The position numbers and the translations under genes are program-made. The notes below the pieces were generated by a model that ran no database searches, had not been told where the DNA came from, and saw nothing but the letters and a program-made list of their open reading frames with translations. From a virus, in the IMG/VR virus record IMGVR_UViG_3300034280_001050, positions 1 through 27,953 of that record: a stretch of 27,953 nucleotides of DNA; one strand, given 5' to 3'. This document shows, one piece after another, positions 1 through 27,953 of the stretch. Numbering within the stretch: position 1 is the stretch's first letter; each line of letters starts with the position of its first letter.

Positions 1-165
1 AATGCTGGAGGGGCAAAGAACCCTGGAGGTGAAAAGAATCCTGGAGGGGCAAAGAACCCTGGAGGGGCAAAGAACCCTGGAGGTGAAAAGAACCCTGGAG
101 GTGCAAAGAACCCTGGAGGGGCAAAGAACCCTGGAGGTGAAAAGAACCCTGGAGGTGAGAAGAAT
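1..165 (-). repeat. 18-bp tandem repeat encoding PPGFF(S/A)
   Basis: About eight to nine copies of an 18-bp unit. On the plus strand each reads TGGAGG followed by GGCAAAGAACCC or TGAAAAGAACCC. Read on the minus strand it encodes PPGFFA and PPGFFS in alternation. The array lies in frame at the 3' end of the FnIII gene and begins at the window edge, so its true copy number is unknown. Differences between copies are mostly S/A changes and synonymous, which suggests selection on the peptide. Confidence 0.9.
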
Positions 166-776
166 GAAGGTGCCTGAGTTGTTACGTTTCCAGAATAAGA
201 TGAAAATCCACCGCTACCGTTTGCATTTCTTGCCCGTACACGGTATGCCTGAGTAGTATTTGCCTCATTTGCTATTGTAGTGCTTCCGCTACCTGCCTGA
301 GTAACAGTTTTATTTTTAACTGGTGACTCATTAGATTCAATGTAGTAATCAATAATTGTGGATCCACCATCAGATGGTGCTGTCCAGGAAATTGTATCTT
401 GGTTTACTCCAGCAGATGCTCCTGGCTGCGCCATAGTTGCTGGAACAGTTGTGGCTGTTGCGGTTGCAGTATTTGAAGCCACTGATGAAGCATATGCGTC
501 AACCGATGTAACCGTATAAGAATAAAGTGTATTAGATGCCAGTCCTGTATTAGAAAATGTATTTGTTGGATGAGTAACTGTTGCAATTTCAGTGCCACCA
601 CGAAATACTTTATAAGAAGAAGGAGTGTTGCCAGATGTTGGGTTTGTCCAAGACAAATCAATTCTACCATCATTAAATGGTCTATTTGCTGGAACGTTTG
701 TTGCTGTTAAGTTGGTTACTGGATTTGGTCCAGTAAAGTTATCTTGAGCTGCTGCTCTTCTACCTATATTTTTCAT
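1..776 (-). CDS. Fibronectin type III tail protein with C-terminal PPGFF repeats (partial)
   Basis: Starts at the ATG at 776 (MKNIGRRAAAQ), with AGGAG six bases upstream, and stays open to the window edge, so the C-terminus is missing. About residues 18-100 and 101-200 read as two fibronectin type III domains: the first has the LSWTNP and YKVFRGG strands and an LYSYTVTSVD strand, the second has ISWTAPSDGGS and QAYRVRARNANG. They are followed by a run of hexapeptides PPGFFS or PPGFFA encoded by 18-bp tandem repeats. FnIII domains are common on phage virion proteins, where they are thought to bind carbohydrate. It is the last gene seen in the minus-strand tail-fibre block, 19 bases after its neighbour. 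Virion location is inferred from context; the function of the aromatic, proline-rich repeat tail is unknown. Confidence 0.85.
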   Translation of the reverse strand, partial: MKNIGRRAAAQDNFTGPNPVTNLTATNVPANRPFNDGRIDLSWTNPTSGNTPSSYKVFRGGTEIATVTHPTNTFSNTGLASNTLYSYTVTSVDAYASSVASNTATATATTVPATMAQPGASAGVNQDTISWTAPSDGGSTIIDYYIESNESPVKNKTVTQAGSGSTTIANEANTTQAYRVRARNANGSGGFSSYSGNVTTQAPSFFSPPGFFSPPGFFAPPGFFAPPGFFSPPGFFAPPGFFAPPGFFSPPGFFAPPA

Positions 777-795
777 TTTATTCTCCTATTGCCTA

Positions 796-3135
796 TTATC
801 TTAAATCTCCAGCTAACAACCAAGTTGAAGCTGCAATTTTTGTTGCTGTTACTGATGAATTTAGTGCTCTTAATGTTCCACCTGGAGTTGAAAGAATTGT
901 TATTCCATTTCCAGTTATATTTGCACCAGTGCCTGATGATTGATAGAAGCTGATTGAAGAACCGATTGCATATTTTGCATTTCCTGTTGCTTCAAAGCTG
1001 ATATTCACTGCACCAGACAGTGGAATTAATGAGTCACGAACTGCTGCATCTGTTCCAAGTAAATCAAGTGTTGTGTTTGATGAAACAGCTGATGCTATTG
1101 TTGTTAGAGATGGAACTCCAGCCTTTGTCTGTGTCTTATCTGTAAATGCTACTCCTGCTGCTGCAACTGTTACTGTTCCAGTAAATGTTGGTGAAGCAAT
1201 CGGTGCTTTTGCTGCTAAATTAGTTGTAACTGTTGATGCAAAGTTTGCGTCATCACCAAGTGCTGCTGCTAGCTCATCAAGTGTGTTAAGTGCTGCTGGG
1301 GCTGATGCGATTACTGCATTTACCTGTGCTGTTGCGTCTGCAATAGCTTCTGATTTAGCAGTTGCGATTGCTGAGGCCTGTGCTGTTGAAACTGGCTTTG
1401 CTAAATCTGCTGTATTATCAACATTTCCAAGGCCTACGTGTGCTTTTGTAACACCAGCAACTGTTCCAGTAAATGTTGGTGAAGCAATTGGTGCGTATGT
1501 TGATGCTGCTGTTGCAGATGCTAGCTTAGCATCAAGTGCTGATCCTAGGCCATCAATTTTTGTTATTTCAATTGCAGCTGATGCATTTATATCTGCATTA
1601 ACAATTGCGCCATCTACGATTTTTGCAGATGTTATTGCTGAATCTGCAATTTTAACAGTAGAGACTGCTCCATCTGCAATCTTGCCTTCTGTAACTGCTA
1701 ATCCTGCAATTTTGCCTTCAGTTACAGCAGAGTTATTTATTTTATCTGTTGTAACGGATGAATCTGCAAGCTTGCCAGTTGTTACTGCAAGGTCAGCAAT
1801 TTCATTTGTGCCGACTGAGTTATCAGAAAGGTGAGATTGTGAAATTGAATTATCTGCAATTTTTGCACCAGTTACAGCTAGATCTGCAAGCTTTGCTACG
1901 GTGACTGCTTGATCTGCAAGCTTCGCTGTTTCAACTGCTCCCGTGTCAATTTTTGCTGCAATGATTGAAGAATCTGCAAGCTTTGCTACGGTGACTGCTT
2001 GATCTGCAAGCTTTACTGTGGTGACTGCTTGATCTGCAAGCTTCCCTGTTTCAACAGAACCATCTGCAATTTTAGCAGAAGTTACTGCTGAATTGTTAAT
2101 CTTTGCAGTTGTTACATTAAGATCTACAATTTTTTCAGTTGCAACAGAATTATCTTGTGGCACTCTTAAATCTGAAAGTCTTACATCTGATGTATAAACT
2201 AAATTTGCTGCATCTAGGATACCATGTATGTTTGTAGAAATTGAAGAATGGTTAGATAGAGAATTTACTACAATGCCATCTGCATAAGCTTTAGTTGAAG
2301 CATCTGTACCAGTTGTTGGGACACCAAGATTTGAAATCTTGTTTGTTCCCATGTTTAATTCACCAGACATTGTATCGCCAGATTTGGCAACTTTTCCAGA
2401 AATGGCTGTTGTTAGTGTTCCAGAAAGATCTGCGTTATCTGCTAGAGATGTAGCAATTTCTGCTAAAGTATTTAGAGCTGCAGGTGCTGCACCAACAACT
2501 AACTCAATTGCATCCTGAACAAATGCTGTTGTTGCTACTTGAGTTGTATCTGTTCCAGCAGAAGCTGTTGGGGCTGTTGGTGTTCCAGTCAATGCTGGGG
2601 AAGTTAAAGACTTAGATGTAAGAGTTTGGGCTCCTGTTGTTGTAACAAGAATGCTTGTGTCAGCAATTCCGTGTACGTTTGTTGCATCAGATTCGTGAGC
2701 TGAAAGCGCTGTTCCTGCTGCAGTTGCTGCCGCTGATATAGCCTCTGACTTGGCAGTTGCTACATTTGCAGTGGTTGCTAAAAGTGAAGTATCTGCAATT
2801 CCGTGTACGCTTGTTGTGGCGTTGTTGTGGTTAGTAACTGCTGTAGCTACTTCTGCATCAAGTGCTGCTCCACCTGGAAGCTGAGCCAAAGGTATTAATC
2901 CTGCTCCGTCAAGAGAGGCTACTCCGTTGGCAACACCTTTTGTGCTAAGGGCAACGTAGTCGTCTACTGTACCTGAAAGAGCGTAATCAAGATCTCTCCA
3001 GGGAGTGTCTCCATCTCCAAATTTAAAAGTATTAGTATCTGTTTCAATACCAATTTCTCCTGCTGCTAGTGTTGGGTTAGCATCAAACCAATCCTCTGCT
3101 AGACCTCTTCTTAACTGTAATCTTACTGTTGCCAT
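796..3135 (-). CDS. Tail fibre with Mtd-like N-terminal domain and decapeptide repeats
   Basis: A 779-residue fibre protein. Residues 1-55 (MATVRLQLRRG, ANPTLAAGEIG, FGDGDTPW) match the head-proximal domain known from the Bordetella phage major tropism determinant and many other phage fibres. The middle has a run of about twenty imperfect ten-residue units such as AVTTVKLADQ, flanked by fibre motifs of the type SPTFTGTV and TPTAPTASAGT. The C-terminal part (after about residue 700) is a distinct beta-rich tip. The ATG at 3135 has AGGGG about seven bases upstream. It is a paralogue of the gene at 9005-10558, with near-identical DNA stretches. The likely role is host adsorption. No reverse transcriptase or template repeat is visible, so the Mtd-type domain alone does not show a diversity-generating system. 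Confidence 0.85.
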   Translation of the reverse strand: MATVRLQLRRGLAEDWFDANPTLAAGEIGIETDTNTFKFGDGDTPWRDLDYALSGTVDDYVALSTKGVANGVASLDGAGLIPLAQLPGGAALDAEVATAVTNHNNATTSVHGIADTSLLATTANVATAKSEAISAAATAAGTALSAHESDATNVHGIADTSILVTTTGAQTLTSKSLTSPALTGTPTAPTASAGTDTTQVATTAFVQDAIELVVGAAPAALNTLAEIATSLADNADLSGTLTTAISGKVAKSGDTMSGELNMGTNKISNLGVPTTGTDASTKAYADGIVVNSLSNHSSISTNIHGILDAANLVYTSDVRLSDLRVPQDNSVATEKIVDLNVTTAKINNSAVTSAKIADGSVETGKLADQAVTTVKLADQAVTVAKLADSSIIAAKIDTGAVETAKLADQAVTVAKLADLAVTGAKIADNSISQSHLSDNSVGTNEIADLAVTTGKLADSSVTTDKINNSAVTEGKIAGLAVTEGKIADGAVSTVKIADSAITSAKIVDGAIVNADINASAAIEITKIDGLGSALDAKLASATAASTYAPIASPTFTGTVAGVTKAHVGLGNVDNTADLAKPVSTAQASAIATAKSEAIADATAQVNAVIASAPAALNTLDELAAALGDDANFASTVTTNLAAKAPIASPTFTGTVTVAAAGVAFTDKTQTKAGVPSLTTIASAVSSNTTLDLLGTDAAVRDSLIPLSGAVNISFEATGNAKYAIGSSISFYQSSGTGANITGNGITILSTPGGTLRALNSSVTATKIAASTWLLAGDLR
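1550..2150 (-). repeat. 30-bp repeats encoding a ten-residue fibre motif
   Basis: Tandem imperfect 30-bp units encode about twenty copies of a motif like ADQAVTTVKL. The period is constant in protein and DNA. Some neighbouring units are almost identical (for example around 1890-1920 and 1980-2040), which suggests recent duplication or unequal crossing-over. Such short hydrophobic/polar periodicities usually form trimeric fibre shafts. Confidence 0.75.
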
Positions 3136-3169
3136 TTTTTACCCCTTATATATTTTATTTATACTGCCT

Positions 3170-3178
3170 ATTGTATCA
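3170..3178 (-). promoter_or_regulatory. Possible extended -10 promoter for the Mtd-like fibre gene
   Basis: On the minus strand the sequence TGATACAAT (TGN plus a TACAAT hexamer) lies in the 52-bp gap upstream of the fibre gene starting at 3135. No convincing -35 is evident, which an extended -10 may not need. This is weak evidence from sequence alone. Confidence 0.3.
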
Positions 3179-3187
3179 CTTAATGAT

Positions 3188-3553
3188 TTAAGATATAAGC
3201 CCAGAATCAAAAACCATTGAAACATCTGAATCTGTAGAATATGGAGATCCTCCATCTACGAATTTGCTGGTTGCACCAGGATTTACTCCATTTGCCTGTA
3301 GCGTATATATTGGCTGGCCGTCATAATCTATAGCTAGTCCAATATCCATAAAACTTACCTGTGTGCTTGGATCTGGAATTTCTGAATTAAAAGCTATTGG
3401 AACCCATGTTCCATTTAGCTGAATTTGTAGTTTATTTGTTGCTGTATCAAATCGAAGGGGTGTTTCGCCTAAAACGACGTTAGACCCAAATGTTGCAGTA
3501 CCTGCTACATTGAGTCCATTCTTTACTTTAAAATTTTTATCTACTGTTGCCAT
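3188..3553 (-). CDS. Small tail-fibre-type virion protein
   Basis: A 121-residue protein starting MATVDKNFKVKNGLNV, the same opening as its upstream neighbour at 3618-5072 (MATVNKNFRIKHGLIV). This KNG/KHG-L-x-V-x-G-T motif is common at the N-terminus of phage fibre and appendage proteins and probably docks them to the baseplate. Residues 25-55 (LRFDTATNKLQIQLNGTW) have the usual beta-hairpin of fibre adaptor domains. The rest is unrecognised. The ATG at 3553 has AGGGG about 14 bases upstream, a long spacing. It sits between two fibre genes on the same strand. Confidence 0.75.
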   Translation of the reverse strand: MATVDKNFKVKNGLNVAGTATFGSNVVLGETPLRFDTATNKLQIQLNGTWVPIAFNSEIPDPSTQVSFMDIGLAIDYDGQPIYTLQANGVNPGATSKFVDGGSPYSTDSDVSMVFDSGLIS

Positions 3554-3567
3554 TTAAGTTCACATAT

Positions 3568-3602
3568 CCCCTAAGTTTTTGGTGGGGTTTTAAAAGGACC
3601 CC
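3568..3602 (-). promoter_or_regulatory. Alternative GGGG/CCCC pairing in the leader of the 121-aa gene
   Basis: On the minus strand three tracts follow one another: GGGG (3602-3599), CCCC (3587-3584) and GGGG (3571-3568). The middle tract can pair with either outer one. The last GGGG is the only Shine-Dalgarno candidate for the gene starting at 3553. The stems are only 4-5 bp, so this is tentative. Confidence 0.25.
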
Positions 3603-3617
3603 TTACCTTTTATTTAA

Positions 3618-5072
3618 TTATGCGTTAAATACTGTACCAGATACAGTAATTGTTGAATCGTTTACTGGATTTACTCTGATTCGGCAATGAGTTCCATCTA
3701 CATCTGCTGTAATTGTTCCTCTTGAACCATTTGTTCCAACGATTGCATATTCTGTAATTGCTACGTTATCAGATGAATCTAGTGTTACTAGAATTTCTGA
3801 GATTTCGTTATGAGTTCCGTTATCAATCTTAACCAAGAACTTACCTGATTTAAAGTTTGTCTTATTGAACTGGTATGCAGTTACTGGAACTGAACCAAGT
3901 GATGTTGTTCTTGCTGCCACCTGCTTTGCAACATCATTTATATTAAGATCTGTAAATGGTGTTGTGGCATCTAGAACATCATCAAGTGCTGCCTGAGCAG
4001 ATGCAATTGCATCTGTTTCTGCTTGGTCAGCGTATGCTTCGTAAGCAGTTGTAATTGCTCCTTCACGAGTGTCTGTGTAAGCCTTAGCATCTACCTCTGC
4101 TTGGTCAGCGTATGCTTCGTAAGCAGTTGTAATTGCTCCTTCACGAGTGTCTGTGTAAGCCTTAGCATCTACCTCTGCTTGGTCAACATATTGCTTTGTT
4201 GCTGCTCCAAGGTTTGCTGATGGATCTGCTGAAAGGACAAGAAGTCCAGTCATTGTATCGCCAGCCTTGGCTACCTTTTCTCCTACTGATGTAGCGAGGT
4301 CTGTTGCATAATTTGGATTATCTCCAATTGCTGCTGCTAATTCGTTAAGTGTATCAAGAAGCGCTGGTGCTGAATCAACAAGGTCTGCAACTTTTTGATC
4401 AGCGTAAGCCTTGGCATCTACCTCTGCTTGGTCAGCGTATGCTTCGTAAGCAGTTGTAATTGCTCCTTCACGAGTGTCTGTGTAAGCCTCTGCTGCTGTC
4501 TGAGCAAGACCAATTTCTGTGCTTGTCTTGTATGATGACCAAGTTGTTGTTGATGTTATTTGAGAATCTTGAACTTGAGCATCTGCATAAGTTTGAGCAT
4601 CTGTAAGTGCTTGTGATGCTGATCCTGCTGGATCATAGTTTGATGCAAGACCATCTGCGTAACTCTGTGCTGCAGTCTGTGCTGCTGAAGCAGATCCTGC
4701 TGGGTCATAGTTAGAAGCTAAGCCATCTGCGTAACCCTGTGCTGCAGTCTGTGCTGCTGCTGCTGAGCCTGCTGGATCGTAGTTTACAGCTAGACCATCT
4801 GCGTAACTCTGTGCTGCAGTCTGTGCTGCTGAAGCAGATCCTGCTGCATCGTAATAAGCATCTACAACTGTGCGGTCAAGAGAAAGTTCGCCACCAGCTG
4901 AGACATCAAATTGATTAGAAACCGACTTTACAAGTGTTTCTCCACCAATTAAGTCGAGGATATATTGATCTGAACCTACTTCTGTAAGTATATTTTGGCC
5001 ATTGATTGTACCTGTTGTACCTTCAACAATGAGGCCATGCTTAATTCTAAAATTCTTATTTACTGTTGCCAT
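3618..5072 (-). CDS. Alanine-rich coiled-coil tail fibre protein with tandem repeats
   Basis: A 484-residue fibre protein. Residues 1-30 share the MATVNKNFRIKHGL opening with the next gene downstream. Residues about 75-175 contain four 24-residue units built on YDPAGSASAAQTAAQSYADG. The central part repeats a 26-residue unit based on YADQAEVDAKAYTDTREG. Both are alanine-rich and predicted helical, so a trimeric coiled-coil shaft is likely. The C-terminal 90 residues form a beta-rich domain (about TSLGSVPVTAYQFNKTNF onward), perhaps the tip or a trimerisation domain. The start ATG at 5072 has GGAG about nine bases upstream. The function is inferred from composition and context. Confidence 0.8.
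   Translation of the reverse strand: MATVNKNFRIKHGLIVEGTTGTINGQNILTEVGSDQYILDLIGGETLVKSVSNQFDVSAGGELSLDRTVVDAYYDAAGSASAAQTAAQSYADGLAVNYDPAGSAAAAQTAAQGYADGLASNYDPAGSASAAQTAAQSYADGLASNYDPAGSASQALTDAQTYADAQVQDSQITSTTTWSSYKTSTEIGLAQTAAEAYTDTREGAITTAYEAYADQAEVDAKAYADQKVADLVDSAPALLDTLNELAAAIGDNPNYATDLATSVGEKVAKAGDTMTGLLVLSADPSANLGAATKQYVDQAEVDAKAYTDTREGAITTAYEAYADQAEVDAKAYTDTREGAITTAYEAYADQAETDAIASAQAALDDVLDATTPFTDLNINDVAKQVAARTTSLGSVPVTAYQFNKTNFKSGKFLVKIDNGTHNEISEILVTLDSSDNVAITEYAIVGTNGSRGTITADVDGTHCRIRVNPVNDSTITVSGTVFNA
4021..4190 (-). repeat. 78-bp tandem repeat in the coiled-coil fibre gene
   Basis: The segment beginning GCTTGGTCAGCG recurs at 4021, 4099 and, diverged, at 4177, an exact 78-bp period (26 codons). 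Another partial copy lies near 4426-4490. The first two copies are almost identical in DNA, so the array looks recently expanded or homogenised. Confidence 0.85.
4600..4860 (-). repeat. 72-bp repeats in the coiled-coil fibre gene
   Basis: Four imperfect 72-bp units encode a 24-residue helical unit (YDPAGSA-SAAQTAAQ-YADGLASN). They form a second, independent repeat array upstream of the 78-bp array in the same gene. Confidence 0.75.
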
Positions 5073-5093
5073 TGATATGACTCCTCTTACTAC

Positions 5094-5651
5094 TTATTTT
5101 TTAATTGCTGTTCTGTAATATCTAGCTGTAACAGCAGTACTTACAGGGGTGATCTTGAAACTAATTATACCTGAATTTTCTTCAAATGTATAATTAAATA
5201 GATTGTTGTTTGTGTTTGTTATGATATTTGATTCCGAAACGTTTATGTCAGTTCCATCATTTAATACAAGGACATCTGAGGCGTACATTTCTGCCCCCCT
5301 TGTTATCTGAATAGTATACTTAACGGTTGACCAGACGCTTTCTGTGAAAGAGTCTAGGACAGTTGCGTTTTCAATATCGCAAACTGTTGCTGAAGTGTCG
5401 TTATTTCCATCAACTCCTAAAAGCTCTCCTGTATTCTCAGCATCTAGAGTTGCAAGATCTGATTCAAGTTGGGATACCTTGTAGTCAATAGAATTTACAT
5501 CTGTAGATCCATCAATTCCAACCTTAGCTTGCAATGCTTCAATAGCATCGTTTGCATTTGCATGTTGCTCTGAATGCGACGGTGTTGATAGGTTGCTTGT
5601 AGAAGTAGGGTTTACTAATGTGTCTAAATCTAATGGAAAATCTGTTGCCAT
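5094..5651 (-). CDS. Virion structural protein, possible tail appendage
   Basis: A 185-residue protein read from the ATG at 5651, chosen because GGAGG lies five to six bases upstream; an in-frame ATG at 5684 would add 11 residues but lacks a ribosome site. Residues about 22-50 contain the motif SEQHANANDAIEALQAKVG, seen in many phage tail and appendage proteins, followed by a short coiled coil (VSQLESDLATLDAEN). The C-terminal 100 residues are beta-rich (VWSTVKYTIQITRGAEMYASD), resembling the C-terminal domain of the neighbour at 3618-5072. It lies between the 2OG-oxygenase operon and the fibre genes. The exact role is unknown. Confidence 0.75.
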   Translation of the reverse strand: MATDFPLDLDTLVNPTSTSNLSTPSHSEQHANANDAIEALQAKVGIDGSTDVNSIDYKVSQLESDLATLDAENTGELLGVDGNNDTSATVCDIENATVLDSFTESVWSTVKYTIQITRGAEMYASDVLVLNDGTDINVSESNIITNTNNNLFNYTFEENSGIISFKITPVSTAVTARYYRTAIKK

Positions 5652-5707
5652 TTTTGCCTCCAGGCAGTGGTGCTTATTATACAATTATACATTAATAAAA
5701 TTATAAA

Positions 5708-6520
5708 TTAGCCAATTAGTTTTGTTCCACCAGGAACTTTTGTTGAGCTTGAATCTCCCTCTGATTGCTGTGGGTAAAATTTTAATTTTGCAAGTGTACC
5801 GTCTGGCCTTGGTACTTTTATAAATCCCTTTATTGGATCTGATGGCATTCTTACTCCATTGTACCCAGCAGGGTAGTGCCAGGGGTCTTCTTCTCTTAAT
5901 GTTGGGGTGGGCTTTGGGTCTGGGTTCCAAACTCCATTTTTTGTAATTAAAGACGGAATGCAAAACCTTTCTCCAGAAATTATTTTCTTAACTCCGTGTC
6001 TAGTGTATCCTTCATGCATTACCATTGTACCTGCTTTTGGCTTATATTTAAAATCATATTGAGGATATACTAATTCTCCTCCTAAATAGTCGTCATTTGG
6101 ATATATTACGGTACCCCAAAAAATTGTTTGAACCATGTGGTCTTGATTATCTATATGATAAAACATTTCTAGGTTATTTCCATAGTCTGTTTTCATTGGG
6201 TTTGAATCTTTCCACATTTTTATATAGTTAAATGGACTAGCATTCCAATCTGATTTTTCATAATCATTTAAAACGTCTTTAATTCTTTTTTGAAGTAATT
6301 CATCTAATTCAATTATATCAGAAAATGAATTTTCAAAACCTTTATATGTTGTAGTCAAGCTTGGAGTCATTAATCTTTGATCCCAAAACTTAAACGCATG
6401 ATGTGGAAGATCTGAGTAATTAAACTCTTTGAACCATTTTGTTAATATATCACATTCTTCTTTTGACAAAAAATCATGATATATTCTTACATTATCGTCA
6501 CACAAACTTTCAACATTCAT
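5708..6520 (-). CDS. 2OG-Fe(II) oxygenase, prolyl-4-hydroxylase-like
   Basis: A 270-residue member of the 2-oxoglutarate/Fe(II)-dependent dioxygenase family. The iron-binding triad is visible: H122 and D124 in FYHIDNQ, and H175 in GYTRHGV. R185 in SGERF fits the 2-oxoglutarate carboxylate ligand. The GGELVYP segment before the second histidine is typical of prolyl hydroxylase-like members. Such enzymes hydroxylate protein side chains or small molecules. It is the last gene of a four-gene operon (7889 to 5708), three bases after its neighbour. The last 40 residues are Ser/Gly/Lys-rich and lie outside the fold. The substrate is unknown; a virion protein is a reasonable guess from context. Confidence 0.85.
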   Translation of the reverse strand: MNVESLCDDNVRIYHDFLSKEECDILTKWFKEFNYSDLPHHAFKFWDQRLMTPSLTTTYKGFENSFSDIIELDELLQKRIKDVLNDYEKSDWNASPFNYIKMWKDSNPMKTDYGNNLEMFYHIDNQDHMVQTIFWGTVIYPNDDYLGGELVYPQYDFKYKPKAGTMVMHEGYTRHGVKKIISGERFCIPSLITKNGVWNPDPKPTPTLREEDPWHYPAGYNGVRMPSDPIKGFIKVPRPDGTLAKLKFYPQQSEGDSSSTKVPGGTKLIG

Positions 6521-6523
6521 GTC

Positions 6524-6727
6524 TCACCACTTTCCTAAAGGGCACTTGGCATCTTTAAGCTTGGCTTTTAAAGGCATAATACACCCACACTTTTTGCATT
6601 GTTTAGTAAATTTAAATAATTCCTCACAACCGTTGCAGATGTCAAGCCTACTTTTAAACTCAACTTCGTCACTACGCTCATACTTAGGATCGAGTAAATG
6701 CCACGGATAAATCTCTACTTCACTCAT
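6524..6727 (-). CDS. Small zinc-ribbon protein
   Basis: A 67-residue protein with a probable zinc-binding array: ICNGCEELF (CxxC), then QCKKCGC, and a final CPLGKW. This arrangement recurs in small uncharacterised phage proteins. The ATG at 6727 overlaps the stop of the preceding nucleotidyltransferase gene in ATGA, and the 2OG-oxygenase gene starts three bases downstream, so the three are probably translated together. The spacing of the Cys pairs suggests one zinc site. The role is unknown; a partner or specificity factor for one of the neighbouring enzymes is possible. Confidence 0.8.
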   Translation of the reverse strand: MSEVEIYPWHLLDPKYERSDEVEFKSRLDICNGCEELFKFTKQCKKCGCIMPLKAKLKDAKCPLGKW

Positions 6728-7173
6728 TGCTGATCATCAAATATAAGTATATTTGCTTTTTCAAATACATTATGCGGAAAGGCATGCAAAGTTTTGTATG
6801 CAGTAACATCACAAGTATTTTCTAGAATAGTTTTTAGATCGTGAACTAAACGTTCTTTTATCTCGAGGTTATCTAAAGTTATATCCGTGGCAAAGTCTAT
6901 GTCGCTACTTCTTTTTGTTTGATTTTGAACAAAACTACCAATTAAATGAGCTTTTTTAAAACCATAAAATCTAAATATGTTTTTTATATTTTCTAGATTT
7001 TTTACAATGTGAGGAACTCTATAATCTGTTAGATCTTCAAATGTATGATTTAAAATAGGGGCTGTAATTGCGGGGCAGTTTTCATAAATATAGCCATTGT
7101 GATTTCCTATCTCTATATCTCTCCTAGTAATTTGAGGACCACAGTAGCAGGTATACAAATAGTAATGTTTCAT
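6724..7173 (-). CDS. Minimal nucleotidyltransferase-like protein
   Basis: A 149-residue protein with the polymerase-beta-type nucleotidyltransferase signature: G79-S80 in LIGSFVQ, then D91 and D93 in KRSSDIDFA. A third carboxylate is not obvious. Family members transfer a nucleoside monophosphate to proteins, RNA or small molecules. The ATG at 7173 overlaps the upstream stop in ATGA; a GTG at 7194 would add seven residues but has no better ribosome site. The N-terminal 60 residues (YLYTCYCGPQITRRDIE) are unlike minimal MntA antitoxin-type enzymes. No HepT-like partner is adjacent, so a toxin-antitoxin role is not supported. Confidence 0.75.
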   Translation of the reverse strand: MKHYYLYTCYCGPQITRRDIEIGNHNGYIYENCPAITAPILNHTFEDLTDYRVPHIVKNLENIKNIFRFYGFKKAHLIGSFVQNQTKRSSDIDFATDITLDNLEIKERLVHDLKTILENTCDVTAYKTLHAFPHNVFEKANILIFDDQQ

Positions 7174-7889
7174 GAGTATTTTTTTCTCTGCCACATATTT
7201 TTTTTATAACCATTTTCAAAAGATGAACGAACAACATAGCGTTGACCTATAGATTCATCTTTGTATTCAGAAAACTCTGGAATGGCCATCTCATAATCTT
7301 CACGCCTAAAAGGAATGACCTGAATAAATGGCGTACCTTTTTTTATGACACCCTTAAATCCTCTTTCAACAATTATTGAAAAAAACCCGTCAGACATAAA
7401 GTTATCAGTGTCTATAACACCGCTAATAACTCTAAATGGTAAATTTTCATGAAACATTGGGTGAATAAACATGCAGCTTACACCTTCTTCTGTTTTAACT
7501 GACCACTGAGGATTAATACGAAACACTTCGTCCATATATATCTCTCTACTAAAAGGAAATCCTTTAACTTGCTCTGGAGAGTGCATTGAAATAATTTCTT
7601 TTTCTTCAACATTGGCATAGCTATACACTATACGCTTTCCAGTTGCATCAATCATTACATCTACTGGAAACTTTAAAATATACCCTGCAGTTATAGAATC
7701 AAATATAGCCATGCAGCTTTTTATAGTTTTGTTACTTGTTCCTTCTGGAAGATTATATTTAACAGAATCCGTAGTGTATTTGTCATGGTCTTTATACCAC
7801 TCAGGAACCATTTTTACTGCAGGTTCAGGAAATGGTGCGTAGGAAATTGTATAATTAGTTTTAGGAACAAACTTTATAACACTAGACAA
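7170..7889 (-). CDS. Conserved phage protein of unknown function (DUF6065-like?)
   Basis: A 239-residue soluble protein. The opening (VIKFVPKTNYTISYAPFPEP, then VPEWYKDHD) and the later IKSCMAIFDSITAGYILKFPVD resemble an uncharacterised family found beside 2OG oxygenases in environmental phages; the DUF6065 assignment is from memory and tentative. No catalytic motif is evident. The start is TTG at 7889, supported by AGGGTG a few bases upstream and the absence of a nearby in-frame ATG. It is the first gene of the four-gene operon and overlaps the nucleotidyltransferase gene by ATGA. Confidence 0.7.
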   Translation of the reverse strand: MSSVIKFVPKTNYTISYAPFPEPAVKMVPEWYKDHDKYTTDSVKYNLPEGTSNKTIKSCMAIFDSITAGYILKFPVDVMIDATGKRIVYSYANVEEKEIISMHSPEQVKGFPFSREIYMDEVFRINPQWSVKTEEGVSCMFIHPMFHENLPFRVISGVIDTDNFMSDGFFSIIVERGFKGVIKKGTPFIQVIPFRREDYEMAIPEFSEYKDESIGQRYVVRSSFENGYKKNMWQRKKYS

Positions 7890-7904
7890 GATTCACCCTA
7901 TTCT

Positions 7905-9005
7905 TTAATAAAATTCTCTTAGGTTGTATACTAACATATTTTCTGTGAAAAATATATCATACGGTTCACAGTTAATTGAATATACGGTCATTGGAGTGTT
8001 CATATGAATTACGCTTACAACAGGAGTCCAATTGTCTGCTTGATAGTTATATACTTCATAAGTTTCATCTATATCAGCAGCTATTACAAAAGAATGTACT
8101 CCATTTTTTCTGGCCAAAATATAATGGCTTTCAGAGAACCAGTCACCATTAATCAACATATGTTGGTTAACTTCTCGAGTGCTAATACTAGTAATTGTTG
8201 TAGAAACAACGCCATTATTTGTAAACTGTTCTGAAGCCCAATTTGTTAAATCAAAACCAGGGCCAAATGTAGGAATTTCAGAGATGTCAAGAGACAGCAG
8301 CTCGTCTCCTACGGACAAGTTATTAACCGTCTTGTAACCATCAAGAGTTAGGACGTAAGTGCCTCCACCCAAAGATCCGCAGAAGTCAGCAGGTGTAGGA
8401 ATACATGGTTCTGGTTCAGCAATAATTACAGGCTCGTTAACAACAACAGGATCGTTAACAACAACAGGATCGTTAACAACAACAGGATCGTTAACAACAA
8501 CAGGCTCGTTAATAATGACAGGCTCGTTAATAATGACAGGCTCGTTAATAATGACAGGTGCGGTATAAGAATAATAAGTATAAGAAACTGATGTACCAGA
8601 ATCTACGGTAGATCCAGCCGTAGGTGTCTGAGAAGAAACTGTGCCATTGTTTCCAGATGTTGCGCCTGAAGAAGTAGATGATTCTCCAGAATAAACTAAT
8701 CCAGCGGATGAAATCATTGACTGGGCTGAAGATCTTGATTGACCAGATAAATTAGGAACTGTTATTCCTACATAAATTTTATAAACAAATGGTACGGGTG
8801 TTCCAAATGGGACAACTGTGCCAGCAGGTATACTTTGCGAAGAAACATCTTTATCTTGAGCTAAATAATTAACATTTGTATGTGCTGATGTATAATTTAG
8901 TTTCTTTGAAGATAATAGTGAAATTGCTGCTGATTCTTTTAATCCAACTAAAGTTGGAACATCAACTTTTCTAACTCCAATTTGACTAGCGAAGAATCTT
9001 CTCAT
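7905..9005 (-). CDS. PASTA-repeat protein with C-terminal Hint (hedgehog/intein) domain
   Basis: A 366-residue protein with three parts. Residues about 14-146 are two PASTA-like domains (VPTLVGLKESAAISLL; VPNLSGQSRSSAQSMI). Residues 150-198 are eight hexapeptides, PVIINE or PVVVND. Residues about 205-363 are a Hint fold: C209, GTYVLTLDG, LSVGDELLS, a block-B-like SESHYIL (H294), and an end FFTENMLVYN (N361). Hint domains self-cleave or splice proteins. The canonical penultimate His is replaced by Tyr360, and N361 is followed by Leu, so full splicing is unlikely; N-terminal thioester cleavage at C209 is possible. The ATG at 9005 overlaps the upstream fibre stop (TAATG), suggesting coupling and a virion role. 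Confidence 0.85.
   Translation of the reverse strand: MRRFFASQIGVRKVDVPTLVGLKESAAISLLSSKKLNYTSAHTNVNYLAQDKDVSSQSIPAGTVVPFGTPVPFVYKIYVGITVPNLSGQSRSSAQSMISSAGLVYSGESSTSSGATSGNNGTVSSQTPTAGSTVDSGTSVSYTYYSYTAPVIINEPVIINEPVIINEPVVVNDPVVVNDPVVVNDPVVVNEPVIIAEPEPCIPTPADFCGSLGGGTYVLTLDGYKTVNNLSVGDELLSLDISEIPTFGPGFDLTNWASEQFTNNGVVSTTITSISTREVNQHMLINGDWFSESHYILARKNGVHSFVIAADIDETYEVYNYQADNWTPVVSVIHMNTPMTVYSINCEPYDIFFTENMLVYNLREFY
8412..8558 (-). repeat. 18-bp tandem repeat encoding PVIINE/PVVVND
   Basis: Eight 18-bp units. On the plus strand they read GGCTCGTTAATAATGACA (three copies) and GGATCGTTAACAACAACA (three copies plus variants). They encode a rigid-looking proline-spaced linker between the PASTA and Hint domains. 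Two sub-families sit in blocks, which suggests stepwise duplication. Confidence 0.9.
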
Positions 9006-10558
9006 TATGCACTCAGGTCTCCCATAACAACCCAGCTATTTGTTCCACGCTTTAATAAAGTAGCGCTAGACCATTGTGCACGAAGCTTTAAGCCAGGAGT
9101 TGAATTTGGAGTAAACCCTGATCCTGCAATTGTAACTTGAGAACTTGTTGTTTGTAAAACCTCTATTGTTGTTCCTGTTAAAAAGCTAGGTGAATCAACT
9201 ATTGTTAGTGTTCCTCCACCTGACATTTCAATTAATTTAAATGCATCAGATGGCACTATTGAATATGAACCAGGCTGAGGATTGGTTTCAATTATCTTAT
9301 TTATTTTTGCGTCTAATCCCGCCTGTGTAGCAGTTGAAATTGGTTTAGAAGAATCAGATGTATTACTTACATTACCAAGCCCAACCATTGCTGCTGTAAT
9401 TCCTGAAACTGTACCAGTAAAAGTTGGAGACTCTATTGGTGCTTTTGCATCTAATTCAATACGTGTAGCATTTGATACGGGCTTTGATAAATCTGGTATA
9501 TTGTCAACAAATTCAAGACCTACCATGTTTTTTGTAATACCAGAAACATATCCAGTAAATGTTGGGTTTGCTAATGGTGCTTTGGAGGCAAGATCAGATG
9601 TCAAGTTAGATATTTTGTTCTGAGAGATTCCTGCCGATGAGCTAATATCCATATCTACAATTGTAAAGTTTGCAATTTTTGCAGATGTTACTGAGCCTGA
9701 TGCAATTTTGTCAGAAGTTACTGAATTAGATGCTAAGTTTATTGAATTAATTGAAAGTGGAATAATTTCATCTTCTCCAACTGAGTTAATCTGCATCATT
9801 AATTGTGAAACTGTGTTTTCAGGCAAAGTTACTGTTCCTGTAAATGTTGGTGAATCAATCGGAGCCTTAGATGTAAGGGTAGATGTTAATGTGGCAGCAA
9901 AATTTGCATCATCACCAAGTGCTGCTGCTAGCTCATCAAGTGTGTTAAGTGCTGCTGGGGCTGATGCGATTACTGCATTTACCTGTGCTGTTGCGTCTGT
10001 AATTGCTTCTGATTTAGCAGTTGCGATTGCTGAGGCCTGTGCTGTTGAAACTGGCTTTGCTAAATCTGATGTATTGTCAACATTTTGAAGACCTACTGAA
10101 GACTTTGTAAGTGACTCTACTGCAGTTAAAACTTTTGTGTCTGCTGCAGATGCGGCTGCTGAAATAGCTTCTGACTTGGCAGTTGCTACATTTGCAGTGG
10201 TTGCTAAAAGTGAAGTATCTGCAATTCCGTGTACGCTTGTTGTGGCGTTGTTGTGGTTAGTAACTGCTGTAGCTACTTCTGCATCAAGTGCTGCTGCACC
10301 TGGAAGTTGAGCCAAGGGTATTAATCCTGCTCCGTCAAGAGAGGCTACTCCGTTGGCAACACCTTTTGTGCTAAGGGCAATGTATTCTTCTAGTGTACCT
10401 GAAAGAGCATAGTCAAGTTCTCTCCATGGGGTGCTTCCATCTCCGATTTTAAATGTATTTAAATCTAAAGATATTGCAATTTCTCCAGCATAAAGTGTTG
10501 GATTATCTCTAAACCAATCATCGTCTATATCTCTTCTTAATTGAATTCTAGTTGCCAC
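9005..10558 (-). CDS. Tail fibre with Mtd-like N-terminal domain, second paralogue
   Basis: A 517-residue fibre protein read from the GTG at 10558, chosen because GGAGG lies eight bases upstream and the resulting MATRIQLRRD aligns with the MATVRLQLRRG start of the fibre at 796-3135. An upstream ATG at 10573 would place the ribosome site inside the gene. Residues 1-55 are the Mtd-like domain (NPTLYAGEIAI, IGDGSTPW). The shaft carries SPTFTGTV and VGLGNVSNTSD repeats. The C-terminal tip differs from its paralogue, so the two fibres may recognise different receptors. It overlaps the preceding gene by 11 bases and the next by one. Confidence 0.85.
   Translation of the reverse strand: MATRIQLRRDIDDDWFRDNPTLYAGEIAISLDLNTFKIGDGSTPWRELDYALSGTLEEYIALSTKGVANGVASLDGAGLIPLAQLPGAAALDAEVATAVTNHNNATTSVHGIADTSLLATTANVATAKSEAISAAASAADTKVLTAVESLTKSSVGLQNVDNTSDLAKPVSTAQASAIATAKSEAITDATAQVNAVIASAPAALNTLDELAAALGDDANFAATLTSTLTSKAPIDSPTFTGTVTLPENTVSQLMMQINSVGEDEIIPLSINSINLASNSVTSDKIASGSVTSAKIANFTIVDMDISSSAGISQNKISNLTSDLASKAPLANPTFTGYVSGITKNMVGLEFVDNIPDLSKPVSNATRIELDAKAPIESPTFTGTVSGITAAMVGLGNVSNTSDSSKPISTATQAGLDAKINKIIETNPQPGSYSIVPSDAFKLIEMSGGGTLTIVDSPSFLTGTTIEVLQTTSSQVTIAGSGFTPNSTPGLKLRAQWSSATLLKRGTNSWVVMGDLSA
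9900..10068. repeat. Copy of a 169-bp repeat shared with 1241-1409
   Basis: Aligned without gaps, the two segments differ at only a few positions. They lie in the same reading frame of the two Mtd-type fibre genes. This level of identity between genes 8 kb apart points to recent duplication or gene conversion. Confidence 0.9.
10164..10380. repeat. Copy of a 217-bp repeat shared with 2738-2954
   Basis: The second near-identical segment between the two Mtd-type fibre genes, covering the shaft just after the N-terminal domain. Flanking codons diverge sharply on both sides. Confidence 0.9.
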
Positions 10559-11057
10559 TTGAATTTCCTCCATCTATTGTTAATGAGTATTGTGAATTAG
10601 AATTTCCACTATTTATTGTTGATGAGTATCCTGAAATAGAGTCCCCGCCAAGAATGAGTTGGTATTCAGATTCTGGGTAATATGTAGAATCTGGCTCTCC
10701 TCCATTTATCAAAGACATTCTTTTAAGATTTGGATTTAACACCTCATCATTTGGGCCGCCGCCGTCAAGGCCAATTATAACAGGAATATTTTCTTCAACA
10801 TTAGCGTTTTCGTTAATATTAGAAAAGTCAATAGTTTCTTTTAGGTCAATTGTGTGAACATCTCCATCGTAAGAGTGAGTGTGCATGTAAAATGGGGCGG
10901 GATCGTCAGAAGCTGGAGTCAAGTCAACCCAAATACTACCGTTGTATATCTTAATGTTTTTGCTTGTAACATTAAAATACACATCTCCAGATGATCCAAT
11001 AAGTGGATCTTCTGTAAGTGTAAGTAGATTGAGTAGGGACTTAAACTTTTTAGCCAT
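10548..11057 (-). CDS. Virion structural protein, fibre-associated
   Basis: A 169-residue protein starting MAKKFKSLLNLLTL, related in its first 45 residues to the next gene upstream (both have a GDVYFNVTSKNIKIYNG-type or GQIYYDTSNQTMYYYNG-type beta hairpin, common in phage appendage proteins). The middle contains HTHSYDGDVHTID and a Gly/Asn/Ser-rich C-terminus (YSSTINSGNSNSQYSLTIDG) suited to a beta-helix edge. The ATG at 11057 follows AAGGA. It overlaps the downstream fibre by 11 bases, suggesting coupling. The exact function is unknown. Confidence 0.75.
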   Translation of the reverse strand: MAKKFKSLLNLLTLTEDPLIGSSGDVYFNVTSKNIKIYNGSIWVDLTPASDDPAPFYMHTHSYDGDVHTIDLKETIDFSNINENANVEENIPVIIGLDGGGPNDEVLNPNLKRMSLINGGEPDSTYYPESEYQLILGGDSISGYSSTINSGNSNSQYSLTIDGGNSSGN

Positions 11058-11066
11058 TTAAAATCC

Positions 11067-12362
11067 TTATCCTATTACAACGACTCTATATTCTCCAGAT
11101 GCTGGTGCAACTGCAAACTTAATAGTTACAGCTGAATCCGATGTGTGCTCAACATCTGCAAGCACTTCTGCAAATGGGGAGGCAACTTCGTAAATAGAAA
11201 CTACTGTATCTTTTGTGCCTAAATTATGTGTAACTGTATAAGATGTTTCTGATGTATTTAGTGTGGTCTTATACTTTCTTGTTATTTCATGATAGTTTGT
11301 GCCATCATTTGTTAATGTCCATTGATCTGATGTTTCATTCCATAAAACTTCTACATCTGCAGATGTTCCACGGTTTACCTTTAATCCAGCATCTGCTAAA
11401 GGAGCATCAGTTACATTTGTATTTAGTACAACTTTGTTATCAACAATATTAACTTCAGTTGTGCTTATTGAGTTAATTGAACCTTGTACATCAAGGTTTC
11501 CGTTAATTGTAAGAGTACCTGCAATTGTTACGTCATCTGGCAAACCAATAGTTACTGCTGCTGATTCTGAACCAGAACCTGATACTGTAATTTCTCCAGC
11601 TGTACCAGCAATTGTTGATATATAGCTTCCAGTAGTGTCTGTTCCAAGCTCTACTGAATTTGGTTCAACTGTTGTTGTAATTTCAACATCGCCCAGGTTT
11701 GTCATTACTGCCGAACCAGTTACATCTCCTGAAAGAGTAATTACTGGATCTTTATTTAGGGATACAGCTCCTGATGTAACTGTAAAATCTGTTGAGTTAA
11801 ATGAAGCAACACCCTTGTTGGTATAAGTTGCATCTTCTGCAGAAACTGTAATTGTATTATTTGTTACTGCTACATCAATTCCTTCTCCGCCAGATACTGT
11901 AAGTGTGTCTACAAGCAAATCTACTGTGTCTGTTCCAGTATCTCCAGCAATTGAAAGATTAGTTGCTACATCTACTGTTCCTGCTGCAGTCAAACGACCT
12001 TGTGCGTCAACTGTAAATGTAGGAATTGCTGTTGTTGATCCATATGATCCAGCTGTAACTGCGGTGTCATTTAATTTTAATGTTGTTGTTCCTGCGGCAT
12101 CATCGTATGTTGAAGTAAGCGCTGTTCCAGCAAGTACAGATGAACCAATAGCATCCTGAATAACTTCTGTGGAGCCAGACATTGGCATCCATGGACCGTT
12201 AGGTGAAGACAATCCATTGTAGTAGTACATCGTCTGATTAGATGTATCATAATAAATTTGTCCAGATACTGGACTAGAAGGCGCTGCGCCTAAGTTTTGG
12301 ATTCTAGCATTGAGCAACTCGTTTTTATTGAGATCAACGCTAACTAAAAATTTTCTTGCCAT
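11067..12362 (-). CDS. Beta-rich tail fibre / appendage protein
   Basis: A 431-residue protein. Residues 1-50 form an adaptor (MARKFLVSVDLNKNELLNAR, GQIYYDTSNQTMYYYNG). The shaft is Thr/Val/Gly-rich with fibre motifs such as ITLSGDVTGSA and VTIAGTLTINGNLDVQGS, typical of triple-stranded beta fibres. The C-terminal domain (VTHNLGTKDTVVSIYEV, ending SGEYRVVVIG) is shared in outline with the 145-aa protein encoded just upstream, which has INHNLGFSPNVTV. A strong AAGGAGA site precedes the ATG at 12362. It is probably a long tail fibre or baseplate appendage. Confidence 0.8.
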   Translation of the reverse strand: MARKFLVSVDLNKNELLNARIQNLGAAPSSPVSGQIYYDTSNQTMYYYNGLSSPNGPWMPMSGSTEVIQDAIGSSVLAGTALTSTYDDAAGTTTLKLNDTAVTAGSYGSTTAIPTFTVDAQGRLTAAGTVDVATNLSIAGDTGTDTVDLLVDTLTVSGGEGIDVAVTNNTITVSAEDATYTNKGVASFNSTDFTVTSGAVSLNKDPVITLSGDVTGSAVMTNLGDVEITTTVEPNSVELGTDTTGSYISTIAGTAGEITVSGSGSESAAVTIGLPDDVTIAGTLTINGNLDVQGSINSISTTEVNIVDNKVVLNTNVTDAPLADAGLKVNRGTSADVEVLWNETSDQWTLTNDGTNYHEITRKYKTTLNTSETSYTVTHNLGTKDTVVSIYEVASPFAEVLADVEHTSDSAVTIKFAVAPASGEYRVVVIG

Positions 12363-12373
12363 TTGCTATCTCC

Positions 12374-12811
12374 TTATGACAGGTGCGCTGTCCCTGAGAA
12401 TGGTTGAGCCATTGTCAGTGTTATTTGATTAGTACTATTATAGTCTATTCCTGTCTCTAATATGTCGCCTGCACTAGATTTGACTGTCACATTAGGGCTA
12501 AATCCCAAATTATGATTTATTACGATAGAATAGATCCCATTTACTGGTCCAGTTATTTGAGACATTTCCCAAGAGTAGGATAATGATATTGGCTTATCCA
12601 GAATAAAACTTTGAGCTATATTCCACGTATTTGTCTGAGAATCTTTTGGACCCCAGAATCTTGTCGTTGATGTATCAAAATAAAAATCTCCAGGTACGCC
12701 TAAGTTATTGTTTGGATTTCCTGATCCGCTTATAATTGTACGTCCAGGGGCACCAGAAGCTCTAACGACTACTAAAGGATTATTTTCGGTTACTATTAAG
12801 CGGGTTGCCAC
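12374..12811 (-). CDS. Small virion appendage protein
   Basis: A 145-residue protein with the phage appendage hairpin PGDFYFDTSTTRFWGPK at about residues 40-56 and a C-terminal domain (INHNLGFSPNVTVKSSAGD) resembling the end of the fibre at 11067-12362. The start is GTG at 12811, which shares one base with the stop of the upstream gene (TAGTG), so translation is probably coupled; the Shine-Dalgarno sequence is weak. It looks like a short fibre or an adaptor. Confidence 0.7.
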   Translation of the reverse strand: MATRLIVTENNPLVVVRASGAPGRTIISGSGNPNNNLGVPGDFYFDTSTTRFWGPKDSQTNTWNIAQSFILDKPISLSYSWEMSQITGPVNGIYSIVINHNLGFSPNVTVKSSAGDILETGIDYNSTNQITLTMAQPFSGTAHLS

Positions 12812-13155
12812 TATATCGTCACAGACCTATTTAAGGTCATATACCCTTCTAGCAATCTAGTCTTGTTAACACTTGGATCAACTATAACTAAATCATATGC
12901 TGATTTTGGATAAAACATATTATTTGTTCTTTCAGCTGAAATAGAAATTTGCAACTTTCCTAAAGTTGGATTAATTACAATTCCATCAGTTTCTGTCAGG
13001 GTAAAGGCTAGCTTCTTACCACCTTGTGTATCTCTAACTTGCAATTTTGCAGTATGAGAATTAAGTTGAATTGGGTTTTGATCTTCGTCAAGATACTGAA
13101 CTTCAAATGAGAAAGTAGCATTTTGATCGACCTCAAAATTTTTTTGTGCTGCCAT
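12811..13155 (-). CDS. Immunoglobulin-like virion protein
   Basis: A 114-residue protein that is almost all beta strand (ATFSFEVQYLDEDQNPIQL, AKLQVRDTQGGKK, GKLQISISAE, SAYDLVIVD). This matches small one-domain Ig-like or BppU-N-like proteins often encoded beside tail fibres. The ATG at 13155 follows AGGAGA. It is the first gene of the fibre run downstream of the hairpin at 13178-13211. Confidence 0.65.
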   Translation of the reverse strand: MAAQKNFEVDQNATFSFEVQYLDEDQNPIQLNSHTAKLQVRDTQGGKKLAFTLTETDGIVINPTLGKLQISISAERTNNMFYPKSAYDLVIVDPSVNKTRLLEGYMTLNRSVTI

Positions 13156-13177
13156 TAATTATAGTCTCCTAAATAGG

Positions 13178-13211
13178 AATACTCCTGTACTAATTTTAGC
13201 ACAGGAGTATT
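13178..13211 (-). terminator. 11-bp perfect hairpin between holin candidate and fibre genes
   Basis: AATACTCCTGT (13178-13188) and ACAGGAGTATT (13201-13211) form a perfect 11-bp stem with a 12-base loop. It lies just after the stop of the 77-aa gene and just before the ribosome site of the next gene. The T-tract on the minus strand is poor, so it may be a partial terminator or an RNA-stability element. Confidence 0.65.
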
Positions 13212-13230
13212 TCTAATCGACTACTTTTGT

Positions 13231-13464
13231 TTACTTATTGGTAAACCCAAATGATGACTCATTAGGGTTAAGTGCTTTCAAAATTACGGGTGCCGTGGCA
13301 GCAAATCCGCCAAGTAGTAGGTCTCTTGGGCTGGTGTTGCCAGTCATATATAGAGCAATAGCTGCTCCTAGAAAATGACGTCCATAACTTGCTAGTGCTG
13401 CTAGAATCTTTTCTTGCATTGTAACCTTTCCATCTCCATTAAGATCTTCTTTAGCTTTTGCCAT
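13231..13464 (-). CDS. Holin-like two-helix membrane protein with an EF-hand loop
   Basis: A 77-residue protein. Residues 7-18 (DLNGDGKVTMQE) form a textbook EF-hand calcium loop, with D, N, D, T and E at positions 1, 3, 5, 9 and 12. Two hydrophobic segments follow (about 28-43, YGRHFLGAAIALYM; about 48-65, DLLLGGFAATAPVILKAL). Small size, two membrane segments and position beside virion genes suggest a holin, which would open the membrane for the lysozyme-like protein encoded divergently at 15690. The ATG at 13464 has a strong AGGAGG. Holin function is inferred; the calcium loop is unusual. Confidence 0.65.
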   Translation of the reverse strand: MAKAKEDLNGDGKVTMQEKILAALASYGRHFLGAAIALYMTGNTSPRDLLLGGFAATAPVILKALNPNESSFGFTNK

Positions 13465-13482
13465 TTTTGATCCTCCTTATTT

Positions 13483-13520
13483 CTAGGCGGGTTGCCTAGG
13501 AATTTTGGGCTTTAACCCAA
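13483..13520 (-). terminator. Two adjacent hairpins after the RNR gene
   Basis: CTAGGC-GGGTT-GCCTAG (about 13483-13499) and TTGGG-CTTTAA-CCCAA (about 13504-13519) lie in the 72-bp gap between the RNR stop and the holin candidate. They may terminate RNR transcripts or set expression of the downstream gene. Neither is followed by a long T run. Confidence 0.45.
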
Positions 13521-13536
13521 TTATATTATTGTACCA

Positions 13537-15471
13537 CTATGCGCTAATATCTACCAATTCGCAATTGCCATCAGAGCTGCAAGCAAGTGTCGCATTTACA
13601 GAAGTACCATCTTCTGTTTCATAAAAAGATAGATCTTCCCATCTAATTTCTTTAGGCATTTTTGCAACAAGGGATTCGTACTCTTCCTTGGTTACCTCTT
13701 GGTAGGGGGCTTGCTTATAAGTATGATCTGAATGAGGCAAAAATGAGATTCCAGAAACTTCATCAAAGTGCTTGTATACCCAGGCGCCCACTTCCATCCA
13801 CTCATCTTCTTTTACAGAAACGGTAATAGATGGCTTGTGTTCACACCATGCACGTTGATAAATTAACCAAGTGTTTAAGTGATCTAGGGCAGTCAGGTCG
13901 CTTCTAACAATTGCGCCTTCTGGAGCTTTTACTGGAAATGAAAAAACATAAGTTTCATTTGGCTTCATAACATCATCTTCTACTGGAATTCCAACTTCTT
14001 TTAAAAAAACAGAAATAGGATCTCCTTTAGATCCACGAACTGTTCGAATGTAGTATGGAGAATGCCATGGATGCATTCCTGAAGATACTCCTACAAGCTG
14101 AGATACTGTTCCAGAAGGTTTTACGCATGTAATTGCTGCTGACTCTGGGATTCCTATCTTGCTAGCCTCTTCTTTATTTGTGTCTCTTGCTTTTTCACGC
14201 ATAGACATTAAAAAAGCCTCTAATGCAACCATGTCTTCTTTTCCAGACATAAACTTATGACCAAACTGTCCAGTAAGGGAAACGCCCAAAAGCCTTTCCT
14301 CCTCTGTGTTGTCTTTCCAAATTTTTCTAAGATACTTAAAATCTGTTAATGTTGCTTGCCAGGTTCCAAGGATTGTTGCAAGCTCAACTTTGCGCTCAAT
14401 ATCTTTCTTTGTATCGCTTTCACGTAGTACGACTTCTGAAAGATTACAAAATTGATAAGGACGCAAAATAATTTCTGAGCAAGGGTTTGTTCCGTAATGA
14501 ATTTCTGGATCTCTTCGTCCATACTTTGAGGCTTGCTTTTGAGCTGCTGCAACATTATATATTCCACGCTCTCCTGATTTTGAATCATAAAGGGATTTCC
14601 ATTCTGCAATAAATTGTTCCATGTCTGGCTTGCGAGAATAAGCTACAGAGTTATTTGAAAGAGCACGTTGCGTATTGTTTTCCCACCAGTTTCCTGATTT
14701 AGCTGCGGCCATTTCAATATCGTTAATATTTGAAAGAGAAATCATAGCTGATCGACGAACCCCTCCAACAACAACAACTTCACCAATTTTGCACATAATG
14801 TCATGCGCCTCTATGGGCTTTAAGTTTCTTCCTGCTGCTGATTTAAACTTTGCGATTGTAAAATCAAAAAGATTGACTAAAGGTTGAGGACCTGAAGATC
14901 TGCCTCCCATTGTTTTTAAACGTGCGCCAGCTGGGCGAACCTTTGAAACATCAACTGCTGGAATTTGTCCTGACCAAAGTAATGCAAGAAGCTCACGGTA
15001 AGCTTTTGCCCAACCTTGCTTTGAATCTTCTACTGTAATTACTGTTGTAGACTTTTCAAATGTTTCTGGGACGGAAGGAAGCTTGTTAATATACTTATAT
15101 TCAACAGAAAAACCAACACCTGTTCCGCACATAAGAATATACATAGTTTCATCAAAAGATCTTGGCGAATCAACTGGTACAAATGAACAATTGTAGCCTG
15201 CTACATTGTCTCTTTCTAATGCTGCTCCTGAAGTCATTACGGAGCGCATAGAGGGCATAACGTTTCTTTTAAATACACCGTCTTTTAATTCCGCTACAAG
15301 CTTTTCAGTTGGAATGTAATTATAATTTTCTTTTAAGTGGTTTAGCATAAAGACAAAATATCTATCCACCGTTTCACCCCACGTTTCACGACGGTTCTCT
15401 TCTGGAATCCATCTAGCGTAACGTGATAACGCAATAAAATTTTCATACGGGTTTGCAATAGTATTTGACAA
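13537..15471 (-). CDS. nrdJ: Adenosylcobalamin-dependent (class II) ribonucleotide reductase
   Basis: A 644-residue monomeric class II reductase that makes deoxyribonucleotides from ribonucleotides using coenzyme B12, supplying phage DNA synthesis. Visible signatures: C95 in AGYNCSF and C342 in QFCNLSE (the active-site redox pair), N329-P-C331-S-E333 (TNPCSEI; thiyl-radical cysteine and glutamate), the PSGTVSQLVGVSSGMHP loop, and C631/C637 in the C-terminal CSSDGNC shuttle. All key residues are intact. It is shorter than the Lactobacillus-type enzyme of about 740 residues. The start is TTG at 15471 with AAAGG upstream. It lies between the lysis and tail genes rather than with replication genes. 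Confidence 0.95.
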   Translation of the reverse strand: MSNTIANPYENFIALSRYARWIPEENRRETWGETVDRYFVFMLNHLKENYNYIPTEKLVAELKDGVFKRNVMPSMRSVMTSGAALERDNVAGYNCSFVPVDSPRSFDETMYILMCGTGVGFSVEYKYINKLPSVPETFEKSTTVITVEDSKQGWAKAYRELLALLWSGQIPAVDVSKVRPAGARLKTMGGRSSGPQPLVNLFDFTIAKFKSAAGRNLKPIEAHDIMCKIGEVVVVGGVRRSAMISLSNINDIEMAAAKSGNWWENNTQRALSNNSVAYSRKPDMEQFIAEWKSLYDSKSGERGIYNVAAAQKQASKYGRRDPEIHYGTNPCSEIILRPYQFCNLSEVVLRESDTKKDIERKVELATILGTWQATLTDFKYLRKIWKDNTEEERLLGVSLTGQFGHKFMSGKEDMVALEAFLMSMREKARDTNKEEASKIGIPESAAITCVKPSGTVSQLVGVSSGMHPWHSPYYIRTVRGSKGDPISVFLKEVGIPVEDDVMKPNETYVFSFPVKAPEGAIVRSDLTALDHLNTWLIYQRAWCEHKPSITVSVKEDEWMEVGAWVYKHFDEVSGISFLPHSDHTYKQAPYQEVTKEEYESLVAKMPKEIRWEDLSFYETEDGTSVNATLACSSDGNCELVDISA

Positions 15472-15626
15472 TTATAGTACCTTTTTCTCCGCCTAGCGGT
15501 ATAATTTAATATAAGTAGAGTCCTATTCTACCAAACTTTTTTAAACATAGGAAGAGCATTAATAAAAAGCCAATAAAAACCATTTTATTATTAGTTAACT
15601 AGAACAATAATACTATATGTGCCAGG
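15472..15626. other. Divergent intergenic region between RNR and lysozyme genes
   Basis: AT-rich, with no gene seen on either strand. On the minus strand the RNR leader carries the near-palindrome CCGCTAGGCGG next to the AAAGG ribosome site. A minus-strand promoter must lie here, but no single -10/-35 pair stands out. Confidence 0.5.
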
Positions 15627-15656
15627 TTGACAGATTAAACTTTTTAATGGTATTCT
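15627..15656 (+). promoter_or_regulatory. Sigma-70-type promoter of the lysozyme gene
   Basis: TTGACA (15627-15632), 18 bases, then TATTCT (15651-15656). The -35 is a perfect match. The start codon at 15690 lies 33 bases beyond the -10. Confidence 0.7.
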
Positions 15657-15689
15657 TATAGTTCGTTATCTCTATTGGAGGAAATGCCT

Positions 15690-16250
15690 ATGGAGAATAT
15701 AAAACAAAAACTTAGCGATGTTTTACATCACTACGTTGCAATATCAGTAGCTGTACTTTTTTTATTTACTGGTCAACCAGAAATAATTCAATCAGCTTCT
15801 GCTCTGGTTGTAAAACCAGATGTAGTAACCGAAGCACAACTTAACAAGGAAAAGCTGGAGGAATTCAGCAATACTGTGTGGAAGCCATCTGAGTCTTTAA
15901 CAGACAAAGAATTGGTTGAACTTCTCAAGGCCGTAGGCTTTGAGGGTAGCGCCCTTAAAATGGCGTGGGCTGTAGCTAAAAAGGAGTCTAATGGACGCCC
16001 AATGGCTTATAACGGCAACAGGAAAACTGGAGACAGTTCCTACGGAATTTTTCAGATCAACATGCTAGGATATCTTGGCAATGCTAGAAAAGAAAAGTTC
16101 AAACTGGACAGTAACTATTCGTTATTTGATCCAGCAATCAACGCAGAGATAACGTATTATATGACCAATGGCGGTCAAGATTGGTCGTCATGGAAAGGCT
16201 TAACTCCTCGAACAAAAGAGTGGCTAAGCAAGTTTCCATCTAAGAGTTAG
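15690..16250 (+). CDS. Exported lysozyme-like transglycosylase
   Basis: A 186-residue peptidoglycan-degrading protein, read from the ATG at 15690 because GGAGG lies eight bases upstream. Residues 1-38 look like a signal peptide: a basic start, hydrophobic AISVAVLFLFTG, then SASA as a possible cleavage site. Residues about 90-170 are a lysozyme/SLT-type fold: WAVAKKESNGRP with catalytic E99, GDSSYGIFQIN, and DPAINAEITYYMTNGG. It would act in the cell wall, either as the endolysin (exported, with the hydrophobic segment perhaps acting as a signal-arrest-release anchor) or as a wall hydrolase. A good promoter sits immediately upstream. Confidence 0.85.
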   Translation: MENIKQKLSDVLHHYVAISVAVLFLFTGQPEIIQSASALVVKPDVVTEAQLNKEKLEEFSNTVWKPSESLTDKELVELLKAVGFEGSALKMAWAVAKKESNGRPMAYNGNRKTGDSSYGIFQINMLGYLGNARKEKFKLDSNYSLFDPAINAEITYYMTNGGQDWSSWKGLTPRTKEWLSKFPSKS

Positions 16251-16301
16251 AAGGGATTTATTATTAAGATACAATTAGTATCTAAATATCTAAGTCTTTC
16301 G

Positions 16302-16353
16302 AGAGAAGGTCTTGTTTCAGAAATGGCTTGCCCATTAGATCAAGGCCTTCTCT
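16302..16353 (+). promoter_or_regulatory. 13-bp stem-loop over the start of a zinc-ribbon gene
   Basis: AGAGAAGGTCTTG (16302-16314) pairs with CAAGGCCTTCTCT (16341-16353), with one U-G wobble, followed by TTTCTAA. The 26-base loop contains the ATG at 16323, and the 5' arm contains its only Shine-Dalgarno candidate (GAAGG). It could act as a terminator for the lysozyme transcript, a translation switch, or both. Confidence 0.65.
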
Positions 16354-16481
16354 TTTCTAACTTAGACGAAAAAGACGAAATATTTATTTATTGCATGTCT
16401 TGTAAATATAAGAGCCACATCGGCATGTCTCTTTATAAAAAAATGGAATTGGAAATTAAAAATGCAGGAAAGTCAATATAA
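16323..16481 (+). CDS. 52-aa zinc-ribbon protein
   Basis: A 52-residue protein starting MACPLDQGLLF with a second cysteine pair in IYCMSCKYKSHIG. CP-x-x-x-G near the start and YCxxCxYK-x-x-IG later is a pattern of small zinc-ribbon proteins in many actinophages. The ATG at 16323 has GAAGG 13 bases upstream, which is long, and both lie in a stem-loop. The 3' end overlaps the next gene by 20 bases. The function is unknown. Confidence 0.65.
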   Translation: MACPLDQGLLFSNLDEKDEIFIYCMSCKYKSHIGMSLYKKMELEIKNAGKSI

Positions 16482-16653
16482 CTTAGAGATAAGAAAGCAG
16501 ATAGCTAGAAGCATTCCGTGTGTGCATATGAATACAATTTTAATTAGTGAAAGAGTTTTAAATTCATTTGTTACATATTTAGAAGATTTAAAGTTAAAAG
16601 GGGCTTCAACAATTGATGATGCTATAGAAAGCCTAAAAAATAAAGATGAATGA
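16462..16653 (+). CDS. Small hypothetical protein
   Basis: A 63-residue protein (MQESQYNLEIRKQIA), mostly helical, with one cysteine. It has no recognised domain. It overlaps both neighbours and starts within the end of the zinc-ribbon gene, with GGAAATTAAAA a few bases upstream. It is probably part of one transcript running 16323-17051. Confidence 0.6.
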   Translation: MQESQYNLEIRKQIARSIPCVHMNTILISERVLNSFVTYLEDLKLKGASTIDDAIESLKNKDE

Positions 16654-16858
16654 AAATAGAGATAATCTAGAAGATAATCTTCCTATGGTTAACTATATAA
16701 TGCTACATAGGATTTACGACGTGCTTACCTTAATTGCAAATATACAATCTAGAGGCGAAGAAGATGACATTAAGATAAAAAAAATGATAGAATATCACAA
16801 AGAAGGTTTTTTGCTAGGTCCCAGCCCAGCATTTAGAGCGGAGGAAGAAAATGAATAA
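16646..16858 (+). CDS. Small hypothetical phage protein
   Basis: A 70-residue acidic, helical protein. YIMLHRIYDVLTLIA forms an amphipathic helix, and the end reads GFLLGPSPAFRAEEENE; the G-x-x-L-x-P-x-PAF ending recurs in small phage proteins from environmental actinophages, as far as I can recall. It overlaps its neighbours by eight bases on each side, so it is translationally coupled. The function is unknown. Confidence 0.65.
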   Translation: MNENRDNLEDNLPMVNYIMLHRIYDVLTLIANIQSRGEEDDIKIKKMIEYHKEGFLLGPSPAFRAEEENE

Positions 16859-17051
16859 AGATTTAGTTTTAAGCATAATGGTGCACTCTTTTAAGAAAGC
16901 AAATGTAGACTTAGCTATTGAAAGTGGTGTTGAAAAAACATCTGCTGAATCACAGATTGAAGTTATGGATGAAGTTATTAAAAAGTGTATGGAAAAAGTT
17001 CTAGACAATCTTGTAGAAAATTTTCCTAATATACAAAATAGTGTAGGTTGA
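16851..17051 (+). CDS. Small hypothetical protein
   Basis: A 66-residue, almost wholly helical protein (MNKDLVLSIMVHSFKKANVD; VMDEVIKKCMEKVLDNLVE). GGAGGAAGAAA precedes the ATG at 16851, the strongest ribosome site of this mini-operon. It is the last gene before the terminator at 17086-17118. No family is recognised. Confidence 0.65.
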   Translation: MNKDLVLSIMVHSFKKANVDLAIESGVEKTSAESQIEVMDEVIKKCMEKVLDNLVENFPNIQNSVG

Positions 17052-17085
17052 TTTAAATCCCTACATATAGCATGCAAATGCTAAC

Positions 17086-17118
17086 AACCCCAATTGGATC
17101 CGCCTCCAATTGGGGTTT
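17086..17118 (+). terminator. Rho-independent terminator
   Basis: AACCCCAATTGGA (17086-17098) and TCCAATTGGGGTT (17105-17117) form a perfect 13-bp stem with a six-base loop, followed by TTGT. It closes the 15690-17051 operon; the next promoter starts five bases later. Confidence 0.85.
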
Positions 17119-17119
17119 G

Positions 17120-17128
17120 TGCTATAAT
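17120..17128 (+). promoter_or_regulatory. Extended -10 promoter for a near-leaderless transcript
   Basis: TGCTATAAT: a TGN extension and a perfect TATAAT at 17123-17128. The ATG of the next gene is at 17138, only nine bases on, so the mRNA would start at or within about three bases of the start codon. Confidence 0.75.
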
Positions 17129-17137
17129 GATATTATT

Positions 17138-17299
17138 ATGGCAAGAGATCATTTTTCAAAAGCAATGAGAAGCCCTAGGTTTCATACTGATGCATACCAA
17201 GAATCTCCTGAAGCAAAAGCTGAAAAAAAAGTTGAAGATTTTTTAAGAAAAATTAAAAAAACCATAAAATCAGCTTTTATTTTTTTTATTAAAAAATAA
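17138..17299 (+). CDS. Small basic protein, leaderless gene
   Basis: A 53-residue protein (MARDHFSKAMRSPRFHTDAY) with a lysine-rich helix (AKAEKKVEDFLRKIKKTIK) and a hydrophobic end (SAFIFFIKK). The start at 17138 is chosen because the preceding TATAAT excludes any longer form, and no Shine-Dalgarno sequence is present. The amphipathic C-terminus might touch membrane or nucleic acid. The gene is unrecognised. Confidence 0.7.
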   Translation: MARDHFSKAMRSPRFHTDAYQESPEAKAEKKVEDFLRKIKKTIKSAFIFFIKK

Positions 17300-17315
17300 A
17301 CAGGGGAGATAGATT

Positions 17316-17864
17316 ATGTCAATATTTAAAGATCAAGATTGGAATGAGTCTCACTCACTTGAAGATTTTTTAAACTGGTTTTTAAATTCTGGTCCACATA
17401 TTGGATTAATGCCTTTTCTTAAACCTTTTAAGGTTACATATTTTAATGAAGAAAAAAGAGCTTATACTTTAAACTGGTACACCAAGGGTCCTTTTCAAGT
17501 TCAATTAGTAATAATGGATCCAGACTCAATTATTCCAAAACACAAACATCCAAATATGGATAACTTTGAAGTTTATGCTGGTGGTCAAATAAATTTCTTT
17601 AAAAATGGTGAGCTAGAAACAGAAGATTTTAATTTAGTTGATACAACAAAAATTTATCAATCCAAAAATAGAGGAGACTTCTTAAGAATTTTACCAGGAG
17701 ATATGCACAATGGTGACTTTGGGCCAGAAGGTGGAGTATTCTTTTCTGTTCAAAAATGGCAAAATGGAATAGCACCTAAAGATGGAACTGAAGATTGGGA
17801 AGGCGAAGTGTTTAGCGAACAACATGCTTCTGAAGTTACTAGCGGCACTGCCAATATTATTTAA
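17316..17864 (+). CDS. Cupin-domain protein
   Basis: A 182-residue protein with a single cupin domain. Motif 1 is IIPKHKHPNMDNFEVYAGG, with H76, H78 and E85; motif 2 is ILPGDMHNGDFG, with H131. These four would bind one metal ion. Cupins include dioxygenases, isomerases and sugar-modifying enzymes. GGGGAG precedes the ATG at 17316. It converges on a 2OG-oxygenase gene with a single base between the two stops, so transcription from the two sides must meet or be shared. The substrate is unknown; context suggests a part in the modification cluster. Confidence 0.8.
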   Translation: MSIFKDQDWNESHSLEDFLNWFLNSGPHIGLMPFLKPFKVTYFNEEKRAYTLNWYTKGPFQVQLVIMDPDSIIPKHKHPNMDNFEVYAGGQINFFKNGELETEDFNLVDTTKIYQSKNRGDFLRILPGDMHNGDFGPEGGVFFSVQKWQNGIAPKDGTEDWEGEVFSEQHASEVTSGTANII

Positions 17865-17865
17865 T

Positions 17866-18933
17866 TTAATCCTCTAGCTTAATATCGTCTTTTCTATCAT
17901 TAAAATCGTAAAGATGATCTGTTGCGTATATAGGCATAGCAGATTCATTTTCATCATAAGAATATCTACCTGGCTTTGAAACAAGATCACGGTTACCAGA
18001 CTTTAAAACAAATTTCTTTGTTCTTGGATGTCCTGCATCATCTATATCTTCTTTTGTAGCAAATAATCTACCATGCCACTGATTATTCTCAAATCCATCT
18101 TTTTCTATTTGTGCCATCTTTGCAGCAAAGTCTTCTTCGGAAAGAGATTGTCTTAGGTCTCTAAACTCTTGTGGCTGTTTAGCCATTAAAAAATGTCTAA
18201 CGTAAAACTTATGACCTTTTATTGGAAAAACTGAATGTGGGTGATCTGTTCTAAATAACATTCCATCTCCAGCTTCCATTTTGTATATTACTGGATCATC
18301 AATCATCCAGCACTCTTTTTCTTCTCCATTTTGATCAACATAAAAAGACTTTTCAGCTGACTCTTCATCTATAAACTGAATCTCGCCGCCTTCATAATCA
18401 TCGTTTATGTAAACATTATAGTTAAAAAATGCGGGGGCTCCAGTTAACCACATTCTTCTATCTTTATGAAATTCCATAGCATATGCACTCTTTGGATTTG
18501 TATTTATAGTTTCTGCAATTAGAAGGTCTCCGTATTCCCATCTTGCTGGATTTTTAAACATATGAGTATCTTCTCTTGAATATCCTGGTTGGTCAACTAG
18601 CTCTAACCATGAAGTTGGTATATTAGGATCTTCTCCCCAAAGTTCAAAGTATTCTTTATTCAAACAATTTTCTTTGTAGTATTTTAGAGCTGCAAAAAAT
18701 GAGTTCATAACTTCTGTTACAAACTGTCCACCTTCTGTTGGGCAGTCTTGCCACCCAGCTTCTTGCCTTGGATATGCCTTAGAGTACTCTCCCCAAGGCT
18801 TCCAGTCTGTCCAAGGACCAAAGAAATTAATCTCTTCTGTTTTTGATTTTTTTAAAATATCATATAGTTTTTGTGGGTCCTTTACTGCATTCTTAATAAG
18901 CAGTACGTCTTTTGTGAGCTCTATAAATTCCAT
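17866..18933 (-). CDS. 2OG-Fe(II) oxygenase
   Basis: A 355-residue 2-oxoglutarate/Fe(II)-dependent oxygenase. H156 and D158 in MEFHKDRR and H233 in HPHSVFPIKGHKF form the iron triad; K242 or R246 would hold 2-oxoglutarate. YNVYINDDYEGGEIQFIDEE is typical of the prolyl-hydroxylase-like fold. It is longer than the oxygenase at 5708-6520 and not closely similar outside these motifs. The ATG at 18933 lies five bases after TATAAT, indicating a leaderless mRNA. It is neighboured by two sulfotransferase-like genes and a cupin. A substrate cannot be read from sequence. Confidence 0.85.
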   Translation of the reverse strand: MEFIELTKDVLLIKNAVKDPQKLYDILKKSKTEEINFFGPWTDWKPWGEYSKAYPRQEAGWQDCPTEGGQFVTEVMNSFFAALKYYKENCLNKEYFELWGEDPNIPTSWLELVDQPGYSREDTHMFKNPARWEYGDLLIAETINTNPKSAYAMEFHKDRRMWLTGAPAFFNYNVYINDDYEGGEIQFIDEESAEKSFYVDQNGEEKECWMIDDPVIYKMEAGDGMLFRTDHPHSVFPIKGHKFYVRHFLMAKQPQEFRDLRQSLSEEDFAAKMAQIEKDGFENNQWHGRLFATKEDIDDAGHPRTKKFVLKSGNRDLVSKPGRYSYDENESAMPIYATDHLYDFNDRKDDIKLED

Positions 18934-18938
18934 AATTA

Positions 18939-18966
18939 ATTATACCATAGCCCTTATGGTTTCCAA
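18939..18966 (-). promoter_or_regulatory. Promoter giving a leaderless oxygenase mRNA
   Basis: On the minus strand TGGTATAAT (18947-18939, extended -10) precedes the ATG at 18933 by five bases. TTGGAA lies 16 bases further upstream, inside the last codons of the neighbouring gene. Confidence 0.65.
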
Positions 18967-19718
18967 AACAAGGAGTTGTCGTTATATATAGCATAGTCTA
19001 GATCCATATACTGTTTTAGTTTACCCTTATCATCTTCCGTTAAAGAATCATAAAGTAATTTAGAGGCAGGAAGAGTGTAAGGTTTTGAGTTTTTGTTTTT
19101 TTCTAAAGCTGGATAAAAACTATTGCTGCCTAAGTCATCTATAATTTTTTTAGATATTTGCACATTATCAATATTAATAAGATCTTTCATTTTTAAAAGA
19201 ATATTGATTCTTTTAAGCCTGGATAGTATTAACTTAATATTTTCTTCGTCTTTAAGAAAAGAGTTGTCAAATATAATAGACCCATTATTTGTAAAATCAT
19301 TTAAAATCATTTTGCTATAGTAATTATGGAACCTAGTATTTTTTGCTACAAAATCAATAAATTTATTTTTATCTAGATGTAAATTTGTTTCTTTCCTGGA
19401 ACCTATTTTAACCTTTACTTTATTGTCTACCACCATAGCATACCAACTTGCAGCTCTTTCTATGGGATCTCTAAGTATTGAAACAATATAGGTGTTTTCT
19501 GATATTCTTGAGTCCCAACCCTGGTGTGCCATATCTTCTTCTCTTATTGCAAGGTTGTCTGAAGAAATCCAATCATGATGTTTAGTATAATACTCAGTAT
19601 AGCATTCTAAATCAGGATTTGATTTTATAAGAGGCTTAACAATAGAATCTATAAACCTTCTTCCATCACATTTAGCCATATGTAAAAAATAAAATGAGTT
19701 ATATTTTATGGCTTCCAA
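18954..19718 (-). CDS. Sulfotransferase-like protein, second of a tandem pair
   Basis: A 254-residue protein of the sulfotransferase fold. FLHMAKCDGRRF (residues 11-22) matches the 5'-phosphosulfate loop that binds PAPS, with K16, and ILRDPIERAASWY (81-93) matches the 3'-phosphate motif, with R83 and S91. It shares HQGWDSRI and the ending LFWKP with its neighbour; the two are clear paralogues. Sulfotransferases move sulfate from PAPS to sugars, tyrosine or lipids. The start is TTG at 19718, with GAGG upstream, overlapping the neighbouring gene by 13 bases. The acceptor is unknown. Confidence 0.8.
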   Translation of the reverse strand: MEAIKYNSFYFLHMAKCDGRRFIDSIVKPLIKSNPDLECYTEYYTKHHDWISSDNLAIREEDMAHQGWDSRISENTYIVSILRDPIERAASWYAMVVDNKVKVKIGSRKETNLHLDKNKFIDFVAKNTRFHNYYSKMILNDFTNNGSIIFDNSFLKDEENIKLILSRLKRINILLKMKDLINIDNVQISKKIIDDLGSNSFYPALEKNKNSKPYTLPASKLLYDSLTEDDKGKLKQYMDLDYAIYNDNSLFWKP

Positions 19719-20431
19719 AATAGATCCTCGTTATTATATATATAGTAGTCTAACATTAAATTCTTTTTTATATTTTCTTTATCTGAATCTGTTAAAGATA
19801 AATATAGCTCTTTTGATTCAGAGTTAGTGTAATAATCTGTTTCTTTAAAAACATCTAGATCGGGTATTATCTTATTAAGATATAAATCTTTTGTTATTTT
19901 TTCAGATATAAGATTTTTGTCGCATTCCATAAAAGTATTCATTTTGATAATCATATTGACTCTAAGCGCTCTTTCAAACACCAAATCTATATTTTTTATA
20001 GGACTATTGTTTGCAAGAAAGGATCTGTCTTTTCCTAAGTCGTTTATTAGGCATTTGCTTACTGGATTATAAAATCTTGAGTCTGTATTTACATAACTTA
20101 TAAACTTATCTTTTAACAAATGCACCTTTGTATTTTTATTATATCCTGGGGTATTTTCGACATCTGCTTTAATTCTATCTATATACCAGCTTACCGCTCT
20201 TTCGATTGGGTCCCTCATTATCATTACAATGTATGTGCTATCAGTTATTCTTGAGTCCCATCCTTGGTGATGAAAAGGTGATTGATCGTTTTCGTTTACA
20301 GGAATATACTCTTCTTGGTTGTATACTGTAAATTCTGGGTTGCTATTTTTTAAAGGAATAATTATGCTATCGGTAAATCTTCTACCATCGCTTTTAGGTA
20401 CATGTAAAAAATAAAAAGAATCGTATTGCAT
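19706..20431 (-). CDS. Sulfotransferase-like protein, first of a tandem pair
   Basis: A 241-residue sulfotransferase-like protein. FLHVPKSDGRRF (residues 8-19, K13) is the PAPS-binding loop and IMRDPIERAVSWY (71-83, R73, S81) the 3'-phosphate site, both closer to the family consensus than in its paralogue. The ATG at 20431 has only a weak GAAAG upstream. It is followed directly by the second copy. Both are very AT-rich and lysine/asparagine-rich compared with the fibre genes, which may reflect transfer. A role in decorating virion or host-surface glycans is possible but unproven. Confidence 0.8.
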   Translation of the reverse strand: MQYDSFYFLHVPKSDGRRFTDSIIIPLKNSNPEFTVYNQEEYIPVNENDQSPFHHQGWDSRITDSTYIVMIMRDPIERAVSWYIDRIKADVENTPGYNKNTKVHLLKDKFISYVNTDSRFYNPVSKCLINDLGKDRSFLANNSPIKNIDLVFERALRVNMIIKMNTFMECDKNLISEKITKDLYLNKIIPDLDVFKETDYYTNSESKELYLSLTDSDKENIKKNLMLDYYIYNNEDLFWKP

Positions 20432-20479
20432 TATATGCTTTCAGTTGAGTGAAAAGTGCGGCGAAAAGTGAGCCGAAAA

Positions 20480-20653
20480 TTAGAGACCATCATTTTCACT
20501 TTCCTGTATTTTCTTTAACATCTCGATATATGCCAGAGTTTCTTCCTCAGTAGGCTTATTAACTATATATTCGGCTGGCACCCCAGCATATACGATATAA
20601 AGGAGGGCAGAAAGAGGAACATCATAAGCTAACATGTAATGATTATACTCCAT
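20480..20653 (-). CDS. Small hypothetical protein
   Basis: A 57-residue protein (MEYNHYMLAYDVPLSALLYI, then YAGVPAEYIVNKPTEEETLA), helical with an acidic end. The ATG at 20653 lies 14 bases from the tRNA 3' end and has no Shine-Dalgarno sequence; an in-frame ATG six codons later has GGAG upstream. If processed from the same transcript as the tRNA, the mRNA would be nearly leaderless. No family is recognised. Confidence 0.6.
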   Translation of the reverse strand: MEYNHYMLAYDVPLSALLYIVYAGVPAEYIVNKPTEEETLAYIEMLKKIQESENDGL

Positions 20654-20666
20654 ATTTAAAACAAAG

Positions 20667-20741
20667 TGGGCCTATTGGGATTTGAACCCAAAGTCGTTTG
20701 TATATAAGACAAATGCTTTAACCAGATTAAGCTATAGGCCC
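20667..20741 (-). tRNA. tRNA-Ile (anticodon UAU)
   Basis: A 75-nt cloverleaf on the minus strand. Acceptor GGGCCTA pairs with TAGGCCC, discriminator A; D stem GCTT/AAGC with GG in the loop; anticodon stem TTTGT/ACAAA around loop CTTATAT (anticodon TAT); T stem TTGGG/CCCAA with loop TTCAAAT. CCA is not encoded. UAU reads AUA directly, without the lysidine-modified CAU tRNA most bacteria use. It would help translate AUA codons in this AT-rich phage. Confidence 0.93.
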
Positions 20742-20746
20742 TTATG

Positions 20747-20824
20747 TTAGGACCATATCTGATATATTATGCCAAGGATAGTTGTCATTACTATGACTAT
20801 CATTATGGCATATAGGGTTTTCAT
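20747..20824 (-). CDS. 25-aa membrane microprotein
   Basis: A 25-residue peptide (MKTLYAIMIVIVMTTILG...) that is one transmembrane helix. The ATG at 20824 has GGGAGAG eight bases upstream, a strong ribosome site, and the stop lies five bases before the tRNA gene. Possible roles include inhibiting a host membrane protein or superinfection exclusion. It is too short for a homology argument; the ribosome site is the main evidence. Confidence 0.55.
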   Translation of the reverse strand: MKTLYAIMIVIVMTTILGIIYQIWS

Positions 20825-21045
20825 TTTTTTAGCTCTCCCGCTTTTTCTTATGTATTTTCTTTATGTTTTGTAATTGTTTATCTGGGGATATTAGATTTTA
20901 GGAAAGCCCCCCTACCCCCCAAATTTTAACTTTTTGGAAAGATAGAGAAAGCAGTTCCTAAAACGATATCCACAGATGTTATCTGGTACATATTGAGTTT
21001 CAGGGTAAGCCCCCACAAAGCAAACTAAGTGTAACATAACAAAAA
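20825..21045. other. Divergent intergenic region
   Basis: AT-rich, with no gene seen. It holds a C6-TA-C6 tract at 20907-20920 (G-rich on the minus strand), an off-consensus DnaA box (ATATCCACA, 20966-20974) and the short inverted repeat CAGAT-GTT-ATCTG beside it. Promoters for both strands must lie here. Confidence 0.5.
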
Positions 21046-21074
21046 TTGTCATGTCAATACTTTAATAGTATAAT
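21046..21074 (+). promoter_or_regulatory. Promoter giving a leaderless mRNA
   Basis: TTGTCA (21046-21051), 17 bases, then a perfect TATAAT (21069-21074). The ATG at 21081 is six bases on, so the transcript begins at the start codon. Confidence 0.8.
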
Positions 21075-21080
21075 GTTTGT

Positions 21081-21893
21081 ATGGATAAAAAAATAAAAGT
21101 TCAAGTAATTGGAGATTGCCAAACAGCTAGACTTCAAGGTCAACATATTAACGCACATCTTGGCCCAATAGAAAATCTTACCAGATTTAACCCAGAAATT
21201 CAAGAGAAGAACTCTAAATTCCTAGTCGACTCAAATATTGAAGTTAACTTCTGGGGACGTGCTGGATATAAGTGCTTTGGCCTAGATTTGGGAGAAGATA
21301 TAAACCAAAATTTACTATCCTCTGCCGCAGAAGATGCAATTGATTCAAATGAATTAGCTTTAACTCATCCTGAATATCCAAATCTTATTGGAGGATCTGA
21401 TCTTGTTGATTTATTCTTTAATCTATCAGATGTTACAGATGCAGATCTTGTTATGCCATTTATGGGATATGTAGATTGTCGCAATTGGATTCCAAAGTAC
21501 AATAATGCTGAGCAAATAGTCAGAGATTATGTACATGCTTTTATTACTGAGTTCCCGTCCAAAAAAATAAGATTTATTGAGCCTTTCCCACAATTTAAAC
21601 ATGTTGAAACATATGCCTATTCGATGTTGGACTATGAAGCTAGATCTGCAGCAGAAAAGAGCTTCATAGCCGTTTTAAGACAAGTTTCTGAAGAATACGG
21701 GTTGCTTCCACCAGTTACTCAGGATATAGTCTATGACGCCATAGGAGAAGAATTTCTGCTTTCAAAGCATGCTCGTCCTGGTGGAGAAAAACAAAAAAAT
21801 ACTTTAGTAGATGGAATTCTTCCTGAGTACAACAAGAAGGTTTATGAGAATTTGTCTAGAGAAATAAAAGAAACAGTTAATCTTCTGTTTTAA
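21081..21893 (+). CDS. WcbI/SGNH-hydrolase-like protein
   Basis: A 270-residue protein. VQVIGDCQTARLQG near the start resembles the first block of SGNH esterases (GDS) and of WcbI-type polysaccharide enzymes (G-N-C-Q); here Cys takes the Ser place. DLVMPFMGYVDCRNW could be a middle block, and LLSKHARPGGE near the end carries a His suitable for the catalytic triad. Such proteins act on acyl groups of polysaccharides. The gene is leaderless, with no Shine-Dalgarno sequence. It lies alone between the modification cluster and the early region. The assignment is by motif only. Confidence 0.55.
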   Translation: MDKKIKVQVIGDCQTARLQGQHINAHLGPIENLTRFNPEIQEKNSKFLVDSNIEVNFWGRAGYKCFGLDLGEDINQNLLSSAAEDAIDSNELALTHPEYPNLIGGSDLVDLFFNLSDVTDADLVMPFMGYVDCRNWIPKYNNAEQIVRDYVHAFITEFPSKKIRFIEPFPQFKHVETYAYSMLDYEARSAAEKSFIAVLRQVSEEYGLLPPVTQDIVYDAIGEEFLLSKHARPGGEKQKNTLVDGILPEYNKKVYENLSREIKETVNLLF

Positions 21894-21987
21894 TCTTTTT
21901 TACATGATCTACGCAAAGGTTGTATTTTATACCCCTGTTGTTAATCATACTTGTATAAGCGTATTTATCGCAAAATGAACATGTCAT
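21877..21987 (-). CDS. 36-aa zinc-ribbon protein, leaderless gene
   Basis: A 36-residue protein (MTCSFCDKYAY, then YNLCVDHVKKI): CxxC and CxxH, spaced for one zinc. The ATG at 21987 lies six bases after TATAAT, fitting a leaderless mRNA; an ATG at 22008 would add seven residues but lies upstream of that -10. Its 3' end overlaps the convergent gene by 17 bases. The function is unknown. A similar C-x2-H/C-x2-C pattern appears in the gene at 23319. Confidence 0.55.
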   Translation of the reverse strand: MTCSFCDKYAYTSMINNRGIKYNLCVDHVKKIKTED

Positions 21988-21993
21988 AGCTCT

Positions 21994-21999
21994 ATTATA
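21994..21999 (-). promoter_or_regulatory. -10 element of the mini zinc-ribbon gene
   Basis: TATAAT on the minus strand, six bases before the ATG at 21987. No clear -35 is seen. Confidence 0.5.
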
Positions 22000-22008
22000 C
22001 CCCGCCAT

Positions 22009-22137
22009 ATATTCTAGTCGACTGCAATTTCAGATTTTATAAAATGTTAATATATTTTTATGATGTATGATACATACCCTGGACAAAACGGACATTTCGG
22101 ATAGTGCGCCCATAATTCTTTGAGCCTTGAGCGTGAG
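22009..22137. other. Divergent region before the early genes
   Basis: AT-rich, with no gene seen. It contains the short inverted repeat GTATGATACATAC at about 22065-22077. It separates the mixed-strand part from the all-plus early region. Confidence 0.5.
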
Positions 22138-22153
22138 TGTGACCCTTATCACA
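22138..22153 (+). promoter_or_regulatory. CRP/GlxR-like operator 1
   Basis: TGTGA-CCCTTA-TCACA, a perfect match to the CRP-family consensus arms. Its centre is 62.5 bp upstream of the -10 at 22208. Confidence 0.75.
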
Positions 22154-22191
22154 AAGATTTATTTGCGACACGCCCGAGATTTGCGTTAATT

Positions 22192-22213
22192 TGTCAGTCC
22201 CCCCTGCTATGCT
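22192..22213 (+). promoter_or_regulatory. TGTCAG-N10 promoter 1
   Basis: TGTCAG (22192-22197), 10 bases, TATGCT (22208-22213), with a TGC extension. It drives the gene at 22246. Confidence 0.75.
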
Positions 22214-22245
22214 TAAGGTATAACAAAAAGAAAGGAAGTTAAAAA

Positions 22246-22422
22246 ATGACTTCACTAACACTAGAGCAAAAGATTGCTAAGGCTGCTCACCTTATCGCTG
22301 AAGGAAAGGTCGTATCTTTCCGAGGCGCTTCATTTGATACATACATGAAAGTAGAGCGCCTTGCTAATCGTATCAAGCAAGAGCAAGAGTTTCCTCAATG
22401 CCCTTGCGGAGAGTGTGACTAG
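22246..22422 (+). CDS. Small early protein with CPCGEC motif
   Basis: A 58-residue protein, not recognised. The N-terminal half is helical (LEQKIAKAAHLIAEGK), followed by SFRGASFDTYMKVERLANR and a C-terminal CPCGECD that could bind a metal. AAAGGAAG lies ahead of the ATG at 22246. It is the first gene of the early plus-strand region; its stop overlaps the second CRP-like operator. Confidence 0.7.
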   Translation: MTSLTLEQKIAKAAHLIAEGKVVSFRGASFDTYMKVERLANRIKQEQEFPQCPCGECD

Positions 22423-22429
22423 TATCACA
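22414..22429 (+). promoter_or_regulatory. CRP/GlxR-like operator 2
   Basis: TGTGA-CTAGTA-TCACA, centre 52.5 bp upstream of the -10 at 22474. It overlaps the last codons and stop of the preceding gene. Confidence 0.75.
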
Positions 22430-22457
22430 CCGACACGCTAGGCTAACCTCCCCAATT

Positions 22458-22479
22458 TGTCAGACCCCTATGCTACACT
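22458..22479 (+). promoter_or_regulatory. TGTCAG-N10 promoter 2
   Basis: TGTCAG (22458-22463), 10 bases, TACACT (22474-22479), with a TGC extension. It is followed by the leader ACAACAACGAAAGG. Confidence 0.75.
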
Positions 22480-22511
22480 TACAACATAACAACAACGAAA
22501 GGTCAGAATAA

Positions 22512-22625
22512 ATGACACTAGATGAATACAAGCAAATGGTAGAGGCGCAACGCCTTGCCTCCCTATCAATCGCCCTAGAGGCGCTAACTAAGTCTAAGGC
22601 TATCGCAGAGGAGATGAATAAATAA
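22512..22625 (+). CDS. 37-aa early protein
   Basis: A 37-residue, fully helical peptide (MTLDEYKQMVEAQRLASLSI). It starts after GAAAGG and ends in TAATG, sharing one base with the next start. No family is recognised. It is supported by the promoter, ribosome site and coupling rather than by homology. Confidence 0.6.
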   Translation: MTLDEYKQMVEAQRLASLSIALEALTKSKAIAEEMNK

Positions 22626-22807
22626 TGTCATACGCATACTCATACGAAACTAATAGCGTGTCTAAGTGGGATACTATCCAATCAGATGTCGCAGATGCAT
22701 ACGCATACCTTGATGAGGTAGATGAGGAACAACCTCCACTAGATGACTTTAATGATGAAGATGATGAAGAACTAGCGAAACTATTCGCACTAACATGGGA
22801 GAACTAA
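22625..22807 (+). CDS. Acidic early protein
   Basis: A 60-residue, strongly acidic protein (YLDEVDEEQPPLDDFNDEDDEE). Such small acidic proteins of phages sometimes mimic DNA or bind host polymerase, but nothing here proves that. It is coupled to the upstream gene (TAATG) and lies three bases before the next start. Confidence 0.65.
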   Translation: MSYAYSYETNSVSKWDTIQSDVADAYAYLDEVDEEQPPLDDFNDEDDEELAKLFALTWEN

Positions 22808-22809
22808 TA

Positions 22810-22977
22810 ATGACTATCACTTACTCAATTTGGCAAGGCTCTAAACTAATCTCAATCGACAATGTAGCGCATGAGGCTAAGGCTATTGACCATGTAATAC
22901 AATCGCTCAACGATAGCGAATTAGGTAAGGTTAAAAAGTTTACCGCTAATGTAATGGACATAAAGGTAACAGCATGA
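22810..22977 (+). CDS. Small early protein
   Basis: A 55-residue protein (MTITYSIWQGSKLISIDNVA). The start at 22810 is preferred to the in-frame ATG at 22795 because GGGAG lies seven bases upstream and the longer form would overlap the previous gene. It overlaps the next gene in ATGA. No family is recognised. Confidence 0.65.
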   Translation: MTITYSIWQGSKLISIDNVAHEAKAIDHVIQSLNDSELGKVKKFTANVMDIKVTA

Positions 22978-23099
22978 ATAGACTACTTACTACACTAGTG
23001 CAGTTATCTATCGCTATCCCCGCCCTTATTATGGGGCGCATAGTTGTGCGTGAGTGGATAGATGAATGGCAACACATAAAGTCAGAAAGATCACACTAG
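22974..23099 (+). CDS. 41-aa membrane protein
   Basis: A 41-residue peptide with one hydrophobic helix (LLTTLVQLSIAIPALIMG) and a charged C-terminus (REWIDEWQHIKSER). The ATGA overlap with its neighbour supports translation. It is a candidate membrane-acting early protein; the function is unknown. Confidence 0.6.
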   Translation: MNRLLTTLVQLSIAIPALIMGRIVVREWIDEWQHIKSERSH

Positions 23100-23105
23100 C
23101 CTAAC

Positions 23106-23152
23106 GGCGTGTCGGCTTGACAATGTCAAGCTGGCCCGCAAGTACTTGCGGG
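23106..23152 (+). terminator. Double hairpin at the head of regulatory cassette C
   Basis: GGCGTGTCG (23106-23114), then two perfect palindromes: GCTTGACAATGTCAAGC (23115-23131) and CCCGCAAGTACTTGCGGG (23135-23152). They follow the last gene of the first operon and may end its transcription, although no T-tract follows. Confidence 0.5.
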
Positions 23153-23154
23153 AG

Positions 23155-23186
23155 TTATCCACAGGGTTACGGGCATCTGTGGAAAA
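23155..23186 (+). promoter_or_regulatory. DnaA-box pair 1 (inverted)
   Basis: TTATCCACA (23155-23163) and a degenerate inverted TGTGGAAAA (23178-23186), 23 bp start to start, with GGGTTACGG between and CCCCTGG after. Confidence 0.65.
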
Positions 23187-23198
23187 CCCCTGGATTTA

Positions 23199-23214
23199 TG
23201 TGAGATTTATCACA
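23199..23214 (+). promoter_or_regulatory. CRP/GlxR-like operator 3
   Basis: TGTGA-GATTTA-TCACA, centre 73.5 bp upstream of the -10 at 23280. Confidence 0.75.
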
Positions 23215-23263
23215 TAGGCTGAGCGTCTCACATTATGGAATTACTGGCTAGTAAGTAGAGAAA

Positions 23264-23285
23264 TGTCAGCCCCTTAGTGTACAAT
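23264..23285 (+). promoter_or_regulatory. TGTCAG-N10 promoter 3
   Basis: TGTCAG (23264-23269), 10 bases, TACAAT (23280-23285). The preceding motif GGAATTACTGGCTAGTAA is shared with promoter 4. Confidence 0.75.
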
Positions 23286-23318
23286 TCCTACTATAACGAA
23301 AAAGAAAGGTGGTCTCAA

Positions 23319-23495
23319 ATGACTACACTAAACACACTATGTAAAGACCATACCCCTATGGTGTCCGCTATCTCAAATGTAGGAGATGAGCAATTTACTT
23401 TCTGCGTAGATTGCGAACAAAACATTGAGCGTTACTACTATGATAGCGACCCTGAGCAATTCCCTATGTGGACAGATTGGTATGTATCTAAATGA
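23319..23495 (+). CDS. Small zinc-ribbon early protein
   Basis: A 58-residue protein read from the ATG at 23319, after GAAAGGTGG; a longer frame would run back into the promoter. LCKDHTPM and FCVDCEQN give C-x2-H and C-x2-C, fitting one zinc. The C-terminus is aromatic and acidic (YYYDSDPEQFPMW). It overlaps the next gene in ATGA. Confidence 0.7.
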   Translation: MTTLNTLCKDHTPMVSAISNVGDEQFTFCVDCEQNIERYYYDSDPEQFPMWTDWYVSK

Positions 23496-23653
23496 AAACT
23501 AATTTCGAATTAACGCAAGAGATTAGCACTCTTGCTAAAAAGCACTATGGTGAGCAACACCTTGCATGGTCATGGGGTTGTGCAACCGCACTACTAACCG
23601 CAACACAATTAGAGTTAATTCTTGACATACTAAAAGAAAAGGAAAACGCATAA
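23492..23653 (+). CDS. 53-aa early protein
   Basis: A 53-residue helical protein (MKTNFELTQEISTLAKKHYG), unrecognised. It is coupled on both sides: ATGA with the gene before and TAATG with the gene after. That tight packing is the main evidence that it is translated. Confidence 0.6.
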   Translation: MKTNFELTQEISTLAKKHYGEQHLAWSWGCATALLTATQLELILDILKEKENA

Positions 23654-23868
23654 TGCTAGATTTCGAAATTACTAATGCGATTAAACAATTATTTGATGAA
23701 ATGCTTGATGATTGTTATCCCGTGTATGAAATGGGTAACGCTGTTTTTTATCCCTCCCAAATCTTAAAAGATTGCGACCCTATTGCATACAATGAGGCAC
23801 TCTTAGATTTTCAAGATAATTACATGCAAGATAATGCAGATGATTTAGAAAGGTTGATGAGCGAATGA
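23653..23868 (+). CDS. Acidic early protein
   Basis: A 71-residue acidic helical protein (FEITNAIKQLFDEMLDDCYP; ALLDFQDNYMQDNADDLERL). No family is recognised. It is coupled to both neighbours by start/stop overlaps. Confidence 0.65.
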   Translation: MLDFEITNAIKQLFDEMLDDCYPVYEMGNAVFYPSQILKDCDPIAYNEALLDFQDNYMQDNADDLERLMSE

Positions 23869-23963
23869 CAGATTTTTTTGGATTTGAAAAAGCAATTGAA
23901 ATTGATCATTTAACAGATGAGCAAATCTTAAAGCTTGAAGAAATTTTTAAAGATTTCGAATAA
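23865..23963 (+). CDS. 32-aa acidic peptide
   Basis: A 32-residue peptide (MTDFFGFEKAIEIDHL, then an acidic helix). It starts in the ATGA overlap and is the last gene of the operon; the next regulatory cassette begins six bases after its stop. It is short, so translation is inferred from coupling. Confidence 0.5.
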   Translation: MTDFFGFEKAIEIDHLTDEQILKLEEIFKDFE

Positions 23964-23968
23964 GTAAA

Positions 23969-24013
23969 GGCGTGTCGACTTGACAAAAGTTGATGCGCCC
24001 GCAAAAGAGCGGG
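23969..24013 (+). terminator. Hairpin zone at the head of regulatory cassette D
   Basis: GGCGTGTCG (23969-23977) and the stem CCCGC-AAAAGA-GCGGG (23998-24013). The first motif recurs inverted as CGACACGCC at 24059-24067, so the two bracket the DnaA-box pair. Confidence 0.45.
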
Positions 24014-24014
24014 G

Positions 24015-24044
24015 TTATCCACAGGGTTACGGGGGTTATCCACA
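24015..24044 (+). promoter_or_regulatory. DnaA-box pair 2 (direct)
   Basis: Two perfect TTATCCACA boxes (24015-24023 and 24036-24044), 21 bp apart in the same orientation, followed by CCCCTGGAATTT. Confidence 0.75.
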
Positions 24045-24075
24045 ACCCCTGGAATTTGCGACACGCCCGAGATTT

Positions 24076-24091
24076 TGTGATTTTTATCACA
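24076..24091 (+). promoter_or_regulatory. CRP/GlxR-like operator 4
   Basis: TGTGA-TTTTTA-TCACA, centre 72.5 bp upstream of the -10 at 24156. Confidence 0.75.
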
Positions 24092-24139
24092 TGACTTGAG
24101 CGTCTCATTATTTGGAATTACTGGCTAGTAATTATCTTT

Positions 24140-24161
24140 TGTCAGTGGGTTCTGGTAAAAT
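24140..24161 (+). promoter_or_regulatory. TGTCAG-N10 promoter 4
   Basis: TGTCAG (24140-24145), 10 bases, TAAAAT (24156-24161), with a TGG extension, then ACAACAACGAAAGG. Confidence 0.75.
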
Positions 24162-24193
24162 ACTCTTATAACAACAACGAAAGGCGGACTCAA

Positions 24194-24406
24194 ATGTCAG
24201 CAAATGTTTATTCTATCGAAAGCCTACTTGTAGGAAAGACCTATCACTCAAAATCATTAAAGGGTGAAATTATCTCAGCGGAAAAAAATAATGATGTATG
24301 GTATGCAAATTGTGATACATACAAGGTTCAGGTTCGACCTCATTATTCAGCCCCGCTAAATCTAAAAGATACTTATCGCTATTTGGCGGTCAAGGTATCT
24401 GACTAA
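24194..24406 (+). CDS. Small early protein, possible small beta-barrel
   Basis: A 70-residue protein (VGKTYHSKSLKGEIISAEKN; VWYANCDTYKVQVRPH). The short alternating strands resemble an SH3-like or KOW-like barrel, but this is only a pattern impression. GAAAGGCGG precedes the ATG at 24194. It is the single gene of its transcription unit unless promoter 5 is weak. Confidence 0.6.
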   Translation: MSANVYSIESLLVGKTYHSKSLKGEIISAEKNNDVWYANCDTYKVQVRPHYSAPLNLKDTYRYLAVKVSD

Positions 24407-24408
24407 TT

Positions 24409-24430
24409 TGTCAGTGCTACCTGATACAAT
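24409..24430 (+). promoter_or_regulatory. TGTCAG-N10 promoter 5
   Basis: TGTCAG (24409-24414), 10 bases, TACAAT (24425-24430), with a TGA extension. No CRP-like site is seen upstream. It sits immediately after the preceding stop. Confidence 0.7.
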
Positions 24431-24458
24431 AACTAAATAAACAAACGAAAGGAAAACT

Positions 24459-24623
24459 ATGTTAAACATAATCGACAAAACCGATTTCTATGAAATCGCA
24501 GACGAGCAACATTTTTGTTGTGATGAAAGTCAATTTAAGTATTACTGTATCGAACACCTAGAATTTATGGGTTGCTACTTTTGCGGATTTGACTATGACA
24601 AAGATTGCGAGGAACAACACTAA
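24459..24623 (+). CDS. Cysteine-rich 54-aa protein
   Basis: A 54-residue protein with seven possible metal ligands: FCCDES, YYCIEH, GCYFCGF and DKDCEEQH. This suggests one or two zinc sites. GAAAGGAAAA precedes the ATG at 24459, and its stop shares one base with the next start (TAATG). No known family is recognised. Confidence 0.65.
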   Translation: MLNIIDKTDFYEIADEQHFCCDESQFKYYCIEHLEFMGCYFCGFDYDKDCEEQH

Positions 24624-24766
24624 TGATTAACTCAGTATTAGCAATAGATTGCCAAGATTGCCACGGGCACGGAGTAATCTTTTTTGGTGATGATAATGAT
24701 TTCGATTGCGAACCTTGCGATTGCGTAGATGACGGCTCACTATTTTGGAACGGAGAAAATGACTAA
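24623..24766 (+). CDS. 47-aa DnaJ-type zinc-finger protein
   Basis: A 47-residue protein with DCQDCHGHG followed by CEPCDC: a CxxCxGxG half-knuckle as in the zinc domain of DnaJ, plus a second cysteine cluster. Many phage and bacterial mini-proteins share this knuckle without being chaperones. It is coupled on both sides by TAATG. Confidence 0.65.
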   Translation: MINSVLAIDCQDCHGHGVIFFGDDNDFDCEPCDCVDDGSLFWNGEND

Positions 24767-24969
24767 TGTATAAATTAACTTGCGCCTATGACGGCAATGC
24801 ACCACACTGGACGGCTGAATACGAAAAGGAATTCGGTGCTTGGGAAAGTTTCTTTCGCTTTACTGATTGGGGTATGGCTAACGAATTCTCAACAGTAAAC
24901 ATAATGACGCCAACTGGCAAAATGTACACCAAAGTATTTTACAGAAATGGAATGGTATCAGTTAAATGA
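24766..24969 (+). CDS. Small early protein
   Basis: A 67-residue protein rich in aromatic residues (HWTAEYEKEFGAWESFFRFTDWG), probably a small beta-sheet fold. It is coupled to both neighbours. The family is unknown. Confidence 0.65.
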   Translation: MYKLTCAYDGNAPHWTAEYEKEFGAWESFFRFTDWGMANEFSTVNIMTPTGKMYTKVFYRNGMVSVK

Positions 24970-25157
24970 TGACACGAAAAGATTATGTCGCGGTTGCAGA
25001 AATTCTAAAGTATGCAAGCGATAAAGCGCACCCAGCACTATTTTCTAAAATGGTAAATGATTTCGCTGAAATGTTTGCGAAAGATAATGACCGATTTGAT
25101 GTAAATAGATTTCATGAAGCGAGTGGGTATCATGTCCCAAAACTCACTACGAGATAA
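24966..25157 (+). CDS. Small early protein
   Basis: A 63-residue helical protein (MMTRKDYVAVAEILKYASDK; FSKMVNDFAEMFAKDN). DYVAVAEILK and MVNDFAEMF are patterns seen in small phage proteins of actinobacterial hosts, as far as I recall. It overlaps the previous gene in ATGA and the next by 26 bases. Confidence 0.65.
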   Translation: MMTRKDYVAVAEILKYASDKAHPALFSKMVNDFAEMFAKDNDRFDVNRFHEASGYHVPKLTTR

Positions 25158-25263
25158 AGTAAAGCGAATTCAGGAATTGCGTCGCAGTAATGCGGCGCAA
25201 CCTGTTCGCAATAAGAAAAAATATTTTCGAAAGATCAAACATAAAAATAAATATGCAGAGTGA
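25132..25263 (+). CDS. 43-aa very basic peptide
   Basis: A 43-residue Lys/Arg-rich peptide (LRDKVKRIQELRRSN, then RNKKKYFRKIKHKNK), likely to bind nucleic acid if made. GAGTGGG precedes the ATG at 25132. Its stop abuts the next regulatory cassette, which supports it as the true end of the operon. Confidence 0.55.
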   Translation: MSQNSLRDKVKRIQELRRSNAAQPVRNKKKYFRKIKHKNKYAE

Positions 25264-25295
25264 TGCATAGCTATGCAGGCCCGCAATACTGCGGG
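25264..25295 (+). terminator. Double hairpin at the head of regulatory cassette F
   Basis: Palindrome TGCATAGCTATGCA (25264-25277) and stem CCCGCA-ATAC-TGCGGG (25280-25295), immediately after the stop at 25263. Confidence 0.5.
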
Positions 25296-25296
25296 G

Positions 25297-25326
25297 TTAT
25301 CCACAGGGTTACGGGGGTTATCCACA
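25297..25326 (+). promoter_or_regulatory. DnaA-box pair 3 (direct)
   Basis: Two perfect TTATCCACA boxes (25297-25305 and 25318-25326), 21 bp apart, followed by CCCCTGGAATTT. The block is nearly identical to pair 2. Confidence 0.75.
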
Positions 25327-25338
25327 GCCCCTGGAATT

Positions 25339-25354
25339 TGTGAGATTAATCACA
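25339..25354 (+). promoter_or_regulatory. CRP/GlxR-like operator 5
   Basis: TGTGA-GATTAA-TCACA, centre 61.5 bp upstream of the -10 at 25408. Confidence 0.75.
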
Positions 25355-25391
25355 AAATAAATTAGATAAAGCTTGGGCGTGTTGCACAATT

Positions 25392-25413
25392 TGTCAGTGG
25401 CCTAGTGTACAAT
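25392..25413 (+). promoter_or_regulatory. TGTCAG-N10 promoter 6
   Basis: TGTCAG (25392-25397), 10 bases, TACAAT (25408-25413), followed by CCAACAACGAAAGG. Confidence 0.75.
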
Positions 25414-25442
25414 ACTCTTATACCAACAACGAAAGGCAAAAA

Positions 25443-25646
25443 ATGATAGTAGAACACAATCTAAAGTTTGTAACAGAGTTTGCAGACAATCATCCAGTAA
25501 CTTTACAGGTTATGGCACTTGATGAAAACACTCGTATCTTTATGCTAGAGTCTATGCTAAAAGATTTAGTAGCACCACGCCTACAACCAATTCTTGATGA
25601 AATAAATGCTAATGGCTCTTACGCAATACTAAAGGTGGCAGAATAA
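25443..25646 (+). CDS. Small early protein
   Basis: A 67-residue helical protein (IVEHNLKFVTEFADNHPVTL; MLKDLVAPRLQPILDEINAN). GAAAGG lies ahead of the ATG. It ends in TAATG with the next gene. The family is unknown. Confidence 0.65.
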   Translation: MIVEHNLKFVTEFADNHPVTLQVMALDENTRIFMLESMLKDLVAPRLQPILDEINANGSYAILKVAE

Positions 25647-25906
25647 TGGGATACAATACAGCATTAGATTTATCTGAGGAATTAGATTTAGAAGTAGCAT
25701 TAGGCTATCACTTACAGGGTAATCATTACCCACCCGTCCCACTTTCTATGGTGCCAGTATGTATCGAGGCAATTGACTTTGCTCATGATGACATGTGGGA
25801 TGAAACTATTGAAATGCCTGATGGTATTACTTACAAGGGGCAGACATGTGCGCCAGTGTGGGCGATCATCGAGGCTCACCACTTACACGCTTGGCTACCT
25901 GAGTGA
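25646..25906 (+). CDS. Small early protein
   Basis: An 86-residue protein (MGYNTALDLSEELDLEVALG, then YPPVPLSMVPVCIEAIDFAH). The middle has a compact hydrophobic pattern and the C-terminus is His/Trp-rich (EAHHLHAWLPE). Similar small proteins are annotated as hypothetical in actinophages. It is coupled to the upstream gene; its stop lies within CRP-like operator 6. Confidence 0.7.
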   Translation: MGYNTALDLSEELDLEVALGYHLQGNHYPPVPLSMVPVCIEAIDFAHDDMWDETIEMPDGITYKGQTCAPVWAIIEAHHLHAWLPE

Positions 25907-25917
25907 CTAAGGTCACA
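25902..25917 (+). promoter_or_regulatory. CRP/GlxR-like operator 6
   Basis: AGTGA-CTAAGG-TCACA, one mismatch from the consensus arms, centre 62.5 bp upstream of the -10 at 25972. Confidence 0.6.
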
Positions 25918-25955
25918 CAATAACTTTCTCAAATAATGAGATAGGGCTAGACTAA

Positions 25956-25977
25956 TGTCAGACCCCAATGCTATAAT
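25956..25977 (+). promoter_or_regulatory. TGTCAG-N10 promoter 7
   Basis: TGTCAG (25956-25961), 10 bases, TATAAT (25972-25977), with a TGC extension: the closest match to the consensus. Confidence 0.8.
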
Positions 25978-26007
25978 TACCAACCTAACAAAGAAAAGAG
26001 GCAATAA

Positions 26008-26190
26008 ATGACAATCAACGACAAGTTGTATCAGGTAGGCGATTTATTCACTACCCTTAAGTCAAAGAAAACAGGTGTGATTAAAGAAATCCACCCACAA
26101 ACATCTGGCTCGGTGCGTGTGCTACTAGAAATGCCCAACAAGGAAACTCGTTGGACTTCAGTATCCGCTCAAACACTACTAGGCGTTTAA
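26008..26190 (+). CDS. Small early protein, SH3/KOW-like
   Basis: A 60-residue protein (YQVGDLFTTLKSKKTGVIKEI; SVRVLLEMPNKETRWTSV). The G-D-x-x and TGVI-x-EI strands followed by VRVLLE and TRWTSV fit a small five-strand barrel as in KOW/SH3-like proteins. AGAGG precedes the ATG. The function is unknown. Confidence 0.65.
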   Translation: MTINDKLYQVGDLFTTLKSKKTGVIKEIHPQTSGSVRVLLEMPNKETRWTSVSAQTLLGV

Positions 26191-26215
26191 TTTAATGGGA
26201 GGGGGGTCGCAGAAA

Positions 26216-26237
26216 TGTCAGACCCCCCTGCTATAAT
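26216..26237 (+). promoter_or_regulatory. TGTCAG-N10 promoter 8
   Basis: TGTCAG (26216-26221), 10 bases, TATAAT (26232-26237), with a TGC extension. No CRP-like site or DnaA box is seen upstream. Confidence 0.75.
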
Positions 26238-26276
26238 TACTTAATCAAACCAACCAACAACGAAAGAAGGAAACAA

Positions 26277-26699
26277 ATGGCTAGAGGAAAAGCAATCAGC
26301 GTTAAAATCGCAACACCAAAGGTAATCAAGGCACTAGAAACTGCACTAGCAAAACTAGAGTCAGATTATTCATCACAAGAAGCAAACGAAGCAAAGTATG
26401 AGAAGGCAAGACAAAAGTGGCAGAAGGAACTTAGTGACTATGCCGTTGCCAACATCAAGAAGGCAGAAAACTTCCGTACATCTTATCGCTCATGGAACAA
26501 TACACTAAACATTGACTATGACTTAACAGTTGCAGAAAAGGACTTGCCTAAAGAGCCTCAGCGTGACTTTGTTGTTATGCACCAGCATACATACAATGAC
26601 CAAAAAGAGGAAATGCTTAACGCAATTCGTATTCTCAAGATGACAGATGAGGAAACAGTTTCCACATCAACTTATCAAGCGGTTGCTCGTTATCTGTAA
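26277..26699 (+). CDS. Helical early protein of unknown function
   Basis: A 140-residue protein with a long charged helix (about residues 15-65: ALETALAKLESDYSSQEANE and on) likely to form a coiled coil, then a shorter domain (DFVVMHQHTYNDQKEEMLNA) with two histidines. GAAAGAAGG precedes the ATG at 26277. It is the largest complete gene in the early region. No family is recognised. Confidence 0.75.
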   Translation: MARGKAISVKIATPKVIKALETALAKLESDYSSQEANEAKYEKARQKWQKELSDYAVANIKKAENFRTSYRSWNNTLNIDYDLTVAEKDLPKEPQRDFVVMHQHTYNDQKEEMLNAIRILKMTDEETVSTSTYQAVARYL

Positions 26700-26770
26700 A
26701 TAATCCAACGACCTGAGTATGTCGCCAAACTGCTCTCCCTTTAGGGACAACTACTAACAAAGGCAACAAA

Positions 26771-27025
26771 ATGAAAAATCGTTTCAGAGTAGAAATCTAT
26801 GATGCAAACAAAGCAAATGATGTAACAATTTATTCAGAGCAAGGCGTAGATAAAGAATACTTAACTGAGTTAGCATTCTCTAATAGACGTAATTTCTTAG
26901 GGGATGTTCGTGCTTATGTCTATGATACATTGAAGAAGACTAAGACTACTGCTCTTTATCTCCCGTCCGAAGTTATTAACTTCAATCGCAAAAACCAATT
27001 GACTAGGGAAGAGTTAGGTCTGTAA
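26771..27025 (+). CDS. Small early protein
   Basis: An 84-residue mixed alpha/beta protein (MKNRFRVEIYDANKANDVTI; NFLGDVRAYVYDTLKKTKTT). AAAGG precedes the ATG at 26771. No TGTCAG promoter precedes it, only a short palindrome TCCCTTTAGGGA in the 71-bp gap, so it is probably transcribed from promoter 8. The family is unknown. Confidence 0.7.
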   Translation: MKNRFRVEIYDANKANDVTIYSEQGVDKEYLTELAFSNRRNFLGDVRAYVYDTLKKTKTTALYLPSEVINFNRKNQLTREELGL

Positions 27026-27035
27026 AGATCTAACA

Positions 27036-27055
27036 CCAGTTGCATATGCAGCTGG
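27036..27055 (+). repeat. Near-perfect palindrome at the head of regulatory cassette I
   Basis: CCAGTTGCATATGCAGCTGG, a 20-base palindrome with one mismatched pair, followed by the shared GCCCGCAA. It occupies the place of the hairpins in the other cassettes. Confidence 0.6.
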
Positions 27056-27072
27056 CCCGCAAAGCTAAGGGG

Positions 27073-27104
27073 TTATCCACAGGCTTACGACCACTTGTGG
27101 ATAA
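27073..27104 (+). promoter_or_regulatory. DnaA-box pair 4 (inverted)
   Basis: TTATCCACA (27073-27081) and inverted TGTGGATAA (27096-27104), both perfect, followed by CCCTGGAATTTTG. Confidence 0.75.
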
Positions 27105-27115
27105 CCCTGGAATTT

Positions 27116-27131
27116 TGTGAGATTAATCACA
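27116..27131 (+). promoter_or_regulatory. CRP/GlxR-like operator 7
   Basis: TGTGA-GATTAA-TCACA, identical to operator 5, centre 62.5 bp upstream of the -10 at 27186. Confidence 0.75.
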
Positions 27132-27169
27132 CGGATCAATTCAGACATATTGTAACTAATCCTAGACAA

Positions 27170-27191
27170 TGTCAGTGGGGTCTGTTATACT
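27170..27191 (+). promoter_or_regulatory. TGTCAG-N10 promoter 9
   Basis: TGTCAG (27170-27175), 10 bases, TATACT (27186-27191), with a TGT extension. It drives the DUF932 gene. Confidence 0.75.
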
Positions 27192-27220
27192 TACAACTAA
27201 TCAAACGAAAGGTAAAAATA

Positions 27221-27953
27221 ATGGCTCATAATCTCGAAACCGAAAATGGTCAAGTTGCATTCGCTCTACGTGGCGCACCCGCTTGGCACAATCTCGCAAA
27301 TCGCATCTTTACACAGGATGAAGATGTTACAACTCAAATGATGTTAGATGAGGCAAAACTTTCCAACTGGAATGTTCGCTTGTCTCCACTAACTGACCAT
27401 ATCTCAGATACATGGAATGATGTATCTAATGCTCAATTAGTTATTCGTGACAACCCATTCAACAATGGAACTGATGTTCTTGCAACTGTTGGAAAGCGTT
27501 ACAAGCCTGTGCAGAATGAGGAACTATTCGCATTCGCTGATGCAATTCATGATGCTAATGCTGATTGCCGTTGGGAATCTGCTGGCTCACTTCGTAGCGG
27601 TAAGGTTGTATTCGGTACAGTGGATATTCCTCGCACAATGGTGCTTGACCCACAAGGCGCAAATGATGCAACTAAGTTGTATCTAATTGTTTGGACATCT
27701 CATGACGGGTCAGTTGCTGTTCAGGCTGCTGTTACTCCTGTTCGTGTTGTGTGCCAAAACACTCTTAACCTTGCAATGAAGAATGCTAAGCAATCTTTCA
27801 AGATTCGCCACACGCAATCTGTTGAAGGTCGCATCCAAGTTGCTCGTGAAACTCTTGGGCTTGCTCTTGGTTACTTTGATGAATTCGAGAAAGAGGCTCA
27901 GGCTCTTTATTCTCAATCAATCACTGATGCTGAATTCTCAAAGTTAATTCAGA
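27221..27953 (+). CDS. DUF932 / TIGR03299-type phage protein (partial)
   Basis: An open frame from the ATG at 27221 (MAHNLETENGQVAFALRGAP) to the window edge, 244 codons, with the C-terminus missing. The opening, APAWHNLANRIF, LATVGKRYKPVQNEELFAFAD and VAVQAAVTPVRVVCQNTLNLA match the DUF932 family, called a phage/plasmid-like protein, which is widespread in actinophages and whose biochemical role is not established. GAAAGG lies ahead of the ATG. It has its own full regulatory cassette (palindrome, DnaA boxes, CRP-like site, TGTCAG promoter), which suggests high early expression. Confidence 0.9.
   Translation, partial: MAHNLETENGQVAFALRGAPAWHNLANRIFTQDEDVTTQMMLDEAKLSNWNVRLSPLTDHISDTWNDVSNAQLVIRDNPFNNGTDVLATVGKRYKPVQNEELFAFADAIHDANADCRWESAGSLRSGKVVFGTVDIPRTMVLDPQGANDATKLYLIVWTSHDGSVAVQAAVTPVRVVCQNTLNLAMKNAKQSFKIRHTQSVEGRIQVARETLGLALGYFDEFEKEAQALYSQSITDAEFSKLIQ

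Follow-up and report, generated by a model that had tools for sequence, protein, structure and literature searches.

A possible tail-protein modification cassette, including a DUF6065 protein of predicted dUTPase-like fold, beside a repeat-bearing tail gene of a virus

A viral precedent for the hydroxylation of proline exists in PBCV-1, for which 4-hydroxyproline and a prolyl 4-hydroxylase (P4H) have been described (Eriksson et al., 1999, as cited in PMC9301287). The PBCV-1 collagen prolyl hydroxylase, vCPH, is encoded in the same genome as a proline-bearing repeat protein. Prolyl-hydroxylase-like folds are known to be widespread in aquatic phages (PMC12774648), and in three papers the auxiliary 2OG-Fe(II) oxygenases of marine phages are handled as genes of metabolism or ecology (PMC9599517; PMC11561400; PMC12774648). 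Hydroxyproline glycosylation is known for Skp1 of Dictyostelium and Toxoplasma, in which a prolyl hydroxylase acts first and a sugar is then placed on the hydroxyproline (PMC3515798; PMC11570480). Our literature search, conducted largely without subscription journals, returned no paper on DUF6065 (PF19541) or on SSSN-repeat peptides. Minimal nucleotidyltransferases of the MntA type belong to type VII toxin-antitoxin systems, and MntA enzymes nucleotidylate protein side chains.

The stretch of DNA analysed here (the window) is a virus fragment of 27,953 b. A first-pass annotation had described four of its genes, coding for an unknown protein of 239 aa (hereafter U239), a nucleotidyltransferase (NTase), a zinc ribbon and a 2OG oxygenase, as a coupled operon within a run of virion genes, made in fixed ratios and sharing a task on a virion or envelope molecule. 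The genes and their neighbours, in the order of the minus strand, are as follows.

9005..10573, minus strand: tail-fibre protein, 522 aa, with an Mtd_N N-terminus (Pfam Mtd_N 7.6e-8; tail PHROGs)
7905..9005, minus strand: PASTA-repeat-Hint tail protein, 366 aa (PASTA 8e-17; phrog_38766 virion structural protein)
8412..8558, minus strand: tandem hexapeptide repeat PVIINE/PVVVND of the PASTA-Hint protein, residues 150-198 (read from sequence; repeat score 30, period 6)
7905..8381, minus strand: Hint/intein-like C-terminal domain of the PASTA-Hint protein, from Cys209 (Intein_splicing 0.017, below cut-off)
7170..7889, minus strand: U239, a divergent DUF6065/phrog_7084 protein with a predicted dUTPase-like fold (phrog_7084 8e-49; AlphaFold2 pLDDT 94)
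6724..7173, minus strand: minimal NTase, MntA-like, 149 aa (Pfam Polbeta 1.1e-7)
6524..6727, minus strand: zinc ribbon DUF6171/phrog_13558, 67 aa (DUF6171 2.5e-7; phrog_13558 2e-16)
5708..6520, minus strand: 2OG-Fe(II) oxygenase, a prolyl-hydroxylase-like core (residues 1-203) with a 67-aa low-confidence C-terminal tail (phrog_61 1e-15)
5094..5684, minus strand: next tail-module gene, 196 aa (weak phrog_20172 match only; homologues in tail blocks L018-L021)

All four open reading frames are present on the minus strand, and their junctions are exactly as first described: the TGA of U239, which starts at a TTG codon, overlaps the NTase ATG as ATGA, the NTase TGA overlaps the zinc-ribbon ATG in the same way (at 6727), and the zinc-ribbon stop is followed, after the three bases GAC, by the oxygenase ATG. 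A 156-aa GTG form of the NTase in the list of reading frames is an upstream extension of the 149-aa ATG form. Phage operons abound in such ATGA overlaps, which support co-expression without implying fixed ratios. The stop of the upstream PASTA-Hint gene lies 15 bases from the U239 TTG; the coupled run therefore begins one gene before U239, and the natural unit comprises at least five genes. The PASTA-Hint gene in turn shares one base with the tail-fibre gene (10573-9005). Mtd_N and tail PHROG matches on either side of the four genes bear out their placement among tail-fibre genes, and their GC content of 0.30-0.38 is slightly below the 0.37-0.43 of the tail genes measured. The family names given earlier also hold, with profile matches to Polbeta (1e-7), DUF6171 (2.5e-7) and the phrog_61 2OG-Fe(II) oxygenases (1e-15). 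We would give roughly an even chance to the reading developed below, in which the four genes would act together as a cassette that modifies a tail protein, chiefly the repeat of the PASTA-repeat-Hint protein encoded directly upstream, and proline hydroxylation would be one of its steps; our confidence in the exact chemistry of each individual enzyme is lower than that.

U239 matches phrog_7084 at 8e-49 over 234 residues, a PHROG that also holds Syn9 gp43, and its relatives extend to haloarchaeal tailed viruses, cyanophages and more than 580 viral stretches. PF19541 is matched by six of eight aligned members, but U239 of the window, for all its membership of phrog_7084, gives no PF19541 match by itself in a Pfam profile search. 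The structure prediction proposed in the first-pass annotation was obtained with AlphaFold2 on 79 sequences, with a mean pLDDT of 94 and a pTM of 0.88. The leading Foldseek matches of this model are dUTPases and dCTP deaminases (best E 2e-4), and VIA comparison with dUTPase-type structures gives Z up to 10.9, over 121 residues at 4.5 A. A search of the PDB with the U239 sequence yielded nothing meaningful, and the dUTPase profile PF00692 gave no match at E up to 10. Profile-profile comparison puts the U239 segments GVIDTD and KGTPFIQ in register with dUTPase motif 3 (GxIDxDY) and motif 4 (GxxIAQ); the match to canonical dUTPases falls short of significance (hhalign E 0.03, probability 1.6%), and the fold similarity therefore rests on the model. 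While U239 resembles the dUTPase/dCTP deaminase superfamily in its predicted fold and perhaps in the register of motifs 3 and 4, it has HPMF at the position expected for the PRSG of motif 2, lacks the C-terminal motif 5 (RGxGGxGSTG), ending instead in YKKNMWQRKKYS, and carries extra N- and C-terminal parts. W31, K57, C59, D64, G69, W129, D162, Q190, P193 and R196 are conserved across viral and bacterial members, as is, somewhat more variably, D160.

The fold raises the question of a nucleotide role, in which U239 would be a dUTPase/dCTP-deaminase-fold enzyme or regulator of (modified) dNTPs and the oxygenase and NTase would act on nucleotides or DNA. D160/D162 and Q190 align with dUTPase motifs 3 and 4 in the non-significant comparison above, and genes for ribonucleotide reductase adjoin DUF6065 or lie close to it in HF2, S-RIM4 and many related phages; the window itself has ribonucleotide reductase at 13537-15471. 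No canonical dUTPase was seen in four large DUF6065-carrying viruses. Set against these points are the absent motifs 2 and 5, the poor profile comparison, a P4H-like oxygenase in the window, and the bacterial relatives, in which a separate canonical dUTPase was present in eight of eight genomes tested and the partners of DUF6065 are an SSSN peptide and often a subtilase and an ECF sigma factor rather than nucleotide genes. We consider this reading improbable. A working dUTPase in particular was rejected for U239, given the missing motifs, the lack of a PF00692 match and the separate dUTPases of the bacterial genomes.

What does recur beside DUF6065 is a repeat protein. At 55 of 106 distinct viral DUF6065 loci a reading frame with tandem short-period repeats precedes DUF6065 on its strand, in most cases as its immediate neighbour, with units such as PVIINE, PVIIAT, NPPPYD, FTPFG, FTPYS and FGA; at nearly half of the viral loci no repeat protein was detected, and the loci of Syn9, S-RIM4, Sf-CH8 and HF2 showed no strong short-period repeat protein. 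In the window, the PVIINE/PVVVND repeat carries one proline per unit and is followed by the Hint-like C-terminus, recognised by eye from its CGSLGGGTYVLTLDG..VGDEL block; the Intein_splicing match reaches 0.0043 in the homologue at another locus, L208. A scan of a genome collection added 64 bacterial DUF6065 loci, mainly of Hyphomicrobiales and Hydrogenophaga. Two peptide patterns served to select these loci, which are mutually related. An (SSSN)n reading frame is found at 59 of the 64, within ~730 b of DUF6065 in 57 cases, the sequence available to this search being usually ~6 kb on either side. In examples, the SSSN reading frame has a signal-peptide-like start, and subtilase (PF00082), ECF sigma factor and MacB-like or OEP export genes lie nearby, the subtilase and sigma linkage having been counted with crude ORF calls. 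No homologue of the viral 2OG, NTase or zinc ribbon was found at the bacterial (SSSN)n loci, and the role of DUF6065 therefore cannot depend on proline hydroxylation. Both the predicted dUTPase-like fold of DUF6065 and the association of this family with tandem-repeat proteins, seen in phages as well as bacteria, are new.

This linkage is open to a second interpretation, namely that U239 is a non-enzymatic structural or chaperone partner of the repeat tail protein (a fibre cap or an assembly chaperone), the other three genes of the set being a separate addition. Known fibre chaperones are encoded directly after a tail gene, which is the position of U239, and DUF6065 stands beside repeat proteins even where no modification enzyme is present, as at (FGA)n loci; conversely, two loci (L209 and L211) have a zinc ribbon and two 2OG genes without U239. 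The bacterial members, however, are found next to small SSSN peptides, in the company of subtilase and ECF sigma genes, rather than next to fibres, the Syn9 member adjoins halogenases at a locus without a strong short-period repeat protein, and the invariant cysteine with its K/D/D/Q/R set, kept in phages and bacteria alike, looks enzymatic. We hold the chaperone interpretation to be unlikely, though less so than the nucleotide role. Under the cassette reading, U239 would instead be at the centre of the process, either recognising repeat polypeptides of short period or modifying them itself, its candidate working parts being invariant Cys59 and the set K57/D64/D160/D162/Q190/R196, in a fold without the dUTPase phosphate-binding motif.

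The HxD...H iron triad of the oxygenase (H122, D124 and H175) is invariant in the alignment, and the 2OG-binding R185 is conserved at ~90%. The model has a mean pLDDT of 74, residues 1-203 being mostly good and the C-terminal tail poor. Foldseek places it closest to vCPH of PBCV-1 (1.8e-10) and to bacterial P4H, and VIA aligns it with an algal P4H bound to (Ser-Pro)5 (Z 17.5, 165 residues, 2.6 A). As modelled, the core has the double-stranded beta-helix fold of prolyl 4-hydroxylases and is closest to them, vCPH and other P4H enzymes being the nearest solved folds and HxD...H...R being retained. Structural scores of lysyl hydroxylases are only slightly lower, and the fold therefore leaves residue preference unsettled. 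DNA hypermodification, by a TET/JBP-like oxygenase with a glycosyltransferase, was set aside as a main reading in view of the prolyl-hydroxylase-like core.

With redundant loci included, 2OG-like reading frames make up 189 of the 1484 that lie no more than four genes from U239 or a zinc-ribbon gene, and 3 of the 429 that lie eight genes away or further, an enrichment of ~18-fold. Of the viral loci that combine a repeat protein with 3.5 kb or more of sequence downstream, 18 of 22 with proline-bearing repeats have a 2OG gene, as does 1 of 22 with proline-free (FGA)n repeats (Fisher 2e-7, kinship ignored). The four proline-bearing loci without a 2OG gene are all of the FTPYS/FVPYS type, and all four FTPYS/FVPYS loci scored are without one. 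On the U239 tree, proline and 2OG genes switched independently three to four times; four independent pairs could be drawn, of which three went in the expected direction and none in the opposite (p 0.25). The presence of 2OG genes thus appears to track proline in the neighbouring repeats, a suggestive pattern that is not significant once phylogeny is taken into account. We propose that the window oxygenase most likely hydroxylates the prolines, one per unit, of the (PVIINE/PVVVND)n repeat, and the adjacent tail repeat as its substrate is a new proposal. Compared with vCPH, the enzyme would belong to a tailed phage, with its candidate substrate encoded next door and a cassette of DUF6065, NTase and zinc ribbon around it. 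The marine-phage auxiliary genes fall in the same broad superfamily (phrog_61) and, as at U239 loci, several 2OG genes can be clustered, but the portions available of the three papers suggest no tail-repeat substrate (PMC9599517; PMC11561400; PMC12774648).

The NTase keeps the core G79 S80, D91 D93 (DxD) and D122 together with three close homologues, and the same residues can be read from the L208 sequence. MntA is its best NCBIfam match (5e-6), with which it has the GS...DxD...D core in common, yet the score of 26.4 bits is far below the cut-off of 60, and the protein has an extra 70-aa N-terminus. No HEPN toxin gene stands beside it, its neighbours being U239 and DUF6171; with no HEPN partner and such a score, a HEPN-MNT toxin-antitoxin system was discarded. 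Since the MntA family nucleotidylates protein side chains, a protein hydroxyl is a plausible acceptor, and the NTase would probably add a nucleotide to a side chain, possibly to a hydroxyl made beforehand by the oxygenase. The zinc ribbon (31.4 bits against a DUF6171 cut-off of 27) has two CxxC pairs, CNGC and CKKC, and is probably an adaptor, which is a guess. Other modifiers occur at related loci: PF11397 glycosyltransferases (4e-33, 6e-13), carbamoyltransferases and short-chain dehydrogenases, annotated tryptophan halogenases with several 2OG/JmjC genes around Syn9 gp43, and sulfotransferase homologues between the genes of two FTPYS-repeat loci (L013 and L282). PF11397 presumably includes the Skp1 glycosyltransferase, and these loci resemble the Skp1 pathway in that respect, whereas the window cassette is without a glycosyltransferase. 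The simplest common reading would be a protein-decorating enzyme set that varies with the repeat.

The first-pass annotation had itself looked to gene neighbourhoods, taking rarity of the four families together as evidence against a shared task. When viral contigs were scanned with each of the four proteins, 104 distinct U239 loci emerged (104 here and 106 above reflect slightly different rules for collapsing duplicates). Within four genes of U239, a 2OG gene is found at 48 of the 104, a zinc ribbon at 7 and an NTase at 4. The exact foursome is confined to four viral contigs, which include every contig found with the NTase; at all four, the NTase immediately follows U239 and both the 2OG gene and the zinc ribbon are present. 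Two of the loci (L001 and L002) have an additional 2OG-like gene inserted between zinc ribbon and oxygenase. The well-diverged L208 (NTase 55% identical) runs PASTA-(NPPPYD)n-Hint, U239, NTase, 2OG, zinc ribbon, the last two swapped relative to the window. At L211, which has neither U239 nor NTase, as is also true of L209, an Fn3-(PVIIAT)n protein lies upstream, and across 29 distinct zinc-ribbon loci a 2OG gene is within three genes at nine. The cassette is accordingly modular, with U239 (with or without NTase), zinc ribbon and 2OG gene separable and a short-repeat tail protein as the recurring companion. The foursome as such is rare, as the annotation would have counted against itself, but two of its links, that of U239 to the repeat protein and the clustering of 2OG genes, are widespread.

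It could be argued from these counts that auxiliary genes have gathered by chance in a variable tail region and that no pathway unites them. Tail regions are hotspots of gene exchange, the complete set is known from four contigs, and gene order is altered in one of them and interrupted in two. Yet chance would have to account for an NTase always directly behind U239, for the concentration of 2OG genes near U239 and the zinc ribbon, and for a DUF6065-repeat linkage that recurs in phages, Alphaproteobacteria and Betaproteobacteria, and we regard it as the least probable of the explanations considered, very unlikely on balance. The shared task on a virion molecule remains the best-supported reading, narrowed to the adjacent repeat-bearing tail protein and carried by a set that is not a widespread unit; nothing was found in favour of an envelope molecule as the target.

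More broadly, it is possible, though we put it forward tentatively and think it somewhat less probable than the cassette itself, that DUF6065 is a new class of peptide-acting proteins, built on the dUTPase fold, that recognises or modifies short tandem repeats, in phage tail proteins and proteobacterial (SSSN)n peptides alike, to which phages add enzymes matched to the residues of the repeat: prolyl hydroxylases for proline and perhaps sulfotransferases for tyrosine repeats. If these proposals are true, some of the 2OG oxygenases of aquatic phages, usually filed as metabolic genes, would gain a concrete substrate, and DUF6065 would become a dUTPase-fold family tied to tandem-repeat proteins of phages and bacteria. 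The bacterial pair of DUF6065 and (SSSN)n, which frequently has subtilase and ECF sigma factor genes for company, resembles a small-peptide system not described before, and one that would be directly testable in culturable rhizobia or Hydrogenophaga.

A 203-aa family that phrog_2954 labels 'ferrochelatase' (3e-21 for the L001 copy) carries an HxD...H pattern, and its copies in L209 and L211, two viral loci that encode a zinc ribbon and two 2OG genes, match the 2OG profile at 2.6e-16 and 6e-17, respectively:

L001:5114-5725, 203-aa family member
L209:913-1509, further copy
L211:5400-6011, further copy

The phage 'ferrochelatase plus 2OG' pairs described in reports may in part be 2OG-2OG pairs. 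The following features lie in the window itself:

7905-8381, Hint/intein-like domain
13537-15471, B12-dependent-type ribonucleotide reductase
17866-18933, protein of 355 aa, matching 2OG-FeII_Oxy_3 weakly (0.0017)
18954-19718, sulfotransferase-like gene 1
19706-20431, sulfotransferase-like gene 2, above the Pfam cut-off
20666-20741, tRNA-Ile (anticodon TAT)

The 355-aa protein is possibly a second 2OG oxygenase of the window. Homologues of the sulfotransferase-like genes occur inside the DUF6065 group (L013 and L282), adjoining Tyr-containing FTPYS repeats, and ribonucleotide reductase genes repeatedly lie near DUF6065 in unrelated phages. The Hint/intein-like domain forms the C-terminal end of the PASTA repeat tail protein, from Cys209, and the homologue in L208, a diverged locus with all four cassette genes, has an identical layout with this domain at its end; self-cleavage or ligation of such a tail protein after the repeat region is possible.

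Among other viral loci, a further cluster recurs in L063-L119, often with no tail-repeat gene beside it. It comprises c4, distantly paralogous to DUF6065 (hhalign probability 75%), a pair of DUF6065 genes and one c5 gene, together with 2OG, SGNH-like and carbamoyltransferase genes. In Syn9 (gp41-gp43, L061:2750-6627), two annotated tryptophan halogenases directly precede the DUF6065 gene gp43, which several 2OG/JmjC genes follow. In the bacterial loci L142-L205, DUF6065 adjoins an (SSSN)n peptide, frequently with subtilase and ECF sigma/anti-sigma genes; these peptide-DUF6065 loci look like an undescribed peptide system.
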